Positions 1 to 64,000 of a stretch of DNA of 64,000 nt are shown here, piece after piece (the first letter of the stretch is position 1; each line of letters begins with the position of its first letter). The stretch comes from Actinomycetota bacterium (lineage in GTDB: Bacteria > Actinomycetota > CADDZG01 > WHSQ01). The notes beneath the pieces were generated by a model, which saw only the letters and a list, made by a program, of their open reading frames with translations, did no database searches and had not been told where the DNA came from. The stretch is taken from contig JAUJNI010000002.1 in assembly GCA_030446465.1 (NCBI GenBank), positions 444,963-508,962 of the forward strand, given 5' to 3'. The translations under genes and the position numbers were made by a program.

Positions 1-109
1 TCCCGCCGTCTGTGAGCAACCGCTCTGCCACGTCACCCGATTCGTCGGTCCGAGTCCCCTGAGAGACGCCGTCGCTCACCGTCAGCACGACCGATTGATA
101 CGCCATCAT
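1..109 (-). CDS. MogA/MoaB-family molybdenum cofactor protein (partial, N-terminus only)
   Basis: Only the first 36 codons are inside the window; the gene runs off the left edge. The start of the protein reads MMAYQSVVLTVSDGVSQG followed by TRTDESGD, which matches the N-terminus of the MogA/MoaB family (VLTVSD..S.G...D.SG). Family members adenylylate molybdopterin before molybdenum insertion. The ATG at 109-107 overlaps the stop codon of the upstream SDR gene in an ATGA junction, so translation is probably coupled; a second ATG follows at once (106-104). The neighbouring moaE and moaA genes on the same strand support the call. MoaB and MogA cannot be told apart from this fragment. Confidence 0.8.
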   Translation of the reverse strand, partial: MMAYQSVVLTVSDGVSQGTRTDESGDVAERLLTDGG

Positions 110-999
110 TCGTCTTCCCCGGCGACATCGTCTTCTTCAAGCTCTCGGAGCCGCAGTCCAAGCAGGTCTTTTTCGACGATCTCGTCGGTTCGCTGAAGCA
201 GCTTCTCCAGATCGTCGCGGACGTGTATGAACCGCCCGGACAACCGGTCGAGCTTGCCGCGAGCGATAAGGGCCACCAGCTCTGCCGTCGCCTCGACGGG
301 CGTGAAGTCGTCTTCTTCCAGCTCGCTGAAGACGGGCACCCACCGCTTTCCCTCCGGAGAGGTCTGAAGGTGCTCGACCATGGCGGTCCGCACGACTCCG
401 GGGCTGATGGCGAACACGGTGACGCCGTGCTGCTTCGTCTCCGCCGCCAGTGAGTCTGTGAACCGGAACACTGCTGCTTTGGACGACGAGTAACTAGAGA
501 CGTATGGATCGGGGCGCGCGCCCACGAGGCTCGCAACGTTGATGATCCTGCCGGCCCTTCGTTCGATCATGTCAGGAAGGACCGCTCGAGAGCACAGGTA
601 TGTCCCGTAGAGGTTTACCTCGACGTCCTTGCGCCATTCCTGCGGGTCCGATTCCCACACGGGTCCCACCGAAGCCGCCCGCCCCGCATTGTTGACAAGG
701 AGGTCGACGGGGCCGAGGTTGGCCTTGACGTGATTGATTGCAGCTACGACAGCCTCCCATTCCGTGACGTCGGCGGAAAGCGAAAGCACTTCTCCCCCCG
801 ACTGTCGGATCGAGGATGCGGTTTCCTCGAGCTGGTCCTTGCTGCGGGCCAAGATCGCCACCCTGAGACCCCTGGAGGCCAGCATCTCAGCGATCGCCCT
901 GCCGATCCCACGACCGCCTCCAGTTACTAGGGCCACCTGGCCGGACAAAGCTCCTTCGGAATCCACAACCCTCCGTTCTTCCTTCGGTGTCGCCGGCAT
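106..999 (-). CDS. SDR-family oxidoreductase
   Basis: A classical short-chain dehydrogenase of up to 297 residues. The cofactor motif TGGGRGIG lies at residues 26-33, NNAG at 103-106, the catalytic Ser near 157 and YSSSK with Tyr170 and Lys174. The C-terminus is longer and more acidic than usual (ending in runs of Glu and Asp). The substrate cannot be told. The start is uncertain: the ATG at 999 sits inside a possible -10 box (TAGGAT), so the real start may be the GTG at 966 (after GGAGGG) or the TTG at 948, which would give the typical N-terminus MSGQVALVTGGG. The stop overlaps the start of the MogA/MoaB-like gene. Confidence 0.88.
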   Translation of the reverse strand: MPATPKEERRVVDSEGALSGQVALVTGGGRGIGRAIAEMLASRGLRVAILARSKDQLEETASSIRQSGGEVLSLSADVTEWEAVVAAINHVKANLGPVDLLVNNAGRAASVGPVWESDPQEWRKDVEVNLYGTYLCSRAVLPDMIERRAGRIINVASLVGARPDPYVSSYSSSKAAVFRFTDSLAAETKQHGVTVFAISPGVVRTAMVEHLQTSPEGKRWVPVFSELEEDDFTPVEATAELVALIARGKLDRLSGRFIHVRDDLEKLLQRTDEIVEKDLLGLRLRELEEDDVAGEDE

Positions 1000-1115
1000 C
1001 CTAAAGAACCGCGCGCCTCCCGCCTTCTGTTTAGATTTTCGCCCGCTCAGCGGTTCCCCGGCGCGACCCTAGAGGCCTCTCGCGCGTCAAGGGACATAGG
1101 AACCGGGGCAAGTGA

Positions 1116-1655
1116 GTGGAGAGCGGATGGATCACGAGCATGGGCGTTGAGGCAGTGGCCCGGGGTCGGTACGAGAGCAGGCTTGGCGCGCTCTACTTGG
1201 ACCATATTGACGGAGCCACGCGGCTTGCTTATCTCCTGACCGGGGACAAGGAGCTGGCCCAAGATGTCGCGCAGGAGGCCTTTGTGCGGATGGCCGGCCG
1301 CTTCCAAGACCTTCGCAATCAGGACGCCTTCGCCGCCTATCTCAGAAAGACCATCCTCAATTTGACGCGAGGCCACTGGCGCAAGCGTTCCTACGAGCGC
1401 AGTTACCTCGAGACGCAACGCGGTCGAGCGGAGCCGGTTGCCCAGCAGCCCGATGTCGAGAGCCGCGATGAGCTGTGGAGATTGCTGCAGCAGCTGCCCA
1501 AACGACAGAGGTTCGCCGTTGTCCTTCGCTACTACGAGGACCTCTCGGAGCAGCAGACGGCTGATGCGCTCGATTGCTCCGTCTCTGCCGTGAAGTCCCT
1601 AGTGATGCGCGCCATGCAAACGCTGCGCGACCAGATGCAAGGAGTGGAGCGATGA
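1116..1655 (+). CDS. ECF RNA polymerase sigma factor (SigE-like)
   Basis: A 179-residue sigma-70 family protein with region 2 (LLTGDKELAQDVAQEAFVRM) and a C-terminal region 4 helix-turn-helix (LPKRQRFAVVLRYYEDLS then QQTADALDCSVSAVKS). Size and sequence fit the extracytoplasmic-function group of the actinobacterial SigE-like type. It would direct RNA polymerase to a small regulon. The frame opens with GTG at 1116; an ATG at 1140 is an alternative start and neither has a convincing ribosome site. The stop overlaps the next gene (ATGA), so the two are one operon and the downstream membrane protein is the probable regulator or effector of this sigma factor. Confidence 0.9.
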   Translation: MESGWITSMGVEAVARGRYESRLGALYLDHIDGATRLAYLLTGDKELAQDVAQEAFVRMAGRFQDLRNQDAFAAYLRKTILNLTRGHWRKRSYERSYLETQRGRAEPVAQQPDVESRDELWRLLQQLPKRQRFAVVLRYYEDLSEQQTADALDCSVSAVKSLVMRAMQTLRDQMQGVER

Positions 1656-2842
1656 TCGACATCGAACGCCAGCTGAAAGACCTTCTCGAGAGCAAGGCGC
1701 AAGAGGTGAGCGTCGTACCCGAGCGACACCGGCGGGCTCTCCGTCGAGCGACGATTCGCCGCTTCGGGGTCGCCGGCGGAGCCATGGTCGCTGCAGCGGC
1801 GCTCGTCCTTGGCCTCGTCGCCGGGGCCGGGCTCTTAGACGCGCCGCAAGCCGTGCCGGTCCCGGCGAACCGGCCCCCTGTCACAGAGGATCTCTCGGTC
1901 GATGACTTCTGGGTCGACTCCACCATGGGCAACGGCCCCGTTGTGGCCACAGGAACCTTCCGCGATACGAGGTGGCGACTCGCAGTGGACGGGTTCCAGT
2001 TCCGTAAACAGCCCAAGCGGTTGTCCATGGACTTCACGGTTGAGACCTATAACAGCTCGGGCGGGACTCAAGACTTCGTAAACGAGGATCGTCCGCTGGG
2101 AGCCCATCGGGGGCCCGTGGAGGAGGAGAACGTCGACTATGTCTTCGGGTGGGCGCCTGCGGATGTAGACGTCAGGCTTCTGTTCGCAGACGGACGCAGC
2201 ATCTCGCCCGAGCTGTTCCCCGGCCCCCGCAAGATCGCCCCCGACCTGAGCTTCTTCGTCGCCTTCGTCCCGGCCGACGCCGAAGTCGAGGTGATCAGTA
2301 GCACCTTTGGACACGGCGTGAAGATCCCCGACGTCGAGTCCGAGCCGGACACCGAACCGACCGGTGAAGAGACTGTTATCTCGTCGGGCGTCAACAACGG
2401 TGAGGAATGGAGCTTCGTGGCGCTCGACAGCGAAGCCGGCCCCTGCGTCGAGTTCCGTCATCCAGGCGGTGCCACGGGACGCTGCTACTCGAGCGACGAT
2501 CTGACAAGCAAAGGTCTGAAGCTCGACGCGATGTTCGAGCCGACTCTGCGATCGACCGCCATCGTGGGCCTGGTCTCGGAGGACATAGAGACGGTCGAGA
2601 TAAAGCTCGCGGGCGGCGCCACGGTTGACGCGGACCTTCAACCGGTCCGTTTCGGTGACGGCTCAGCGGCCTCGCTGGCGGTCGCCCTCTTTAACGGCAA
2701 GCAAGACGGCACAGTGCGATTGATCAACAAGGAAGGGGACCCTGTGGCGAGTAAGTCGTTCTCGCCCCTGGGCCTGGGTCGTCCGCCGGCTCCCATACCG
2801 GACAAGAAGCCATCGCGTTCGCCGAAGGAGCTGAAACCGTAG
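1652..2842 (+). CDS. Membrane-anchored protein co-encoded with ECF sigma factor
   Basis: A 396-residue protein. It has a short basic cytoplasmic N-terminus (about residues 1-42), one membrane segment at about 44-66 (rich in Ala, Val, Leu, Gly) and a large extracytoplasmic part of about 320 residues without a family I recognise. The C-terminal end is Pro/Lys rich. Its position after an ECF gene with a 4-base ATGA overlap suggests an anti-sigma or sensor role, but the N-terminal segment lacks the zinc-binding HxxxCxxC motif of common anti-sigma factors. The longer frame opening at 1574 overlaps the sigma gene and is less likely. No function is claimed beyond the topology. Confidence 0.75.
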   Translation: MIDIERQLKDLLESKAQEVSVVPERHRRALRRATIRRFGVAGGAMVAAAALVLGLVAGAGLLDAPQAVPVPANRPPVTEDLSVDDFWVDSTMGNGPVVATGTFRDTRWRLAVDGFQFRKQPKRLSMDFTVETYNSSGGTQDFVNEDRPLGAHRGPVEEENVDYVFGWAPADVDVRLLFADGRSISPELFPGPRKIAPDLSFFVAFVPADAEVEVISSTFGHGVKIPDVESEPDTEPTGEETVISSGVNNGEEWSFVALDSEAGPCVEFRHPGGATGRCYSSDDLTSKGLKLDAMFEPTLRSTAIVGLVSEDIETVEIKLAGGATVDADLQPVRFGDGSAASLAVALFNGKQDGTVRLINKEGDPVASKSFSPLGLGRPPAPIPDKKPSRSPKELKP

Positions 2843-2966
2843 CCCTGCCTTCTTTCCCAGGTCCTGTCCGCATAGCAAGGCTCTCGCCGGAACTAAACGT
2901 TCGGTGTCCTTTCCGACGTGGGCCTCGAATATGAGGGCTGGTGTCAAAAAGAAGCGTTCAGAGCTG

Positions 2967-3761
2967 TCAGGACAGGATGCTGTTCAGAAGGCCCCCGTCG
3001 ACCACGACGCTGGTGCCCGTCATGTACGAGGCTCGACCGGATGCCAGGAACGCGACGACGTCGCCAAACTCCCGCGGCTCTCCGTAGCGGCCGAGTGGGA
3101 TCTTCGACCAGCTCTCGGCCCTGACCTTGTCGATCGAAAGGCCGCTCCTGTCTGCGTGGACCTGGTCGAGGGCGTTGACCCTCGGTGTCTCGATGCGTCC
3201 GGGGGCCACGCAGAGCACCCTGATGCCATCCGGGCCGAGCTCCTTTGACATCGTCTTGGCCATCCCGACCACCGCGGCCCGCATCATGTTCGAGAACAAC
3301 AGGCCGGGGATGACCTCCTTCGTCGACGAAGAGGTGATGAAGATGATCACACCCGCGCCCCGCGCTCTCATCGAGGGCACGACCGCCTGAGCGAGCCGCC
3401 ACGCGGATGCTGTGGTGAGTTCGAATGCCGCGCGCAGCGCGTCCTCGTCGAAGCTCGGGAAGCTGCCCGGCGGAGGCCCTCCTGCGTTGGCGACCAGCAT
3501 CTCGACAGGCCCGAGCTCGCTCGCAATCCGGTCGGCCGCAGCCGGGATGGCGGCTGCGTCGGTGACGTCGAGCGGCACTGCGACACAGCGGCTGCCGGTC
3601 TCTTGCTCAATCGCATGAGCGGACTGCGCGAGCTTCGCTTCATCCCGCGCCGAGACCGCAACCGAGGCCCCTTCGCCGGCGAGCGCGGCGGCGCTAGCAC
3701 GCCCCAGCCCAGACGACGCGCCGAGCACCCAGGCGACTTTGCTATCGAGCCCTAGATCCAT
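2967..3761 (-). CDS. Atypical SDR-family protein lacking the YxxxK motif
   Basis: A 264-residue Rossmann-fold protein starting MDLGLDSKVAWVLGASSGLG, with the cofactor loop GASSGLG at residues 14-20 and an NAGG at 92-95. At the place of the catalytic YxxxK it has S157-NMM-R161 followed by AAVVGMAKTMSKEL, so both the Tyr and the Lys are replaced. It matches a known SDR subgroup, often labelled 3-oxoacyl-ACP reductase, with LSNxxRAAV in this place. The C-terminal FLASGRASYMTGTSVVVDGG is typical of FabG-like SDRs. The ATG at 3761 overlaps the end of moaE by 20 bases, making an operon moaA-moaE-SDR. Whether it is an active reductase is unclear. Confidence 0.85.
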   Translation of the reverse strand: MDLGLDSKVAWVLGASSGLGRASAAALAGEGASVAVSARDEAKLAQSAHAIEQETGSRCVAVPLDVTDAAAIPAAADRIASELGPVEMLVANAGGPPPGSFPSFDEDALRAAFELTTASAWRLAQAVVPSMRARGAGVIIFITSSSTKEVIPGLLFSNMMRAAVVGMAKTMSKELGPDGIRVLCVAPGRIETPRVNALDQVHADRSGLSIDKVRAESWSKIPLGRYGEPREFGDVVAFLASGRASYMTGTSVVVDGGLLNSILS

Positions 3762-4227
3762 CGCTTCCGTCGTTGCCCTCGGCCCCCACCCATGAGGATC
3801 CGTCGGCATAGCGCTCGCGTTTCCAGATCGGCACGGTGGATTTGATCTCGTCGATCATGAAGCGGCACGCCTCGAGGGCGTCGCCCCTATGCGGAGCGCC
3901 ACAGGCAATGACGACGGTCGGCTCCCCGACATCACAGTTCCCAGTTCTGTGAATTGCGACTACCCGGCGCACGTCCCAGCGCCCGGCGGCGGCGCGCGCG
4001 ATCGCCTCAAGGCGGCCGACGGCCAGAGTCGGGTGAGCTTCGTACTCGAGCCCTATGACCGCTCGGTCCCGGTTTTCGGCAACCGCGGCACTCTCTCTTA
4101 CGGTGCCGACGAAGATGGCGATGCCGCCCACGGATGGCTCGGACACATCCTTGATTGCCCCTGCGATGTCGAGCTGGTCGCCGGTTATGCCGACGTCGAG
4201 AAACAAAGAGCTGTCGGTCTCAGCCAC
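3742..4227 (-). CDS. moaE: Molybdopterin synthase catalytic subunit MoaE
   Basis: A 161-residue MoaE. Visible family features are GGIAIFVGTVRE near residues 33-44, LEYEAHPTLA, the conserved HRTGNCDVGE and VIACGAPHRGDALEACRF, and DEIKSTVPIWKRE near the C-terminus, which holds the catalytic Lys residues. MoaE forms a heterotetramer with MoaD and moves sulfur onto cyclic pyranopterin monophosphate to make molybdopterin. No moaD is visible in the window. The start codon overlaps the moaA stop by 8 bases, so translation is probably coupled. The C-terminal tail past residue 145 is Gly/Asp/Ser rich and overlaps the next gene. Confidence 0.95.
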   Translation of the reverse strand: MAETDSSLFLDVGITGDQLDIAGAIKDVSEPSVGGIAIFVGTVRESAAVAENRDRAVIGLEYEAHPTLAVGRLEAIARAAAGRWDVRRVVAIHRTGNCDVGEPTVVIACGAPHRGDALEACRFMIDEIKSTVPIWKRERYADGSSWVGAEGNDGSDGSRAR

Positions 4228-5236
4228 CGATCATCGACATCGAGCGAGCGGGCTTGACGAAGTCCTTCTTGCCGATGCGGTGACCCGCCCATTTCGACGC
4301 CACGCAAGCGGCCGCCAGCGCCGCCAAATCGTCGTCGCTTGCACCATCTCTAAGGGGGCCTCGCAAGTCCGTTTCCTCGAGCGAGAAGAGGCACGCCTTC
4401 AGCTGTCCGTCGGCGGTGAGACGCAACCGGTTGCAAGTGGCGCAGAAGGGCTCGGTCACCGAAGCGATGGCGCCGATGCGCCCTGGGGCGCCGTCGACGA
4501 ACCGGAACGAGCTCGATGGTTCCGGTTGGTCGTCGCCGTCCGGCTCCAGTGGGAAAGTGGCGTCGATGCGCGCGAGGACCTCTGCGCTCGGGACGACTCC
4601 GTCGCGACTCCATTGCTCTTGGGCATCGAGCGGCATGTATTCGATGAAGCGGACCTCGTATCCCGTGGCTCGCGCCAGCTTGGCGAACTCGACAGCCTCG
4701 TCCTCGTTGTGTCCCCGGATCACCACGGTGTTGATCTTGATCGGGGTGAGCCCAACCCGCGCTGCGACACGCAGTCCTTCAAGGACTTGATCGAGCGCAT
4801 CTCTGAGCGTCATCTCTTTGAACCGGTGCCGTACCAGCGAATCGCACGACACCGTTGCTCTATCGAGGCCGGCGTCCTTCAAGCCACGCGCTGCTTCTGC
4901 CAGGAGGTAGCCGTTGGTCGTGATCGAGATATCGAGGTCGTCGCCGAGGGCGCGCAGCAGCCGCACGAGGACGTCGACGTCGCGTCTGACGAGCGGCTCT
5001 CCTCCGGTGATCTTCAATGAGCGGACGCCACACTCGACGAGGACCCGAGTGATGCGTTGGATCTCCTCGTAGGTAAGAAGCTCGTTCTTGGGCATCCACG
5101 GAAGCCCTTCCGGAGGCATGCAGTAGCGACAGCGGAAGTTGCAGCGGTCCGTGACCGAGACGCGCAGGTCGGAGGCGATTCGCCCGAAGCCATCGACGAG
5201 GGCCTCGCGTTGCCGCAACGCCCGTGCTCCACTCAT
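4220..5236 (-). CDS. moaA: GTP 3',8-cyclase MoaA
   Basis: A radical-SAM enzyme of about 338 residues for the first step of molybdopterin synthesis (GTP to 3',8-cyclo-GTP). The N-terminal cluster motif CNFRCRYCMP gives the CxxxCxxC ligands; ITGGEPLVRRDV is the SAM-binding GGEP motif. The C-terminal second cluster is seen as CATCNRLRLTADGQLKACLF. The protein ends in SMIGG; the C-terminal GG tail used by MoaA is conserved. I prefer the ATG at 5236 (MSGARALRQREALVDGFGR); the frame stays open upstream to 5359, but that extension would run into the divergent sqdB gene. It leads the operon moaA-moaE-SDR. Confidence 0.95.
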   Translation of the reverse strand: MSGARALRQREALVDGFGRIASDLRVSVTDRCNFRCRYCMPPEGLPWMPKNELLTYEEIQRITRVLVECGVRSLKITGGEPLVRRDVDVLVRLLRALGDDLDISITTNGYLLAEAARGLKDAGLDRATVSCDSLVRHRFKEMTLRDALDQVLEGLRVAARVGLTPIKINTVVIRGHNEDEAVEFAKLARATGYEVRFIEYMPLDAQEQWSRDGVVPSAEVLARIDATFPLEPDGDDQPEPSSSFRFVDGAPGRIGAIASVTEPFCATCNRLRLTADGQLKACLFSLEETDLRGPLRDGASDDDLAALAAACVASKWAGHRIGKKDFVKPARSMSMIGG

Positions 5237-5299
5237 GTCCCCATACTCGCACCCTCTGTGCGGAAACATGCGATCCGACTGCCGGAGCCGGTTTGCGTT

Positions 5300-5305
5300 T
5301 ATCCT
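5300..5305 (+). promoter_or_regulatory. -10 box of sqdB, leaderless layout
   Basis: TATCCT lies 7 bases before the GTG at 5313, so transcription would begin at or next to the start codon. It supports GTG 5313 over upstream in-frame codons. Confidence 0.55.
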
Positions 5306-5312
5306 GCGCGGC

Positions 5313-6470
5313 GTGCGAGTTCTGGTTCTGGGTGGAGACGGATACCTCGGCTGGCCCACCGCAATGAGCTTCTCCGCCGCCGGTCATGACGTGGCGGTGG
5401 CAGACAACTTCTCACGGCGCGCGATGTCGATCGAGCTGGGAGCTTCGTCGCTCACGCCGATCCAGAACCTCAAGGAGAGGATTGCGGCGTGGAAAGAGGT
5501 GTCCGGAAGAGACATCATTTCGTTCTTCGGAGACCTGACGGACCCTCAGTTCGTAGACGACATCTTTCGAGCCACCACACCGGACGCAGTCATCCACTAC
5601 GGCGAGCAACCAAGCGCTCCTTATTCCATGATCGATCGCCGTCATGCGCTCGAGACCCAACGCAACAACGTGCTCGGGAACTTGAACGTTCTGTTCGCGG
5701 TGCGAGACCTCGCGCCCGAAGCGCACCTCGTCAAGCTCGGCACCATGGGCGAATACGGGACGCCCAACATCGATATCGAGGAGGGCTTCATCGACATCGA
5801 GCACAAGGGGCGCAAGGACACGCTGCCGTTCCCCAAGCTACCCGGGTCGATCTATCATCTGTCGAAGGTCCACGACAGCCACAACGTCCATTTCGCCTGC
5901 AGGGTATGGGGGCTCAGGGCGACCGATCTGAACCAGGGAGTCGTCTACGGCATAAGAACCCCGGAAACAGATCTCGACGAGAGGTTGTGCACTCGCTTCG
6001 ATTACGACGAGGTTCTCGGAACGGTACTCAACCGCTTTTGCGTCCAAGCCGTGGTCGGCTACCCGCTCACGGTGTACGGCAAAGGGGGCCAGACGCGTGG
6101 CTTTCTCAACATCATCGACACCATTCAGTGCGTCAGGCTGACGGTCGAGAACCCGCCCGCTGCCGGCGACTACCGGGTGTTCAATCAATTCACCGAGCAG
6201 TTTTCGGTAAACGACCTGGCCCTAATGGTTAGAAGGGTTGCAGAGTGCATGGCTATCAACGTCACCGTCGACTCGGTGATCGATCCCCGGATCGAGGCGG
6301 AGGATCACTATTACAACCCCGCCCACACCAAGCTGGTCGAGCTGGGCCTCGAACCGCATCCCCTCACAGACGACGTCGTGGCCCACCTGATGGAGACGAT
6401 CCAGCGTTACAAGGACAGGATCCTGCTGGGGCCCATCGCCCCTCGAACGAAATGGGACCCGCGCAACTAG
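5313..6470 (+). CDS. sqdB: UDP-sulfoquinovose synthase (SQD1/SqdB-like)
   Basis: A 385-residue extended SDR. It begins VRVLVLGGDGYLGWPTAMSF, the NAD-binding loop with the GWPTA signature of SQD1. Further SQD1 landmarks are GEQPSAPYSMIDRRHA, LVKLGTMGEYGTPNIDIEEG, the catalytic YHLSK (YxxxK), RATDLNQGVVYG, and TRGFLNIIDTIQCV. The family joins sulfite to UDP-glucose to give UDP-sulfoquinovose, the head-group donor of sulfolipid. No SQD2-type glycosyltransferase is visible nearby, so the end use is unknown. GTG 5313 is chosen because it gives the canonical N-terminus and follows a leaderless -10 box; it is divergent from moaA. Confidence 0.88.
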   Translation: MRVLVLGGDGYLGWPTAMSFSAAGHDVAVADNFSRRAMSIELGASSLTPIQNLKERIAAWKEVSGRDIISFFGDLTDPQFVDDIFRATTPDAVIHYGEQPSAPYSMIDRRHALETQRNNVLGNLNVLFAVRDLAPEAHLVKLGTMGEYGTPNIDIEEGFIDIEHKGRKDTLPFPKLPGSIYHLSKVHDSHNVHFACRVWGLRATDLNQGVVYGIRTPETDLDERLCTRFDYDEVLGTVLNRFCVQAVVGYPLTVYGKGGQTRGFLNIIDTIQCVRLTVENPPAAGDYRVFNQFTEQFSVNDLALMVRRVAECMAINVTVDSVIDPRIEAEDHYYNPAHTKLVELGLEPHPLTDDVVAHLMETIQRYKDRILLGPIAPRTKWDPRN

Positions 6471-6496
6471 CTTCTTGCCGCGATTTGACTCAAATA

Positions 6497-6513
6497 GTGC
6501 GTCAAAAACGCAC
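6497..6513. terminator. Small hairpin between convergent genes
   Basis: GTGCGT, five-base loop CAAAA, ACGCAC. It lies between the convergent sqdB and isocitrate-dehydrogenase-type genes and could end transcription from both sides, but there is no clear T tract. Confidence 0.3.
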
Positions 6514-6555
6514 CAAGAATGGATCGGCCCGGTGGAGGGCCGAGTCCTGTGGCGG

Positions 6556-7626
6556 TTAGCTCGCTATCGCCTCCACTATTGCGTCGGCGATCTCGGTCGT
6601 GGTGGACGGCGCTCCGGGGGCCCTGAAGTCGGCAGGCTTGATCGCCCCGGAGCCGAGAACCGATGCCACGGCCCCCTCCAAGCGGTCCGCATGCTCGCCG
6701 AGGTCGAGATATCTGAGCATCAATACGGCCGAGAGAATCATGGCAATGGGGTTGGCGAGGTTCTTGCCTGCGATGTCGGGGGCCGACCCGTGGGTCGGCT
6801 CGAACACCGCGTAGTCCTTACCGAGGTTCATGCCGGGCGCCATGCCCAGCCCGCCGACGAGGCCCGCGCACAGGTCCGAGATGATGTCTCCGTAGAGGTT
6901 GGGCAGCACGACGACGTCGAGGTCGTTGGGGAGCCACGCAAGCCACATCGCCATCTCGTCCACCTGCATCGCCTCGAAGGGGACATCGGGATAGTTGAGG
7001 GCAAGCTGCTCCGCCGTCTCGAGCCACACCCCGTCCGAAAACCTCATGATGTTGGCCTTGTGCCCGAGGGTCACCTTGGCCCTCTTGTGGCGGCGCGCAA
7101 ACTCAAAAGCAAAGGCAACGATGGCGGTGGTCGCCGAGATCGATATGGGCTTCACCGACACACCCGCGTCGCGTGCGATGGGGAAGCCGTGCATGTACTC
7201 GAGATAGCCGCGTAGCTTTTTCAGTTGCGGCGAATCCCGTTCGAACTCGATTCCCTCGTAGAGGTCTTCGGTGTTCTCTCTCACTACGACGATGTCGATA
7301 TCGGCGAAGCGTGACGGGACTCCTGGGAAGAGGCGGCAGGGGCGAACGCTTGCGAAGAGGTCCAGCTCCTGGCGGAGGGCGACGTTGATGGAGCGGAATC
7401 CCGTCCCGACTGGCGTCGTGACCGGGCCTTTGAGCGCATTCTTGTTTTTAGCGATGGAGTCGAGGACGTGTTGGGGGAGGGGCGTGCCGTGTGTCTCGAT
7501 GGCCGGCAGACCAGCCTCGTGGAGGTCCCACTCGATCCCGGCGTCGAGGGCGTCGACGACGCGCGTGGTTGCGGCAGATACTTCGGGGCCGATTCCATCA
7601 CCCGGAATGAGCGTGACCGTCGTCAT
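6556..7626 (-). CDS. Isocitrate/isopropylmalate dehydrogenase family, isocitrate type
   Basis: A 356-residue beta-decarboxylating dehydrogenase. Motifs in order are IPGDGIGPEV at the N-terminus, LKGPVTTPVGTGFRSIN, the substrate-contact RENTEDLYEGIE, the metal site VDEMAMW and LYGDIISDLCAG, and the cofactor region EPTHGSAPDIAGKNLANP. The ENTEDLYEG form points to isocitrate (NAD-dependent IDH type) rather than 3-isopropylmalate, where RELTGG is usual. Cofactor choice is not proven. A -10 box TATCCT lies 6 bases before the ATG, supporting this start and a leaderless mRNA. Confidence 0.88.
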   Translation of the reverse strand: MTTVTLIPGDGIGPEVSAATTRVVDALDAGIEWDLHEAGLPAIETHGTPLPQHVLDSIAKNKNALKGPVTTPVGTGFRSINVALRQELDLFASVRPCRLFPGVPSRFADIDIVVVRENTEDLYEGIEFERDSPQLKKLRGYLEYMHGFPIARDAGVSVKPISISATTAIVAFAFEFARRHKRAKVTLGHKANIMRFSDGVWLETAEQLALNYPDVPFEAMQVDEMAMWLAWLPNDLDVVVLPNLYGDIISDLCAGLVGGLGMAPGMNLGKDYAVFEPTHGSAPDIAGKNLANPIAMILSAVLMLRYLDLGEHADRLEGAVASVLGSGAIKPADFRAPGAPSTTTEIADAIVEAIAS

Positions 7627-7632
7627 AGGCCA

Positions 7633-7638
7633 AGGATA
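7633..7638 (-). promoter_or_regulatory. -10 box of the isocitrate dehydrogenase gene, leaderless layout
   Basis: On the minus strand TATCCT is followed by 6 bases and the ATG at 7626. Confidence 0.55.
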
Positions 7639-7746
7639 TGCGGGGCCCCGTTACGCCCTGGTGGCCCATAGCCGGCGATTTTTTCGCGCACCCCCCATAC
7701 GAGCCTGACGACTGCGGTGTCTCCTTGATATGAACATCCCGTCCTT

Positions 7747-7800
7747 GGCATCGAGGGCATCGAGGGCATCGAGGGCATCGAGGGCATCGAGGGCATCGAG
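7747..7800. repeat. Six exact tandem copies of a 9-bp unit
   Basis: GGCATCGAG is repeated six times without change in the gap between the divergent isocitrate-dehydrogenase-type gene and the NCS2 permease. It ends 11 bases before the permease ribosome site. Each unit is a multiple of three and would read MPS repeats in minus-strand frames, but those frames have no coding support. Confidence 0.95.
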
Positions 7801-7826
7801 CGGTCGGCCATGAGGAGGGAAACGCC

Positions 7827-9245
7827 TTGGCGACGTCAGTGAGCACGCGCAGAAGGGGCCTGGACGGCTACTTTCGGATCACCGAGAGAGGTTCGACCGT
7901 CCGCACCGAGGTCATCGCCGGCGTCACGACCTTCATGACGATGGCGTACATCTTGTTCCTCAACCCACTGATCCTGTCGGGCCCGGACCGAACTGGGACC
8001 ACCCTTCCGGCCCCCGCGGTGCTGACGATGACGGCGCTCGCGGCGGGCATCACGACGATCGCCATGGGCGCTTATGCGAGATACCCCTTTGCGCTTGCCG
8101 CGGGTCTGGGGCTGAACGGCGTGGTTGCCTTCCAGCTGGTCCAGGGAAACGGTCTGACTTGGCCGGAAGCCATGGGCGTAGTCGTGCTGGAGGGCCTCAT
8201 CATCCTGGTGCTCGTGCTCACGAGGTTTCGCCAGGCAGTGATGGAGTCGGTTCCCTTCGCCCTGAAGACTGCGATCGCGGCGGGAATCGGGCTCTTCATC
8301 ACGATCATCGGACTGGTCGATGCGGGCGTCGTCACGCGGACCAGCGCGCCGGGGGCCCCGCCGGTCCAGCTGGGGGCCGGTGGCGAGCTTCAGGGCTGGC
8401 CGACCCTCGTGTTCATCGTCGGGCTCCTGTTGATCATCTGGCTTCACATACGCAGGGTCAGGGGCGCCTTGCTCATCGGCATCCTTGCGTCCACGATCCT
8501 CGCGACCATCGTGAACGAGCTGTTCCTGGATGGCGCCGGTTTCGGGGGGGCGGCGAACTTCGGAAGCGTCGCCGAGTTCCCATCCGCCGACAACTTCTCA
8601 CTGATCGGCAACTTCTCCTTCGGCTTTTTTGCTCAGATGGGAATCATCGCTGCCGTCCTCGCCGTCTTCACGCTCATGCTGTCGGACTTCTTCGACACCA
8701 TGGGCACTGCCGTCGGCTTGGGACGGGAGGCTGGGTTGCTCGACAGGGAGGGCCGTCTTCCTGACGTCGATCGTGTTCTGCAAGTCGATTCCGCTGCCGC
8801 TGCGGTAGGCGGGGCACTGTCGTGCTCGTCGAACACGACTTACATCGAGAGCGCATCCGGCATTGCGGACGGGGGGCGCACCGGGCTGACCGCAGTCGTG
8901 GTGGGCGGACTGTTCTTGCTCTCGATCTTCTTCGCACCGATCGCCAACATCGTGCCGTTACAGGCGGCGGCGCCGGCCCTCGTACTGGTGGGCTTCTTGA
9001 TGATGTTGACGGTGAGAGACATCCCGTGGGACGACGTAGAGCTCGCCCTCCCGGCGTTCCTCACGATCGTGCTGATGCCCTTCACCTACTCGATCACCAA
9101 CGGGATCGGAGCTGGGTTCATCACCTACGTCTTCATCAAGGTTTCGAGAGGGAAGGCGGCTGAGGTGAGGCCGATGATGTACCTGGCGGCGGCAGCCTTC
9201 GTTGTCTACTTTGCGATCTTCTACGTCCGAGAGATATTCACGTAG
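7827..9245 (+). CDS. NCS2-family purine permease (AzgA/PbuG-like)
   Basis: A 472-residue integral membrane transporter. The N-terminus has the family pattern RTEVIAGVTTFMTMAYILFL with NPLILS, followed by about 12 hydrophobic segments; FALAAGLGLNGVVAF, DFFDTMGTAVGLG and SSNTTYIESASGIADGGRTG are conserved in the adenine/guanine/hypoxanthine group of NCS2. It should bring nucleobases in by proton symport. The start is TTG at 7827, fixed by a strong GAGGAGGGA ribosome site at 7812-7820. Its neighbour is carbamate kinase, which fits purine use as a nitrogen source but this is inference. Confidence 0.92.
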   Translation: MATSVSTRRRGLDGYFRITERGSTVRTEVIAGVTTFMTMAYILFLNPLILSGPDRTGTTLPAPAVLTMTALAAGITTIAMGAYARYPFALAAGLGLNGVVAFQLVQGNGLTWPEAMGVVVLEGLIILVLVLTRFRQAVMESVPFALKTAIAAGIGLFITIIGLVDAGVVTRTSAPGAPPVQLGAGGELQGWPTLVFIVGLLLIIWLHIRRVRGALLIGILASTILATIVNELFLDGAGFGGAANFGSVAEFPSADNFSLIGNFSFGFFAQMGIIAAVLAVFTLMLSDFFDTMGTAVGLGREAGLLDREGRLPDVDRVLQVDSAAAAVGGALSCSSNTTYIESASGIADGGRTGLTAVVVGGLFLLSIFFAPIANIVPLQAAAPALVLVGFLMMLTVRDIPWDDVELALPAFLTIVLMPFTYSITNGIGAGFITYVFIKVSRGKAAEVRPMMYLAAAAFVVYFAIFYVREIFT

Positions 9246-9262
9246 TTCTTCGGCCGCTCACT

Positions 9263-9268
9263 TAGCAT
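9263..9268 (+). promoter_or_regulatory. -10 box of carbamate kinase gene, leaderless layout
   Basis: TAGCAT, six bases, then GTG 9275. Confidence 0.5.
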
Positions 9269-9274
9269 CGTGCG

Positions 9275-10246
9275 GTGAGCCCTCCAGAAGACGCTTCTCT
9301 TGTCGTGGTCGCTCTCGGCGGCAACGCCATCCAGCGACCGGGTTGTGATGACTCCGTCGAGTCGGATTTCGCTCGCACCGGCGAGACGGCGAGACAGCTC
9401 GTCGCGCTGGCCGCGGGCGGTGATCGGCGCCTGGTGGTGACCCACGGAAACGGCCCCCAGGTCGGAAACCACCTGCTCAGGAGCGAGCTCGGCCACGAGC
9501 ACGGCGGTCTCCCAACGCTGCCGCTTGAGGTGTGCGTCGCCGACACACAGGGCGGCATGGGCTACGTCCTGCAGCAATCACTGGTCAACGCTTTTCATGC
9601 GGTCGGGCTCCCGGCCGTGGTCACGAGCGTTGTCACTCAAACGGTCGTGGATGTTGCCGACCCCGCCTGGCACCACCCCACGAAGCCGGTCGGGGAGATG
9701 ATCCCTGTGGAGCGCGTCGAGGACTTGCGAGCCAGGGGGTGGGTCCTGGTGGAGGACCGCCACCGGGGTAGCTGGCGCCGGGTGGTCGCCTCGCCCGACC
9801 CCAAAGAGATCGTCGAGGCCGCGGCGATCAAGGCGCTGGTTCAAGACGGAGTGATCGTGATCGCAGCAGGGGGAGGAGGGATCCCGGTCGTGCAGTCAGA
9901 CGACGGGACCCTGGCCGGGCGTCCCGCGGTCGTCGATAAGGACCTGGCAAGCTCTTTACTTGCCGCAGACCTCGGGGCCGACGTCCTTCTCATCCTTACC
10001 GATGTGGAGCGCGTCGCCATTGGGTTCGACACTCCGCAGGAGAGGCACCTCGGATCGATCTCGGCGCCGGAGGCGAGGGGCTATCTCGACGCCGGCGAGT
10101 TCCCCAAGGGAAGCATGGGGCCCAAGGTCGAAGCCGTGTGCCGCTTCGTTGAGGCCACCGGCGGCCTCGGGGTGATCACGTCGATCGAGGTCTGCGAGCG
10201 GGCCCTCGAAGATGGAGTAGGGACCCGCATAACGCCGCTTCGCTGA
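9275..10246 (+). CDS. arcC: Carbamate kinase
   Basis: A 323-residue amino-acid-kinase-fold protein of the usual ArcC length. It shows VVVALGGNAIQRPG at the N-terminus, VTHGNGPQVGNHLLRSE, VADTQGGMGYVLQQSL, PTKPVGEMIP, VIVIAAGGGGIPVV, VDKDLASSLLAADLGADVL and FPKGSMGPKVEA, all ArcC landmarks. It catalyses ATP formation from carbamoyl phosphate and ADP. No arginine deiminase or ornithine carbamoyltransferase is adjacent; the upstream gene is a purine permease, so carbamoyl phosphate may come from purine or allantoin breakdown. Confidence 0.93.
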   Translation: MSPPEDASLVVVALGGNAIQRPGCDDSVESDFARTGETARQLVALAAGGDRRLVVTHGNGPQVGNHLLRSELGHEHGGLPTLPLEVCVADTQGGMGYVLQQSLVNAFHAVGLPAVVTSVVTQTVVDVADPAWHHPTKPVGEMIPVERVEDLRARGWVLVEDRHRGSWRRVVASPDPKEIVEAAAIKALVQDGVIVIAAGGGGIPVVQSDDGTLAGRPAVVDKDLASSLLAADLGADVLLILTDVERVAIGFDTPQERHLGSISAPEARGYLDAGEFPKGSMGPKVEAVCRFVEATGGLGVITSIEVCERALEDGVGTRITPLR

Positions 10247-10310
10247 CTCGTTCCGGTAGCTGTGACGCACGCCACTGCCCCCGGGCTGCCTGCCCCGGAG
10301 GATGGAGCCC

Positions 10311-11936
10311 ATGCGCCGGTCGAGCCGTCTGCTTATTGCCGTCGTGGCCCTTTGGTCTGTCGCTGCGCCCGTCCGGGCCTCCGGGGCGGCGGGTGACCGC
10401 CCGTGGCTCATCCCACCGGTCGATGCTCCTGTGGCGCGTGCCTTCGAGCCCCCTGCGACGAGGTGGGGGCCGGGACACAGAGGCCTCGACTACGACCTGA
10501 GCTCGGGGCAGGACGTAAGGGCGGCGGGTGATGGAAGCGTTGCCTTCGCCGGAACGGTCGCCGGAACGGTGGCGATAACGATCGAGCACCAAGGAGATCT
10601 CAAGACCACCTACTCGCGGTTGTCGGAGGTCTTCGTGAAGCCGGGCGAGGTCGTGGGCCAAGGTCAGTCCATAGGACGCGTGGGAAACAGCCACGTGGGG
10701 GCCGAAGGGGGATTGCACTTCGGCGTCAAGCTCCACGACCAGTACGTCGATCCGCAGCTCTACCTCGGTCCTCTCGAGGTCGGCGAAGCGATTCACCTCA
10801 TCCCCACTTCGGGCGATCATCCGTCCTCTCAGGTGGGTGGTGAAGAGAACGCTCAGGTAGAAGGAACCACGGTCCGGTGCACCTTCATGGGCCAAGCAAT
10901 CCGCGAGGGGCAAGCCGGCGCACCCCCCAATGACAATGTCGCCGTCCTCGTGGGCGGGATAACCAGTGAGTATCCGGGTTCCGGCGAACCGGAGGTATTT
11001 GCCGTTGGCGAGGCGCTGGGCTACCCGCCGGAGAGAGTGGTGCGCTTCTCGTATTCCGGCAAGGAGACGTACCGGCGGCAGGACACCTTCGTCGACCTTC
11101 GGCTTTCGGCCGGCCGGCTGGCGGCGTTGGTGAGACGGGTAGGGCAGACCTGGCCCGGTCACGACGTGGATCTCATCGCACACTCTCAGGGGGGCCTGGT
11201 AGCCCGGGAGTACCTGAAGGGATATGCGTCGTCGTGGGACCCGCACGCGCCGAGGGTCGACCACCTCGTCACCTTCGCCAGCCCTCACCAAGGCGCCCCC
11301 TTGGTCGGCGAGATAGATGAGGTCGAGGCCCGCACGATCACGGGCGACCACGCCATGGACGTGCTCTCTCGCTTTGCGAGAAGCAATGGATACGTTCCTG
11401 ACCCACATGGAGCTTCAACGCAGCAGATGGAGCCGGGCTCGGAGTTCCTAACCAACCTTGCGGAGGAGGACGTGCTGTATGGGACCCGTGTGCTCACCCT
11501 CGCCATGCCCTACGACTTCATCGTCCCGGCCAACCATGCTCGTTACCCGGGCCAGCTCAATCGTGTGGTCCCCGGCCCACTGGGATTTCACCACCGCATG
11601 GTGGTCGAGTCGCCGGTCGCCCGAGGGCTCGCTCGGTCCTTCCTGCGAGATGCGGCCGAGCCTTGTCGCAGCAGGTACGACGCCACGGGCCCAGCCGCCG
11701 GCCGAGCGATCAGCGATGCCTCGCGCACCCTCGACAGCCTCTACTGGGCGCTTGACGGCAGCGCCGTGGTGAGCGCCGGGCGTGCGATTAGCAGGCTTCT
11801 CCCGCTGTCGGCAGCAAGTGGAGCAGTGAAGGTACTCAGCGACAACCCTGCCGTTCGGCTCAGTCGTGGGCTGGCCGAGCTGTCCGGCAGAATGGGTGCC
11901 CCGGTCCGCCTCTTTCCGACGGGGCCCGACCCCTGA
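10311..11936 (+). CDS. Secreted M23-like domain fused to alpha/beta-hydrolase (lipase-like)
   Basis: A 541-residue exported protein. MRRSSRLLIAVVALW to about residue 25 is a signal peptide. The first third is an M23 (LytM) fold: HRGLDYDL carries the HxxxD metal ligands and GGLHFGVKLH the second His, but the first His of the usual HxH is Gly. From about residue 200 an alpha/beta-hydrolase follows, with the nucleophile elbow AHSQGGLVAREYL and FASPHQGAP typical of lipases, plus a downstream Asp and His candidate region. A start at 10311 fits GGAGG at 10297-10301; ATG 10302 is also in frame. Substrate unknown; joining a wall peptidase fold to a lipase suggests cell-envelope action. Confidence 0.82.
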   Translation: MRRSSRLLIAVVALWSVAAPVRASGAAGDRPWLIPPVDAPVARAFEPPATRWGPGHRGLDYDLSSGQDVRAAGDGSVAFAGTVAGTVAITIEHQGDLKTTYSRLSEVFVKPGEVVGQGQSIGRVGNSHVGAEGGLHFGVKLHDQYVDPQLYLGPLEVGEAIHLIPTSGDHPSSQVGGEENAQVEGTTVRCTFMGQAIREGQAGAPPNDNVAVLVGGITSEYPGSGEPEVFAVGEALGYPPERVVRFSYSGKETYRRQDTFVDLRLSAGRLAALVRRVGQTWPGHDVDLIAHSQGGLVAREYLKGYASSWDPHAPRVDHLVTFASPHQGAPLVGEIDEVEARTITGDHAMDVLSRFARSNGYVPDPHGASTQQMEPGSEFLTNLAEEDVLYGTRVLTLAMPYDFIVPANHARYPGQLNRVVPGPLGFHHRMVVESPVARGLARSFLRDAAEPCRSRYDATGPAAGRAISDASRTLDSLYWALDGSAVVSAGRAISRLLPLSAASGAVKVLSDNPAVRLSRGLAELSGRMGAPVRLFPTGPDP

Positions 11937-11950
11937 GACCGGTGAACGAA

Positions 11951-12045
11951 ACGGGCATAAAAAGAGCCCCCTCCGTGGGGGGGATGGGCGGATCCGGAGG
12001 GGGCTCTGCGGTCCCTTGTGGGGACACTTGTTATCTTTCCACATT
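11951..12045 (-). ncRNA. Possible small RNA with C-rich terminal loop (6C-like?)
   Basis: Read on the minus strand, this gene-free stretch has a small hairpin (GTCCC, loop, GGGAC; plus positions 12011-12025), then a 13-bp stem (11995-12007 with 11963-11975) whose loop holds a run of seven C, then TTTTT. A poor promoter-like TTGCAC and CACAAT pair lies just upstream. Hairpins with C-rich loops and a terminator resemble the actinobacterial 6C RNA class, but the first loop has only four C. No minus-strand gene uses this terminator, which is why a separate RNA is proposed. The 5' end is a guess. Confidence 0.4.
11963..12007. terminator. Strong hairpin, T tract on minus side
   Basis: AGAGCCCCCTCCG pairs perfectly with CGGAGGGGGCTCT across a 19-base loop. 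Five A bases precede it on the plus strand, so the intrinsic-terminator T tract is on the minus strand. It may also stop plus-strand transcription from the M23-lipase gene, which ends at 11936. Confidence 0.75.
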
Positions 12046-12146
12046 GTGAATCCTTTCACATGGGTGTGCAAGGCAGGGCGAGGCAAGGGTTGAAGGGCTC
12101 GGGTTGTACTCAAGACACAAAACCGGTAGCTGGTCCGATCGGCCCA

Positions 12147-12152
12147 TAGGAT
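12147..12152 (+). promoter_or_regulatory. -10 box of YgjP-like gene, leaderless layout
   Basis: TAGGAT, seven bases, then ATG 12160. Confidence 0.5.
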
Positions 12153-12159
12153 TCTGGCG

Positions 12160-12699
12160 ATGGCCCTCAACCGACTCCCGCTGGACGCACCAGGAGCCGA
12201 GAGTGAGTTTGCCAGGGTCGAGGTAAGACGCAGCGCCCGCAGGAAGAAAACCGTCTCCGCCGAGATCGTGGGGGACGCGCTGGTCATCTCGCTCCCGCAG
12301 AGGCTGTCGAGGGCCGACGAAAGGGAGTGGGTGGCCAAGATGGCCGCTCGGATGAGCGAGCGTAAGAAGCGTGACCGTCTCAACTCCGACGGCGCCCTGA
12401 CCGTCCGGGCGCGCGAGCTTGCTGGTCGTTACCTCGGTGCGGTCCAAGTAAAGGACGTGGCGTGGATCGCCACTCAGCAGTCGCGCTGGGGTTACTGCGT
12501 GCCCGCCGACTCTTCAATCCGACTGTCCTTGGCACTCGCCGACTACCCTGCGTGGGTGCGCGATTACGTCATCGTTCATGAGCTCGCTCATCTCATCGTG
12601 CCCGATCATTCGGAGCGATTCTGGAAGCTCGTGAACCGGTATCCGCTGACCGAACGGGCCCGCGGTTTCTTGATCGCAAAAGGGATGGAGGAGGGCTAG
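12160..12699 (+). CDS. YgjP-like (DUF45) zinc metallopeptidase-domain protein
   Basis: A 179-residue protein of the YgjP/DUF45 family. The zinc motif HELAHLIVPDHSERFW gives HExxH and the third His; the family signature QQSRWGYC stands just before it. The N-terminal half has the usual basic RRSARRKKTVS strand. Some family members are annotated as M48-like peptidases, others as of unknown function; activity is not shown by sequence alone. It is a short single-gene unit with its own -10 box. Confidence 0.88.
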   Translation: MALNRLPLDAPGAESEFARVEVRRSARRKKTVSAEIVGDALVISLPQRLSRADEREWVAKMAARMSERKKRDRLNSDGALTVRARELAGRYLGAVQVKDVAWIATQQSRWGYCVPADSSIRLSLALADYPAWVRDYVIVHELAHLIVPDHSERFWKLVNRYPLTERARGFLIAKGMEEG

Positions 12700-12754
12700 A
12701 GCGGCGCCGCCGACCCCCTCCGACGGCAACCATGGCCCTCACCAGGGAAAAGAG

Positions 12755-13366
12755 CTATCGAGTCTTCCAGAAGCTGATCTGTTCAACTCCGGCCCGCTCC
12801 AGTATTCCAATCGCTAGAGCGCTCCTCACCCCATAGCCTGCCACCACCGTTACCCCTCCCTGCGCCTTGACTTCTGAAGCCCTGGCCCATAGCAGCTCTA
12901 TCGGGATGTGGAGCGCGCCTTCAGGGGCGCGAGCTCCCGGGTCGCCGACGTGAAGGAGGGTGCCGTCCCCCGCGCGCTCCTTCACCAAATCCGTCGAAGC
13001 TGGGGCCCCTCTCGTAGCGGCCCACTGATTGATGCCGTCGGCGGTCTTGCCAAGCACCGCGAACCCTTTGCCCCGCAGGGACGCGGCCGCATGACCGAGA
13101 TCCCCTTGCCCCAAGTCGAGCAAGATGAGAGGCAAGCTGAGCGGGAGGCAGTCCCGAGCCCGCGCCGCCATGCCGGGCCCGAACTCGTACAGAAGCTCGA
13201 GGGAACCCGGCACGTGGACTTCCAGGTAGGACTCGATCGATCTGAGGTCGACGAGCGCTGCACCGCCGTCGAGGTTCGCCAGCACCTCGTTAAAGGGTAG
13301 GTCCCTTACAGTCGACGTGGCGAGCATTGCGTACTCATACCAGAACCGGAGCTCGTCGGGCAGCAC
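12755..13366 (-). CDS. Rhodanese-like protein without active-site cysteine
   Basis: Up to 203 residues with what look like two rhodanese-fold halves: LVDLRSIESYLEVHVPGSLE in the first and HVGDPGARAPEGALHIPIELL in the second. In the place of the sulfur-binding Cys loop (usually CxxGxRS) the first half has LLDLGQGDLG and the second GYGVRSA, so neither has the Cys. It is therefore not expected to be a sulfurtransferase; a regulatory or binding role is possible. The frame opens with GTG at 13366; ATG at 13327 is also in frame and neither has a good ribosome site. Divergent from fxsA. Confidence 0.7.
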   Translation of the reverse strand: MLPDELRFWYEYAMLATSTVRDLPFNEVLANLDGGAALVDLRSIESYLEVHVPGSLELLYEFGPGMAARARDCLPLSLPLILLDLGQGDLGHAAASLRGKGFAVLGKTADGINQWAATRGAPASTDLVKERAGDGTLLHVGDPGARAPEGALHIPIELLWARASEVKAQGGVTVVAGYGVRSALAIGILERAGVEQISFWKTR

Positions 13367-13389
13367 GCTCGTAGAGGAAAGAAACGGAC

Positions 13390-13395
13390 CATACT
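13390..13395 (+). promoter_or_regulatory. Possible -10 box of fxsA
   Basis: CATACT, six bases, then GTG 13402. The first T of the consensus is missing, so this is weaker than the other cases. Confidence 0.35.
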
Positions 13396-13401
13396 GGCTG
13401 G

Positions 13402-13941
13402 GTGCCTGCCGTCCTAGTCTTGGTTCTGCTGGTCATGCCGCTCGCCGAGCTGGCGGTCATCATCAAGGTGTCCGACTACATCGGCTTACCGGTCACGCTG
13501 CTCTTGCTGGTCGCCGTCTCGATCGCCGGCGCCTACCTTCTCAAGCGAGAGGGAACCGCCACATGGCGCCGTATGCGAGAGACGCTCAGGAGCGGTCAGA
13601 TGCCTACCAAAGAGGCGACCGACGGAGCACTGATCCTCTTTGGGGGCGCGCTCCTATTGACCCCGGGGTTCATCACGGACGTGATCGGTCTGTCGATGCT
13701 GGTGCCCGGATCTCGGGCAATCGTCAAGCGCCTTATCCGAAGGGGCTTGGGTGCTGCGGCAATGAGGCATCCCGTCGGCCGCGTCGGCATGATCTCCACC
13801 GGCGTCACACGATGGCGAACCCGCAGCGGGGCCACGTCCGAAGAGCCGCCGGTTGCGGGGGGCCCGACGACTAGTCCTTCGACCGAGCTTCATCAGGGAG
13901 CGGCTCGACGGGACGCGGACGGTTCTCCGGGTAGGGGATGA
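13402..13941 (+). CDS. fxsA: FxsA-family membrane protein
   Basis: A 179-residue small membrane protein. The N-terminal hydrophobic segments (about residues 1-48), the loop YLLKREGTATWRRMR, and GALILFGGALLLTPGFITDV are the FxsA family signature; the C-terminal tail of about 60 residues is polar. In E. coli FxsA relieves F-plasmid exclusion of phage T7, but its normal role is unknown. The GTG start gives the conserved N-terminus. The last 71 bases overlap the convergent gene on the other strand. Confidence 0.85.
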   Translation: MPAVLVLVLLVMPLAELAVIIKVSDYIGLPVTLLLLVAVSIAGAYLLKREGTATWRRMRETLRSGQMPTKEATDGALILFGGALLLTPGFITDVIGLSMLVPGSRAIVKRLIRRGLGAAAMRHPVGRVGMISTGVTRWRTRSGATSEEPPVAGGPTTSPSTELHQGAARRDADGSPGRG

Positions 13942-14251
13942 CGGGACCGACCCTGCCCTGCTCCGGATAGGCGGCGCGCTCGAAGGCTTCACGGGACCGG
14001 CGATAAGAATTCATCCTGACCCGAGTCTTCTCCGGGTACTCGCCGACGTGGACCTCGAGGCCTAGCTCGACAGCCGCCTTTTGCGCCTCCTCAATGGAGT
14101 GATAGACCCAGCGGTCCCATCGACCTTCGCCATCGACCAGCACCAGCTGAGCATCGTTCAACCCAATGCGGATGACGATTGCTTCGGTGCCTTCCTTGAA
14201 GTTGTCGAGAAACGCCTGCGGCGTCTTGAAGCCGACTCTGTCCTTGGGCAT
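13871..14251 (-). CDS. Conserved hypothetical protein, about 126 residues
   Basis: I do not recognise a named family. The protein starts MPKDRVGFKTPQAFLDNFKE and has a compact alpha/beta-like middle (IVIRIGLNDAQLVLVDGEG, then WVYHSIEEAQKAAVELGLEV) and a Pro/Arg-rich tail. Regular secondary structure and a sensible start at 14251 (the frame is open up to 14302) favour a real gene. Its 3' end overlaps fxsA by 71 bases in convergent orientation, so the two mRNAs could pair. Confidence 0.6.
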   Translation of the reverse strand: MPKDRVGFKTPQAFLDNFKEGTEAIVIRIGLNDAQLVLVDGEGRWDRWVYHSIEEAQKAAVELGLEVHVGEYPEKTRVRMNSYRRSREAFERAAYPEQGRVGPVIPYPENRPRPVEPLPDEARSKD

Positions 14252-14339
14252 TGCTCTCTTATCTCCCACTTTCCCGTCAGGGCGGCTAGCCGATGGCTTC
14301 ACCGGGGAACACGAGAAGACTTTACGTTTCTAGCCTGCG

Positions 14340-15362
14340 TCAATGCGCGGTAGCCGGTTCGGTCACCTGGAAGATGCGACCGCCTGCGTCGAGACGGGCG
14401 TTTGCCCCAAGTGGAACGGACATCATCGGATCGGTGTGGCCGAGGTCGACATTGGCCAGGACCGGAATGCCGGCGGCCTCCGTTCGTCTGGCAACTACTC
14501 CCCACAGAGTCTCTTTGTCTCGATCGTCGTATCCGTACGGTCGCGCGACGACGAGCGCGGACACCTGGTCAAAGACGCCCAATAGCTCCAGATCGGTCAA
14601 ATAGGCGTCCACATGGGCGGGCGACGGCGCTTCTTCTGAGGTCTCCAGAAACAGAATGGCGCCGGCCAGGTCGATCCACGCTTCAGAGCCCTTGAGGTGC
14701 CAGCAGATCGTCTCGAGACACCCACCCAGCACCGGTCCTTCGGCGTGGCCGTCTCTTAGTGCCAACCACCCGTCGCCGGAGCTCAGCCGCCGGGCCCGCT
14801 GGAGGTCGGCTTTGCTATCCCAGTCCAGGAACTCCTCGGTCCACTCGGTTGCAGGCTCGTAGCGCAGTGCCTCCTGTCCGAACCAGGCGGCGCGGAGCCA
14901 CCTATCGGTGTACGGCAGCACTCTCGGATACTCGGCAAGGTTGCTGGTCAGGGCGGGACCGTAGATGGTCCGAAGCCCTGCAGTCTTGCGGAGGGCCCAA
15001 TGCAAGACGGTGATGTCCGAGTAACCCTGAAAGACCTTGGGATGAGATCGCATCAGCTCGTAGTCGAGGTGGGGCAGCAGCTGATTCGAGTGATTGCCTC
15101 CGATGGAGCAGAGCACCACGCCGACTTGCTCGTCGGTAAAGGCGTTGTGAATGTCCTCGGCCCGAGCCTCTGGCGACCCGGACACCCAGCCTTCTGAACC
15201 TGCGGCATTCGGCATGATGCGCACGTCGAGCCCGAGCGACTGGAGGTACTCGACCCCTCGTCGGACTCGATGAGGCCACCGTGCAACCGCCGGCGCCGAG
15301 GGCGAGACGATGGCAACAGTATCGCCGGGCCTAACCCGCCGCGGGATGAGCTCTGCGTCCAT
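14340..15362 (-). CDS. S66-family peptidase (LD-carboxypeptidase / MccF-like)
   Basis: A 340-residue serine peptidase. Family marks are GDTVAIVSPSAP at the N-terminus, SIGGNHSNQLLPHLDY with the nucleophile Ser after GGN.., FQGYSDITVLHWAL, the GGCLETICW loop, the catalytic Glu in LFLETSEEAPSP, and NVDLGHTDPM carrying the catalytic His. The GGNHSNQ form is closer to the microcin-C-immunity MccF branch than to E. coli LdcA. It could trim murein tetrapeptides in recycling or hydrolyse acyl-sulfamoyl nucleotides. The gene starts 13 bases after the stop of the SDR gene upstream, so they form one operon. Confidence 0.88.
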   Translation of the reverse strand: MDAELIPRRVRPGDTVAIVSPSAPAVARWPHRVRRGVEYLQSLGLDVRIMPNAAGSEGWVSGSPEARAEDIHNAFTDEQVGVVLCSIGGNHSNQLLPHLDYELMRSHPKVFQGYSDITVLHWALRKTAGLRTIYGPALTSNLAEYPRVLPYTDRWLRAAWFGQEALRYEPATEWTEEFLDWDSKADLQRARRLSSGDGWLALRDGHAEGPVLGGCLETICWHLKGSEAWIDLAGAILFLETSEEAPSPAHVDAYLTDLELLGVFDQVSALVVARPYGYDDRDKETLWGVVARRTEAAGIPVLANVDLGHTDPMMSVPLGANARLDAGGRIFQVTEPATAH

Positions 15363-15375
15363 GACTCTCCGGTCC

Positions 15376-16155
15376 CTAGATGACCAGGCCCCCGTCGACG
15401 CACAGGATCTGGCCGGTTATGTAGTTGGACTCATCCGAGGCGAGGAAGACGAACGCAGGGGCGATCTCCTCCGGCTGCCCGTAGCGGCCGAGCGCAAAGC
15501 GAGCGAGCCGTGCCTTGGCCGCGTCGGCGTCCTGCACAAGGGGTTCCGTCATCGCGGTCAGCGCCGCAGGAGCGATTGCGTTCACGTTGATGTTGAGTCT
15601 GCCGAGCTCCTTGGCCCATGTCTTGGTGAGCCCGACGATTCCCATCTTGGCGGCCGCGTAGTTCGACTGTCCGACCGCGCCGATCAACCCCGAGGCAGAG
15701 GTGACGTTGACGATCTTTCGATGTCGTGGAACCCCGCTCTCCCCCTCGGTTTTTGCCATCGGTCGCCAGTGCTGAATGGCCGCTCGGCTGCACGCCCACG
15801 TCCCTTTGAGGTGGACCTGAATCACCGAGTCCCATTCCTCTTCCGACATGTTGTGGATCATGCGGTCGCGCAAGATGCCGGCGTTGTTCACGAGCACGTC
15901 GACCTCGCCGTAGGCGTCGAGGGCTGTGCGCAGCAGTGACTCGGCGGCATCCACGGTTCCAATCGGCTGATAGTCGGCTACCGCTTGCCCACCCTCTGCG
16001 ATGATCTGATCCATTGCGAGGTTGGCGGCCTCCTTGTCGACGTCGTTGACCACGACCTTGGCGCCTTCGGCGACGAACGCTTTGACGATCGCGAGGCCGA
16101 TGCCTCGGCCCGCGCCTGTAACGATGCAAACCTTGTCTGCGAGCCTGTTGGACAT
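15376..16155 (-). CDS. FabG-like SDR oxidoreductase
   Basis: A 259-residue classical SDR beginning MSNRLADKVCIVTGAGRGIG. It has the cofactor motif TGAGRGIG, NNAG, and the catalytic SNYAAAKMGIVGL (YxxxK), ending YITGQILCVDGG, typical of 3-oxoacyl-ACP-reductase-like enzymes. Substrate unknown. The start at 16155 is preferred to 16209 since it gives the family N-terminus and lies 7 bases after a TAGGAT -10 box. Confidence 0.9.
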   Translation of the reverse strand: MSNRLADKVCIVTGAGRGIGLAIVKAFVAEGAKVVVNDVDKEAANLAMDQIIAEGGQAVADYQPIGTVDAAESLLRTALDAYGEVDVLVNNAGILRDRMIHNMSEEEWDSVIQVHLKGTWACSRAAIQHWRPMAKTEGESGVPRHRKIVNVTSASGLIGAVGQSNYAAAKMGIVGLTKTWAKELGRLNINVNAIAPAALTAMTEPLVQDADAAKARLARFALGRYGQPEEIAPAFVFLASDESNYITGQILCVDGGLVI

Positions 16156-16162
16156 AGGTCGC

Positions 16163-16168
16163 ATCCTA
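16163..16168 (-). promoter_or_regulatory. -10 box of the FabG-like SDR, leaderless layout
   Basis: Minus strand: TAGGAT, seven bases, ATG at 16155. Confidence 0.55.
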
Positions 16169-16245
16169 AGTGTGGCAATCGGATGTCGTAGCGTCGGGCT
16201 CGCCATCAATGAACGGACAGCCGATCCGGAAAGGCCCCCCTAGCG

Positions 16246-16803
16246 ATGTCGCAATTGCCGAGAACTATAAAGACAAGTCGGCAAACCCTCGAAGCGATCG
16301 ACCTGAACCACGCCGAGGACCTCGATCGAGCCGTCGAGGTGTCCCGATCCAACCTCGAGCGGTGGCTCGCATGGATCGAGGACTACTCGTCGGCAAACGA
16401 AAGGGCGTTCATCGCGCGCGCCTCCGAGGGCTGGGACAGGGGCGAGGAGTGGGTCTTCGCGCTGGTGGTCGATGGCGAGGCGGTGGGAACGATCGGCCTC
16501 GACATGTACAACAAGGTGTTGAACAGGGCCGAGATCGGTTACTGGGTCAGGGCCGACCTGGCCGGCCGTGGCCTTGTGACGGAAGCCGCCTCAGCGGTTG
16601 TCCATTGGGCGTTCGCCAACTTGGGACTCCATAGGATCGAGCTGCATGCTGGAACAGAGAACGTTGCCAGCGTTCGAGTAGCCCAGAAGCTTGGCTTTCG
16701 CCGCGAGGGCCTGCTTCGTGACGGCAGCAAAGGCTCCTTTGGCTACTACGACGTCTACGTCTTCGGTCTGCTCGAGAATGACCCAAGGGCGTCGTTGTAC
16801 TGA
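16246..16803 (+). CDS. GNAT N-acetyltransferase, RimJ/RimL type
   Basis: A 185-residue GNAT protein. The acetyl-CoA pocket is seen in EIGYWVRADLAGRGLVTEAA, and the RimJ-like C-terminal motif in LGLHRIELHAGTENVASVRV followed by AQKLGFRREGLLRD. The closest general types acetylate ribosomal-protein or other N-termini, though many homologues act on small molecules. Divergent from the SDR gene; start ATG 16246 has a GGAAAGG about 11 bases upstream. Confidence 0.85.
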   Translation: MSQLPRTIKTSRQTLEAIDLNHAEDLDRAVEVSRSNLERWLAWIEDYSSANERAFIARASEGWDRGEEWVFALVVDGEAVGTIGLDMYNKVLNRAEIGYWVRADLAGRGLVTEAASAVVHWAFANLGLHRIELHAGTENVASVRVAQKLGFRREGLLRDGSKGSFGYYDVYVFGLLENDPRASLY

Positions 16804-16841
16804 CACGGCACGCGCATGAGTAACCAAGACCTATTGACCCT

Positions 16842-16847
16842 TAAGAT
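16842..16847 (+). promoter_or_regulatory. -10 box of greA, leaderless layout
   Basis: TAAGAT, six bases, then ATG 16854; the clearest leaderless example in the window. Confidence 0.6.
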
Positions 16848-16853
16848 CGTGGC

Positions 16854-17330
16854 ATGAACGTAACCAAGAAGGTGCCGCTCACCCAGGATGCTTACGACAG
16901 GGTCTGCGAAGAGCTTAGGTATCGGGAGGGCCATAAGAGGGAAGAGATCGTCTCTGCCATCGCGACTGCTCGCGCGCATGGAGACCTCAGTGAGAACGCC
17001 GAATACCACGCGGCCCGCGAGCAGCAAGGGCAGAACGAGGCAAAGATCCGCGAGCTTCGCCACAAGGTAGATAACGCGGAGATCATCGAGCTCTCCGACG
17101 ATGACGTGGTGACCCCAGGAAAGCTGGTGACGATCAAGTACGAAGGCGACGACGAGGCGGAGACTTACCTTCTCGGTGACCGAGAGGAAAAGGGGGGCGA
17201 CTACGACGTCCTGACGCCCGACTCACCTTTGGGCCGCGCCCTGATAGGTCGCTCGGGGGGAGAGTCCGTCGTCGCAGAAGTCCCCGCCGGGGAGCTGAAG
17301 CTCGCCATCGTCGAGGTCAAGGCGCCCTGA
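16854..17330 (+). CDS. greA: Transcription elongation factor GreA
   Basis: A 158-residue GreA of normal length. The N-terminal coiled coil carries SAIATARAHGDLSENAEYHA, in which the acidic tip DLSENAEY enters the RNA polymerase secondary channel to promote cleavage of backtracked RNA. The C-terminal FKBP-like domain has SPLGRALIGRSGGESV. The single-gene unit is preceded by a leaderless -10 box. It is convergent with the amidohydrolase gene, only 15 bases apart. Confidence 0.96.
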   Translation: MNVTKKVPLTQDAYDRVCEELRYREGHKREEIVSAIATARAHGDLSENAEYHAAREQQGQNEAKIRELRHKVDNAEIIELSDDDVVTPGKLVTIKYEGDDEAETYLLGDREEKGGDYDVLTPDSPLGRALIGRSGGESVVAEVPAGELKLAIVEVKAP

Positions 17331-17345
17331 GCTAGTCACTTCTCA

Positions 17346-18419
17346 TCAGCGGGCGCGCCTTCCTTTTCGCCACACCATGTCCACTCTGGTGAGTGCCCGG
17401 TAGTCGTCGAGCGCGCTGCCCCTGACTGCCACCACGTCTGCATCCATTCCTTGCTTCAGAGAACCCACCCGCTCGAGACCCAACCACTCGGCCGAGTCGA
17501 CGGTCGCCGACCTGATGATGTCGCCGGCAGCCATTCCTGCCTCCGCCATTCCGGCTACCTCCCCCTTGTCGATGCCGGGTGCCGGTCCTTGGTTGCCGAG
17601 GTCGGTTCCGTAGATGACCCGGCCCCCGTGCTCGAAGAACCTCCTAAGGTTCTCGATCGCAATCCGGCGGCCCCGGCCAGAGAAGATGGCCAGCGTGGGA
17701 ACCACCGCCATCCCTTGGTGGACCATGCGGGCGATCGTGTCCTCAGGAATTGATTCCGGGCTCATCAGCATGTGAGCGAGCTCGTCCATGCCAGCATCGA
17801 GAGCCTTATGGAGCTCCTCGAGTCCAAAGGTGTGGCCGGTGACCTTTAGGTGCCGCTCGTGGGCGGCATCGACGATCGAACGCAACAGCGCGGCGTCCAA
17901 TGTGGGTCCGACCGCGGGATTGAGCGCGACCTTGATGATGCACGCTCCCGCCTCCGCGAGCTTTGCCACTGCCGGGCCTGCGTCCTCCGCGGAGGAGAGG
18001 ACCCGGCCCGTACCCGGTGGGGCCCATCCCGCTCTGGTTGGGTAGCCACCGGCAACCGTGAGCATGGGGCCCGCGGCCAGGATCGTCGGACCCTCGAAAC
18101 CAGTTGAGCGAGAGGCATCGACCAGCGGCCAGATCCGTTTCTCCGGCCACCCCAGGTCTCGGACCGAGGTCACGCCGCCGCGGAGCACCTGCTTTGGTTC
18201 GTAGAAACCGATGTGGACGTGGGCATCGATGAATCCCGGCAGCAAAGTGTGATTCGAGGCGTCGACAGTGTGAGCGCTGTTCGGAATCCTCACCTCGGAG
18301 GCAGGACCTACGGCGGCAATGTGGCTGTTCTCGATCAGGACTACCGCGTCGTTCACCGGCTCGAGCTGCGGACCCACGAGGGCCGCGGCCCCCGTCAGGG
18401 CGGTCAAGTGATCGGTCAT
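17346..18419 (-). CDS. Amidohydrolase-family protein (imidazolonepropionase-like)
   Basis: A 357-residue metal-dependent amidohydrolase. It has the N-terminal beta domain, LLPGFIDAHVHIGFYE with the metal HxH, RGGVTSVRDLGWPE, the later metal His in LKVTGHTFG and DELAHMLMSPE, the catalytic Asp in VIYGTDLGNQGP, and the closing GSLKQGMDADVVAV. This is the type often annotated as imidazolonepropionase-like or cyclic-imide hydrolase, without proof of substrate. ATG 18419 gives a family-like N-terminus; the frame stays open further to 18569. It is divergent from the GMC oxidase, 77 bases apart. Confidence 0.85.
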   Translation of the reverse strand: MTDHLTALTGAAALVGPQLEPVNDAVVLIENSHIAAVGPASEVRIPNSAHTVDASNHTLLPGFIDAHVHIGFYEPKQVLRGGVTSVRDLGWPEKRIWPLVDASRSTGFEGPTILAAGPMLTVAGGYPTRAGWAPPGTGRVLSSAEDAGPAVAKLAEAGACIIKVALNPAVGPTLDAALLRSIVDAAHERHLKVTGHTFGLEELHKALDAGMDELAHMLMSPESIPEDTIARMVHQGMAVVPTLAIFSGRGRRIAIENLRRFFEHGGRVIYGTDLGNQGPAPGIDKGEVAGMAEAGMAAGDIIRSATVDSAEWLGLERVGSLKQGMDADVVAVRGSALDDYRALTRVDMVWRKGRRAR

Positions 18420-18484
18420 GGAAGGCACAGGTTCCCGGCTCGGCGTCGCCGGCGCAAGTGGCCGCCGAACCGGCGTTCGTGCGG

Positions 18485-18490
18485 TACAAC
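18485..18490 (+). promoter_or_regulatory. Possible -10 box of GMC oxidase gene
   Basis: TACAAC, six bases, then ATG 18497. The last base differs from consensus. Confidence 0.35.
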
Positions 18491-18496
18491 TGCGGC

Positions 18497-20416
18497 ATGG
18501 TGCCTCGAACCACCAGCGAGCGACCGGGGTCCGGAGTCCTCGCGGCCCTCGCTCGCGGCGTTCTGGCAAACCGGTACGAGGTCGAAGTCCCCAAGCGGAT
18601 GGGCGCGCTCCTGGACAGGCTCGCGTCTGCTTCAGATAGAGCCCAGCTATTGAGGGCGATGAGAGCTCTCGACACGAGGGCCGGCGCCTTTGCCTTGACC
18701 GGCCGAAGCATCCCGGTGTCGTGGCTGTCCGCCACCGACGCGGAGCAGCTTCTGCAGAAGTGGAGCTCCAGTCGCATCCCGGCGCAGCGGCGTCTCGCGT
18801 CGGTGTTCACCGCGATGTCCCTTCAGGCCCTCTATGCCCATCCCGGCCGGGCGTGGCAGGAGATCGGCTACCCCGGTCCCCTCGGCTCGGCTCCGGACCG
18901 CCCGAAATTGCTCGAACCACTCGTTATCTCGAGCGACGAGACGCTTTCTTCCGATGTGGTGGTGGTGGGCTCGGGGGCCGGCGGCGGCTGCGTCGCAGCC
19001 GGACTTGCAGCGGCCGGCCTCGATGTCGTGGTTCTCGAAAAGGGCGCCTACAACAGCGAGCGTGACTTCCACCACAACGAGGGCGACGCCACGGCGGAGC
19101 TCTACCTCTACGGCGCGACGCTGGCGACCACCGACCTGGGCGTCAGGATCCTGGCGGGGTCGACTCTGGGCGGAGGGACCGTCGTGAACTACACGACCTC
19201 GTTCAAGACTCCCGAGCACGTTCTCCGGCAGTGGCACGAGGTTTCAGGCATCGACGCATTTGTCTCCGGCGAGTTCAGCGAATCGCTCGACGAGGTCGCG
19301 GGCCGTCTCGGAGTCAACACCGACTCGAGCGCGGCGGGAAAGCGCGACGAGCTCCTCGAAGAGGGTCTCAAGAAGCTCGGATGGCACGTCGACATGCTGC
19401 CGCGCGCGGTGCGCTCCTGCACCCAGGACGAGTCCTGCGGCTACTGCGGCTTCGGCTGTCGAGTAGGCGCCAAGCAATCCAGCATGCTGACCTTCCTCCA
19501 TGATGCGGCCGATCGAGGAGCCCGCCTGGTTACCGGAGCAGACGTCCGCAAGGTAGTCGTGAAGGACGGGCGCGCAACCGGAGTGGAAGCTACCGTCGGC
19601 GCGCACCGGTTAACCGTGAAGGCCACAGCGGTCGTCGCCGCCGGAGGGGCCATAGAGAGCCCGGCTTTGCTGCTCCGCTCGGGTCTCGGCGGTCAGGTGG
19701 GCCGCAACCTTCGCTTACACCCGGGCACCGCGGCATGGGGGCTCTTCGACGAAGAGGTTCGCATGTGGGAAGGCACCCTCCAGGCGCGCTACTCGCACGA
19801 GTTCCGGCACTGGGACGGGGGCTGGGGGCCGATCTTCGAGACGGTTCCCGTGCACCCGGGCTCGTGGGCGACGGCTCTGGCGTGGAGGTCGGCCGAGGAT
19901 CACCGCCGTTTCATGGATCGCTTCCGCAACGTCTCCTTTTGCGCGGTGCTCCCGCGCGATACATCGTCGGGGCGAGTCGCGATCGGCCGAGACGGCAACC
20001 CACGCATCGAGTACCGCCTGGGCGCCGACGATGAGCGCAGGATCGCCGATGGGGTTGCTGCGGCCGGAAAGGTCCTGGAAGCAGCCGGGGCGTACGAGAT
20101 CTTCTCTCCGCATCGTTGTTATCTCTCCTATAGGCCGTCGGCAAGGGGAACCCACCGGCAGTGGGCCGAGGAGGCAAGCCGGTTGGGCTACCGAGGGAAG
20201 GTCACTTTCCACTCGTTCCATCAGATGGGCACGTGCCGGATGGGCACCAACCCGTCGACTTCGGCCATCGACGCCGGCAACGAGAGCCATGAGGTCCGCA
20301 ACCTGTTCGTCGCAGACGCCTCGGCATTCCCGACTGCTTCCGGGGTCAATCCCATGCTGTCCGTCTACGCGATCGCACACCGGGCGGCACGCAAGATCGC
20401 AGCCCGCCTCAGCTGA
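18497..20416 (+). CDS. GMC-family oxidoreductase, long-chain alcohol oxidase type
   Basis: A 639-residue FAD enzyme. An N-terminal helical stretch of about 140 residues precedes the FAD-binding DVVVVGSGAGGGCVAAGLAA. The loop LAGSTLGGGTVVNYTTSFKT binds the FAD pyrophosphate. A Cys-rich segment CTQDESCGYCGFGC lies mid-protein, as in long-chain fatty alcohol oxidases. The catalytic His is in FHSFHQMGTCRMG and the C-terminal NLFVADASAFPTASGVNPML closes the FAD site. The N-terminal helical region plus Cys motif fit the FAO-type branch, which oxidises long-chain alcohols to aldehydes. Start at ATG 18497; the frame is open from 18458. Confidence 0.87.
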   Translation: MVPRTTSERPGSGVLAALARGVLANRYEVEVPKRMGALLDRLASASDRAQLLRAMRALDTRAGAFALTGRSIPVSWLSATDAEQLLQKWSSSRIPAQRRLASVFTAMSLQALYAHPGRAWQEIGYPGPLGSAPDRPKLLEPLVISSDETLSSDVVVVGSGAGGGCVAAGLAAAGLDVVVLEKGAYNSERDFHHNEGDATAELYLYGATLATTDLGVRILAGSTLGGGTVVNYTTSFKTPEHVLRQWHEVSGIDAFVSGEFSESLDEVAGRLGVNTDSSAAGKRDELLEEGLKKLGWHVDMLPRAVRSCTQDESCGYCGFGCRVGAKQSSMLTFLHDAADRGARLVTGADVRKVVVKDGRATGVEATVGAHRLTVKATAVVAAGGAIESPALLLRSGLGGQVGRNLRLHPGTAAWGLFDEEVRMWEGTLQARYSHEFRHWDGGWGPIFETVPVHPGSWATALAWRSAEDHRRFMDRFRNVSFCAVLPRDTSSGRVAIGRDGNPRIEYRLGADDERRIADGVAAAGKVLEAAGAYEIFSPHRCYLSYRPSARGTHRQWAEEASRLGYRGKVTFHSFHQMGTCRMGTNPSTSAIDAGNESHEVRNLFVADASAFPTASGVNPMLSVYAIAHRAARKIAARLS

Positions 20417-20743
20417 TCTCCGCACCTTTAGGTCGTCGCGTCAATGCGCAAGCGAAGCTAGGTCCCGAGCGCAGTCAGGAGCGGCGGTGAGAATGGAGCG
20501 ATCTGTCGTGACGAGTGGCACGGCCGCGGACCTGGCGGTCGCTACAAAAGCAGCGTCTTATCCAGATAGCCCGGTTTGCAAAGAGATCGACGCGGTCGAC
20601 AACGCCGCGGACCGGCCTATCGGCGAGATAGGTCGACCAGTAGGTCCTTGAAGCCTTCGCGCAGGCTCAACAAGGCCTGCTTGCCGGGTTAGGGGCAGGA
20701 AGGAGCCGTTACGAGGCCTGGGCGGCACAGTTACCCTCGACGG
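20417..20743. other. Gene-free interval of 327 bases
   Basis: No supported gene. It contains a small hairpin at 20616-20632 (CCTATC, five-base loop, GATAGG) and, at its right end, a leaderless-type -10 box. A 52-codon plus-strand frame from 20492 has no recognisable features and is not called. Confidence 0.6.
20732..20737 (+). promoter_or_regulatory. -10 box of the hypothetical gene at 20744, leaderless layout
   Basis: TACCCT, six bases, then GTG 20744. Confidence 0.45.
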
Positions 20744-21736
20744 GTGCCCCAGCAACTCACCGAGCTCGTCGAAGCTGCCGACCTGAACCGCCTGCTGCGG
20801 GCAGTCGATGGGCTCTGCGCGGCACGCTCGTGGGAGGCGCTCGTTGATCTCGCCGATATGTGCGAGGAGGCGCTCGAACGGGGAAAGCAGCTGTGGCCGA
20901 TTGCCGCTCACATCGATTACCGGCTCGCGCTCGAGGCGCCCGGGGACTACGCGGCAAGCGTGTTGCATCCCGAGACGGCTCGCTTCGCGCTCGGCCCCCT
21001 CACCGAAGTCGCAGCGTCGACGCATACGTGGGCCGAGCTCGCCGACCACATCGACGAGCCTCTGGTGGCCGCCTACGTCGCGCAGGAGAGGATCCTCAGG
21101 GGTGAGGCGCTGGAAGGGGATTCCCGTGCGCACCGCGACATGCTGGACATGCCGCTCGCCCTGCAGGAATGGGAACCGGCCTATCCCCTCGCCACCTACC
21201 GCTCCGACCACGTCGAGGTTGCCGAGGTTTGGGAACCACGAGCGCCCCTGGTCCGACAGACCACGGTGGACGCCGACGAGCTCGACGAGCCGGAGCTAAC
21301 GAGCGCTCTGCTCGACCTCGTGCATCCGTGGACTGCGGAATCCAACGGAGCAGCCCGCGCGGTGGTCGTCGAGGGAGACGCCGTGGCGGCGGTCTCGCGT
21401 CTCACCGTTAACTCTCTTCGAATCGGGCCCCTTACTGCCGAAGAGGCGATCCAGCGGATGGCGTGGGCGGCGGCCAGCGGAGGGGCTCACGGCCGCAGAC
21501 GCGGCGCGGCTCTCGGGCGTTTCATGGCGTTTTACGTGACCGCTCTTCTGACGGACCTGCAGTGGCCGCCGGAGCCGCCACTCCTTGGAGCAAGGGCAGG
21601 GGAGCTGAGCTGGTATCGCTGGGATGAGGGCGACGTTGAGCAGGGCTGGGTCCTGCGCCTTGCGGTCGCCGACCCCGTAAATGACTGGGCCGCGGCCATC
21701 GCCGCAACCGACCTCCTCGAGGACGACGAGGACTGA
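20744..21736 (+). CDS. Conserved hypothetical protein (DUF6183-like?)
   Basis: A soluble 330-residue protein starting MPQQLTELVEAADLNRLLRA. The N-terminal half is alpha-helical with HEAT-like character; a central acidic stretch (VDADELDEPELTSALLDLV) and a C-terminal alpha/beta part with GGAHGRRRGAALGRFMAFY follow. I believe similar proteins are found in other actinobacteria, possibly DUF6183, but cannot verify it. No membrane segments or catalytic motifs are seen. The GTG start follows a -10 box. Function unknown. Confidence 0.7.
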   Translation: MPQQLTELVEAADLNRLLRAVDGLCAARSWEALVDLADMCEEALERGKQLWPIAAHIDYRLALEAPGDYAASVLHPETARFALGPLTEVAASTHTWAELADHIDEPLVAAYVAQERILRGEALEGDSRAHRDMLDMPLALQEWEPAYPLATYRSDHVEVAEVWEPRAPLVRQTTVDADELDEPELTSALLDLVHPWTAESNGAARAVVVEGDAVAAVSRLTVNSLRIGPLTAEEAIQRMAWAAASGGAHGRRRGAALGRFMAFYVTALLTDLQWPPEPPLLGARAGELSWYRWDEGDVEQGWVLRLAVADPVNDWAAAIAATDLLEDDED

Positions 21737-21779
21737 GGGAAGCGTCTGTAGAGGGGGACGGCAGTGTCGAGATAGGCGC

Positions 21780-22315
21780 TCAGGCCGTGCCCAACTCACC
21801 GGCAAGCCGCTCGATGGCGTCGCGGCCGCCGACCGGTTCGAAGCCGAGCCAGGATCCGTCCGTGAAGTGCAGCCGCAGAGGTTTCGAGACCAAACCCCGC
21901 TGGGCCTCCTCGACTCCCGCAACTGAAGCCCGCGGCGTCTGCCAGGTGAGCTCCGCCAGCTTGGGCTCCTTGTCGCCCGTCGTCTGCCAGAAGTCCTCGG
22001 TCTCGAATACGAGCACCCGTCGGTCGGTCACCGCTAGGCAGAGGGGACGCAATTGCGTGGCCTGTGGGAAGTCGTGTGCCAGGCTGCCGGCTTCCCCGCC
22101 GACGGCCGAGGCCTGCTGACGCTTCTCCATGCGGCTCCTGACGAGCCCGCTGACAAGCCCACCGATCAACCCGCCCGCCGCGCCTGCCGCTCCGCCCACA
22201 CCTGACCTGTCGCCCTTGAAGAAGACCTCCGCACGGTCCGCACGCGCTCGCGATCCTCCAGATGCGGCTGGAGCTTGGGGGCGTATCGCTCGGTTGCATC
22301 CCCCGTGAACGGCAT
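21780..22315 (-). pseudogene. Small conserved hypothetical protein, frame broken near 22232
   Basis: The N-terminal part starts at ATG 22315 (MPFTGDATERYAPKLQPHLE) after GGAGAGGG. From about 22232 the sense continues in another frame as AEVFFKGDRSGVGGAAGAAG and runs to WLGFEPVGGRDAIERLAGEL. Adding one base at the break gives a 178-residue protein with a Gly-rich membrane-like hairpin in the middle and a beta-rich C-terminal domain containing LAVTDRRVLVFE, a pattern seen in pleckstrin-like bacterial proteins. One lost base, from real decay or a read error, explains the break. Function unknown. Confidence 0.65.
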
Positions 22316-22331
22316 CCTGCGACCCTCTCCG

Positions 22332-22378
22332 TTCTTTCTGAGCTGAGCTGCGGAAAACGCAATCTAGCTCAGAAAGAA
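22332..22378 (-). terminator. Nested stem-loop downstream of the UPF0173 gene
   Basis: TTCTTTCTGAGCT (22332-22344) pairs perfectly with AGCTCAGAAAGAA (22366-22378), with a small TGCG..CGCA hairpin in the loop. It lies between the stop of the UPF0173 gene and the next minus-strand start, so a terminator or mRNA end structure is likely. Confidence 0.55.
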
Positions 22379-22398
22379 GGGTGGGATGGGGGCGGGTT

Positions 22399-23109
22399 TC
22401 AGCCGCCCAGGGTGCCCCCGGGCTCCAGGTCCACAACCTCGAGGCCATCCATGTCGCCCGCCTCCCTGCGAAGGTCGTCCGGCGTCCCCACCAACACAGG
22501 AAAGGTGCCGAAATGCATCGGGATGACGGTCTTGACCCCAAGCATCCTGACCGCCTCGGCGGCCGAGCGAGGACCCATCGTGTAGTGGTCCCCAATTGGA
22601 AGCAGCGCCACGTCGGGCTCGAGCAGCTTGCCGATGAGGGCCATGTCCGAGAAGACCGCGGTGTCACCCGAGTGATACAGCTTGAAGCCGTCTTCCAACT
22701 CGATGACGTAGCCGGCAGCTTCTCCTCCGTAGCTTCCGTCCGGCAACCCGCACGAATGGACGGCATGGGTCATGTGAGCCCTGATGCCGGCGACCTCGAC
22801 GGTGCCCCCTTTGTTCATCTCGACCAGGTTCTCGACCCCCTTGTCACCCAGCCAGTGTGAGGTCTCGGGGATGGAGACGACCTGCGGCGTCTTGTCCCGT
22901 GCGATCTCGACGGCGTCACCGATGTGGTCGAAGTGCGCGTGGGTGATCAGCATCGCGTCGAGGTCGCCGACGTCCTTGCGGTCGTCCGGGCATGCAGGGT
23001 TTCCCATCACCCACGGATCGATGAGCACGCGCTTGCCCCCCTGCGTCTCGAGCAGGAAGGTCGCGTGCCCGAGCCAGGTGATCTTCAGGCCGTCGGGTAT
23101 CCGTGGCAT
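22399..23109 (-). CDS. UPF0173-family metal-dependent hydrolase
   Basis: A 236-residue metallo-beta-lactamase-fold protein. ITWLGHATFLLET opens the domain; the metal motif is ITHAHFDHIGDAVEIA (HxHxDH), followed by MTHAVHSCG, LYHSGDTAVFSD and MHFGTFPVL. This order is that of the YtkL/UPF0173 group, related to UlaG lactonases. Substrate unknown. The start is firm: AAGGAGGAG lies 4-5 bases upstream of the ATG. Confidence 0.9.
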   Translation of the reverse strand: MPRIPDGLKITWLGHATFLLETQGGKRVLIDPWVMGNPACPDDRKDVGDLDAMLITHAHFDHIGDAVEIARDKTPQVVSIPETSHWLGDKGVENLVEMNKGGTVEVAGIRAHMTHAVHSCGLPDGSYGGEAAGYVIELEDGFKLYHSGDTAVFSDMALIGKLLEPDVALLPIGDHYTMGPRSAAEAVRMLGVKTVIPMHFGTFPVLVGTPDDLRREAGDMDGLEVVDLEPGGTLGG

Positions 23110-23124
23110 AGCTCCTCCTTCATT

Positions 23125-23246
23125 CGTTCATTGGACGTTTGCCTACCGAAGTGGTGGGCTGAGGTCCCCTGGACGTTTACCACGCGCGCGCACGGTCGTT
23201 CATTGGACGTTTGCCCACCGAGGTGGTGCGCTGAGGCCCGCTGGAC
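23125..23246. repeat. Two 50-bp direct repeats, 72 bases apart
   Basis: Copy one at 23125-23174 and copy two at 23197-23246 both start CGTTCATTGGACGTTTGCC and differ at about five positions. A shorter related piece (TGGACGTTTACCACG) lies between them. They fill the gap between the acyl-CoA dehydrogenase stop and the UPF0173 start. Confidence 0.85.
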
Positions 23247-23249
23247 AAT

Positions 23250-24409
23250 CTAGAGGCCCAGGGTCTTGGCGATGATGTATTTCTGGATTTCCGAGGTGCC
23301 CTCGACGAGCGTGAAGATCCGCACGAAGCGGTAGATGCGCTCGAGCGGAAGATCACGCATCCAGCCCATGCCCCCGTGCACCTGGATCATCCGGTCCACG
23401 ACCCGGTTGGCCATCTCGGACGCGTAGAGCTTGACGATCGACGATTCCTGGATCACGGGGTCCCCGTTGTCGTACTTCCACGCACACTCATAGGTCATCA
23501 GCCTGGAGGCCTTGATCTCGATCAGCGACTCGACGATGTGGCCCTGGATGTACTGGTTCTTGCCGATCGGCCGGTCGAACGCGGTGCGCTGCTTGGCGTA
23601 GTCGGTCCCCAGCTCCAGGCAGTAGTCGGCGATGCCGTTGCAGATGGCGCCTATCGACAGTCTCCCCATGGCGAGGAACTGCATGGCCGAGTAGAAGCCC
23701 ATCCCGACGTTTGCCGGCCCCCGAGGACCTGCTCTTCCGACACGCGGCAGTCCTCGAAGACGAGCTCGAACTGACCCTCTCCCTCGACCATGCCCACCTG
23801 AGCGCGCCCGACCGTGAACCCCGGAGTCCCCTTCTCGACGATGAAGGCGGTGATGCCCCTGGGCCTTCTTGGAGCGGTCGTTGGCCGCAAAGACCAGCGC
23901 GAAATCGGCGTCTCTTCCGTTGGTGATGAAGTGCTTGGTGCCGTTCAAGATCCACTCGTTGTCGTCCTTTGTGGCGGTGCTCCTGATGCTCTGTGCGTCG
24001 GAGCCCGCGTCGGGCTCGGTCAGCGCGAAGCACATCGACTTCTCTGCGGTGATCAGGGGGGCCAGGTAGGTCTTCTTCTGCTCGTCGGTCCCGCGAGAAG
24101 GACCCCGGTGGGACCCTCGGGCCCGTAGGTGGTGAAGGCGCCGAGCCTCGAGCCGGCGCGGGCCGCGGCCTCCCGCAGCAGCACCATCCCCAGCTGTGGC
24201 AGGCCGCTGCCTCCGAGGTCCTCGGGGAAGTCGGCGGCGTAGAAGCCGAGCTCCGCGGAGCGACGCCGTACTCGGTCCCGAAGCTCGACGGGGACATGGT
24301 CCACTGCCGGATCCAGCTCGGCCTCCTCGAGGGGCCGCAATTCGCGGTCGATGAAGTCGACCAGGTTGCGCTGCAGCTCTTTGTATTCAGAAGGAATGAT
24401 GAAGTCCAA
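23250..24409 (-). pseudogene. Acyl-CoA dehydrogenase, broken by three single-base indels
   Basis: Joined over three frame changes the region encodes a normal-sized acyl-CoA dehydrogenase of about 386 residues. N-terminal part from 24409 (TTG after GGGAGG): FIIPSEYKELQRNLVDF to GVLLAG. Break near 24098; then CFALTEPDAGSDAQSIRST (FAD-contact motif) and [15 protein letters not shown]. Break near 23858; then [20 protein letters not shown]. Break near 23720; then [19 protein letters not shown] to IQVHGGMGWMRDLPLERIYR and EGTSEIQKYIIAKTLGL. Each break is explained by one base gained or lost in a G or C run. The family oxidises acyl-CoA with FAD; catalytic Glu is expected in the EGTSE loop. Confidence 0.85.
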
Positions 24410-24624
24410 GCGGCCTCCCGACTCGTAAACACATAACTCTAGGGCCTCGGCCGGGAGACTCAGCCGTAAAGGTTCGCCGCCGCGGCCTGTGGCGCTCGCT
24501 TAAACGCAGGATTTGATGTCCACGGGGAGGTTTTGCGCCACTTAGGTGGAATTTATGAGTAGATTGCGTGTTGTCGCACAGGCGACGGTGAGGTGTCAGG
24601 GACAAGCGGGGATTGACTCAGTTC

Positions 24625-24630
24625 AGGAGG
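24625..24630 (+). promoter_or_regulatory. Ribosome binding site fixing the subtilase start
   Basis: AGGAGG, eight bases before ATG 24639, decides for this start over the earlier in-frame ATG at 24546. Confidence 0.75.
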
Positions 24631-24638
24631 GGCGGCAG

Positions 24639-27600
24639 ATGACCTACGGCAGCTGGCGGACGACGTTCGAGGGACGACGGTTCAAGAACACGAGGACCGG
24701 CTTGGCCGTGGCGCTTGCCTTGGCCCTGATCGCGGTTCTGCTGCCCCTGCTTTCGTCGGCCCGCTCGAACACCGCACAAGCTCAGCAGACGTCCGCAAGC
24801 TCGAACCCGGCCCCCGGGCCTGCAAGCATCGATCCCGCCCTCGAACGGCAGTTCGAGAAGGACCCCTCGGGTGAAGTCGAGGCGGTGGTCACTGCGTGGA
24901 CCCGCGGCGGGCTCGACCAGATAGAGCAGCTCGGCGTGACGGGCGTACGCCTGAAAGTGCTGCCGATGATCCTGACCGACAGCCTCACTCGGGACCAGCT
25001 CGAGAGCCTCAGCCGCTCGGCGGCGGTGCGCAGCGTCTTTGCGAACCGCGAGGAGCGGCTGCTCATGGAGGACACCACCTGGCTCGTGAGGGCGCGTTAT
25101 GCCTGGCAGGCCGCCGACAAGGGAGGCTTGGGGGTCACCGGCGAAGGAGTGGAGCTCGCGGTGATCGACACCGGAGGCGACGGCTCCCACGAGGACATGG
25201 ACAACCTGATTGAGTTCTGTCAGGCGGCGGAATCGATCGCCTCCACCCACGAGACCGTGCGGTGCTCGCCTTTCCGCCCCGAATCGGAGAACGCCGGACC
25301 GGCCGGCGCCACCAACACCGCTCGGGGGGATTCCGAGGACGACAACGGGCACGGGACGCACGTATCGGGCACCATGGCCGGCACCGCTGACGCGAGCGGG
25401 GGACGCGACGCCAACCACAGCACGATCGGCATCTCGCCCGACGCCAAGCTGCGCGTCTACTCCGCCAACGCCGGCGGCTCTCTGTTCCTGTTCCAGATCG
25501 TCTCCTCCTTCGACGACCTGACCTTCAAGAAGATCAACGGGTTAAACGACGTCATGGCCGTGAACAACAGCTATGGAGGCGGTACCGGCGCCAACTACAA
25601 CCCGGACGACCCGATCAACGTTGCGGTCAACAGGGCGTACGACGCCGGCATCTTGAGCGTCTTCGCCGCCGGCAACTCGGGGCCCGAGCACAACACGCTG
25701 TCGCGCCAGTGCGTCAACCCCTTCGTGGTGTGCGTGGCCGCATCGACCAAGCCTGACTCCGTGGTGATGTTCTCCTCGCGCGGCCGTCCGAGTGAGCCCG
25801 CCGACACCAACCGCGATGGCGTCGTGGGCGGTCCGGGTGACGTCGCCCCGGGCAATCACGACCGCGAGCTGGGCCAGAGGCTCGGGCTTGGCCTGTACCG
25901 GCCGACGATGACGGCGCCGGGCGTGAACATCAACTCGCTCAGGGCCAACACCGCCGCCGGCAACCTCCCGACCTGTGTCGAGGGGAGCCCCGTGCAGACC
26001 AATTGCTACGTCGCGTTCAACGGCACCTCTATGGCAACTCCGCACGTCGCCGGATCCGTTGGCCTGATCGTCCAGGCCTACCGCGACGCTCACGGTGAGT
26101 CGCCGACCCCGGCGATCATCACCGACATCCTCGAGCGCTCCGCCAACCTCTACAAGCTGCCCGGTTACGAGGCCGAGGAGCAGGGGGCCGGCCGGCTCGA
26201 CGTCTATGCCGCCGCGCAGTACGCCAAGACCTACCCCGAGGGGCTCCCGAAGCCGAACCTCGGCACGCCGTCGCCTCCATATGCCGCCAACCAGTACCCG
26301 GGCGCGGAGGCGACCAAGGCGGGCAGCCAAAAGGGCTGCACCGGCGCCTTCAGCTTCGTCGCGGAAAGCGACCCCGGGACCGACGAACAGGCCGATCAAC
26401 CCCCCGAGGAGACGGGCAGGTTCGGCTCCCACACGATTGACGTGCCGGAGAAGACAGAACGCCTGAGGATCACGGTCAGGTGGCCCGACCACCCGAGCGC
26501 CAACCTCTACGCGCGCCTGTGGCGGCCGGGTGTCAACCCCGACGACACCGCGAAGTCTGGACCCGGGCGTGCTTTCCCCGACCAGGAGGCGGTCGGCCTC
26601 GTGTTCGTCGGCACGCAGAGGTTCCTCGACGTGCGATCTCCCGAGGCGGGGGAGTGGAGGCTGCGCGTCTACCACCGCGCCGGCGGGCAACCGTTGCCAT
26701 GCGATCCCGAGGCCACCGGCGACGGTGACAACGGGGTGGGCTACAACTACAACGTGGACGTCGAGCTGCCGCAGGTCGCCGTCACCCCGGCCGTTGCCAT
26801 CACCGAGCCCGCCGCAGGCGCGACGACAGAGGGTCGCTTCGTGCGGATCGCGGGCAGCGCCTCGTACCCGGAGCGATGGGACGGCGTGACCAACTGGGAG
26901 GTAGCCGGCTCGGGCACCCCCTCGACCGGCCCCGAGGGGCCGGACACCAGGCAGGTCCTGCACTTCCAGGGCAACACCGAGGAGGGCTGCACCGGCGACG
27001 GCCGGACCGACATCGTGGCCTGCAACGGCCCCTTCCTGCTCGACAAGAAGGAGCTGTCGGATAATGAGCCGGCATCGTGGAAAGTGCCCAACCCGCTGAG
27101 CATCGGCACCGGCGCGCGCAACGTCTTCGACCCCAACTGGGTATGGACCCCAGGCGCCAAGACGACGGTGTCGGGACCGATGACCGTGGAGTGGCGGGCG
27201 TCCTGCGGGGCTTGCTCCAGGTCCATCGGGTTCAGCGCCGACTGGAACATACGGCTGTGGGCGGACGGCACGAAGGTGGTGGAGCAGCGTGTGACCGCCA
27301 CTCCCGCCGCACCGAACGTCCCCGAGAAGCTCACCGCGACGGTCAACGTGCCCGAGACGACCGCCGAGAAGACGTTCGTGCTCCACGTCGACCCGGTCTT
27401 TATCGACTCGCAGAACAACACGCTCATCTACTACGACTCGAAGCAGCCGTGTTCTCCTGCGGCGGCCGCCGACGCCTGCGACTCCCTCGTGCGGATGCCC
27501 GTTGTGACCGCCGGCGGAGGAACCAGCACGGCCCCCCAGACGCCCGCCAACCTGCGCATCACCGACGTGCACGAAGGCCTGAGGGTGGCCTGGGACAAGG

Positions 27601-28865
27601 TCGACGGAGCGACGAGCTACCAGATCCACCGCAGCACCACTCCGACCTTCGCACCCGGCGCGGACACCAGGATCGCGACGACGCCGGGGACGGCGTGCGA
27701 CTCTCCCGATGTTCCGAGCTGGCCGCTGCCGTCTGATCCGACCAAGCCCAACGCGAGCCGCAGCGGGCTCTGCTACACCGACGACTTGGTCACCACCCTG
27801 ACCACCTATTACTACCGGGTCGTTGCCGTCAGCGACGCGGGCAGCAGCGACGCCTCGCAGCTCGCCTACGGGACGCCGACGCTGTACGACCGCCAGGTCA
27901 AGGTGAAGGTCGACAGGCTCTTCGGCCCCGGCCACTGGGACTACGCGAAGCTCTCCAGCCCGACCGCAAGGAACTGGGAGTACATGTGGGACACGCTCGA
28001 GCTGGCGGCAGGAGCCCGCGACGTCTTCGCCCGTTCCTTCACCCAAGGGATCGGCTCGGCAAAAAGCGGGCTGTCCGCCACGCTGCCGGAGCCGGAGCCG
28101 ACCCCCACCGAGAGCCCAACGCCCGAGCCGACCGACACCGGGTCTCCAACCCCCGAGCCGACCGACACCGGGTCTCCAACGCCCGAGCCGACCGACACGG
28201 GGTCTCCAACGCCCGAGCCCGAGGAGCGGTCCCCTCGCGACATCACCCTCGAGGCGTCCAAGAACCGGGTCGACCACAACAAGAGCTTCCAGCTCAGCGG
28301 CACTATTGACTCGAGAGACGAGTCGGCAGCGCCCCAGTGCACGCAGGGCGTCGAGGTCACGATCAAGCGTGACGTCATCGGCGGCGGCAACCGCTACCGC
28401 CAGTTCGCCGTCACGACCACCGGCGAAGACGGCTCTTACTCGGTCGAGGTCGACGACGCCGACCGCAGCGCCGGATACGTCGCGAGCGTGCGCAGGACTC
28501 CTCGCTGCGCCGCGGCCAACTCCGACGCCGAGTACGTCCTGGTCAAAAAGGTCACCAACATGAGGCTGTCGGACCAAACCGTTACAAGGGGCGAGACCGT
28601 CGAGATCTTCGGCCGCCTGCGGCCCTGCGGTCCTCCAGACGATCCCCGGCGCGACCACGCCGGCGGCGTGATCCATCTCCAGAAGGCGTCAAACGGAACC
28701 TTCGGCAAGGTCGCCAGCAAGCGCACCGACGACGAGTGCCGGGTGGTCTTCAAGCGCGAGGTCAACCGCGAGAGCGTGTTCAGGCTCTCCTCGTCGAAGG
28801 ACGATCCCGATCACCTGCGCGACACCTCGGGTGCGAAGGTCGTCGAGGTCAAAGGCCGCCGCTGA
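24639..28865 (+). CDS. Large secreted subtilisin-family (S8) serine protease
   Basis: A 1408-residue exported protease. A membrane/signal segment lies at about residues 21-40. The S8 catalytic triad is Asp177 (AVIDTGGD), His238 (DDNGHGTHVSG) and Ser464 (FNGTSMATPHVAG), with the oxyanion region NNSYGGGTG and VFAAGNSGP between. A large insertion separates Asp and His. Behind the protease come beta-rich domains, a fibronectin-III-like domain (TPANLRITDVHEGLRVAWD), a Pro/Glu/Thr linker of three 10-residue repeats, and a C-terminal Ig-like region. It probably acts outside the cell or on the surface in protein breakdown or maturation of surface proteins. Confidence 0.9.
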   Translation: MTYGSWRTTFEGRRFKNTRTGLAVALALALIAVLLPLLSSARSNTAQAQQTSASSNPAPGPASIDPALERQFEKDPSGEVEAVVTAWTRGGLDQIEQLGVTGVRLKVLPMILTDSLTRDQLESLSRSAAVRSVFANREERLLMEDTTWLVRARYAWQAADKGGLGVTGEGVELAVIDTGGDGSHEDMDNLIEFCQAAESIASTHETVRCSPFRPESENAGPAGATNTARGDSEDDNGHGTHVSGTMAGTADASGGRDANHSTIGISPDAKLRVYSANAGGSLFLFQIVSSFDDLTFKKINGLNDVMAVNNSYGGGTGANYNPDDPINVAVNRAYDAGILSVFAAGNSGPEHNTLSRQCVNPFVVCVAASTKPDSVVMFSSRGRPSEPADTNRDGVVGGPGDVAPGNHDRELGQRLGLGLYRPTMTAPGVNINSLRANTAAGNLPTCVEGSPVQTNCYVAFNGTSMATPHVAGSVGLIVQAYRDAHGESPTPAIITDILERSANLYKLPGYEAEEQGAGRLDVYAAAQYAKTYPEGLPKPNLGTPSPPYAANQYPGAEATKAGSQKGCTGAFSFVAESDPGTDEQADQPPEETGRFGSHTIDVPEKTERLRITVRWPDHPSANLYARLWRPGVNPDDTAKSGPGRAFPDQEAVGLVFVGTQRFLDVRSPEAGEWRLRVYHRAGGQPLPCDPEATGDGDNGVGYNYNVDVELPQVAVTPAVAITEPAAGATTEGRFVRIAGSASYPERWDGVTNWEVAGSGTPSTGPEGPDTRQVLHFQGNTEEGCTGDGRTDIVACNGPFLLDKKELSDNEPASWKVPNPLSIGTGARNVFDPNWVWTPGAKTTVSGPMTVEWRASCGACSRSIGFSADWNIRLWADGTKVVEQRVTATPAAPNVPEKLTATVNVPETTAEKTFVLHVDPVFIDSQNNTLIYYDSKQPCSPAAAADACDSLVRMPVVTAGGGTSTAPQTPANLRITDVHEGLRVAWDKVDGATSYQIHRSTTPTFAPGADTRIATTPGTACDSPDVPSWPLPSDPTKPNASRSGLCYTDDLVTTLTTYYYRVVAVSDAGSSDASQLAYGTPTLYDRQVKVKVDRLFGPGHWDYAKLSSPTARNWEYMWDTLELAAGARDVFARSFTQGIGSAKSGLSATLPEPEPTPTESPTPEPTDTGSPTPEPTDTGSPTPEPTDTGSPTPEPEERSPRDITLEASKNRVDHNKSFQLSGTIDSRDESAAPQCTQGVEVTIKRDVIGGGNRYRQFAVTTTGEDGSYSVEVDDADRSAGYVASVRRTPRCAAANSDAEYVLVKKVTNMRLSDQTVTRGETVEIFGRLRPCGPPDDPRRDHAGGVIHLQKASNGTFGKVASKRTDDECRVVFKREVNRESVFRLSSSKDDPDHLRDTSGAKVVEVKGRR
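28121..28210 (+). repeat. Three 30-bp in-frame tandem repeats
   Basis: Units at 28121-28150, 28151-28180 and 28181-28210 differ by one base or two each and encode PEPTDTGSPT-type spacers in the subtilase; a diverged copy precedes and a 9-base part follows. Confidence 0.9.
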
Positions 28866-28899
28866 CGAGGCGGCTGGGAAACAAGGCGATTGCACGGCA

Positions 28900-28925
28900 G
28901 ACAGGGGGCCGCTCGGCCCCCTGTC
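28900..28925 (+). terminator. Strong hairpin after the subtilase gene
   Basis: GACAGGGGGCC, loop GCTC, GGCCCCCTGTC: an 11-bp perfect stem 35 bases after the subtilase stop. No T tract follows. Confidence 0.65.
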
Positions 28926-28995
28926 GCTTCCGAGGCGGGAGGCGGAACGCGGGCCCGGAGGGCGTCTTGATCAGGGCATCGTCTGCCCTTCGGCC

Positions 28996-29583
28996 ATGAA
29001 GAGAACTTCTGTAGTCGTCTTCTTGGTCGTTGCAGTGGTCGTGGGGGCCGCCGTTGCCTTGGTCATGGAGGGACGAGGCGGCGGGGAAGCCGGTCTCGAC
29101 GAGGAGCGCGGCGATGTCTCGGTCGAGGCAGGGCCGCAAGCGCCGCCCGGGAGTGAGCTCGCAGACCTTCGTTCCGCTGACGTGCGAGCCGACGGGTCCG
29201 CCATCGTCTTTGAGGCGGGCAGCGCGCGCGACGTTCCAAGGGGGCTCAAGCAGGGGACGATGAGCTGGCGGTGGGAGATCCGCGACGGCGACACGGTGTT
29301 GTGGATCCTGTCGGCCAGCCTCGACGTCGGCCCCAATGCCACGCTGTTCAACCCGGCCACGGACTTCGGCGTCAACACCATCGACGGCAGCTTTCCCGGC
29401 AAGGTCCGGCGGGACGGGCAGTCGCTCATCGTGCGTCTCAAGCCCCGTGAGGTCGAGGGTTTCCCTCGCGAGTTCGAGTGGGTGCTGACGACCACGGTGG
29501 ATGGCTCGCAGGGGGACCCTCAGTCGACGGTCGCAAGCGACCGGGCCCCGGACGAGGGGCTCGCCAAGTTTTCAGAGGACTGA
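28996..29583 (+). CDS. Secreted or membrane-anchored hypothetical protein
   Basis: A 195-residue protein starting MKRTSVVVFLVVAVVVG, a signal anchor of about 20 residues, then an acidic linker (EERGDVSVEAG) and a beta-rich domain that I do not recognise (WRWEIRDGDTVLWILSASLD, FPREFEWVLTTTVDGSQGD). No lipobox, so it is held in the membrane by the N-terminal segment or cut by signal peptidase. ATG 28996 is chosen for the clean signal sequence; the frame is open further upstream. It follows the subtilase hairpin and is its own unit. Confidence 0.7.
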   Translation: MKRTSVVVFLVVAVVVGAAVALVMEGRGGGEAGLDEERGDVSVEAGPQAPPGSELADLRSADVRADGSAIVFEAGSARDVPRGLKQGTMSWRWEIRDGDTVLWILSASLDVGPNATLFNPATDFGVNTIDGSFPGKVRRDGQSLIVRLKPREVEGFPREFEWVLTTTVDGSQGDPQSTVASDRAPDEGLAKFSED

Positions 29584-29590
29584 GGTTGTT

Positions 29591-29608
29591 CGTGCCGTAA
29601 GAGGCACG
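29591..29608 (+). terminator. Small hairpin before gatC
   Basis: CGTGCC, six-base loop, GGCACG, eight bases after the stop of the upstream gene; no T tract. Confidence 0.3.
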
Positions 29609-29622
29609 GGCGGCCGCGCTCT

Positions 29623-29628
29623 TAGGAT
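29623..29628 (+). promoter_or_regulatory. -10 box of the gatCAB operon, leaderless layout
   Basis: TAGGAT, six bases, then ATG 29635. Confidence 0.55.
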
Positions 29629-29634
29629 GGCGTC

Positions 29635-29931
29635 ATGCCCATCGACAGAGCAGCGGTAGATCACGTCGCGCGCCTGGCTCGCCTCGACCTCTCCGAGCAA
29701 GAGCGGCGCCGCATGAGCGATGAGCTAGGCAAGATCCTCGAGCACGCCGAGCGGATCCAGGCCCTCGCCCTCGACGGCGTAGAGCCCACCTCCCACGCGG
29801 TCGCCATCCGAAACGTCATGCGTCCGGACGAGGCCCGGCCCTCACTGACGCAGGAGGAGGCGCTGTCCAACGCGCCCGTGGCGGAAGGGGGCCGTTTCAG
29901 CGTCCCCCGCATCCTCGAGGAAGAAGAGTGA
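29635..29931 (+). CDS. gatC: Asp/Glu-tRNA amidotransferase subunit C
   Basis: A 98-residue GatC of usual length: VDHVARLARLDLSEQERRRM at the start, then the helix LGKILEHAERIQAL, VEPTSHAVA, MRPDEARPSL and the C-terminal FSVPRILEEEE. GatC wraps around GatA and steadies the GatCAB complex that turns Glu-tRNA-Gln (or Asp-tRNA-Asn) into the correct amide. It is the first gene of gatC-gatA-gatB; its stop overlaps the gatA start. Confidence 0.95.
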   Translation: MPIDRAAVDHVARLARLDLSEQERRRMSDELGKILEHAERIQALALDGVEPTSHAVAIRNVMRPDEARPSLTQEEALSNAPVAEGGRFSVPRILEEEE

Positions 29932-31406
29932 CAGAGCTTCCCTACGTCGCGGCCACCGAGCTGGCGGCGCTGCTGGATGCCGGCGACATCTCTGCGGTCG
30001 AGCTGACCGAAACCCTGCGGGCGCGCGTCGAGCACCTCGACGACAAGCTGCACCTGTTTCTTAAGAGAACCGACGAACGTGCCCTCAGCGACGCCCGAGC
30101 CGCCGACGCCAGGAGATCCAGCGGAGATCGCTTGTCGCTCTTCGACGGCGTGCCGATCGGCTACAAGGACATCTTCGTCACGCGCGGAGTCCCAACTACG
30201 TGTGGGTCGCGCATCCTCGAGGGCTGGGTGCCTCCCTTCGACGCGACCGTGGTCGAGCGCTGCTCTCGGGCGGGTCTGCCCATCCTCGGAAAGCTCAACA
30301 TGGACGAGTTCGCCATGGGGTCCTCGACCGAGAACTCCGCCTTCGGTCCGTCCAAGAATCCCTGGAACCTAAAGACGGTCCCGGGGGGGTCGAGTGGGGC
30401 CTCGGCCGCGCTCGTTGCCGCGGGAGGCGCCCCGTGGGCATGGGGGACCGAGACCGGCGGGTCGGTGCGCCAACCGGCATCGCTCTGCGGAGTCGTGGGC
30501 GTGAAGCCAACCTATGGACTGGTGTCGCGCTACGGGATGATCGCGTTCGCATCGTCGCTCGACCAGGCCGGCCCCCTCTCCCGCACGGTCAAAGACTCCG
30601 CCGCCCTCCTCACGATTGCAGCCGGGCACGACCCGCTGGACTCGACCTCGATCCCGCAGGCTGCGCCCGACTACCTCGAGGGGATCGACCGGGGGATAGC
30701 CGGCATGAGGATCGGGATCGTCAAGGAGATCGAGTCGGGCGACGGTATGCAGCCGGGCGTCGGCGAGCGTGTCCAAGAGGCATACCAGCGCCTCGAAAAA
30801 CTGGGGGCCTCGATCGAGGAGGTGTCGTTGCCGTCGTTTGAGTACGGCATCTCCGCCTACTACCTGATCGCACCGGCGGAAGCCTCTTCGAACCTCGCAC
30901 GGTACGACGGCGTTCGCTACGGGCTGCGCTCAAGCGATGGCAGCGATGTCGGCGCCATGATGGCGAGGACCCGCGCAGAGGGCTTCGGGGACGAGGTGAA
31001 GCGACGAATCATGCTGGGCACCTACGCTCTCTCTGCCGGGTACTACGACGCCTATTACGGCAAGGCTCAAAGAGTGCGGACGCTCATCACCCGCGACCTC
31101 GAGCGCGCTTATGCGTCGGTGGACCTGATCGCATGCCCGACCTCACCCACTACGGCATTCAAGCTCGGCGAACGCACCAACGATCCTCTTGCCATGTACC
31201 TGTCGGACGTCTTCACGGTTCCCGTGAACCTTGCGGGGAATGCCGCTATCAGCGTCCCCTGCGGCGTCTCCGCCGATGACGGGCTCCCGGTCGGGCTGCA
31301 GCTGATCGCAAAGTCGCTTGACGAAGCGACGATGTTTCGAGCGGCCTACGCGTTCGAGCAGGACCTGGGCTGGATCGACTCGCCTGAAGGCAGGCCCCCC
31401 CTATGA
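29928..31406 (+). CDS. gatA: Asp/Glu-tRNA amidotransferase subunit A
   Basis: A 492-residue amidase-signature enzyme. YKDIFVTRGVPTTCGSRIL carries the catalytic Lys; VPGGSSGASAALVAAG and TETGGSVRQPASLCGVVG hold the Ser-cisSer-Lys triad. LVSRYGMIAFASSLDQAGPL and VPVNLAGNAAISVPCG follow. GatA frees ammonia from glutamine for GatB. The GTG start overlaps the gatC stop and the gatA stop overlaps the gatB ATG by four bases, a coupled operon. Confidence 0.97.
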   Translation: MTELPYVAATELAALLDAGDISAVELTETLRARVEHLDDKLHLFLKRTDERALSDARAADARRSSGDRLSLFDGVPIGYKDIFVTRGVPTTCGSRILEGWVPPFDATVVERCSRAGLPILGKLNMDEFAMGSSTENSAFGPSKNPWNLKTVPGGSSGASAALVAAGGAPWAWGTETGGSVRQPASLCGVVGVKPTYGLVSRYGMIAFASSLDQAGPLSRTVKDSAALLTIAAGHDPLDSTSIPQAAPDYLEGIDRGIAGMRIGIVKEIESGDGMQPGVGERVQEAYQRLEKLGASIEEVSLPSFEYGISAYYLIAPAEASSNLARYDGVRYGLRSSDGSDVGAMMARTRAEGFGDEVKRRIMLGTYALSAGYYDAYYGKAQRVRTLITRDLERAYASVDLIACPTSPTTAFKLGERTNDPLAMYLSDVFTVPVNLAGNAAISVPCGVSADDGLPVGLQLIAKSLDEATMFRAAYAFEQDLGWIDSPEGRPPL

Positions 31407-32872
31407 GCATGACGGCGACCGACCTCTACGAGACCACCGTCGGGCTCGAGATCCACGTCGAGCTCGCCACCGCGTCGAAGATGTTCTGCGGCTGCCCGGT
31501 GACCTTCGGACAGGAACCGAACACGCGCACCTGCCCGGTGTGCCTCGGCCTGCCTGGGTCCCTGCCGGTGGCCAACGAAAGGGCGGTCGAGCACACGATG
31601 AAGATCGCGCTCGCCCTGGACTGCAGGATCGCGGAGCACTCGCTCTTTCATCGCAAGAACTACTTCTATCCCGACATGCCGAAGAACTATCAGATCTCGC
31701 AGTACGACCTGCCGCTCGGGTATGCGGGGGCGGTCGAGATCACCGGCGGGTTCGGCACCACGCGCGTCGGCATCACGCGCGTGCACCTCGAGGAGGACAC
31801 CGGCAAGTCGATCCACGTCGGAGGGTCGGGGCGCATCCACGACTCGCACTACTCGCTCGAGGACTTCAACCGGGCCGGCACTCCTCTGGTCGAGATCGTC
31901 ACCGAGCCCGACATCCATTCCGCCGAGGAGGCCCGCGCCTTCGTCAACGAGCTTCGGGCGCTGCTCGAGTCCCTCGGGGTGTCGGACGTGCGTATGGAGG
32001 AGGGCTCGCTGCGAGTCGACGCCAACGTCTCGGTTCGCCGAGCCGGAGAGACCGCGCACGGCGTCAAAGTCGAGGTCAAGAACATGAACTCGGTTCGCTC
32101 GGTCGGCAGGGCGCTCGAATACGAGCAAGAGCGCCAGCGCAAGGCCCTCGAGAGCGGCGAACGGCTGATCCAGGAGACCAGGCACTTCGACGAGAAGTCC
32201 GGAACGACCTCTTCGGGACGCGCCAAAGAGGTCTCCTCCGATTACCGCTACTTCGCTGAGCCCGACCTCGTCCCCTTCGAGCCAACCGCCGAATGGATCG
32301 AGCGAATCAAGTCGTCGCTGCCCGAGCTGCCCGCTGCGAGGCGCGAGCGCTTCGTCGCGCAGTACGGGTTGGGCTCGGCGGACGTGGAGGTGCTGACCTC
32401 GACGACGTCCTTGGCGGACTGGTTCGAGGCTGCCGCGGCAGCCTATAAAGGTGAGCCCAAGAAGGTAGTGAATTGGATCGTCGCGGACCTCTTCCGTCTT
32501 CTCAACGAAGCCGGCATCGAGGTCGGCGCAGCAAAGATCTCTCCTGCCCAGCTGGCGCGTCTAGTGGAGCTGGTCGACTCGGGGGCCATCTCTGGAAAGC
32601 AGGCCAAGCAAGTGCTTGGTGACATGTTCGCAACCGGCAATGATCCGGAGGCCATAGCGGCCGAGCGGGGCATGCAGCAGATCTCCGATGAGGGGGCGCT
32701 GGATCTCGTCGTGGCCGAGGTCATCGAACAGAACCCTGGCGTCGCCGACAAGGTGCGCGGCGGCAACATCGGCCCCCTCGGCTTCCTCGTCGGTCAGGTG
32801 ATGAAGAAGACGAAGGGGCAGGCCAACCCCGGTCTCGTGAACGACCTCCTCAGGTCCAAGCTGGTCGAGTGA
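31403..32872 (+). CDS. gatB: Asp/Glu-tRNA amidotransferase subunit B
   Basis: A 489-residue GatB. Landmarks are ETTVGLEIHVELAT, MFCGCPVTFGQEPNTRTCPV with the zinc Cys residues, LFHRKNYFYPDMPKNYQIS, HLEEDTGKSIHVGG, the metal-binding DFNRAGTPLVEIVTEPD, and DYRYFAEPDLVPF; the C-terminal helical YqeY-like tail ends NPGLVNDLLRSKL. GatB activates the tRNA-bound Glu or Asp with ATP and takes ammonia from GatA. Confidence 0.97.
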   Translation: MSMTATDLYETTVGLEIHVELATASKMFCGCPVTFGQEPNTRTCPVCLGLPGSLPVANERAVEHTMKIALALDCRIAEHSLFHRKNYFYPDMPKNYQISQYDLPLGYAGAVEITGGFGTTRVGITRVHLEEDTGKSIHVGGSGRIHDSHYSLEDFNRAGTPLVEIVTEPDIHSAEEARAFVNELRALLESLGVSDVRMEEGSLRVDANVSVRRAGETAHGVKVEVKNMNSVRSVGRALEYEQERQRKALESGERLIQETRHFDEKSGTTSSGRAKEVSSDYRYFAEPDLVPFEPTAEWIERIKSSLPELPAARRERFVAQYGLGSADVEVLTSTTSLADWFEAAAAAYKGEPKKVVNWIVADLFRLLNEAGIEVGAAKISPAQLARLVELVDSGAISGKQAKQVLGDMFATGNDPEAIAAERGMQQISDEGALDLVVAEVIEQNPGVADKVRGGNIGPLGFLVGQVMKKTKGQANPGLVNDLLRSKLVE

Positions 32873-33372
32873 CCGGCAGGCTGGTCGGGATTCTGACGAG
32901 GGGCTGGCCGGTCGTGCTCGAGATGGTCGAGACCGCGCCCGGTCCGGCCGAGGTCGTCTGGGACCTTCTCACTGACTGGGACCGCCAGGGGGACTGGCAG
33001 CTCGAGGCGAGGGACTTCGTGGTCACCTCGGACCACCGTGAAGGCGTTGGGGTGGTCGCCTCCGCCACGGTCTCCATTGGGGGCATCACGACGAGAGACG
33101 AGATCCGGGTGGTCGAGTGGCAGCCATGCAAGAGACTCGTGATCGAGCACAGGGGCTGGGTGAGCGGAAGGGGGGACATCCTCCTCACTCCGCTGGGCGC
33201 GGACAGGACGCATGTGTTTTGGACCGAGAAGCTGTGGCCGCCTCTTGGCCTACTGGGCGCCCTGGGGCTCACCGCCTTCAGGCCCCTCATGAGGCGGGTG
33301 TTCAAGCGAGACCTGAGGGTCCTGGGGGCGCTGGTGCGGGCCAGGGCGATGGGGTCTGCCACTAGGCCTTGA
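32869..33372 (+). CDS. SRPBCC-fold protein
   Basis: A 167-residue START/SRPBCC-like lipid-binding-fold protein (VVWDLLTDWDRQGDWQLEAR, the typical first helix; then alternating beta strands; a C-terminal helix FRPLMRRVFKRDLRVLGALV). GTG 32869 overlaps the gatB stop (GTGA), so it is the last gene of the gat operon; a start at ATG 32923 would also give a complete SRPBCC domain. Ligand and role unknown. Confidence 0.75.
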   Translation: MTGRLVGILTRGWPVVLEMVETAPGPAEVVWDLLTDWDRQGDWQLEARDFVVTSDHREGVGVVASATVSIGGITTRDEIRVVEWQPCKRLVIEHRGWVSGRGDILLTPLGADRTHVFWTEKLWPPLGLLGALGLTAFRPLMRRVFKRDLRVLGALVRARAMGSATRP

Positions 33373-33554
33373 TGACGTTAGGGTGAGCGGCTTCCCGCAC
33401 CCGTGGGCCAAATACCGTGGCCACCGGGGGTGACGGGGTTAAATGGCCCGACGCTCGCGCCCGGCCAGGCGGTGAAGGCGACGAGACGGGCGAGGGGCCG
33501 TAAGGGAGCCGCGTGGAGCAGCGGTGGGCCCAACAACCTGAAGGTCGTTAAACG

Positions 33555-33560
33555 AGGAGG
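33555..33560 (+). promoter_or_regulatory. Ribosome binding site of the first DUF3048 gene
   Basis: AGGAGG, eight bases before the TTG start at 33569. Confidence 0.65.
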
Positions 33561-33568
33561 CGCGAGCG

Positions 33569-34603
33569 TTGTCTACGAGGACCAAGTTACTGGCGGGCGT
33601 TGGGGGCGTCCTGGTGGTCGCTCTTGGCGCCTTCTTTTTGCTTGGGAACTCGCCGGCCGACGTCCCAGGGGTCGGCAAGCTGTTCGGGCCCACGGTGTGC
33701 CCCCTGAGTGGCGTCGAGCCCAAGAACGACTCATTGCTCGATCGTCCGGCGGTTGCAATCAAGATCGAGAACAGCCCGGTGGCCCTCCCGTTGTCGGGGC
33801 TCGAGGACGCAGAGGTCGTCTACGAAGAGTTGGTCGAGGGAGGGATCACGCGCTTCATGGCGATCTATCACTGCACCGACACCAACAAAGCTGGCCCGGT
33901 CAGGAGCTCGCGCGTGGTCGACTCCGCCATCATGACTCCAACCACACGCATCCTGGCGGCGGCAGGAGGCAACGCACAGGTGCGCAAGGCCCTCGGCAAG
34001 GCGAACATCATCATCATCGACGAGCCCAGGGCGGGTGACGCCATGAGGCGAGTGCCGCGAGAGGGGATCACGACCGAGCACACCCTTTACGGGGACTCCG
34101 CCGCCCTTCGGAAGATCGGCGCCAAGCGCTTCGACGACCCGCCGCCCGATGACATCTACAAGTTCGGCGATCTTCCAGACGGCGGCAAGAAGGTGAGCAC
34201 CATCACTATTGAGTTCAGTCCCGCAGCCATCGTCCGTTACGAGCGGTCGGGAGATACCTGGGCCCGCTTCCAGGACGGCGAGCCGTTCGTCTCGGAGTCC
34301 GGAGACCAGATCAAGGTGGACAACGTTCTGATCGAAGAGCACGAGATCAACGACTCCAAGATCAAGGACATCGCCGGCAATCCCTCGACCGAGATCGGTG
34401 ACGAGACCGGGACGGGCCGGGCGGTGCTCTTCCGCAACGGACGAGCGTTCGAGGGCAGATGGAAGCGCGAGTCGGTCAAAGACGCGGTCAGCTTCGAGAC
34501 CAAGAACGGCGACGAGATGGTGTTTCAACCAGGCTCCGTCTGGGTGGAGCTTGTCCCGAGTGACAAGGGCGACCGAAAGGGGTCATTCTCCTTTGAGGGC
34601 TAA
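33569..34603 (+). CDS. DUF3048-domain protein, membrane-anchored (copy 1)
   Basis: A 344-residue YerB/DUF3048-type protein. Residues about 7-25 form a signal anchor (LLAGVGGVLVVALGAFFLL). The N-terminal domain has RPAVAIKIENSPVALPLSGL, VVYEELVEGGITRFMAIYHC and GPVRSSRVVDSAIM, the family's core; the C-terminal part carries VDNVLIEEHEIND, GRAVLFRNGRAFEGRWKRES and VWVELVPSD. The family is widespread in Gram-positives and of unknown role, probably outside the membrane. The second copy follows with overlap, about two thirds identical by eye in the core. Confidence 0.88.
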   Translation: MSTRTKLLAGVGGVLVVALGAFFLLGNSPADVPGVGKLFGPTVCPLSGVEPKNDSLLDRPAVAIKIENSPVALPLSGLEDAEVVYEELVEGGITRFMAIYHCTDTNKAGPVRSSRVVDSAIMTPTTRILAAAGGNAQVRKALGKANIIIIDEPRAGDAMRRVPREGITTEHTLYGDSAALRKIGAKRFDDPPPDDIYKFGDLPDGGKKVSTITIEFSPAAIVRYERSGDTWARFQDGEPFVSESGDQIKVDNVLIEEHEINDSKIKDIAGNPSTEIGDETGTGRAVLFRNGRAFEGRWKRESVKDAVSFETKNGDEMVFQPGSVWVELVPSDKGDRKGSFSFEG

Positions 34604-35633
34604 GCGGTTGACCCTAGCTGCGGTCGCGGCAGTGCTCGTGGTGAGCAGTGCGTGCAGCGGAAGCGAAGGCGCGCCGGAGGGCGGCGACCGGGGCCGCCAG
34701 ACCGCTGCCAAATCCGGTCCGAAGACCTGTCAACTGTCCGGGCTCAAGCCGCGCGAAGAGAGCCTCACCGGCCGACCCGCCATTGCGATCAAGATAGAGA
34801 ACAGCAGTGCCGCTTATCCGTTGTCGGGCCTTCAGAACGCGGAGGTCGTCTACGAGGAGCTCGTCGAGGGAGGCATCACGCGCTTCTTGGCCCTCTACCA
34901 CTGCACTGACACCACCAAGGCAGGGCCGGTGAGGAGCGCCCGCGTCGTGGACCCCGCCATCATGTCGCCGAGCACGCGCCTGCTTGCCGCGGCAGGAGGC
35001 AATGCCATCGTTCGCAAGGTCCTGAGGAAGGCAGACACGATCCTGATCGACGAGCCCCGCGCGGGGAGTGCGATGCGCAGGGTCCCCCGTGATGGGGTCG
35101 CCACCGAGCACACCCTCTACGGCGCCACAGAAGCGCTTAGGAGACTGGGCGCAAAGCGCTTCGACAGTCCGCCCCCCACCAACCTTTTTAAGTTCGGCGA
35201 CCTGGAGTCCGGCGGCAAGAAAGCAAAGACCATCACCATCAAGTTCAGCGACGTCACGACGGTCGTCTACAAGTGGTCCAAGGGCAAGTGGCAGCGCTTC
35301 GACAACGGCCGGGCCCTGCCGCTCGAGAGCGGGAACGTCGAGGTCGACAACGTCATCATCGAAGAGCACGAGGTCGACTATGCCAAGGGGCTCGTGGACA
35401 TCGCCCTCAACCGCTCGGTCGAGATCACAGACGTCACCGGCTCCGGTCGGGCAGTGCTGTTTCGCGACGGCCGTGCCTTCGAGGGCCGCTGGAAGCGTGA
35501 GTCCAAGACCGGCCGGGTGAAGTTCGAGACCAAGAAGGGCGACCCCTTGGTGCTGCGCGCGGGAACCACGTGGATCGAGCTGGTCCCAAGCAAGAAGGGA
35601 AAGGTGAAAGGCTCCTTCTCCTTCAAGAAGTGA
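34593..35633 (+). CDS. DUF3048-domain lipoprotein-like protein (copy 2)
   Basis: A 346-residue paralogue of the gene before it. With the TTG at 34593 the protein starts MRAKRLTLAAVAAVLVVSSA then C, giving a basic n-region, a hydrophobic stretch and a Cys that could be lipidated, although the residue at -3 is Ser and not the usual Leu. TTG 34608 is the alternative. GAAAGGGG stands 10 bases upstream of 34593. The DUF3048 core (RPAIAIKIENSSAAYPLSGL; VVYEELVEGGITRFLALYHC; DEPRAGSAMRRVPRDGV) matches copy 1 closely. The start overlaps copy 1 by 11 bases, so this is a tandem duplication under one promoter. Confidence 0.87.
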   Translation: MRAKRLTLAAVAAVLVVSSACSGSEGAPEGGDRGRQTAAKSGPKTCQLSGLKPREESLTGRPAIAIKIENSSAAYPLSGLQNAEVVYEELVEGGITRFLALYHCTDTTKAGPVRSARVVDPAIMSPSTRLLAAAGGNAIVRKVLRKADTILIDEPRAGSAMRRVPRDGVATEHTLYGATEALRRLGAKRFDSPPPTNLFKFGDLESGGKKAKTITIKFSDVTTVVYKWSKGKWQRFDNGRALPLESGNVEVDNVIIEEHEVDYAKGLVDIALNRSVEITDVTGSGRAVLFRDGRAFEGRWKRESKTGRVKFETKKGDPLVLRAGTTWIELVPSKKGKVKGSFSFKK

Positions 35634-35642
35634 CGCCGGCCT

Positions 35643-36572
35643 TCATGTGCGCTGCCATTCCCGATCGGGATAGAAGACGCTGGCTAGTTCCGCTGTCCCC
35701 TCTCGCACTCGGGCGATCTCTTCTTCGGTCAGGCGCTCGGTCCACGTGCGAGTGGCGGCGAGGCTGTCTCGCTTTACGGCCCTTCGGCGCCACCGGGCGA
35801 CCTCTCCGGGATTGCCGGGCTCGCTGTACCTCTTCATCTGCTCTTTGACACGGTCGTCGAAGCGAAGGCCGAAGTAGTCGTAAAGAGCACTAAACCCTTC
35901 CTCAGGCGCGGCCGCGAGGTCCTCGTGTCGAACGAATCTCCACTCCGGGTGGCGCTCTCGATACTGCGCGATGACGTGATGCATGGCGTTCCACATCAGG
36001 ATCCCCTGGTCGATGATGTCGGGTGGGTCGTTCCAGTAGCGGCGCATCTGGGACTCGAACGGATGAAGCAAATCCCGCAGCAGCGCTTCTTGCTGCAGCC
36101 ACCCTCGAAACCTGAACTGCCAGTTCAGCTTTTTGAGGCTGCTCACGAACGCGGCGGGGTGGCGGATCATGACGACCACTTGCATGTCGAAGGTCTCCGC
36201 CAGCCATTCCGCTGAGAAAAGAGCGATGGGATCCTTGAGCACCGGTCGCATACCGCGGAGGCGGTAGACGATGCTGCGCGGCAGATCGACGCCGAACATC
36301 GCCACCTGTTTCGGCCCCCTCAGCTCTGCGGCGTTGAGCCTCACGGGGTATCTGAAGTGCAGAACGTCCTCGATGACCGGCCGGTAATGGTCCTCGTTAT
36401 GGTCCCCGATGTAGAGGAACCAGCAGGGGATGCGGTTCCCGCTCCACCCCGGCCTCCTGTTCGGGTTGAAGGGCTCGTGAATGTAGCCTGCCTCGTTCGA
36501 GAGGCACAGCATCCTGCCGGCCCACGTCGTTCCAGAACGATGCGATCCGGTAACGAGGATCGGCCGGTTCAC
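35643..36572 (-). CDS. Sulfotransferase-family protein
   Basis: A 309-residue PAPS-type sulfotransferase. The 5'-phosphosulfate loop is VTGSHRSGTTWAGRML near the N-terminus and the 3'-phosphate contact is VMIRHPAAFVSSLKKL (the RxxxxxxxS pattern). The rest is helical with RFVRHEDLAAAPEEGF, common in bacterial glycan and lipid sulfotransferases. It is last in an operon with murJ (4-base overlap) and a serine-acetyltransferase-like gene, so a cell-surface target is likely but not proven. Confidence 0.85.
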   Translation of the reverse strand: MNRPILVTGSHRSGTTWAGRMLCLSNEAGYIHEPFNPNRRPGWSGNRIPCWFLYIGDHNEDHYRPVIEDVLHFRYPVRLNAAELRGPKQVAMFGVDLPRSIVYRLRGMRPVLKDPIALFSAEWLAETFDMQVVVMIRHPAAFVSSLKKLNWQFRFRGWLQQEALLRDLLHPFESQMRRYWNDPPDIIDQGILMWNAMHHVIAQYRERHPEWRFVRHEDLAAAPEEGFSALYDYFGLRFDDRVKEQMKRYSEPGNPGEVARWRRRAVKRDSLAATRTWTERLTEEEIARVREGTAELASVFYPDREWQRT

Positions 36573-38239
36573 TCGGCCGCCGCCTGCGGCTCACCCCTTG
36601 TGCTGCGCGCCGAACGTCGCGCCAGCAGACCCTTCACGTAGCCCAGCTCTTCGACCTGGAGCAGGTGAGCAGCGCCAAGATAGGTCGCCGCTCCGAGGAT
36701 CACCGGGACGCCCAGCTCCAGTGCCTCCGACGCCACCCCTTGCGGCAACGGAAGTGACACGAGACCCTGCCACACCCCCCACACCACCACCGCCATGGCC
36801 GTCGCTGCTCCGGCGATGCGCAGGGCGCTGGCTACCACCCGCCGGCCTTCGAGTCCCCCGATGCGTTTCGCCAGGACCCTCGCCTGAAGAAGGACTCCAA
36901 AGCTGTAGGCGATCGCTTGCCCGGCGGCGAGTCCCTTGGCCCCCGCCCAGGCAAACATCGGCACGTTGATCGCGGTGTTGACCGCAATTACCACGCAGTT
37001 GATGAGGAACGGCGTCTTGGTGTCCTGAGTTGCATAGAAGGCCCGGACGAAGAGCTGAAAAAGCGAGAACTGGATCAGCCCCAGCACCAAGAAGGTTAGA
37101 ACCGTCGCAACCAGCTCGGTCGATCTGCTGGTCATAACTCCGTGCTCGAGCAACACGCGCACCATCGGTCGAGCAAGGATCAGGTATCCGACCGTCGCAG
37201 GGATCATCAAGAAGAGCGTGCCCCGGATACCGATCGAGAGCTGCGAGCGAAACTGATCCCAGCGCTGGTGCACCGCGTGCTCGCTCAGCCCCGGTAACAA
37301 CGCAGTGGTGAGGGACCAGACGAACAGCCCAATCGGCATCAAGAAGAAGGTCGAGGCGGAGATGTACGCCGAGTACGCACCTTGCTCGGCGTTCGCCAGC
37401 CATTGGATGACGAGATAGCCGAGCTGATTGACCACCACAAAGCCGATCACGAACACCGATAGACGAAGCAGCTTCTTGATCGAGGGATGATCGAGTGACA
37501 AGGTCAGCCGGTAGGACCCGAATCTGCGCAGGTACGGCAACAGCAGCAGGCCCATGGGGGCGACGCTCAGAGTGGTGCCGAGCCCCATCAAGAGCAGCTG
37601 TGAGGTGGTGGCCTCCTCGAGCGTCACGACTCCGTACATCCGCGAAAACCAGAGGAAGGCGGCGATTACCACCAGGTTGTTCACGATCGGAGTGAACATG
37701 GGCGGCCCGAAGCGCTTGTTGGCATTGAGCATTCCCGCAACGATGAAGTAGAGCCCGTAGAGAACGATCTGTGGGATGAACAAGCGCAGGAGGAAGGTGA
37801 TCACTCTCTCCTGGGCGACCACTTCGCTCGCGTCGAGCCTGATGGCGTAGAAGTGAGCGATCCACGGCGCCGCGAGTACGCCGATCACCGTTATGACGGA
37901 CAGGATCAGCAGGCAGACGTTCAGGATGGCGCTCATCACCTCCCACGCCCGCTCGCGGCTCTCTTTCTCGAGAAGCTCCACGAACAGAGGCACGAATAAA
38001 GAGGTGACGACCCCCCCGAGCACCAGCTCGTAGATGATGTTCGGGGCGGTGTTGGCGAGGTTGTAGGCGTCGGTGAGGCGGGTCTCGACTACTCCCAGGG
38101 CAGCCACGATGACGGCGAGCCTGATGACGCCGGTCAGGCGGGACACCAGCGTGCCCACCGACATGATCGCAGTGGAACGCGCCAGGGACCGTGTCTCGGC
38201 GTGGTCCTGCTGCTCCGCCTTGTCCTGGGTCGTCGCCAC
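36569..38239 (-). CDS. murJ: Lipid II flippase MurJ
   Basis: A 556-residue MVF-fold membrane protein with about 14 hydrophobic segments. The N-terminus has ARSTAIMSVGTLVSRLTGVI and RLAVIVAALG, and the DAYNLANTAPNIIYELVLGG segment with the conserved family Asp and Asn; FIPQIVLYGLYFIVAGMLNA and FYATQDTKTPFLINC follow. It should flip the peptidoglycan precursor lipid II. The GTG start touches the stop of the acetyltransferase gene directly (TAGGTG) and the stop overlaps the sulfotransferase ATG, a tight operon. Confidence 0.93.
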   Translation of the reverse strand: MATTQDKAEQQDHAETRSLARSTAIMSVGTLVSRLTGVIRLAVIVAALGVVETRLTDAYNLANTAPNIIYELVLGGVVTSLFVPLFVELLEKESRERAWEVMSAILNVCLLILSVITVIGVLAAPWIAHFYAIRLDASEVVAQERVITFLLRLFIPQIVLYGLYFIVAGMLNANKRFGPPMFTPIVNNLVVIAAFLWFSRMYGVVTLEEATTSQLLLMGLGTTLSVAPMGLLLLPYLRRFGSYRLTLSLDHPSIKKLLRLSVFVIGFVVVNQLGYLVIQWLANAEQGAYSAYISASTFFLMPIGLFVWSLTTALLPGLSEHAVHQRWDQFRSQLSIGIRGTLFLMIPATVGYLILARPMVRVLLEHGVMTSRSTELVATVLTFLVLGLIQFSLFQLFVRAFYATQDTKTPFLINCVVIAVNTAINVPMFAWAGAKGLAAGQAIAYSFGVLLQARVLAKRIGGLEGRRVVASALRIAGAATAMAVVVWGVWQGLVSLPLPQGVASEALELGVPVILGAATYLGAAHLLQVEELGYVKGLLARRSARSTRGEPQAAAE

Positions 38240-38891
38240 CTAAGAGGCCGAGTCCGATGAGCCGGGGTGGCCAAGAGACTGCATGGCGCTCTTGAGGGCG
38301 TCGACCTCCCGCTGAAGCTCGTCCACTCTCTTCTTCAGCTCCCCGACCTCACGGCCCGCCCTGTACACGGTGCCGTCCTTGAGGTCGCGGGCCAGGATCG
38401 CGTTGGCGCCGATGAAGCAACCCGCCCCGACATGGATGGGGCCAAGAACCCTTGGCCCCCGCTGCGATCTTCGTGTCGTCGCCTATCTCGGGGAAGCCGT
38501 CGACGATGTCCTCCTCGAAGAACCCTCGTGACGACCCCCCAGGGGTTACCCCGTGAAGCAGCGTGACGTTGGAGCCGATGCGGACCCCCTTGCCGATCAC
38601 CAGCCCGGAGGTATGGGTCACGCGCAGGCCCCCGCCTATCTCGGCCCCCGGATGCATGTCCGCCCCCGTCAGGAAGTAGTTGATCCTCCAGATCAGCTCT
38701 GCCGGCGTCTCGAGGCCCCGCTCCCACAAGGAGTGCGACACCCTGTAGAGCAGGATCGCCAGGGGGCCGGGCCGGGTCACCAGGCGCTGCACGACCTTCA
38801 GCGGGGAGGGCTTGCCCTCGTGCGTGCCCTTGGCGGAAAGAAGCCGGGCGAGGTCGCCGCGAAGGCCCTTAGGTGATGAAGTCACGACCAT
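38240..38891 (-). pseudogene. cysE: Serine O-acetyltransferase-like hexapeptide protein, one frame break near 38450
   Basis: A left-handed beta-helix acyltransferase. From 38891 it reads WRINYFLTGADMHPGAEIGG, THTSGLVIGKGVRIG and LLHGVTPGGSSRG, the SAT hexapeptide core. At CCC 38449-38451 one base is extra; beyond it, in the corrected frame, come GPIHVGAGCFIGANAILARD and a C-terminal coiled coil (ELKKRVDELQREVDALKSAM). The repaired protein has 216 residues, shorter at the N-terminus than E. coli CysE. It makes O-acetylserine if a true SAT; a sugar-modifying role is the alternative, given murJ and sulfotransferase next to it. Confidence 0.8.
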
Positions 38892-38992
38892 CTAGTCTTC
38901 ATTCTCGGGCTCGCAGTAGCAAATGGCCTCTGCAAGGCGAAAAGAAAAACTGGAAGGGTTTAACTACAGTCAAGTAGAGCGCGAAAAGAAAT

Positions 38993-39020
38993 TGACAAAA
39001 TGGGTTCTGAGTCTATACAA
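38993..39020 (+). promoter_or_regulatory. Sigma-70 type promoter before the RHS gene
   Basis: TTGACA (38993-38998), 16-base spacer, TATACA (39015-39020). It lies in a stretch of visibly lower G+C than the surroundings (about 38920-39050) and would give a 5' leader of about 105 bases before ATG 39132. It is the best -35/-10 pair in the window. Confidence 0.7.
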
Positions 39021-39131
39021 CAGTTGTTTCGTAGGCGTATCGTCCCGCATCACTAGATCGGTTACAGAGGTCGACCTCGAGACGGGCAGATAGACGCGCT
39101 CGGGCAACGCCACTGCGGACTGGGGGGTCTA

Positions 39132-40718
39132 ATGTTTGCTCAGCGCGTGCGTCTCCTGCTTGCCCATCTCCTGCTGGCATGTTTGACAAGCAGTATCCTG
39201 GTTGTCGCAAACACAGCGAGCCGAGCGCACGCTCAGACCTCGAGCTCAGTTCAGCAAAGCGCAACGCGCGATGAGGTCGAGTCGGAGCGGACCAAGTACG
39301 CCAAGGTCTATGCCGAGCCGGACGGGACCAAGACGACCAACATCTACACCGCGCCCATTCACTTCAAGGCGGCCGACGGAACCTGGAAAGAGATCGACGA
39401 CACCCTCATGCCGCAGCCAGACGGCAGCGGCTACGAGAACACAGCGGGGGCGCTCGATGTCGAGTTTGCCGACTCCGGCGATCAGCCATCGCTCATTCAG
39501 GTAACCGACGCGTCAACGAGCGTCCGCTTTGGGCTCCAGGGAGCGCAGGGAAGCACGGCAACCGTAGAGGGCAACGAGATAACCTATGTCGACATCTACC
39601 CGGGTGTCGACCTCGTCTTCCAGGTGCATGGCGAGCAAGTCAAAGAACTCCTCGTCCTCAAGCAGCGCCCGCAGGTCCCCGCAGGGCGCATGACCTTCCG
39701 TTTCCCATTGACCACAAGGGGACTCACCGCAGAGCGCACCAGCGACGGTGTGATCAAGCTCGTCGACTCCTCCGGCAAGACCGCCTTCACCATTCCCAAG
39801 CTCTATATGTACGATTCCTACTCCAACGCTCAGGCGCGCGAGCCGGCGTTGAGTGAAGACATCGACATCACGATCGAGCAGTCGGGGTCTAACCAGTTAC
39901 TCAAGGTCAGCGCAGACGGCGCGTGGCTCACCGATCCGGCGCGCGTCTACCCCGTGGTGATCGACCCGTCGCTCACCAAGACGCCCAGCCTCGACACCTT
40001 CGTGCAGTCGAACATCGAAAACACGCCCCAGAGCGACTCCGATCAGCTCAAGGCCGGCTACTACACCGGGCCGGACGGGACCTTCACGGCTCGCTCGCTG
40101 CTCCAGTTCGATCTCTCGTCGGTGCCGAGCGGCTCGGAGATCAACTCGGCGAAGCTATCTTTGTACGAGAACCACTCTTACTCGTGCGACCCGCGCCGAG
40201 TCGATGTCTATCGCGTTACGGACAGCTGGGGATCAGGAGTGACGTGGTCCAACAAGCCGAGCTTTGCCGCGGACCCCGCCGACACCCTGAACGTCGCCAA
40301 AGGGTACTCGTCGGCGTGTCCGGGCGGGCGCATCAACTTCGACGTGCGCTCCATCGTCAACTACTGGAAGAACTCCGCAGCGAACAACAATGGCTTTGGA
40401 ATAAGGGCGAGAAACGAGGACGACAAGTATGGGTGGAAGAAGTTCGCCTCTGACCAAGCGACCCACAAGCCGGAGCTGACGGTCAAGTTCGACGAGCCCA
40501 ACAATCCGCCGGGCGTGCCCAACGACCTCTCACCAGCAGACGAACTTTCTCCCCCGATGCGACCCCGGTGCTCAAGGCGCGCTACCGCGACCCGGACGAC
40601 GGCGACCGCGGCCGGGTCAACTTCAAGCTCCTCCAAGCCGGAAATGTGGTCGCGACGCACACCTCGGACATCGAGATCCCGGCACGCTCGTGAGCTGGAC
40701 CACCCCGGCGCTGACTGA
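39132..40718 (+). CDS. RHS/YD-repeat protein, N-terminal part (export signal and DNRLRE domain)
   Basis: This is the first part of one gene that continues, after two frame breaks near 40544 and 40672, to 47040. Residues 1 to about 35 form a signal peptide ending AHAQT. Then comes a domain with KYAKVYAEPDGTKTTNIYTA and ADGTWKEIDDTL, found at the N-terminus of many actinobacterial YD-repeat proteins, and at about residues 287-455 a DNRLRE domain (ARSLLQFDLSSVPSGSEINS; RVTDSWGSGVTWSNKP). From about 40544 the real sense moves to another frame (TFSPDATPVLKARYRDPDD), so the last 55 or so residues of this frame are out-of-frame. Its promoter lies at 38993-39020. Confidence 0.85.
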   Translation: MFAQRVRLLLAHLLLACLTSSILVVANTASRAHAQTSSSVQQSATRDEVESERTKYAKVYAEPDGTKTTNIYTAPIHFKAADGTWKEIDDTLMPQPDGSGYENTAGALDVEFADSGDQPSLIQVTDASTSVRFGLQGAQGSTATVEGNEITYVDIYPGVDLVFQVHGEQVKELLVLKQRPQVPAGRMTFRFPLTTRGLTAERTSDGVIKLVDSSGKTAFTIPKLYMYDSYSNAQAREPALSEDIDITIEQSGSNQLLKVSADGAWLTDPARVYPVVIDPSLTKTPSLDTFVQSNIENTPQSDSDQLKAGYYTGPDGTFTARSLLQFDLSSVPSGSEINSAKLSLYENHSYSCDPRRVDVYRVTDSWGSGVTWSNKPSFAADPADTLNVAKGYSSACPGGRINFDVRSIVNYWKNSAANNNGFGIRARNEDDKYGWKKFASDQATHKPELTVKFDEPNNPPGVPNDLSPADELSPPMRPRCSRRATATRTTATAAGSTSSSSKPEMWSRRTPRTSRSRHARELDHPGAD

Positions 40719-43700
40719 GGGGCTGACGTACAAGTGGCAAGCGCGCAACGACGACGGCGACCTCGTCTCGGATTGGACCGCGCTCCGCTCCTACACCGTC
40801 GACCGGACAAATCCGCCCGCGCCCGACGTCAGTTCGTCCACGCACCCCAATCAGGACACCTGGTACGCCAACAATGACCCCATCGTGAAGTGGTCCGCGT
40901 CGGACTTCTCCGGCATCTCCGGCTACAACTACGCCCTGAACCGGGATCCCGACTACGCACTCGGGGCCACCGTGCGCGACAGCGAGACGCAGATGTCGTG
41001 GACCGATCTGTCCGACGACGAGAGGTGGTTCCACGTACGCGCAAGAGACGGCGCGGGCAATTGGGGCCCGACCTCGCGCTTTCGCATAAGGATCGACGCG
41101 GAGGGCCCGACCCCCGCCATCACCTCGTCGACGCACCCCGATCCAAACAAGTGGTACGCGAGCGACGATCCGAGCTTTTCGTGGGAGGCGTCGGACCTCT
41201 CCGGGGTCTGTGGCTATTCCTACGCGCTCGACCAGAACACGACCACCACAACCGACACCGCATCTGAGGGCACCGCGACAGGGAAGTCATACTCTGATAT
41301 CGGGGAGGGGACCTTTTATTTCCACCTGAGGGCCAAGAACTGCGCCGGGGCCTGGGGACCCACGAGCCACTTCAAGATCCAGATCGACAGCTATGGCCCC
41401 GCCACCACGGTGAGCTCCTCGACCCACCCCGACTCCACCAAGTGGTACAGCGGTGACGACCCGAGCCTGTCGTGGTTCGCGAGCGCCAACTCTGGTATCT
41501 CCGGCTACTCCCACACGCTGGACAAGAACACCTCGACGACGCCCGACGACACATCAGAGGGAACCGGGACGACGAAGTCGTTCACCGACATCGGCGAGGG
41601 AACCTCCTACTTCCACATCAAGGCCAGAAATGGGGCAGGAGTATGGGGGAAGGTCGCCCACTTTGCGCTCAACGTCGACCACACCGCGCCGGCCGCACCT
41701 GCGGTGGTGGCCAGCACGTCGCATGTTCGGACCGTTGCGATGCGAGACAACACCATCGAGGTGACCTGGACCGAAGGGAGCGATGACCGCTCGGGCGTGA
41801 AGGAGTACTGGTGGGCGTTCAGGCGCGAGGGCGCTAACGGCGACAAGGGCGCAGCGCCGGACGGCTCCTTCAAGAGCCCTCCTGGTGACAGAACGGCGGA
41901 GTCCGCCGCGCTCGACGACGGCAGGTACTGGTTCCACGTCGTCACGGTCGACAACGCCGGCAACGTCAGCGACGACAAGACCTACGGGCCCTTCGTGGTG
42001 GACCAGAACGGCTCGCCGGTCCCGCTGACGCCGACGCTCGACCAGCTCCTCGTCGCCCAGTCGGACACCAACGGGATGGAGCAGTTCTACCCGTACTCGT
42101 CGCACTCGCTTGGGACCGCCACCGGCTACGTCAACCTCCACTCGGGCAACCTCGTGGTCAAGCAGCCTGACGTCACCGTCCCCGCCCAGGGCCTCAACGC
42201 GGCGATCACCCACAGCTACAACTCACACCGAAGCGACAGGAGCTACCACGACACCGGTGTCGGGAGGGGCTGGACGCTGTCGTTGTCTGACGCAGACGGC
42301 GGCCTCGATTTCGCAGGCTCGGTCATGGACATCGACCTCAACTCGCCGGTGGTCCCGGCAACCGCAGAGGTGGTCGACGCGGCCGCGGGCGCAAGCGGCA
42401 AGGTCCTGGAGTTGACCGACGGAGACGGGACCGTGCACCGCTTCATCAGAAAGGGCGACCCAGGGAGCCGGTGGGAGTCACCGCCTGGGGTTGACCTGAA
42501 GGTCCGCGAGGAGATCGACCAGACGACTGGACTTGCCACGAGCTACCAGCTCACCCGCCCCGACGGGGTCGTCTACGTGGTTGACCAACCCGAGGAGTTC
42601 CGCACCAACGGAACCGACTCACCCGCGACGCCGTGGCACGTCGTCGCCATAAAGGATCGCAAGGGCAACGAGCTAGATCTCAACTACTTGCGACTCAGCG
42701 AGGTGAACTCCCTCCACAAGGTCAGGGTCTCGGAGCTGCGACACAAGCGAGGCAATGAGCTGCTGGTCAAGTTCTACTGGGACGCCTCGGGCAACCTCAC
42801 CCGCATGGAGTCGCTGCCGGGCTCTCAGGCCCCCGACCCGGCGACCGGCCAGGTGCGCTCCTATGCACGCCAGGTGAGCTTCGACATCGATCCCGAGACG
42901 AGGCTGCTGCGGGCGGTCACGACCAACAGCCAGCTTGCCGACGGGGGCAACGATCGGCAGAGGACGACCTACGCCTACAACGAGAACGGCGAGCTCAACG
43001 CGGGCCTCGATCAAGGCGCCAGCGTGCTGACGAGCGTGACCGACGCCAGAGGAAACGTCAGTCGCCTCGGCTATTCGGAGACGACCGGCACCCCTCGGGT
43101 GACCAAGATCAAGGACCGCGACGCGAAGCTGTGGGGCTACGACTACCGCCCGGCCGACCCCAATACGGGCGAACGCACCACCGTCGCAACCACCCCGGGC
43201 CCGTCCGGCGCGACCAGCTACCGCATCTCTGGGCGCAAGCAGATAAGCGACTCGGACAAGCGCACGGCGGGAGGCAACATCCTTCGGATCACCGACGCGG
43301 GCAACGACTCCGGGGCGGTCACCAAGACCTACGAGTGGAAAGAGAACCACCTCATCGCCAAGACCGACGGCGTGGGCAACACCACGAGGATGGAGTACAA
43401 CGACCTCGGGCTCGTCACCAAGCTGACGACACCGGCCCCCAACGACCCTCAGAGATCCGACCTCCACCCGGAGGCGCCCATCGGCCCGATCGTCACGACC
43501 CTCGACTACCGTTTCCCCGCCGACTACCGCTACGACACCGACAAGTGCTCCGACCCGACTAGCACGTCGGGGCCGGTATCTAAGGACGGCTGGTGCTACA
43601 CGGTCGCAGAGCTGATCAAAACCACCAGGGCTTCCAACCTCTCGGCTCACAGCAGGGTCACGGACTTCTCCTACGACGAGGAGGGAAACCTCTCCACGAT

Positions 43701-46700
43701 CGTCGAGCGGGGCAAAAATCAGGCCGATCGCACCACGAGCTTCGGCTACTACAACTACGGTGCCCTCAAGAGGGTCGACGGGCCGAGAACCGACGTGACC
43801 GACGTCACGCTGTTCGGCAACACCTCAGACGCCGACTACGGCGGCTATCACCGCTCCGGGCAGCCACAAAGGATCGAGGACGCCTACGGCAAGGCGATAA
43901 ACGTCGCCTACAACCCCTATGGGGCCACCGGCAAGCTCACCGACCGGGCGGGGCGGGTCACCACGACCCGCTACGACGAGCTCGACCGGCCGATCGAGGA
44001 GAAGGACCCCGCCGGCGACGCCACTACCTATGCCTACGACCCCAACGGCAACAAAGCGTCGGAGACCTCGCCGCGCGGCAACGCGACTGCCACGGCGGGC
44101 GACTTCGTGACCCGCTATGGCTACGACCCCAATGACAGGATGATCGAGATCTCCGAGCCGGGCGCTACCGAGTCCTCCCCGCGCCGGATCAGCACCACCG
44201 CCTACAATCCCGACGGGACCAAGAGGTCAGAGACGACTCCCGCAGATGCCACCACGACCTACGCCTATTACCCCAACCAGCAGCTCAAGCAGACCAGAGC
44301 GCCGGCTGGCGCGGGAGAGACCGCGGTCACCGACTACTCCTATGACGCCGCGGGCCGCACCACCAAGATCACCCTGCCCGAAGCCAACGCGTCCGGCGCC
44401 CGCCCGGTCAAGACCGCGACCTATACGCCGGCTGGGGTGGAGAGCACGATGACCGAGACCTCGGCGTCGGGGGCTGCGGACCGGTCGAGCAAGGCCTCCT
44501 ACAACGCCCACGGCGAGCTGTTGGAGCTGCTTGGGCCGAGAAAGAAGGACGGCGTGTGGGCGTCCCAGCGCCAGAGCTACGACGCTTTCGGGCAGATAAG
44601 GCTCATCAGCACGCGGGCCGGCGACTCGAAGTGGCTCGACTACTCCTATGACTACGACCTCGCCGGCAACAAAGTTGCGGTGACGCAGCCGACCGGCGAT
44701 GGCGACAAGCTGACGGCGACCTACAGCTACGACAAGCTCAACCGCCTTGCGGCCCAGACCAAGGACCCGACCAACCCGGGCCACACGGTGACCTACAGCT
44801 ACCTGCCCGAGGGCCAGCAGGAGACGAGGGTCGACCTCCACGACGGCAGCCCCAAGCGGACCGTGCGCCACAGCTACAACCTCGACTACACCGAGCGCTC
44901 GGCGATCGCGATCGACAACTCAAGGGCCGGCGGCCCCACGGTTGCGAGCTGCAACTGGGCGGCCGGAGCAGATCCTTCTTCAGGCTACGACCCGGACGGC
45001 AACCTTCTGGTCACCAGAACCGTGATCGGGAGCTCGGGCTGCGACTCGGGTGACACGGTGCGCACGAGGAGGTTTACTTACGATCATCGCGGCTTCACCG
45101 ACGAGGTCACCCAGACGATCGATTTACCCGACGCCGACCCGGTTACGAGAAAGCAAAGGCTCACCTACCGGGCCGACGGCGTGCTGAGTTCGTCGACGTG
45201 GGACGGCAAGACGACGACCTACAAGCACTCTGCCGCCGGCCTGATGGAGTCGGCGACCGACTGGCGGGCGGGCTCGGCGGCGTCGACCTTTGACTACCTC
45301 CCATCCGGCTCGCTTGAGGACATCTCCTTTCCCGGAGCGGCCGACGCAAGGTTCAGCTACCACCGGGACGGGAGCCTGTCGTCGTTCTTGTGGCACAAAT
45401 CATCGGGCGGGCTCATCCGCTCTCACAGCGGGATCGACTACGACCTCGGCGGCCTGCTGACCTCCGAGACGGTCGACATCACCCGGCCGGCGGACTCACC
45501 TGGCGACAATGGCGGAGCGGCAAACTTCGACTACGACTTGGCCGGGCGCTTGGTGAGCTGGACCTCGCCGTTCCGGCTGCTGAAGGACGAGGCCTCAACC
45601 GACAACCCCGTCACGACCTACGGCCTCGACGACGCCGGCAACATCACCTCGGAGACGGTCACGATCGACGGCGCGACCAAGAAGACGACCACCGCCAGCT
45701 TCAGTCACAACCGCCTGAGCAGCCGCACGGTCAAGACCTTCGGGCTCGTCCAGGGAGTGGACGACACCACGAGCGAGCAAGACTTCCACTACTCGGGCCT
45801 CGGCGAGGAGATCAAGCGCAGCGCGACGACGACCACAACGACGCCTAACGTCCTGCCGGCTACCGATACCACCGTCACTTCCTACGACCCCGGTGGCAGG
45901 ACCGACCAGGTGGATAACCGGGGCGACACGCTAAAGACCGACATCGACTACCTCTACGACGCCTCGGGTCAGGTCATCGCCCGCACCGCCCAGCCCGAGG
46001 CAGGCGATCCCAAGACGAGGCTCTACTTCTACTTCGGGACCACGAGCCAACTCGCCGAGGAGACGTCCAAGTCCGGCACCACCAAGACCCGCTACTTCAG
46101 CTCATCAGACGGGCAGCCCCTCGCGGAGCAGCGCTACAAGGACGGCCTCACCGGTGAGCCCGATCAGAGCAACTCGAGCTGGGTGTGGCTGCTGCGCGAC
46201 TCCCGGGGCAACGTCGCGACCGAGCTCAAGGACGACGGCACCATCGCGTCCCAGAGAGCCTACGACCCGTACGGGGCACCCGACGAGGGCGGGACTGCGA
46301 CGGCCACAGGAGAAGAGGAGTCGACCCTCGGCTTCAAGGCGGCCCAGACCGACGACGTCTCGGGCAACCTCCTGCTGGGCCCGCGGATCTACGATCCAAC
46401 GACCGACCGCTTCACCACCGCCGACGTCTTTGTCGGTTCTGGCTCGGACATGGCGCTCGGCACGGATCCCTTGACTGGCAACCGCTATCTCTTCGCCGCC
46501 GCCAACCCGGTGGCCTTCTACGACGACGGCCATAGCCCAGCGATGTGTGACGGCACCGCGTACTGCAACCAACGTTACGATCGCGATAAGAAAGATGATG
46601 AGAAAGGCAAGAAAGACAACCGAGAGCAGCGGTCAGAATGGGAATCTGGGTTTGACGAGATGAATACTGGGTGGCTCGATCTCACCGGGGCAGGGGAGGC

Positions 46701-47040
46701 GTCTGCGGCGATTTCAGAAGGACGCCGGGTCTGGACGTGTGCGGATGAAGTGACATGCGTTGAGAACGCGGGTGAATCCGTGCCTGGGGATTTCGAGGCA
46801 ATAACGTTGGGACACTTCATCCTCTTCAGAGACGAGTTTAACCGTCAAGAAGACAAGTGCCTATTGGCTCACGAGGTAGTCCACGTCCGTCAGTACGAAC
46901 GAGACCCTGACTTTGTAGACAATTACATTTATGGGTTCCTGAAAGGTCTCGAGGAGTTCGGGAACGAACGCGTAGCGTATCGCTTACACCCGTACGAACA
47001 AGAGGCGTTAAGGGCTGAGGCACAGTGTGAAGCTGGCTGA
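40690..47040 (+). CDS. RHS/YD-repeat protein, main part with zinc-protease-like tip (putative polymorphic toxin)
   Basis: A 2116-residue continuation of the gene that starts at 39132; the GTG at 40690 is only where the frame opens. In order: three Ig-like repeats (THPNQDTWYANNDP, THPDPNKWYASDDP and THPDSTKWYSGDDP, about 40830-41670), a linker, YD repeats such as YDELDRPIEEKDPAGD over about 42600-46100, the RHS core LRDSRGNVATELKDDG..YDPYGAPDEGG..GPRIYDPTTDRFTTADV, and NRYLFAAANPVAFYDDGHSP. The last about 165 residues are a different module with AHEVVHVRQYERDP (HExxH) and a downstream HPYEQEALRAEAQ, as in zinc peptidases. The shell normally encloses a toxin; target unknown. Confidence 0.87.
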   Translation: MSWTTPALTEGLTYKWQARNDDGDLVSDWTALRSYTVDRTNPPAPDVSSSTHPNQDTWYANNDPIVKWSASDFSGISGYNYALNRDPDYALGATVRDSETQMSWTDLSDDERWFHVRARDGAGNWGPTSRFRIRIDAEGPTPAITSSTHPDPNKWYASDDPSFSWEASDLSGVCGYSYALDQNTTTTTDTASEGTATGKSYSDIGEGTFYFHLRAKNCAGAWGPTSHFKIQIDSYGPATTVSSSTHPDSTKWYSGDDPSLSWFASANSGISGYSHTLDKNTSTTPDDTSEGTGTTKSFTDIGEGTSYFHIKARNGAGVWGKVAHFALNVDHTAPAAPAVVASTSHVRTVAMRDNTIEVTWTEGSDDRSGVKEYWWAFRREGANGDKGAAPDGSFKSPPGDRTAESAALDDGRYWFHVVTVDNAGNVSDDKTYGPFVVDQNGSPVPLTPTLDQLLVAQSDTNGMEQFYPYSSHSLGTATGYVNLHSGNLVVKQPDVTVPAQGLNAAITHSYNSHRSDRSYHDTGVGRGWTLSLSDADGGLDFAGSVMDIDLNSPVVPATAEVVDAAAGASGKVLELTDGDGTVHRFIRKGDPGSRWESPPGVDLKVREEIDQTTGLATSYQLTRPDGVVYVVDQPEEFRTNGTDSPATPWHVVAIKDRKGNELDLNYLRLSEVNSLHKVRVSELRHKRGNELLVKFYWDASGNLTRMESLPGSQAPDPATGQVRSYARQVSFDIDPETRLLRAVTTNSQLADGGNDRQRTTYAYNENGELNAGLDQGASVLTSVTDARGNVSRLGYSETTGTPRVTKIKDRDAKLWGYDYRPADPNTGERTTVATTPGPSGATSYRISGRKQISDSDKRTAGGNILRITDAGNDSGAVTKTYEWKENHLIAKTDGVGNTTRMEYNDLGLVTKLTTPAPNDPQRSDLHPEAPIGPIVTTLDYRFPADYRYDTDKCSDPTSTSGPVSKDGWCYTVAELIKTTRASNLSAHSRVTDFSYDEEGNLSTIVERGKNQADRTTSFGYYNYGALKRVDGPRTDVTDVTLFGNTSDADYGGYHRSGQPQRIEDAYGKAINVAYNPYGATGKLTDRAGRVTTTRYDELDRPIEEKDPAGDATTYAYDPNGNKASETSPRGNATATAGDFVTRYGYDPNDRMIEISEPGATESSPRRISTTAYNPDGTKRSETTPADATTTYAYYPNQQLKQTRAPAGAGETAVTDYSYDAAGRTTKITLPEANASGARPVKTATYTPAGVESTMTETSASGAADRSSKASYNAHGELLELLGPRKKDGVWASQRQSYDAFGQIRLISTRAGDSKWLDYSYDYDLAGNKVAVTQPTGDGDKLTATYSYDKLNRLAAQTKDPTNPGHTVTYSYLPEGQQETRVDLHDGSPKRTVRHSYNLDYTERSAIAIDNSRAGGPTVASCNWAAGADPSSGYDPDGNLLVTRTVIGSSGCDSGDTVRTRRFTYDHRGFTDEVTQTIDLPDADPVTRKQRLTYRADGVLSSSTWDGKTTTYKHSAAGLMESATDWRAGSAASTFDYLPSGSLEDISFPGAADARFSYHRDGSLSSFLWHKSSGGLIRSHSGIDYDLGGLLTSETVDITRPADSPGDNGGAANFDYDLAGRLVSWTSPFRLLKDEASTDNPVTTYGLDDAGNITSETVTIDGATKKTTTASFSHNRLSSRTVKTFGLVQGVDDTTSEQDFHYSGLGEEIKRSATTTTTTPNVLPATDTTVTSYDPGGRTDQVDNRGDTLKTDIDYLYDASGQVIARTAQPEAGDPKTRLYFYFGTTSQLAEETSKSGTTKTRYFSSSDGQPLAEQRYKDGLTGEPDQSNSSWVWLLRDSRGNVATELKDDGTIASQRAYDPYGAPDEGGTATATGEEESTLGFKAAQTDDVSGNLLLGPRIYDPTTDRFTTADVFVGSGSDMALGTDPLTGNRYLFAAANPVAFYDDGHSPAMCDGTAYCNQRYDRDKKDDEKGKKDNREQRSEWESGFDEMNTGWLDLTGAGEASAAISEGRRVWTCADEVTCVENAGESVPGDFEAITLGHFILFRDEFNRQEDKCLLAHEVVHVRQYERDPDFVDNYIYGFLKGLEEFGNERVAYRLHPYEQEALRAEAQCEAG

Positions 47041-47383
47041 TGCCTCACACAGCGTTTCCAAGATGCTCGTCATCTCGACGCTCGCCGCCATGACAACGGC
47101 CGTCGCAGCGTCATGCGTCCCATCGTATGACGCGACTTTTATCAACCCATGCCAGCACACGCTTAAAGTCAGCACTTTTCGAGTACCTCCAAGAGAAGCA
47201 CGTCCCCACTTGGCGCAACGCCGGGTCTCTATCCCCCCAGAATCGCAACGGCAGGTGGACGGCGCCTTTTCAGGCAGCGTCCATACTTGGTCAATTACTG
47301 TAGGCGACGCTCCACCGATCGCCGTTCAAAATGCTCCAATCAACGGGTCAGTAACTATTCGGATTCCAGAACGTTTTTGCTAG
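47027..47383 (+). CDS. Small lipoprotein-like protein, candidate immunity gene
   Basis: A 118-residue protein whose GTG start overlaps the RHS stop by 14 bases. The N-terminal half reads MLVISTLAAMTTAVAAS then C (from ATG 47063), a signal sequence with a Cys in lipobox-like position. The rest is beta-rich (VDGAFSGSVHTWSITVGDAP) with no family I recognise. Direct overlap with a toxin-like gene is the usual place of an immunity gene, so that role is proposed by position only. Base composition is much less G+C rich than the window average. Confidence 0.6.
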   Translation: MKLADASHSVSKMLVISTLAAMTTAVAASCVPSYDATFINPCQHTLKVSTFRVPPREARPHLAQRRVSIPPESQRQVDGAFSGSVHTWSITVGDAPPIAVQNAPINGSVTIRIPERFC

Positions 47384-47642
47384 GGGCAGCGCTGACCGTG
47401 GAGGAGAGGAACTCGGCAGGGAACGCCATGGGAAATTTTCGTCAAGGATTGTCTTTGTGCCCACATCAACCCCTCATCTTCCAGAAAACGCACCATCTCG
47501 AGCAAGTGCACTATGTCAATCAGACACGTAAGCTTGGGACCACCATACGCGATGGGATGCCTTTACCTTGTCGTACAGCCATGGTGATCGACGAAGTGGC
47601 ATGCTGACAGCCGTGCGATCGCCGGGAAGGTCACCGGGTTGT

Positions 47643-48266
47643 ATGCTTGCTTACCGCATACTTGCTCTGATTGTTTCCGCTTCCCTGGGGCTCGCCGCGT
47701 CTTGTGGACCAGCTGCAAAATCGGACTCCAACGCCGGGGAGCGAGCAAGTGGGCATCAATCGTCCGCAGCTATCCGCACGCCCAGCGATCTTTCACCATC
47801 GGTGAGAGTCTTCATGAACCAACTACAAAATGCTGGAGCATCCGTCGCGGAAGCGGAATGCATTTCGAACCGTTTTTTCTCGCGGAGCGCGATGAGAGAC
47901 GAATATTCAGATCGCACGAACACCGCAACGGCTTTGGGTCGTGCGAAGATGCTTGGAGCCGTACTTGAAGAAACCGCTGAAGGATGCGCGCCGGTGCACC
48001 GACTCAATCAATTGGCGTACGGGATAATGGTCCGTCCTCTCCTGGATAGGCTCCGTCGGGCAGGAGCCACGAAAGCGGAGGGGCGATGCATTCTTAGGCT
48101 GGTCGAGGACGTAGAGCTGATCTTCTCGTCGCAAGCCCGTCACGGCGACGAGGCTCAACGCACGGCGGCGCATCATCTGGTACGCCGAGGTGCGAAATGT
48201 GGGTCGAAAACCAGACTGCGAGAGATCGTGAGACAATTGCACGCCTCGTTTAAATCAGGTAGGTAG
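47643..48266 (+). CDS. Putative lipoprotein with two internal repeats
   Basis: About 207 residues. MLAYRILALIVSASLGLAAS then C is a lipoprotein-type signal. The mature part has two similar halves: VRVFMNQLQNAGASVAEAEC and VRPLLDRLRRAGATKAEGRC, each with an AGA..AE..CI pattern and a helical context, so the protein grew by duplication. No family recognised. A longer start (ATG 47601) is possible. It is the second small gene behind the RHS tip and shares its lower G+C. Confidence 0.6.
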   Translation: MLAYRILALIVSASLGLAASCGPAAKSDSNAGERASGHQSSAAIRTPSDLSPSVRVFMNQLQNAGASVAEAECISNRFFSRSAMRDEYSDRTNTATALGRAKMLGAVLEETAEGCAPVHRLNQLAYGIMVRPLLDRLRRAGATKAEGRCILRLVEDVELIFSSQARHGDEAQRTAAHHLVRRGAKCGSKTRLREIVRQLHASFKSGR

Positions 48267-48547
48267 CGCGGCGTGGCCGTAGCAGCGTCCACCTCGCGGG
48301 CAAGAGGGCAGTTTGAGCGGGCCCGAGTCTCCGCTGTCCTTGGGTTCTTAATTGTCTGAGGTGGCAGGGCTGTCGAGCGTGCAGTGGAGGAAAGAAGTAC
48401 TGTCAGTGAATCGCAGGTGCATCGAGCTTCGTTATGAAAAGCAGCGACTCGCCTCCCACCGTTCAAATGTGTGGGCGTCGTGTTTTCGGCAAGCGATCGG
48501 AGCTGTCCTCTAGAGTCTGAAGGGAATTGCTAACTCAGTCGGGATCT

Positions 48548-48997
48548 GTGCCAGTGTCTGACAAAGGGGAAGGTGACTTCCGCGAGGAGAAGGGCATCCC
48601 TCCGGTAAACCAGGTTCCACGGCCTTTCATGCAGGGGCTATTCATCCTCGGTGCGTTGGTGACGGGCGCTGCGAGTTGGATCGTGGCTGGCCATGGGCGC
48701 GGACCCGAAGAATGGTGGGTCTCGTTCCCTATTTATATCCCTACAACATTGGGGGGCGCTCTTCTGTGGGGAGTGGTGATCGGGAGAAGCTCGGTGCTCC
48801 TCACCACGACCATCCTTCTTCCCCAACTGATGATTGTTCTGATCCGTGGGATTACTGTTTCGGATGACAGTCTCTGGGGAGTCGGGTTCGTATTCGTGCT
48901 CTTAATGAGCCTGCTCGTGTACCCTGCTGCAAAGTTCGGGGTTGGGCTACGGACGTTTTTGAGTGAAGTCCGGCAGCCACACTCCACACCTGATTGA
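48548..48997 (+). CDS. Small integral membrane protein, function unknown
   Basis: About 149 residues with a polar N-terminus and four hydrophobic segments (GLFILGALVTGAASWIVAG; FPIYIPTTLGGALLWGVVI; VLLTTTILLPQLMIVLIRGI; GVGFVFVLLMSLLVYPAA). The start is unsure: GTG 48548, GTG 48554 or TTG 48527. It follows two small lipoproteins behind the RHS gene and could belong to the same accessory locus. No named family seen. Confidence 0.55.
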   Translation: MPVSDKGEGDFREEKGIPPVNQVPRPFMQGLFILGALVTGAASWIVAGHGRGPEEWWVSFPIYIPTTLGGALLWGVVIGRSSVLLTTTILLPQLMIVLIRGITVSDDSLWGVGFVFVLLMSLLVYPAAKFGVGLRTFLSEVRQPHSTPD

Positions 48998-49314
48998 TGA
49001 GACGGTTCTGAGCGCCGAATGGCGTCGGAGGGTTTCCCAGGCAGGGGGAATCAAGCGGTCGGGCTCATTGGCGGTTCCGTCAGGCCTGCCGCTTGGGGTC
49101 AGCCGGTGCCCGAACAAAGTTCAGGGCTGGGCAGGAGTTTCCCTTCGGCCGTCGAAGTTATGGGGACGAGACCGTCAGCGGACACTGAGGGGATGATCGA
49201 CAGAGGCTCCCGGCCATGTGCACGCTTCGGCGCGGCCCCCTCTATCTCGCCTGCCCTAGTGCTGTAGCCCTCCCCAGCGAGGGGCGCCCCGAGTGACGTG
49301 GTAAAGCAGTCGCG
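48998..49314. other. Gene-free interval of 317 bases
   Basis: No supported gene, repeat or RNA. Its left part continues the lower-G+C accessory locus and its right part returns to high G+C before the hydroxy-acid oxidase. Confidence 0.5.
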
Positions 49315-50370
49315 GTGAACTTCGACGAGATCCTGAGGCTCGAGGACTTCGAGCCGCTTGCCAGGGACGCTATGGAGGCGGGCGCGTTCGACTATTACGT
49401 CGGTGGAGCCGCGGACGAGGTGACGCTGCGAGACAACGTCGTGGCCTTCGGCAGGCGCAGGCTGAGGCCCCGCGTCCTGGTCGACGTCTCCCGGATCGAC
49501 ACCTCCACGACGATGCTCGGCACCGCCGTGTCGATGCCGGTCGCGCTGGCCCCCACTGCGTTGCACAAGCTCGCTCATCCCGAGGGCGAGCTCGCCGTCG
49601 CGAGGGCGGCGGCCGCAGCAGGAGTGCTCATGCATGCGGCGACCTTCTCGAGCTACTCCCTCGAGGAGATTGCGGCGGCGGCAAAGGGCCCCAGGTGGTT
49701 TCAGCTCTATTTCCATCGGGACAGGGGCGTGTCCCGAGACCTGGTCACGCGGGCGGCTGCGGCCGGCTATGGGGCAGTGGTCCTGACCGCAGACCTCCCG
49801 GTGCCGGGCTACAGGGAGCGAGAGCTGCGCAGCCACTTCGTCGTGCCGGACGACGCGGGGCCGGGCAACTATCGAAGTGACTCAGGCGACCAAGATCTGC
49901 TCGGCTACTTCACCCACGAGATCGACGCAACCGTCACCTGGGCCGACGTCGAGTGGCTGAGGGGCGTGTCTGACCTTCCGGTCGTGATCAAGGGTGTGCT
50001 GACCGCCGAGGACGCGGGGCTGGCCGCCGAGCACGGCGCGGCCGCAGTGGTGGTCTCGAACCATGGGGGCCGCCAGCTCGACCGCTGCTCCGCGTCGGTC
50101 GACGTGCTCGAGGAGGTGGTGGACGCCGCCGGTGGTGACCTGGAGGTGTACCTCGATGGAGGGGTGCGACGTGGGACCGACGTCCTCGTCGCCCTGGCGC
50201 TCGGCGCCCGGGCCGTGCTCATGGGCCGGCCGTACCTGTGGGCCCTTGCCGCAGGAGGTGAAGCGGGAGTTGCCCGCGCCATCGAGCTCATAAGGGTGGA
50301 GCTCGACAACGCCATGGCCCTGCTTGGCGTCACCCGGACCGATCAGGTGACCCGCGCCCACCTCATGTGA
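49315..50370 (+). CDS. FMN-dependent alpha-hydroxy acid oxidase/dehydrogenase
   Basis: A 351-residue TIM-barrel flavoenzyme of the lactate/glycolate oxidase family. Marks are DYYVGGAADEVTLRDN near the N-terminus, RPRVLVDVSRIDTSTTMLG, PVALAPTALHKLAHPEGELA, FQLYFHRDRGVSRDL, LPVVIKGVLTAEDA with the FMN Lys, VVSNHGGRQLD with the active-site His and Arg, and YLDGGVRRGTDVLVALALGA. It oxidises a 2-hydroxy acid to the oxo acid; which one cannot be told. The GTG start follows TAAAGC by 7 bases, a weak leaderless-like layout. Confidence 0.92.
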   Translation: MNFDEILRLEDFEPLARDAMEAGAFDYYVGGAADEVTLRDNVVAFGRRRLRPRVLVDVSRIDTSTTMLGTAVSMPVALAPTALHKLAHPEGELAVARAAAAAGVLMHAATFSSYSLEEIAAAAKGPRWFQLYFHRDRGVSRDLVTRAAAAGYGAVVLTADLPVPGYRERELRSHFVVPDDAGPGNYRSDSGDQDLLGYFTHEIDATVTWADVEWLRGVSDLPVVIKGVLTAEDAGLAAEHGAAAVVVSNHGGRQLDRCSASVDVLEEVVDAAGGDLEVYLDGGVRRGTDVLVALALGARAVLMGRPYLWALAAGGEAGVARAIELIRVELDNAMALLGVTRTDQVTRAHLM

Positions 50371-50791
50371 TCTCGGTTTCCTCTGGAGACTTCCTCGACT
50401 CCTTCTTCTCTTTGGAGCGCCACCCCTGCCATGCGGTCCTGGCCCCCATAACGACGATGAAGGCCCCAAAGGCCTTCTCGAGGACCTCCGGCGCGATCTG
50501 CAGGGCCAGCGCCGCCCCCACGAAGGCGCTGCCGACCCCGCCCACGGCCATGAACAGCGCCTGCCTGAACGAGACATAGCCCTTCCTGCGGTGAGCAATG
50601 ACGCCCGCTACCGCGGTGGGAACGATGACCAGCAGAGAGGTGCCCTCGGCGAGGTGTTGCGACCGGCCGAGCGCCAGCACCATGAACGGGACCATGACGA
50701 GCCCTCCTCCGACGCCGAGCAGCGCGGACAACAGACCCACTGCGACGCCCGCACCCACGATGAGCAGGGCGAGCGGCAGGCTCAGCTCCAC
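50363..50791 (-). CDS. Half-size TauE/SafE membrane protein (second of pair)
   Basis: About 142 residues with four membrane segments. GVAVGLLSALLGVGGGLVMV followed by PFMVLALGRSQHLAEGTSLL is the TauE/SafE repeat; full-size members carry it twice in one chain. The GTG start at 50791 overlaps the previous half-gene by 10 bases, so the two halves are made side by side and could form a heterodimeric exporter of sulfite or organic sulfonates. The C-terminus is Lys/Glu rich and faces the 3' end of the hydroxy-acid oxidase with an 8-base convergent overlap. Confidence 0.8.
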   Translation of the reverse strand: MELSLPLALLIVGAGVAVGLLSALLGVGGGLVMVPFMVLALGRSQHLAEGTSLLVIVPTAVAGVIAHRRKGYVSFRQALFMAVGGVGSAFVGAALALQIAPEVLEKAFGAFIVVMGARTAWQGWRSKEKKESRKSPEETEIT

Positions 50792-51159
50792 AGCAACTGG
50801 ACCCCCACCCCGACCATGAGCACCCCGAAGAGGACCTTGAGGAGGCCCTCCTTGATGCGCGCCATGAGCCCCGCTCCGAGCGGCGCTCCCACCAGCGCTC
50901 CCACGGCGAGAAGCCCCGCGACGCGATAGTCGACGCTTCCCTCCAGGGCGAACTTTGTAGCTCCCACAGAAGCGATCGGTATGAGCGCTGCAAGCGAAGT
51001 CGCATGCGCCGAGTGCTGGCTGAGCCCGACCACGCCGACCAGCAAAGGAACCATCACAACCCCGCCCCCGACGCCGAGCAGCCCGCTCAGCAAGCCCGCA
51101 AGAAGCCCGATGAGGGCCAGGGTGACAACCGCCCGAGGCGAGGTGGCCGGCTCCTTCAC
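50782..51159 (-). CDS. Half-size TauE/SafE membrane protein (first of pair)
   Basis: About 125 residues with the TauE/SafE motif [40 protein letters not shown] and the loop [23 protein letters not shown] 51159 overlaps the aminotransferase stop (GTGA). Together with the next gene it equals one full-length transporter split in two. Confidence 0.8.
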
Positions 51160-52355
51160 CGAGCCAGAAGGTCGGCGATCCTCGTGACCCCCTCGACCAG
51201 GTCGTCGTCCCCCAGGACATAGGAGAGCCGGACATAGCCTGGCCCCCCGAAGCCGTCTCCCGGCACGACCGCAACCAGCGCCTTCTCGAGCAGCACGTCC
51301 GCAAAGTCGAGCGACGTCTCGATCCGGCGCCCTGCGATGGTCCGTCCCACAACGCCCTGAACCGAGGGAAAGCAGTAGAAGGCGCCCTGCGGCTCGAAGC
51401 ACTCGATCCCGGGGATGTCGCTCAGCATCTTGTGCATGGTCGTCCTTCTACGGTCGAAGACCTCTCGCATCCGCTGGGTCGCCTCGAGGTCTCCCGTGAC
51501 CGCGGCGAGCGTTGCAGCCTGCCCGAGGTTGCCGACGTTGGAGGTGGCGTGGCTCTGCAGCGAGGCCGCAGCCGCGACGACGTCGGCGGGCCCGATCATC
51601 CAGCCGACCCGCCATCCGGTCATCGCGTAGGTCTTGGCGACGCCGTTGATGACGATGCACCGATCGGCGAGCTCGGGAACCAGCACCGGCATCGACGAGA
51701 ACCTGGCGTCCCCGTAGACGAGGTGCTCGTAGATCTCGTCGGTGATGACCCAGATGCCGTGCTCCACGGCCCAGCGGCCGATGGCCTCGACCTCCTCCGG
51801 CGGATAGACCGCCCCGGTGGGGTTCGACGGCGACACGAACACGAGCGCCTTGGTGCGCGTTGTGGTTGCCGCCTCGAGTTGTTGGAGCGTGACTCGAAAG
51901 CCGCAGTCGCCTCCAGTCGCCAGCTCGACCGGGACGCCGCCCGCCAGCTTGATCATCTCGGGATAGCTCACCCAGTAGGGGGCTGGCAGGAGCACCTCAT
52001 CTCCGGGGTCGATGATCGACATGAACGCGTTGAAGAGGGCGTGCTTGCCGCCGTTGCTGACGAGCACCTGCTCGGGCAGCACGGAGTAGCCGGAGTCTCG
52101 CTCGGTCTTGCGGGCGATGGCGGCCCTCAGCTCGGGGAGCCCGGGGGCCGGGGTGTAGTGGTGGTAGACCGCGTGGTGCGCGGCCTCTGCAGCCGCCTTC
52201 ACGATGTGCTCGGGCGTCGGGAAATCGGGCTCCCCGGCCCCGAAGCCGATGACGTCCGCACCGGAGGCTTTGAGAGCCTTGGCCTTGGCGTCGATTGCCA
52301 GAGTGGACGATTCTGTGATGCTGGTGACCGCTCGAGACAGCCTCGGGGAGGGAAT
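51156..52355 (-). CDS. Aspartate-type aminotransferase, class I/II (ATT start)
   Basis: A 399-residue PLP enzyme. [89 protein letters not shown] and the PLP Lys in [17 protein letters not shown] are all class-I landmarks of the bacterial AspC-like group. The frame has no ATG, GTG or TTG that keeps the N-terminus (the first is the GTG at 52202, inside the conserved fold). ATT at 52355-52353, six bases after AAGGAG, gives the normal start [17 protein letters not shown]. It is divergent from serC. Confidence 0.9.
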
Positions 52356-52361
52356 CGCCTT

Positions 52362-52367
52362 CTCCTT
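52362..52367 (-). promoter_or_regulatory. Ribosome binding site before the ATT start
   Basis: AAGGAG on the minus strand, six bases before ATT 52355. It is the reason for choosing this non-standard start. Confidence 0.65.
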
Positions 52368-52404
52368 CGTTATAGATTCGCCGGCGCCTCCCTCAATCTA
52401 GGGC

Positions 52405-53580
52405 ATGACCGGCATGGCAAGCGGCGTCGGGAGCGCCAATCCCGTGAATCCACAAGAGATAGTGATCCCTGCGGAGTTGCGTCCCTTGGATGGGCGGTTC
52501 GGTTCTGGTCCTTCCAAGGTGCGGCCCGAGGCGGTCGCGGCCCTTGCTCGCAGCGCCTCCGGCTATCTCGGCACCAGCCACAGGCAAGCCGGGGTCAGGT
52601 CCATGGTCGGGCGGCTGCGCACGGGTCTTCGCCAGCTCTTCTCGTTGCCCGAGGGATACGAGGTCGTGCTCGGCAACGGAGGGACTACCGTCTTCTGGGA
52701 CGCCATGGTCTTCTGTTTGATCGAGCGCAGGAGCCTGCACTACGTCTTCGGCGAGTTCTCCGCCAAGTGCGCCGAGGCAGCCCGGCGTGCGCCTCACCTG
52801 GACGATCCCCAGATCGTCGAGTCCCAGCCCGGGACGCGTCCGGGGTTCGTTGCCCCGGGTGACTGCGACCTCTGCGCGCTCACTCACAACGAGACCTCGA
52901 CCGGGGTGATGATGCCGGTGGAGCGCCCGGACACGGGGGCGCTGGTCGCCGTCGACGCCACTTCGGGGGCCGGGGGCCTGCCGGTGGACCCCAGGGCCTT
53001 CGACGTCTACTACTTCGCATTGCAGAAGAGCTTCGCGTCGGATGGTGGGCTGTGGGTGGCGCTGTGCTCCCCCGACGCGCTGGAACGGATCCAGGCCATC
53101 TCCCGCTCCGGGCGCTACATCCCGGCGTCCCTCGATCTCGGTGTCGCGCTGGAGCAATCGCGCCAGGACCAGACCTTGAACACGCCTGCCCTCGCCACGC
53201 TGTTTCTCGCGGTCGAGCAGATCGACTGGATCAACGACCAAGGGGGCCTCGAGTGGGCCGCCGCCCGCTGCGACCGTTCGGCAGAGATCGTTTACTCGTG
53301 GGCTGAGGGCTCCCCGCGGGCAGCCCCCTTTGTGACCGAGCCGGCCCACAGGAGTCGCGTGGTCGCGACCATCGACCTCGAGCCCCGGATAGAAGCCGCG
53401 GCGGTAACGAGGACACTGAGGGTGAACGGCATCCTCGACACCGAGCCGTACCGAAAGCTGGGACGGAATCAGCTGAGGATCGGAATGTATCCCGCGATCG
53501 AGCCGGACGACGTCGCGGCCCTCACCCGGTGCATCGATTACGTCATCGACACCCTCGAGTCCGCTCGGGGAGGGGACTGA
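52405..53580 (+). CDS. serC: Phosphoserine aminotransferase
   Basis: A 391-residue aminotransferase of the actinobacterial SerC type. PAELRPLDGRFGSGPSKVRP at the N-terminus, YLGTSHRQAGVRSMVGRLR, LGNGGTTVFWDAMVFCLIE, ALTHNETSTGVMMPVERP, and the PLP Lys in YYFALQKSFASDGGLWVAL are diagnostic. It converts 3-phosphohydroxypyruvate and glutamate to phosphoserine. ATG 52405 or 52414 may be the start. The next gene is serA, the enzyme just before it in serine synthesis. Confidence 0.95.
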   Translation: MTGMASGVGSANPVNPQEIVIPAELRPLDGRFGSGPSKVRPEAVAALARSASGYLGTSHRQAGVRSMVGRLRTGLRQLFSLPEGYEVVLGNGGTTVFWDAMVFCLIERRSLHYVFGEFSAKCAEAARRAPHLDDPQIVESQPGTRPGFVAPGDCDLCALTHNETSTGVMMPVERPDTGALVAVDATSGAGGLPVDPRAFDVYYFALQKSFASDGGLWVALCSPDALERIQAISRSGRYIPASLDLGVALEQSRQDQTLNTPALATLFLAVEQIDWINDQGGLEWAAARCDRSAEIVYSWAEGSPRAAPFVTEPAHRSRVVATIDLEPRIEAAAVTRTLRVNGILDTEPYRKLGRNQLRIGMYPAIEPDDVAALTRCIDYVIDTLESARGGD

Positions 53581-53588
53581 AGCCCCTG

Positions 53589-53594
53589 TACGAT
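53589..53594 (+). promoter_or_regulatory. Possible -10 box of serA
   Basis: TACGAT, eight bases, then ATG 53603; a start at or one base from the codon. Confidence 0.4.
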
Positions 53595-53602
53595 GGCCTC
53601 AG

Positions 53603-55186
53603 ATGAAGGTCCTCGTAACCGAGAAGTTGTCCACCGCCGGGCTAGAGCGTCTGCGTGAGAAGGTCGAGGTCGACCTCCGCCTGGGACTGTCCCCCGCGGA
53701 GCTCGCCGACGCCATCGAGGACTACGACGGTCTGATCGTTCGCTCGGCGACGACCGTGGACTCCCAGGTCATCGAGCGAGGCCCGAACCTCAAGGTCATC
53801 GGCAGGGCGGGAATCGGCCTGGACAACATCGACGTCGATGCCGCCACCTCGAACGGTGTCGTCGTAGTGAACGCCCCTCAGTCAAACGTTCTGTCTGCGG
53901 CCGAGCACACCATGGCGCTGCTGCTGGCTCAAGCCCGCCACATACCTCAGGCCCATGCCGCGCTGGTCGCGGGATCGTGGGCCAGGGAGCGCTATCAGGG
54001 GGTTGAGCTGCACGGAAAGACGCTCGGGATCGTCGGGCTCGGGCGGGTGGGCGCACTGGTCGCTCTAAGGGCGAGCGCCTTCGGCATGCGTCTGGTCGCC
54101 TACGACCCGTATATCGCCGCGTCGAGGGCGACCAACATGGGCATCGAGATGGTTAGTTCGGTCACCGAAGTCTGCGCTCAGGCGGACTTCCTCACGATTC
54201 ACCTCCCGAAGACCAAGGAGACGGTCGGCATCATCTCCAAGCGCGAGCTGAACGGCGCCAAGCCGGGCATCCGGATCGTCAACACCGCGCGCGGAGGGCT
54301 GATCGACGAGCAGGCACTTGTCGTCGCGTTGCAAGAAGGCCGCGTGGCCGGTGCCGCAGTCGACGTCTTCGAGGAGGAGCCCGTGACCGACCATCCTCTG
54401 TTTGGGATGGACGGTGTAGTGGTCACTCCTCACCTCGGCGCCTCGACCGCGGAGGCCCAGGACAAGGCGGGCATCGCCATCGCCGAGCAGGTCCTTCTTG
54501 CTCTCGGCGGCGAGTTTGTGCCCTACGCGGTGAACGTGGAAGTTGGGCCCGACATACCGGAAGTGGTTAGGAACTATTTGCGGTTGGCGGAGAGGCTGGG
54601 GCGAACCGCAGTTGCTCTCGCCGGGGGTGGCATCGAGCAGCTTCGGTTCGAGTACTACGGCGGAATCGCCGAGTACGACACCCGTGCGCTCACGCTGTCG
54701 GGCCTGAAGGGCGCGTTCTCGTCGGTAGTGCACGAGCCGGTCAGCTTCGTGAACGCCCCGCTCATCGCGAGAGAGCGAGGCATATCGGTGGAGGAGTCCA
54801 AGTCCTCCCAGAGCCTCGACTATGTGAGCTCGATCGAGGTGCGAGCCGAGTGCACGGACGAGACCGTCTCGGTCGCCGGCGTCCTGGTGGGAAAACGGGG
54901 CAGCGAACGGCTCGTGCGCATCTACGGATACGAGGTCGACATGGCGTTCTCTCCCATCATGCTGTTCTTCCGCTACGAGGACAGACCGGGGATCGTGGGA
55001 ACGGTTGGGACCCTTTTGGGCCAGGCGGGCGTCAACATCGCCAACATGCAGGTGGCGCGCCACACGGAAGGGGGCGAGGCGTTGATGGGCATGGCGGTGG
55101 ACTCCCCGGTCCCAGACGAGGTTTTGCGCCTCATCACGGAGAATGTGCAGGCGCGCGACACGCGTCTGATCGCGCTGGGGGACTAG
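53603..55186 (+). CDS. serA: D-3-phosphoglycerate dehydrogenase
   Basis: A 527-residue long-type PGDH. The N-terminal substrate and NAD domains have VIGRAGIGLDNIDVDAATSN, the cofactor loop LGIVGLGRVGALVALRA, TARGGLIDEQALV and HLGASTAEAQDKAG, with the catalytic Arg, Glu and His in place. An intervening domain (about residues 315-450) and a C-terminal ACT domain (DRPGIVGTVGTLLGQAGVNI ANM) follow, the latter usually binding serine for feedback control. It is the first step of serine synthesis, encoded right after serC. Confidence 0.96.
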   Translation: MKVLVTEKLSTAGLERLREKVEVDLRLGLSPAELADAIEDYDGLIVRSATTVDSQVIERGPNLKVIGRAGIGLDNIDVDAATSNGVVVVNAPQSNVLSAAEHTMALLLAQARHIPQAHAALVAGSWARERYQGVELHGKTLGIVGLGRVGALVALRASAFGMRLVAYDPYIAASRATNMGIEMVSSVTEVCAQADFLTIHLPKTKETVGIISKRELNGAKPGIRIVNTARGGLIDEQALVVALQEGRVAGAAVDVFEEEPVTDHPLFGMDGVVVTPHLGASTAEAQDKAGIAIAEQVLLALGGEFVPYAVNVEVGPDIPEVVRNYLRLAERLGRTAVALAGGGIEQLRFEYYGGIAEYDTRALTLSGLKGAFSSVVHEPVSFVNAPLIARERGISVEESKSSQSLDYVSSIEVRAECTDETVSVAGVLVGKRGSERLVRIYGYEVDMAFSPIMLFFRYEDRPGIVGTVGTLLGQAGVNIANMQVARHTEGGEALMGMAVDSPVPDEVLRLITENVQARDTRLIALGD

Positions 55187-55206
55187 GGAACCAAAGGAGA
55201 GCTGGG

Positions 55207-56121
55207 ATGCCACTGCAACCGGTTGACAAGGTATGGATGAACGGCAAGTTGATCGCCTGGGAAGACGCGACCGTTCACGTGCTGACGCACGCTCTGCACT
55301 ACGGCACCGGCGTGTTCGAGGGGATCCGTTGCTACGAGACGCCGCGGGGGCCCGCAGTCTTCCGGTTGCGCGATCACCTCGAGCGCATGGAGCGCTCGGC
55401 CAAGATCTTCTTGATGGAGATCCCTTACTCGGTGGACGAGCTGATAGCTGCGGTCCACGAGTTGATAAGCGTGAACGGTCTTAGCTCTTGCTATGTACGC
55501 CCGATCGCGTACAGGGGCTATGGCGAGATGGGCGTTAATCCCGAGGCGAACCCTGTGGACGTCTCCATTGCGGTGTGGCCCTGGGGCACCTATCTGGGGG
55601 CCGAGGCGCTCGAGCGCGGGGTCCGCATGACGATTTCGTCGTGGCGGCGGCAGGATCCGAACATCATTCCTCCCCAGGCAAAGGTGACGGGCGCTTACAT
55701 CAACTCTTCGATTGCCAAGTTGGAGGCGATCAGGGCCGGCTACGACGAGGCCATCATGCTGAACCCTCAGGGATTCGTGTCGGAGGCGACGGGTGAGAAC
55801 CTCTTCATCATCAAGGATGGCGAGATCTTCACCCCGCCGACTTCGGCAGGCCCCCTGCACGGAGTCACCAGGGACACCGTCATGAAGATCGCCGCCGACC
55901 ACGGGATGTCGGTGAAGGAACGGCAGATCACCAGGGCCGACCTCTACACGGCAGAAGAGATGTTCTGCACGGGTACCGCTGCAGAGGTCACTCCGGTACG
56001 AGAGATCGACGAGCGCGTCATAGGCGACCCCGGCCCGATCACCCAGACGATCCAGCAGAAGTACTTCTCGATCGTCAAAGGCGAGGACGAAAAATACTTC
56101 GACTGGCTCGACTTCGTATGA
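55207..56121 (+). CDS. ilvE: Branched-chain amino acid aminotransferase
   Basis: A 304-residue fold-IV PLP enzyme. VWMNGKLIAWEDATVHVLTH, LHYGTGVFEGIRCYETPRG, RPIAYRGYGEMGVNP, the PLP Lys in QAKVTGAYINSSIAKLEA, DEAIMLNPQGFVSEATGENLF and GTAAEVTPVREIDER are IlvE landmarks. It swaps amino groups between glutamate and the branched-chain oxo acids. AAAGGAG upstream supports ATG 55207; the frame stays open far upstream but that part is serA shadow. Confidence 0.95.
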   Translation: MPLQPVDKVWMNGKLIAWEDATVHVLTHALHYGTGVFEGIRCYETPRGPAVFRLRDHLERMERSAKIFLMEIPYSVDELIAAVHELISVNGLSSCYVRPIAYRGYGEMGVNPEANPVDVSIAVWPWGTYLGAEALERGVRMTISSWRRQDPNIIPPQAKVTGAYINSSIAKLEAIRAGYDEAIMLNPQGFVSEATGENLFIIKDGEIFTPPTSAGPLHGVTRDTVMKIAADHGMSVKERQITRADLYTAEEMFCTGTAAEVTPVREIDERVIGDPGPITQTIQQKYFSIVKGEDEKYFDWLDFV

Positions 56122-56167
56122 GCACCAACGGTTCTGGGGCTAACTCCAGTTCTCGAAGGTTGGCGGC

Positions 56168-56968
56168 GTGGCCACCAGCATGACGGTCTCCCTTTGTTAC
56201 TCGGTGCGGAGCGAACGCGGCCTCACCCGCGAGAACAACGAAGACGCGGCTTTCGCGGGGCCACGGTTGCTTGCGCTGGCCGACGGGATGGGCGGCGCCG
56301 CCGCCGGTGAGGTTGCTTCCTCGTTGGTCATCGCCGAGCTTGCGCCGCTGAACGACCGTCCCCCGGGCGACGACCTGCTCGGGGAGCTCCGCTCCGCCAC
56401 CCTTCGGGGCAACGCTGCCATTGCCAGGCATATCGCCGACCATCCCGACCGCAACGGCATGGGCACCACGCTCACCGCGCTGCTGTTCGCCGGCGAGAAC
56501 GTGGGTCTCGTGCACGTGGGGGATTCACGCGGCTATCTGCTCAGGGACGGATCTCTCAGCCAGATCACCAAGGACGAGACGCTGGTTCAGTCGCTCGTCG
56601 ACGACGGAGCGCTCACTCCGGAGCAGGCGTGGGCCCATCCGCACCGGTCCATGGTGCTGCGTGCGATAACAGGTCGCGAGCTGGACCCGGCGCTCACCAT
56701 GCGAGAGGCCGAGCCAGGTGATCGGTACCTGATCTGCTCGGACGGACTCTCCGACGTCGTTCCCGAGGAGGCGCTTGCCGAAGTGCTGCGTAATGTTCAG
56801 GACCCCCAGGTCTGCGTTCAGCAGCTGATCCGGCTCGCGCTGCGAGCCGAAAGTCAGGACAACATCACCTGCATAGTGGCGGATGTGGTCACGGGGGAGT
56901 CCGGCTACGACATACCGCTCGTCACCGGCGCAGCAGGGCACAAGGGCGAGCTGATCCGCCCGCAGTAG
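56168..56968 (+). CDS. PP2C-family protein serine/threonine phosphatase
   Basis: A 266-residue PP2C domain without membrane segment. Metal-site motifs are RTRENNEDA-like LTRENNEDAA, ALADGMGGAAAGEVASSL, GTTLTALLFAGENVGLVHVG and DSRGYLLRDG, then CSDGLSDVVPEEAL and SQDNITCIVAD. It looks like the soluble relative of PstP, which removes phosphate from Ser/Thr kinase targets; no kinase gene is visible nearby. GTG 56168 or ATG 56180 may be the start. Confidence 0.92.
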   Translation: MATSMTVSLCYSVRSERGLTRENNEDAAFAGPRLLALADGMGGAAAGEVASSLVIAELAPLNDRPPGDDLLGELRSATLRGNAAIARHIADHPDRNGMGTTLTALLFAGENVGLVHVGDSRGYLLRDGSLSQITKDETLVQSLVDDGALTPEQAWAHPHRSMVLRAITGRELDPALTMREAEPGDRYLICSDGLSDVVPEEALAEVLRNVQDPQVCVQQLIRLALRAESQDNITCIVADVVTGESGYDIPLVTGAAGHKGELIRPQ

Positions 56969-56983
56969 AGCCCGGGACTGACT

Positions 56984-57005
56984 TGCACATGCTAATGTAT
57001 GTGCA
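56984..57005. promoter_or_regulatory. Operator-like inverted repeat at the vapB start
   Basis: TGCACAT, eight bases, ATGTGCA. Inside it lies a -10 box TAATGT (56993-56998), six bases before ATG 57005. A repressor bound here would block the promoter and the start codon; antitoxins of this type usually repress their own operon, so this is a likely VapB site. Confidence 0.6.
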
Positions 57006-57250
57006 TGCTCTCCAGGCGTTTGCAGATCCTGATCGACGAAGCGCGCTACGAACGACTGGCGAAAACGGCGCAGGATCGCGGGGTCAGTGTTGCGCTCGTC
57101 ATAAGAGAAGCGATCGACCGCTCATTCCCACCACACGAAGAACGGCGAGCTCGGGCTGCCGCAGAGGTCCTCTCGGCTAAGCCCATGATGGCGCCTGAAC
57201 CAGAGGAGCTCCTGAAGGAGCTAGATCAGCTTCGGACTCATCGTCGTTGA
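57005..57250 (+). CDS. vapB: VapB-like antitoxin (ribbon-helix-helix)
   Basis: An 81-residue small basic protein MLSRRLQILIDEARYERLAK with VALVIREAIDRSF, the pattern of a ribbon-helix-helix DNA-binding N-terminus, and a tail rich in Glu and Leu that would wrap the toxin. ATG 57005 is preferred over ATG 56999 since it sits 6 bases after the -10 box. The last bases overlap the toxin start (57247). Together they form a type II toxin-antitoxin operon. Confidence 0.8.
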   Translation: MLSRRLQILIDEARYERLAKTAQDRGVSVALVIREAIDRSFPPHEERRARAAAEVLSAKPMMAPEPEELLKELDQLRTHRR

Positions 57251-57672
57251 TCGTCCTGGACACGACGGTTCTGGTCTACAGCGTGGGCAGCGACCACCCT
57301 CTGCGTGAGCCATGCCGGAGGATCGTTGAGTCAGTGGGCCACGGAGAGCTGACCGCCACTACATCGGCAGAAGTAATCCAAGAATTCGTTCACGTCCGCG
57401 CCAAGAGGCGACCCCGCCGGGATGCGGTGCAGCTCGGCGAAGCATTTGTGGACCTCCTGTCTCCTCTGTTGGAACTGAACGCCGCAGACTTGAGGAGCGG
57501 TCTCAGGCTCTTCCAAGCAAACCGAGGGCTGGGGGCTTTCGATGCCGTGCTTGCGGCGTCGGCCGTCGCACGGAATGCAGACGGCCTCGTTTCCGCCGAT
57601 GCGGCCTTCGGCATGGTTCGTGAACTGCGCCACATCGATCCGGCAAGTAAAGACCTCGACCAATTGCTATAG
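57247..57672 (+). CDS. vapC: PIN-domain ribonuclease toxin VapC
   Basis: A 141-residue PIN domain. Acidic metal ligands are seen at VLDTTVLVY (first Asp), TSAEVIQEFVHV (Glu), LGAFDAVLAASA (Asp) and LVSADAAFG (Asp). The protein should cut a specific RNA, often an initiator or other tRNA, when the antitoxin is lost. The TTG start overlaps the antitoxin stop (TTGA). Confidence 0.85.
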   Translation: MIVLDTTVLVYSVGSDHPLREPCRRIVESVGHGELTATTSAEVIQEFVHVRAKRRPRRDAVQLGEAFVDLLSPLLELNAADLRSGLRLFQANRGLGAFDAVLAASAVARNADGLVSADAAFGMVRELRHIDPASKDLDQLL

Positions 57673-57756
57673 ACGAGATTCGAGCATGTCGGGGCCTTCT
57701 TTCCGTGGGGAGCCTCGCATATAGAGAGGATGTCGGCGGAACGAAAGCGCGGGTTC

Positions 57757-57762
57757 TAGTCT
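57757..57762 (+). promoter_or_regulatory. -10 box of gltX, leaderless layout
   Basis: TAGTCT, six bases, then ATG 57769. It decides for this ATG rather than the GTG at 57766. Confidence 0.5.
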
Positions 57763-57768
57763 GGGGTG

Positions 57769-59208
57769 ATGAACGACACGGTTCGAGTTCGTATTGCCCC
57801 CGCCCCCAGCGGCTCCATCCACGTTGGCAACGCGCGATCGGCCCTCTATAACTGGCTCTTTGCTCGCCAGCACGGCGGAGTGTTCGTCTTGCGCGTCGAG
57901 GACACCGATCAAAAGCGAGTGACCGACGAGGCCTACGCCGCGGTCCTCGAGGATCTGCGCTGGCTGGGGTTGCAGTGGGACGAGGGGCCGGGGGCCGGAG
58001 GCGACTTCGGCCCCTATCGTCAGAGTGAACGACTCGGCCACTATGAGTCCGCGGCCCGCGACCTGATCGCACGCGGCCATGCGTACCCCTGCTACTGCAC
58101 TCAAGAGGAGCTCGCCGAGCGGCGCAAGCTCGCTCAGGCTGCAAAGAGGCCGCCGGGTTATGACGGCCATTGCCGCAGCCTCACCGACGAGGAATGCGCC
58201 GCTTACGAAGCCGAGGGCCGGGCCCCCGCAATCAGGTTCAGAGTGCCGGATGATGCGACCGTCGCGTTCGACGACGTCGTGCGGGGGACGGTCCCGACCC
58301 GCACCGAGCAGATCCCCGACTTCGTCATCCTGCGCAGCGACGGATCACCGACCTACATGCTTGCTGCGACGGTCGATGACATCGCCATGGACATCACCCA
58401 CATCATCAGGGGCGAGGACCTTCTTCCCGCGACTCCACGGCAGCTGCTCATGCGCGAGGCCATGGGCATAACCGAGGTACCCGTCTTCGGACACCTTCCC
58501 CTGCTCATATCACCGGACGGCAGGCCCCTCTCCAAGCGGTGGGGGGACGTCGCGGTCGACGCATACAGGCGGCAGGGATTCCTTCCCGAGGCGATGGTCA
58601 ACTATCTCGTTCTTCTGGGATGGAGCTACGACGACAGGACCAACGTCTTCTCGGTCGACGAGCTGATCGAGAAGTTCTCCCTCCAAAGGGTTGGAAAGAA
58701 CCCGGCGACCTTCGATGTCAACAAGCTCGAGTGGCTGAACGGCCATTACATCCGATCAAAGAGCGCAGGCGACCTCGCCGAGGAGCTGGTTCCCTTCTGC
58801 GTCGCCGCCGGCATCCCGGCGGACACGGACGAGGGCCGGGCGACGCTGCGAGCCGTTGCCCCCTTGGTGGTGGAGCGCCTCAAGAGGTTGTCCGAGGCCC
58901 CCCCAATGGTTCGCTTCCTGTTCGAAGAGGTCACCCCAGACGAGCGGGCAGCGAAGGTGCTGGAGGACCAGCGCGATTACCTCGTCGAGGTCGCCCAGGC
59001 CTTGGAACGTCTCGAGAAGTGGACCAGCGTGGCCATCGAGGAAGCGCTGAGGGCGCTCGCAGCGGGCCGCGGGCTGAAGCCCAAGCAAGCGTTCCAGCCG
59101 ATCCGAGCGGCGGTGACCGGAACGCTCGTGTCACCACCTCTGTTCGAGTCGCTCGAGCTCCTCGGCAAGAAGAGGACGTTGGCGCGCCTGAGCGCCGCCT
59201 CCAAGTAG
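57769..59208 (+). CDS. gltX: Glutamyl-tRNA synthetase
   Basis: A 479-residue class I synthetase. The HIGH-type motif is APAPSGSIHVGNARSALYNW, the KMSKS-type motif is PLLISPDGRPLSKRWG, and CYCTQEELAERR with the second zinc-like Cys/His region (GYDGHCR) lies between. HIIRGEDLLPATPRQLLM is the family's substrate loop. Since GatCAB is in the window and no GlnRS is seen, the enzyme may also load tRNA-Gln with Glu. It is followed directly by tRNA-Gln and tRNA-Glu genes. Confidence 0.95.
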   Translation: MNDTVRVRIAPAPSGSIHVGNARSALYNWLFARQHGGVFVLRVEDTDQKRVTDEAYAAVLEDLRWLGLQWDEGPGAGGDFGPYRQSERLGHYESAARDLIARGHAYPCYCTQEELAERRKLAQAAKRPPGYDGHCRSLTDEECAAYEAEGRAPAIRFRVPDDATVAFDDVVRGTVPTRTEQIPDFVILRSDGSPTYMLAATVDDIAMDITHIIRGEDLLPATPRQLLMREAMGITEVPVFGHLPLLISPDGRPLSKRWGDVAVDAYRRQGFLPEAMVNYLVLLGWSYDDRTNVFSVDELIEKFSLQRVGKNPATFDVNKLEWLNGHYIRSKSAGDLAEELVPFCVAAGIPADTDEGRATLRAVAPLVVERLKRLSEAPPMVRFLFEEVTPDERAAKVLEDQRDYLVEVAQALERLEKWTSVAIEEALRALAAGRGLKPKQAFQPIRAAVTGTLVSPPLFESLELLGKKRTLARLSAASK

Positions 59209-59265
59209 CCGGCTGGTATCCTCGGGCGCCGGCCTTGGTCTGCTCGAGCGAGTGGACGGGCACTG

Positions 59266-59338
59266 TGGGGCGTGGGGTAATCCGGCAGCCCGGCGGATTC
59301 TGGTTCCGCTAGTCCTGGTTCGAATCCAGGCGCCCCAG
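59266..59338 (+). tRNA. tRNA-Gln (anticodon CTG)
   Basis: TGGGGCG pairs with CGCCCCA to close the acceptor stem (discriminator G59338). The anticodon stem GCGGA/TCCGC holds the loop TTCTGGT with anticodon CTG. The T arm reads CTGGTTCGAATCCAG. CCA is not encoded. It reads CAG codons. Confidence 0.92.
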
Positions 59339-59384
59339 CTCCCTGGTGCCGGTGGTGCCGTAACCTAGGAACGAAAACCAGATT

Positions 59385-59459
59385 GGCCCGGTAGTCTAGT
59401 TGGCCGAGGACGCCGCCCTCTCAAGGCGGAGATCACGGGTTCGAATCCCGTCCGGGCTA
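59385..59459 (+). tRNA. tRNA-Glu (anticodon CTC)
   Basis: Acceptor GGCCCGG pairs with CCGGGCT (first pair G-U), discriminator A59459. The anticodon stem CCGCC/GGCGG holds the loop CTCTCAA with anticodon CTC; the T arm is CGGGTTCGAATCCCG. No CCA encoded. It reads GAG codons and sits 46 bases after tRNA-Gln. Confidence 0.93.
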
Positions 59460-59530
59460 CGGAAGAGCGAAGTGTTGCGTCCCAGGCATTCAACCTGCCG
59501 GACCGAAGCGTTGAAGCAAAGGAGCTGCTG

Positions 59531-59878
59531 GTGAACCCGACCGACCTCGTAGAGCGCCCCTATCTGAGAGACGACTTGCCCGACTTTCGCGCCGGTGACA
59601 CCGTCCGCGTTCACGTGCGCGTGGTAGAGGGTGAGCGCGAGCGCGTCCAGGTCTTCCAGGGGATCGTCATACGCAGGCGAGGAAGCCAGCTGTCGGAGAC
59701 CTTCACGGTACGAAAGCTCTCCTTCGGCGTGGGGGTGGAACGAACCTTTCCCATCCACTCTCCGATGATTGCCAAGGTCGAGGTCGCCACACTGGGAGAC
59801 GTCCGCCGCGCCAAGCTCTACTACCTTCGCTCGAGGGTCGGCAAGAAGGCCAAAGTCAAAGAGAAACGACTGTCGTAG
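59531..59878 (+). CDS. rplS: 50S ribosomal protein L19
   Basis: A 115-residue L19. [64 protein letters not shown] and [20 protein letters not shown] are the family sequence. L19 lies at the 30S-50S interface. GTG start with AAAGGAG six bases before. Its stop overlaps the next start (TAGTG). Confidence 0.97.
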
Positions 59879-60582
59879 TGGTGAAACGGGCCACCGCGGA
59901 ACCCTCCGGTTCCGGGCGTCGGCCGCTCCCTGACGGCGACGAGAAGCCCTCGACGGCGGAGCAACCGGCAAGAACCAAGCCCTCCGAGCGCAAGCCTTTC
60001 TGGCGAGAGCTTCCGGTGCTCATGGTCGCCGCCGTCGTCATTGCTCTGCTGATCAAGACCTTCCTGCTTCAGGCCTTCTACATCCCCTCGGAGTCGATGC
60101 TGCCGGCACTGAAGGTGGGAGATCGTGTCTTGGTCGAGAAGATCAGCTATCGCATTGGTGAGCCGCAAAGAGGCGACGTTGTCGTTTTCGAGAAGGACGT
60201 CGTGGTTCCAGGCCCCGATGACGATGCGGATGATTCGCTCTGGACCGACGTCGGCGATGCCTTCAGGGGTCTGTTCGGCTTTCCGACCGCAGGAGAGCAG
60301 GACTTCATCAAGCGGGTGATGGCCGTCGGGGGTGACACGATTCAGGGCAAGTCTGGCGCCGTCTTCGTCAACGGGCGGGAGGTGTCCGAGCCTTACCTCC
60401 CGGACGGCACCCAGACCCTGGACTTCGGGCCTGTCGAAGTGCCAGATGGCAAGATCTTCGTGATGGGGGACAACCGCGGGAACTCGGATGACTCACGACG
60501 CTTCGGCCCGGTTCCGGTCGACCGAGTGGTCGGGCACGCCTTCATCTTGATCTGGCCTCCTGCCGACTTCGGGACTCTCTAA
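59878..60582 (+). CDS. lepB: Signal peptidase I (first copy)
   Basis: A 234-residue type I signal peptidase. A polar N-terminus of about 40 residues, one membrane segment (LMVAAVVIALLIKTFLLQAF), then YIPSESMLPAL with the nucleophile Ser73, DRVLVEKISYRIGEPQRGDVV, the general base Lys145 in DFIKRVMAVGGD, and the box E MGDNRGNSDDSR. It cuts signal peptides at the outer face of the membrane. GTG 59878 or 59881 may be the start. A second, larger copy follows. Confidence 0.95.
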   Translation: MVKRATAEPSGSGRRPLPDGDEKPSTAEQPARTKPSERKPFWRELPVLMVAAVVIALLIKTFLLQAFYIPSESMLPALKVGDRVLVEKISYRIGEPQRGDVVVFEKDVVVPGPDDDADDSLWTDVGDAFRGLFGFPTAGEQDFIKRVMAVGGDTIQGKSGAVFVNGREVSEPYLPDGTQTLDFGPVEVPDGKIFVMGDNRGNSDDSRRFGPVPVDRVVGHAFILIWPPADFGTL

Positions 60583-60626
60583 CGCCGGTTTCGGAGCGGG
60601 CTGGCGGCAATTTGTCGCGTCTGCCT

Positions 60627-60632
60627 TAATGT
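60627..60632 (+). promoter_or_regulatory. -10 box of the second signal peptidase gene, leaderless layout
   Basis: TAATGT, seven bases, then ATG 60640. Confidence 0.5.
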
Positions 60633-60639
60633 TCCATTC

Positions 60640-62163
60640 ATGCCAACCGTCCAACAGCTCGCCAGGGAACTCGGCCTCACCTCCCAGGAGGTGATGACTC
60701 GGCTGAAGGCGTTGGGCCGGCCCGCGGACGGACATCTTTCCCAAGTGGAGGATCAGGCTGCGGAGCGGCTTCGCCGAGAGAAGGCGACCTCGTCGCCCGT
60801 AGGTGATGCCACCTCAGAGACTGGTCGAGACGCCGCAGCCACTTCCGGGACCACGCCTGGGGGCTCGCCCCCGCCGACGGCAACTGCAGGCAGGACGGGG
60901 GCCAGAAAGACGACTGCGAGGAGCCCTTCCAAGAAGACCACTGCAAAAAAGACGACCACGCGCCCGGCCCCCGCCGCGTCCACCGGCGACCAGCAAGAGG
61001 CAGGGGCGGACGGCGCGGACGGCGGTGCTGCCGGCGCCGGTGCGCAGACCCCCTCGCAGGAGTCGACGGCAAAGAAGACGACGGCGAAGGCCACGGGGGC
61101 CAAGAAGACGACCGCCAAGAAGACCACCGCGGCCTCCCCCAAGAAGACAACGGCGAAGACGACGGCGGCCAAGAAGGCCACCGCGAAGAAGACCACTGCA
61201 AAAAAGACGACGGGCAAGAAGACCACCGCCAAGAAGACCACTGCAAAAAAGACGACTGCCCGCGGCGTCGCGCAGGACGGACCTGCCGACGCTCAGGCTC
61301 CGGTTGTGGAGGGCCAAGAGGACTCGGCCCAGGACGCGCAGGGGCCACAGGCACAGCCCGACGACGGCGCCCAAGCTGCCCCAGGAACCGAACCGGCCAA
61401 GCCCAAACGGCGATTCGGGATCTTTCCGCGCAGGCGCAAGGGGGCCGAGGGGGAGTCCAAGGAGCAACCCGCCAAGGCCAAGCCCAAGCCGGAGCCTCCC
61501 AAGCCAAAGGGTCAGGCCCGAAAGAAGTGGTTGAAGCGGCTGACGGAGCTGCCCGTTCTCGTCCTCATCGCCTTCCTCGTCGCGATCGTCATCAAGACCT
61601 TTCTCGTGCAGGCCTTTTTCATCCCCTCGGGTTCCATGCGACCGACGCTCGCCGGCGGCCAACGGGTGCTCGTCGAAAAGCTCAGCTACCTTTTCAGCAA
61701 CCCCGACCGCGGCGACGTGGTCGTGTTCGCGCGGTCCGATGCAGCCCAGAAGGTGAAGAAGCAAGCCTGGTACGACGACGCCCGTAACTTCATGAAGGAC
61801 CTCATCGGCCTCCCCACGCCCGGAACGACCGACTACATCAAACGGATCGCGGCAGTTGGGGGCGACACGCTTAGTTACGAGGGAAGTCCCAGAGTCCTGA
61901 CGGTCAATGGGAAGAGGATCAAGGAGCCTTACCTCACGCGGCCGGACACAACCAGCCCGGCGGTGACCGGCGACAGTTGCAGGAACATGCAGCTCGAACC
62001 GGTGAAAGGGGGCTGCCGTGTCCCGGCGGGGACCGTCTTCGTGCTGGGCGATAATCGGGACCAGTCCCAGGACTCCCGCTTCATCGGGCCGGTCAAAGAG
62101 GAAAAGATCATCGGCCGAGCCTTCGTGGTGATCTGGCCGGTGGAGGACCTGGCCGGCCTGTAA
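60640..62163 (+). CDS. lepB: Signal peptidase I with IF2_N-like domain and Lys/Thr repeat
   Basis: A 507-residue protein of unusual build. Residues 1-48 (MPTVQQLARELGLTSQEVMT, then LKALGRP..HLSQVEDQAA) look like the IF2_N domain of translation factor IF-2. Residues about 85-210 are low-complexity KKTTAKKTTAKK repeats, as in histone-H1-like tails, then an acidic and Pro/Lys linker. A membrane segment (about 302-325) and a full signal peptidase I follow: FIPSGSMRPTL with Ser332, KLSYLFSNPDRGDVVVF, DYIKRIAAVGGD with Lys401 and LGDNRDQSQDSRF. The catalytic half is complete, so cleavage is expected; the cytoplasmic tail probably binds nucleic acid or ribosomes. Confidence 0.88.
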   Translation: MPTVQQLARELGLTSQEVMTRLKALGRPADGHLSQVEDQAAERLRREKATSSPVGDATSETGRDAAATSGTTPGGSPPPTATAGRTGARKTTARSPSKKTTAKKTTTRPAPAASTGDQQEAGADGADGGAAGAGAQTPSQESTAKKTTAKATGAKKTTAKKTTAASPKKTTAKTTAAKKATAKKTTAKKTTGKKTTAKKTTAKKTTARGVAQDGPADAQAPVVEGQEDSAQDAQGPQAQPDDGAQAAPGTEPAKPKRRFGIFPRRRKGAEGESKEQPAKAKPKPEPPKPKGQARKKWLKRLTELPVLVLIAFLVAIVIKTFLVQAFFIPSGSMRPTLAGGQRVLVEKLSYLFSNPDRGDVVVFARSDAAQKVKKQAWYDDARNFMKDLIGLPTPGTTDYIKRIAAVGGDTLSYEGSPRVLTVNGKRIKEPYLTRPDTTSPAVTGDSCRNMQLEPVKGGCRVPAGTVFVLGDNRDQSQDSRFIGPVKEEKIIGRAFVVIWPVEDLAGL

Positions 62164-62164
62164 C

Positions 62165-62183
62165 ACCGGGCCACCGGTTTTTT
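62165..62183 (+). terminator. Intrinsic terminator after the second signal peptidase gene
   Basis: ACCGG, loop GCCA, CCGGT, then a run of T to 62183, directly behind the stop codon. Confidence 0.7.
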
Positions 62184-62248
62184 CGCCCTACGACTACCCT
62201 CCGGCCCTCCTGTGGGGCGAAAGAAGCGATGGTGCGCGCCCGCCGGGT

Positions 62249-62254
62249 TAAAGT
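62249..62254 (+). promoter_or_regulatory. -10 box of rnhB, leaderless layout
   Basis: TAAAGT, seven bases, then ATG 62262; it favours this start over ATG 62229. Confidence 0.45.
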
Positions 62255-62261
62255 CCGGGCG

Positions 62262-62954
62262 ATGGCCGCCGATGCGCTCGGACTGATGGAGGCCCGGCTC
62301 ACGGCCGCCGGCTTCGAGCGCGTCGCAGGCGCCGACGAGGTCGGCAGAGGAGCTCTGGCAGGGCCGCTCATGGCGGCAGCGGTGATCCTTCCTCCGGGGG
62401 CCGGTCTCGACGGGCTGCGGGACTCCAAGCTCTGCACCAGAGGCCAGCGAGAGCGCCTGGCTCGGGAGATCAAAGCCGTTGCGCTGGCCTGGTCGGTGGT
62501 GCGGGTTCGTCACGACCGCATAGACCGCGAGGGGCTCCAGCGCTGCAACCTCAATGCCCTCAGGCGGGCCCTCAAGAAGCTCCCGGTCGATCCCGATTAC
62601 GCGCTGCTCGACTGCTTCGCGATGAAGCGACTGCCTTTTCCCTCGCTCGCCGTGAAAAAGGCGGACTACGTGTCAAAGAACGTGGCCGCGGCCTCGATAC
62701 TTGCCAAGGTGGCCAGGGACTCGGTTATGCGCAGGTACCACCGCCGCTGGCCGCACTACGGCTTCGGGACGAACGTCGGCTACGGAACGAGACACCACTG
62801 GAAAGCGCTCGAGCACTTCGGCCCCTGTGCAATCCACCGCCGAAGCTTCTTTGGAGTCACCGGCTTCTGGGACGAGGATGGCGTCTGGCGCCCCCATCCG
62901 GCGCGACACTTGGGGCTGGAAGGTGACGGCCTAACAGGAAAGAGGACCGGGTAA
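62262..62954 (+). CDS. rnhB: Ribonuclease HII
   Basis: A 230-residue RNase HII. VAGADEVGRGALAGPLMAAA carries the DEVGRG Asp and Glu, LRDSKLCTRGQRERL follows, the third acidic residue is in YALLDCF, and KADYVSKNVAAASILAKVAR is the family's C-terminal helix. It removes RNA from RNA-DNA hybrids and single ribonucleotides from DNA. The ATG at 62229 is in frame and may be used by other annotation. The stop overlaps the DUF2469 start (TAATG). Confidence 0.95.
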   Translation: MAADALGLMEARLTAAGFERVAGADEVGRGALAGPLMAAAVILPPGAGLDGLRDSKLCTRGQRERLAREIKAVALAWSVVRVRHDRIDREGLQRCNLNALRRALKKLPVDPDYALLDCFAMKRLPFPSLAVKKADYVSKNVAAASILAKVARDSVMRRYHRRWPHYGFGTNVGYGTRHHWKALEHFGPCAIHRRSFFGVTGFWDEDGVWRPHPARHLGLEGDGLTGKRTG

Positions 62955-63283
62955 TGGGGGTCGAGGATCTCGAGAAGTACGAGGCCGAGATGGAGCTCCA
63001 GCTCTACAAGGAGTACCGCGACGTTCTCCCCATGTTCAAGTTCGTCGTGGAAACGGAGCGACGCTTTTACCTCGCGAACGAGGTCAAGGTCGAGACTCGC
63101 CAGGTTGCCGCCAAGTTGTGGTTCGAAGTGGAGTTGAGGGATGCATGGGTGTGGGACATGCACAGGCCGGCGCGCTTCGTCTCCCACGTGAGGGTCGTCA
63201 CGTTCAGGGACCTGAACGTCGAAGAGCTGGCTCAGCTGGCAGAGCGGGACCTGATCCCAGAACCCCCGGGACTCGAGGACTAG
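62954..63283 (+). CDS. DUF2469-family protein
   Basis: A 109-residue acidic protein starting MGVEDLEKYEAEMELQLYKE, followed by EYRDVLPMFKFVVETERRFY and VELRDAWVWDMHRPARFV. This family is typical of Actinobacteria and usually sits behind rnhB, as here. Function unknown. Overlaps the rnhB stop by one base. Confidence 0.93.
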   Translation: MGVEDLEKYEAEMELQLYKEYRDVLPMFKFVVETERRFYLANEVKVETRQVAAKLWFEVELRDAWVWDMHRPARFVSHVRVVTFRDLNVEELAQLAERDLIPEPPGLED

Positions 63284-63312
63284 CAGCACCGTTTCGCGTC
63301 GCAGGCCACCGC

Positions 63313-63318
63313 TAGCTT
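63313..63318 (+). promoter_or_regulatory. -10 box of yraN, leaderless layout
   Basis: TAGCTT, six bases, then ATG 63325. Confidence 0.45.
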
Positions 63319-63324
63319 GTCGGC

Positions 63325-63678
63325 ATGGACGCGCGGCCAACTCTGGGGCGAACCGGCGAAGATCTCGCCGTCGATCTGCTTGAACGGCTCGGCTTCACCA
63401 TCGTCGACCGTAACTGGCGCTGTGCGGCGGGAGAGATCGACGTTGTTGCTACGAAGGACGGCCTGCTCGTCTTTTGTGAGGTCAAGACCCGCAGCACGAA
63501 CAGGTGGGGGGAGCCGTCCGAAGCCGTCGGTTACGCGAAGCAGGCAAGGCTGCGGCGCCTTGCGGCGGCGTGGGTCGGTGAGCGCAGACCGGGGGGTGTA
63601 CGGATTCGCTTCGATGTGGTGTCCGTTATCGTTCGGGCCGCCCACACGGAGGTGGTTCACCTGCCGGACGCCTTTTAG
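63325..63678 (+). CDS. yraN: YraN / UPF0102-family nuclease-fold protein
   Basis: A 117-residue protein with the restriction-endonuclease-like core: GRTGEDLAVDLLERLGFTIV, AGEIDVVATKDGLLVFCEVK (E..D..E.K ligands), TRSTNRWGEPSEAV and KQARLRRLAAAWV. Family members are of uncertain function but structurally near Holliday-junction nucleases. The place behind rnhB and DUF2469 is usual in Actinobacteria. Confidence 0.93.
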   Translation: MDARPTLGRTGEDLAVDLLERLGFTIVDRNWRCAAGEIDVVATKDGLLVFCEVKTRSTNRWGEPSEAVGYAKQARLRRLAAAWVGERRPGGVRIRFDVVSVIVRAAHTEVVHLPDAF

Positions 63679-63712
63679 AAGATGAAGCCTGAAGGACCGT
63701 GAAGGAGGCGGT

Positions 63713-64000
63713 ATGACCGCTTACGAGTCGCTCGTCTGGGACCAAGAGGGCCATGTCGCTACCGTCACTCTCAACCGGCCCGCCAAACGCAACGCCATGT
63801 CCTGGGTCATGTTCGAGGAGATAGGGGCGGCGTTCGAACGCGCCTCCGAGGATCCGGGGATCCGTTGTCTGGTAGTGACCGGCGCGGGGGGAGCCTTTAC
63901 CTCGGGTGCAGACCTCAACGATCCGGCCAACCTTGATGGGTCCGGCTTTGAGCTAAAGGACCGAATGCGGCGCATCCACCGCATCGCGACGGCAGTAATC
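63713..64000 (+). CDS. Enoyl-CoA hydratase/isomerase family protein (partial)
   Basis: The first 96 codons of a crotonase-fold enzyme that runs off the right edge. HVATVTLNRPAKRNAMSWVM and CLVVTGAGGAFTSGADLNDP carry the CoA-binding and oxyanion-hole residues (AGGAF.SGADL). GAAGGAGG lies five bases before ATG 63713, fixing the start. Substrate unknown. Confidence 0.92.
   Translation, partial: MTAYESLVWDQEGHVATVTLNRPAKRNAMSWVMFEEIGAAFERASEDPGIRCLVVTGAGGAFTSGADLNDPANLDGSGFELKDRMRRIHRIATAVI

What the first reader, a model, noticed from the sequence alone, without database searches (positions are those of the whole stretch)
46540..47040. Zinc-protease-like C-terminal tip on a giant RHS protein
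The sequence shows a secreted YD-repeat shell, the RHS core ending NPVAFYDDGHSP, and then a new 165-residue module with HEVVHVRQYERDP and a downstream HPYEQEALRAEAQ. RHS/YD shells commonly enclose toxins released after the core. A peptidase-like HExxH tip is a plausible toxin of this class; its target is not predictable. This is the best candidate in the window for a poorly described system.
Basis: partly seen in the sequence, partly recalled or inferred. Interest (0 to 1): 0.75.

Follow-up and report, generated by a model that had tools for sequence, protein, structure and literature searches.

The report
RHS toxin with zinc-protease tip
A giant secreted bacterial protein of a known weapon family (RHS polymorphic toxins) ends in a swapped-in module that looks like a working zinc protease, probably used to harm competing bacteria, so it is a credible new member of an already described kind of toxin and not a new system.

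Summary
The last 168 residues of the RHS ORF (46534-47040, +) form a separate module with HEVVH (46870-46884) and a conserved downstream Glu (46996-46998). An alignment-based AlphaFold2 model is confident (pLDDT 90-97) over the last ~100 residues and has a zincin-like layout. H, E, H, Q and the downstream E are invariant in 77 homologues, nearly all small stand-alone proteins of Actinomycetota and Planctomycetota. Pfam eCIS_core (DUF4157) matches above its cut-off, but only over half the profile.
Evidence for a polymorphic-toxin tip: third-position GC drops from 0.88 in the shell to 0.59 at the junction. Sister shells (55% identical) in a related genome end at the same NPVAFxDDGH junction with different tips. 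A related tip sits on a different RHS shell in the same genome. A small lipoprotein-like ORF follows each of the two protease tips and is a candidate immunity protein.
RHS proteins with zinc-peptidase tips, including DUF4157-type ones, were described in 2012, and one metallopeptidase effector with periplasmic immunity is proven antibacterial. This is therefore a new member of a known kind; toxicity, target and immunity here are inferred. The RHS reading frame is interrupted upstream (about 40550-40680), possibly by assembly error.

The parts
39132..40550 (+). N-terminal part: signal peptide (MFAQRVRLLLAHLLLACLTSSILVVANTASRAHAQ) and DNRLRE/CBM96 domain; Sec export predicted
   Evidence: CBM96 E 4.2e-20; DNRLRE_dom E 6e-36; signal peptide read from the sequence
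40550..40680 (+). Reading frame interrupted between the N-terminal part and the shell (real or assembly error)
   Evidence: codon-position GC moves from one frame to the other
40690..46533 (+). YD/RHS shell, GC3 0.877
46261..46533 (+). RHS-associated core ending in NPVAFYDDGH, the junction conserved in sister shells
46534..47040 (+). Tip: 168-aa C-terminal module, GC3 0.589, 6 Cys
46729..47037 (+). Zincin-like domain (model residues 61-163, pLDDT mostly above 90): four strands, then HExxH helix and three further helices
46870..46884 (+). HEVVH: predicted zinc ligands (two His) and catalytic Glu
46996..46998 (+). Glu in HPYEQEA, predicted third zinc ligand; invariant in 77 homologues
47063..47383 (+). 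Candidate immunity gene: 106-aa lipoprotein-like protein (signal peptide, AAS-C lipobox), orphan
47643..48266 (+). Second lipoprotein-like ORF (LAAS-C lipobox); role unknown, less likely immunity

Best explanation
This is an RHS polymorphic toxin of an actinomycete. It is probably exported by the Sec pathway (signal peptide) and carried in a YD-repeat shell. Its C-terminal 168 residues are an exchangeable cassette encoding a small zincin metallopeptidase (HExxH + Glu). After release at the core/tip junction, which retains the Asp expected of the RHS autoprotease, the tip would cleave proteins at the outer face of the membrane or cell envelope of a competing bacterium. The producer would be protected by the small lipoprotein encoded immediately downstream (47063-47383). 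Shown: the module, its motif, the conserved site, the predicted fold, the cassette-like composition break, different tips on sister shells, and a related tip on another shell. Inferred: zinc binding, proteolysis, release, toxicity, target compartment, and immunity.
For: Conserved zincin site: H108, E109, H112, Q115, E150 invariant in 77 sequences. AF2 pLDDT >90 over about 100 residues with strand-strand-HExxH helix-helix topology. eCIS_core above gathering score. Rhs core and RHS repeats. Cassette signature: GC3 of shell pieces 0.815-0.929 (178 pieces) vs 0.589 in the tip; tip GC is among the lowest 0.3% of 504-nt windows. Tip polymorphism: two G006 shells 55% identical (E 7.9e-97) end at the same NPVAFDDDGH and carry unrelated tips. 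Tip sharing: a second RHS protein in the same genome, with a different core, carries a related tip (46% over 63 aa, E 2e-14). The genome has several further Rhs cores with other tips. A lipoprotein-like ORF directly follows both protease tips. The tip has 6 Cys in 168 aa vs 6 in 1948 in the shell, as expected of a disulfide-bearing extracytoplasmic domain. No contractile-sheath gene in the genome, consistent with Sec/RHS export and not eCIS. Literature: PMC3482391 (PVC-metallopeptidase as RHS toxin tip); PMC6899460 (metallopeptidase effector with periplasmic or lipoprotein immunity); PMC8636562 (RHS shell, autocleavage, composition break of tips).
Against: No experiment. Foldseek against the PDB gave no significant match (best E 0.6, to the IrrE/PprI and BlaR1 zinc proteases). 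The reading frame is interrupted upstream, so the gene may be inactive, although a neighbouring serine acetyltransferase gene also loses its frame (profile matched only to position 127 of 162), which suggests assembly indels. The immunity candidate is an orphan with an uncertain fold, and small ORFs occur by chance in GC-rich DNA. Most homologues of the tip are stand-alone, presumably non-toxic proteins. The core end is DDGH, not the canonical DPxGL.
Confidence: 0.68

Rival explanations
1. The tip is a releasing or maturation peptidase, not the toxin: like DUF4157 in eCIS effectors it processes the RHS protein itself, and the shell or another protein does the harm.
For: Most PVC-metallopeptidases are thought to be releasing peptidases located N-terminal to the toxin (PMC3482391, PMC8213781). 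The tip passes the eCIS_core cut-off.
Against: The tip is the very C-terminus, so nothing downstream is left to release. It occupies exactly the toxin position of sister shells that carry other tips. Zhang et al. assign C-terminal versions to toxins.
Confidence: 0.13
2. A non-toxic cell-surface RHS protein whose tip is a surface protease used for nutrition, wall turnover or self-processing.
For: The N-terminal carbohydrate-binding-like DNRLRE/CBM96 domain and the widespread stand-alone homologues are compatible with housekeeping envelope roles.
Against: Composition break, tip swapping on related shells, several RHS cores per genome, and an adjacent tip-specific lipoprotein.
Confidence: 0.12
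3. A decayed pseudogene or an orphan tip on a broken RHS gene.
For: Frame interruption at about 40550-40680.
Against: The remaining 2116 codons are open with strong GC3 periodicity. The catalytic site is intact. A neighbouring conserved gene also loses its frame, pointing to assembly indels.
Confidence: 0.07

Closest known systems
RHS polymorphic toxins with PVC-metallopeptidase (DUF4157/eCIS_core) C-terminal domain (Zhang et al. 2012, PMC3482391; example from Pedosphaera parvula)
   Same: RHS repeats followed by a C-terminal HExxHxxQ...E zincin in the toxin position.
   Different: Here the domain matches only the second half of eCIS_core (positions 39-77 of 79, 26 bits, vs 80-120 bits over the whole profile for typical members in the same phylum). 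Its closest relatives are stand-alone proteins of actinomycetes and planctomycetes.
Tox-MPTase1-5 tips of RHS proteins (PMC3482391)
   Same: Small zincin tips on RHS shells.
   Different: Relationship not testable here: no such models were available under those names, and none was reported in the Pfam or NCBIfam scans.
VgrG2b C-terminal / Tpe1-Tpi1 metallopeptidase effector-immunity pairs (PMC6899460)
   Same: HExxH metallopeptidase, often annotated DUF4157, acting outside the cytoplasm, with an envelope-located or lipoprotein immunity protein encoded next door.
   Different: Carrier is a T6SS VgrG spike in Gram-negative bacteria; here it is a Sec-exported RHS shell in an actinomycete. No detectable sequence match to a solved structure.
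Stand-alone HELVHVRQ proteins of Actinomycetota/Planctomycetota (e.g. L003 in the same genome)
   Same: Same AIT[LF]GH...HELVHVRQ...Y...E..A core and invariant residues.
   Different: Alone, about 120-190 aa, one copy in most genomes of the family; no shell, no Cys-rich N-terminal extension; short branches vs the long branches of the RHS tips.

Membership tests
RHS/YD polymorphic toxin | YD repeats and RHS-associated core before a variable C-terminal domain | tested here: met
RHS/YD polymorphic toxin | Same shell with different tips (polymorphism) and composition break at the junction | tested here: met
RHS/YD polymorphic toxin | Adjacent cognate immunity gene | tested here: inconclusive
   Small lipoprotein-like ORF directly downstream of both protease tips; window one is an orphan, function unproven
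RHS/YD polymorphic toxin | Core ends PxxxxDPxGL with autoprotease Asp | tested here: inconclusive
   PVAFYDDGH: Asp kept, DPxGL replaced; the same kind of variant (DGH, or DNGY) is in all sister cores compared
RHS/YD polymorphic toxin | Toxic activity of the tip | not testable with these tools
   needs expression
Zincin metallopeptidase (gluzincin-like) | HExxH plus downstream Glu, conserved | tested here: met
   H108, E109, H112, E150 invariant in 77
Zincin metallopeptidase (gluzincin-like) | Zincin fold | tested here: inconclusive
   Confident model with the expected order of strands and helices; no significant PDB match, weak top hits include zinc proteases
eCIS_core / DUF4157 (PVC-metallopeptidase) | Match over the curated score | tested here: met
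   26.4 vs 22 bits
eCIS_core / DUF4157 (PVC-metallopeptidase) | Match over the whole domain | tested here: not met
   Positions 39-77 of 79 only; typical members match 1-78
eCIS effector | Contractile injection particle in the genome | tested here: not met
   No Phage_sheath_1 in the genome (95.7% complete)
Tpe1-Tpi1 / VgrG2b pair | T6SS carrier and homologous immunity protein | not tested
   The toxin's sequence was not fetched; the carrier here is a Sec-exported RHS shell

The most novel reading that the evidence does not exclude
The two RHS tips found an undescribed toxin family, separate from DUF4157 and Tox-MPTase1-5. It would have been captured from a widespread stand-alone actinobacterial/planctomycete zincin, would act on exported proteins outside the membrane, and would be countered by tip-specific lipoproteins in bacteria without an outer membrane.
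Probability: 0.25. Interest if true: 0.5.

Novelty: new member of a known kind. Interest (0 to 1): 0.36.

Why it matters
It adds a protease tip to the arsenal of soil-type actinomycete RHS proteins and proposes two testable toxin/lipoprotein pairs. The close tie between the tip and a widespread, uncharacterised stand-alone zincin family suggests where such tips come from and offers a route to that family's function. It also shows that Pfam eCIS_core matches outside contractile-particle loci need care.

Tried and rejected
Plain sequence search against the PDB: no match (one chance hit at E 0.1). Foldseek against the PDB: nothing significant. Search for further RHS-borne copies: none among 397 genomes of the phylum, and no RHS fusion among the eCIS_core loci read, 29 of the 30 fetched (some long-frame matches gave no locus). 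Loci from the GTDB contig scan were all stand-alone. Viral contigs, phages and plasmids gave no relative. Contractile injection as carrier: rejected, no sheath gene. Homologues of the lipoprotein: none credible (weak scores, several with stops in the frame). Its fold from a single sequence: low confidence (pLDDT 54). Tree of the tips: two long branches meet with low support, so a common origin of the two tips is neither shown nor excluded. Identifying the other tips by Pfam failed. Protein 1 was typed with a wrong first few residues; it was redone from DNA references and one search is not used for it.

Full report
What is there. The ORF 40690-47040 (+, 2116 aa) is an RHS protein: Pfam RHS_repeat E 1.4e-31 with eight stretches and NCBIfam Rhs_assc_core E 1.4e-8. 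Its core ends ...DPLTGNRYLFAAANPVAFYDDGH at 46533. The remaining 168 residues (46534-47040) are a different module holding HEVVHVRQ (46870 onward) and HPYEQEA. HExxH occurs once in the whole ORF. In shuffles of the tip it appears in 0.9% of cases, and HExxHxxQ in 0.04%, so the motif alone is weak-to-moderate evidence. What carries the case is conservation. In an alignment of 77 homologues the two His, the Glu, the Gln, two Tyr, the downstream Glu (46996-46998) and an Ala are invariant, among ten invariant columns in all.

Fold. AlphaFold2 with that alignment gives pLDDT above 90 for about 95 residues (residues 61-163 of the piece folded): four short strands, the HExxH helix (103-118), then three helices with the conserved Glu at the start of the last. 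That is the layout expected of a small zincin. Foldseek against the PDB found nothing significant. The weak top hits include the zinc proteases PprI/IrrE and BlaR1 (E 0.6-2). The fold is therefore likely, not proven.

Family. Pfam eCIS_core (DUF4157) matches above its curated score (26.4 vs 22 bits), but only profile positions 39-77 of 79. Typical members in the same phylum score 80-120 bits over the whole profile. The nearest relatives are stand-alone proteins of about 120-190 aa in Actinomycetota and Planctomycetota, and 55 of the 77 aligned members match eCIS_core at E 0.01 or better. The same genome holds one stand-alone copy (L003). The signature HExxHxxQ...E is the one Zhang et al. gave for the PVC-metallopeptidase (PMC3482391).

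Is it a toxin tip? Four lines point that way. (a) Composition: third-position GC is 0.815-0.929 in 178 pieces of the shell and 0.589 in the tip, and tip GC is among the lowest 0.3% of windows. This is the cassette signature reported for RHS tips (PMC8636562). (b) Polymorphism: two RHS genes in a genome of the same family have shells 55% identical to this one, run to the same NPVAFDDDGH junction, and then carry unrelated tips. (c) Tip sharing: a second RHS protein in the same genome (end of contig 6, L002/L155), with a different core sequence (...NPVSFVELDGH), carries a tip related to this one (46% over 63 aa, E 2e-14), including a CAxxVTCV cysteine pair not seen in the aligned stand-alone proteins. 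(d) Neighbours: the window tip is followed 25 nt after its last codon by a 106-aa lipoprotein-like ORF (47063-47383), and the second tip by a lipoprotein-like ORF with a clear LSAC lipobox. Across 15 RHS tails in this and related genomes, 14 have an ORF of 60 aa or more starting within -47 to +90 nt of the end of the RHS frame, many with a signal or transmembrane segment. Chance ORFs are common in GC-rich DNA, so this last line is suggestive only.

Proposed mechanism. Sec export (signal peptide at 39132, read from the sequence), carriage inside or on a YD shell, release at the core junction (Asp retained, but the canonical DPxGL replaced by DGH or a close variant, as in all sister cores compared), and proteolysis of proteins at or outside the target's membrane. 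The tip's six cysteines (vs six in 1948 shell residues) and the lipoprotein nature of the candidate immunity proteins favour an extracytoplasmic site, as in the VgrG2b/Tpe1-Tpi1 pairs (PMC6899460). There is no contractile sheath in the genome, so eCIS delivery is unlikely. Shown: module, site, predicted fold, cassette features. Inferred: zinc, cleavage, release, toxicity, target, immunity.

Caveats. The signal-peptide/DNRLRE part (39132-~40550) and the shell are in different frames. The serine O-acetyltransferase gene at 38349-38891 also loses its frame, which suggests assembly indels, but a real break cannot be excluded. The immunity candidate has no credible homologue and no confident fold. 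The tree cannot say whether the two tips share one origin.

Known or new. RHS proteins with zincin tips, including DUF4157-type tips, are described (PMC3482391). The present case is a new member of that kind, with a tip close to an uncharacterised stand-alone family and rare among the genomes searched: only the own genome among 397 of the phylum.

Noticed in passing
window 40550-40680: The RHS gene changes reading frame between its signal-peptide/DNRLRE part and the shell.
   Followed up: partly
window 38349-38891 (-): A serine O-acetyltransferase gene (cysE) loses its frame near its 3' end (profile matched only to position 127 of 162), suggesting base-calling indels in this assembly.
   Followed up: partly
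L155 (G000 contig 6, 1030000-1046104), L155:11132-16103 (-): Two RHS tails in a row: one with a related zinc-protease tip and a lipoprotein gene, then one with another tip and a soluble 105-aa ORF; the first runs off the contig end.
   Followed up: partly
L156:10294-11958 (-) (G000 contig 1): RHS tip with CGTHDYGYDLI, by eye like a bacterial phospholipase A2; no Pfam match.
   Followed up: partly
L003:1360-1725 (+) and loci L005-L020: A stand-alone zincin-like protein (HELVHVRQ) occurs once in most genomes of the family; its function is unknown.
   Followed up: partly
window 24546-28865 (+) and 25542-28676 (-): Two very long overlapping ORFs on opposite strands (1439 and 1044 aa); only one can be the usual coding strand.
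   Followed up: no

Follow-up and report, generated by a model that had tools for sequence, protein, structure and literature searches.

A signal peptidase I gene in the window, which is the whole stretch of 64,000 nucleotides that was analysed, encodes a protein in which an IF2_N domain and a Lys/Thr-rich array stand in front of the membrane helix and the catalytic domain of the enzyme. This is a new domain architecture of a well-known enzyme, one that is rare and young and is conserved across two genera. The protein is read from a single open frame, from the ATG at 60640 to the stop at 62163, the coordinates being exact, and its parts are given in Table 1. No report joining IF2_N with a signal peptidase was found in the literature searched, and the titles and opening lines of abstracts on transertion together with signal peptidase held nothing relevant.

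Table 1 Features of the fusion gene and its immediate surroundings (positions are those of the window).
Feature	Position	Strand	Details
IF2_N–Lys/Thr array–signal peptidase I fusion (lepB2 type)	60640..62163	+	507 aa; G002 has an orthologue fused in the same way
IF2_N domain, residues 3-47	60646..60780	+	PF04760, AlphaFold2, Foldseek, identity with G002
Disordered linker (residues 51-140) that includes an initial small cluster of KTTAR/KKTTAKK	60790..61059	+	pLDDT mostly 39-49
Lys/Thr/Ala array, residues 142-207	61063..61260	+	Net charge about +22 including flanks
Acidic linker, residues 209-252	61264..61395	+	Net charge -9
Basic juxtamembrane stretch, residues 253-300	61396..61539	+	Predicted to face the cytosol; net charge +15
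Single transmembrane helix, residues about 301-327	61540..61620	+	Hydropathy peak and AlphaFold2 helix 293-326
Predicted extracytoplasmic catalytic domain of signal peptidase I	61621..62160	+	PF10502, TIGR02227, catalytic dyad
Nucleophile Ser332	61633-61635	+	
General base Lys401	61840-61842	+	
lepB1, tandem paralogue (plain signal peptidase I)	59878..60582	+	Directly upstream of the fusion gene
TAATGT, possible -10 element	60627..60632	+	7 nt before the ATG; weak

The original prediction described the N-terminus as IF2_N-like and proposed a domain search as the check, and that search bore the description out. When the whole protein was scanned, PF04760 (IF2_N) matched residues 3-47 (3.2e-6; 27.2 bits, above the cut-off of 25.3); residues 1-57 scanned alone gave 5.6e-8 and 32.9 bits. 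The copy in a second genome, G002, also passes the cut-off (25.7 bits). A genome-wide profile search of the window's own genome revealed IF2_N above the cut-off at three places only, namely the fusion (31.6 bits) and the two IF2_N copies within infB, the true infB being located some 25 kb downstream of the fusion gene. AlphaFold2, run on 22 aligned IF2_N domains, predicted a compact fold of three helices (pLDDT 82). In Foldseek the predicted residues 1-60 superposed on the N-domain of T. thermophilus IF2 with an rmsd of 0.9-1.0 Å (probability 1.00), the E-values, none of them below 0.001, being weak because the model is so short; a profile built from the 22-row alignment matched IF2 structures at 1e-11. 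The fusion thus shares with the N1/N2 domains of IF2 (PF04760) the sequence, the predicted fold and the flexible, often K/A/P/T-rich linker that follows. Unlike IF2, it has no C1/C2 domains, is joined to a membrane enzyme and carries Asp in place of the Lys of the KSH motif; the GTPase domain with its VMGHVDHGKT motif is absent from the 507 residues, so that the protein does not belong to IF2 itself.

The C-terminal part of the protein appears to be a functional type I signal peptidase, to judge from an intact catalytic domain and Ser-Lys dyad. PF10502 (Peptidase_S26) matched residues 303-499 (5.7e-47, 160.2 bits against a cut-off of 22.9) and the NCBIfam model for signal peptidase I, TIGR02227, gave 1.7e-43 and 148.3 bits (cut-off 47), in keeping with the prediction that the enzyme is fused, in one frame, behind IF2_N and the Lys/Thr repeats. 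The dyad, Ser332 in an xPSxSM motif and Lys401 in the box with KR, is invariant in 13 aligned homologues. Like other signal peptidases I (LepB; MEROPS S26), the protein has the common catalytic domain and dyad, the locus rplS-lepB-rnhB-DUF2469-yraN and a single N-terminal transmembrane helix of the Gram-positive type; unlike them, it has a 300-residue cytosolic extension with IF2_N and the array, the median N-terminal extension being about 25 residues in the 60 signal peptidases examined. The sole hydropathy peak lies at residues 304-326 and is preceded by a strongly basic stretch. Applied to this protein, the positive-inside rule predicts that residues 1-300 are cytosolic and that the catalytic domain lies outside. 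The full-length AlphaFold2 model (mean pLDDT 56) has a disordered linker and an enzyme core that is poor in large part, and this low pLDDT across linker and core makes it uninformative on docking between IF2_N and the enzyme. In another family of the class (f3; loci L034 and L032) two signal peptidases lie in tandem, one of which is extended on the cytosolic side by ~230 residues that lack IF2_N; long signal peptidase tails have therefore arisen more than once.

The same IF2_N domain is carried by lepB2 of G002, a genome from a sister genus in the family (public record WHSV01000053, Actinomycetota MAG Dino_bin16), in which lepB2 begins MSTVQQVARELGLTSQEVIARLKAMGQPADSHL. The order rplS-lepB1-lepB2-rnhB-DUF2469-yraN is common to both genomes. 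Between the two, the IF2_N domain (48 codons) is 71% identical with dN 0.21 and dS 1.54, giving a dN/dS of about 0.14, while the enzyme core is 55% identical with dN 0.35 and dS 1.37; these ratios are approximate because dS is near saturation, and the difference in identity has a Fisher p of 0.053. By this codon comparison, the IF2_N domain is under purifying selection between the two genera and is the slowest-changing part of the protein. The linker of residues 51-140, which is weakly charged, is not conserved in G002 and the array is missing there. The conserved addition is therefore IF2_N and not the tail.

The array was also part of the original prediction, where it was likened to histone tails. 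It is present here as described, about 66 residues with 22 Lys and 11 KK[TA]T[AG] units (TRF periods 15 and 45), with smaller KKTTA units near residues 90-107, but it is not conserved with the fusion. It is absent from the G002 protein, and tails of this kind are frequent on unrelated proteins in the family, so it was ruled out as the conserved functional core. Pairwise comparison of the units gave 140 codon differences, of which 120 are synonymous and 20 non-synonymous; because synonymous changes dominate, the amino-acid pattern seems to be kept beyond what the DNA repeat alone would give. HC2 (PF07382) matched over the array at 31.7 bits, which is below the cut-off of 40 and reflects composition only. 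The KKTTAKK composition is shared with histone-like tails of the HC2/HupB type and with the uL22 tails of the family, and the array differs from these tails in being internal, between a folded domain and the membrane helix.

KKTTAKK tails were seen in genomes of the family on uL22 (L146, L147, L152 and L155), a DksA-type zinc-finger protein (L149), EndoIII (L164) and histone-like proteins (L161 and L156). The IF2 of two genomes (G007 and G009) has IF2_N followed by KKTTAKK-like runs in the linker, the same order as in the fusion. That the Lys/Thr tails of the family accompany nucleic acid or ribosome proteins fits a polyanion-binding role, as far as composition can indicate one. The rplV gene of the window genome has an apparent frameshift before its KKTTAKK tail (about 1005-1605 of L214; near 195800 of G000:C4), probably a sequencing error since relatives have intact copies.

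Among all genomes and loci surveyed, IF2_N on a signal peptidase was found only in the window genome (G000) and in G002. No further fusion was found in 16 family genomes, nor in 24 genomes of the class, where every other IF2_N above the cut-off lies in an IF2-like or truncated frame and the two signal peptidases are thus the only exceptions. Neither was one found in the 80 best-matching named loci, picked by similarity to the lepB2 core from 84,980 species, nor across 396 Actinomycetota genomes, a phylum survey limited in sensitivity, with 148 of the 396 giving any match at E 0.001. The short-frame matches in the Actinomycetota were mostly at contig ends and no fetched stretch paired a signal peptidase motif with IF2_N. 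The survey of other actinobacteria that had been suggested for the same domain order therefore produced one further case, in G002, but none in the other genomes sampled.

The signal peptidase core tree recovered an old tandem duplication that gave rise to the lepB1 and lepB2 of the family (support for lepB2, 100/99), with both fusions in lepB2, where the placing of the two carriers was unsupported. Because their placement was unsettled in that tree, the IF2 tree of 13 genomes was used instead, and here G000 and G002 are sisters (support 97/98), which makes a single gain the simplest history. The nearest non-fusion relatives of the fusion domain are the N1 domains of the same family's IF2, with a G-x-P turn common to both. 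On the evidence of the IF2 tree and of this similarity, IF2_N was probably gained in the common ancestor of the two genera with N1 of the family IF2 as its source. In several genomes infB and lepB are no more than about 15-25 kb apart, which, together with the closeness of the domain to the family N1, suggests that a local copy from infB is likely.

A plain signal peptidase gene does lie directly upstream of the fusion gene, as had been noted, but the suggestion that its presence frees the fused copy for specialisation runs counter to the distribution of the two paralogues. The fused type, lepB2, is present in 15 of the 15 family genomes from which the locus was recovered (rplS-rnhB loci L062 and L064-L076), while lepB1 was not found at the locus in five genomes (G009, G010, G011, G012 and G015), one of which (G010) has a further signal peptidase elsewhere. 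With lepB2 kept wherever the locus was recovered, and lepB1 being the one lost, in several genera, the fused type is not a spare copy. The core of the window genome's lepB2 has the longest branch in its clade (0.68), indicating that it has changed faster than its orthologues.

Structural and single-molecule work shows that in IF2 sub-domain N2 binds helix h16 of the 16S rRNA (PMC9192638) and sub-domain N1 binds NusA, as shown in E. coli only, with neither contacting region conserved according to the authors (PMC12297416). Since IF2_N copies bind h16 or NusA, a link between export and translation or transcription is reasonable. We tentatively favour the reading that the cytosolic IF2_N docks the signal peptidase on a partner also used by IF2, ribosomes or NusA/RNA polymerase, or else on other assemblies containing nucleic acid. 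The domain would act as a docking module for the 30S subunit (through h16 of the 16S rRNA) or for NusA/RNA polymerase, and docking would keep the signal peptidase near ribosomes making exported proteins. In the window genome's lineage only, the Lys/Thr array would add a general affinity for polyanions (rRNA, mRNA or DNA), and a similar role is possible for the tails on uL22, the DksA-like protein and EndoIII of the family. More doubtful is the broader proposal that this IF2-derived tether localises signal-peptide cleavage at sites of co-translational or co-transcriptional export and so provides a natural membrane anchor for transertion.

The domain may instead have exchanged its partner, docking now on a component of the export machinery (SecA, SecY or the SRP receptor) or on DNA and not on ribosomes, which we consider unlikely. 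Where IF2 N1 usually has KSH, both fusions have Asp in place of the Lys (PADGH and PADSH), and the residues of Pseudomonas aeruginosa N2 that contact h16 (S277, V278 and K279) correspond, by profile offsets, to about G12, L13 and T14 in the fusion; with the contacting Lys lost and the KSH Lys changed to Asp, the binding partner may have changed. The small net charge of residues 1-50 (only about +1) points the same way. In Foldseek the IF2_N fold is also near winged-helix/MerR-like DNA-binding heads (pSK1 Par and RacA), which makes DNA an equally possible ligand. These features have to be set against the other core positions of IF2 N1, which are mostly kept in the fusions along with the G-x-P turn.

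It is likewise improbable that the long N-terminus serves simply as a disordered positive tail for topology or for binding acidic lipids, with IF2_N a passenger of little effect. Elsewhere in the family, lepB2 proteins carry unconserved, domain-free tails of about 30-90 residues rich in Pro, Glu and Lys, which such an account would explain, as it would the poor conservation of array and linker and the rise in charge to +15 by the membrane. It does not explain why, between the two genera, IF2_N changes more slowly than all the rest of the protein, with the dN/dS given above.

That translation begins at an internal start after the repeats, leaving the N-terminal part unmade, had been named in the original prediction as a reading that would count against it; we found no sign of this, judge it very improbable and reject it on the conservation of the N-terminus. 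The ATG at 60640 is not preceded by a Shine-Dalgarno sequence, which would favour such a start. However, the selective constraint extends over the first 48 codons, the translation start M-[PS]-T-V-Q-Q is at the same position in the window gene and in G002, and synonymous changes dominate within the array. Both starts are closely preceded by a possible -10 element (in G002, TACTCT, 9 nt before the ATG), which fits a leaderless transcript, the TAATGT candidate in the window being weak because a promoter scan upstream of the fusion gene found nothing. An error of metagenome assembly or binning has a negligible probability, for although G002 and possibly the window genome are metagenome assemblies, the latter with an apparent frameshift in its own rplV, the window sits on a 1.05-Mb contig, and the same joint in the same gene order in the independently assembled G002, of another genus, led us to reject this explanation.

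The natural transplant of IF2_N onto a membrane enzyme offers a clean test of what the domain binds, the role of N1 being known mainly in E. coli. If binding to ribosomes or to NusA–RNA polymerase is true, the fusion would be evolutionary evidence that a signal peptidase at the sites of protein synthesis is useful, and would speak to a long-standing issue, the closeness of the coupling between transcription, translation and export at the bacterial membrane.

Elsewhere in the window, positions 56999-57672 encode a VapBC-like toxin-antitoxin pair, named from the translations only, which consists of an 83-aa CopG-like and a 141-aa PIN-like protein and is flanked by genes for a PP2C-type phosphatase and a glutamyl-tRNA synthetase-like protein.
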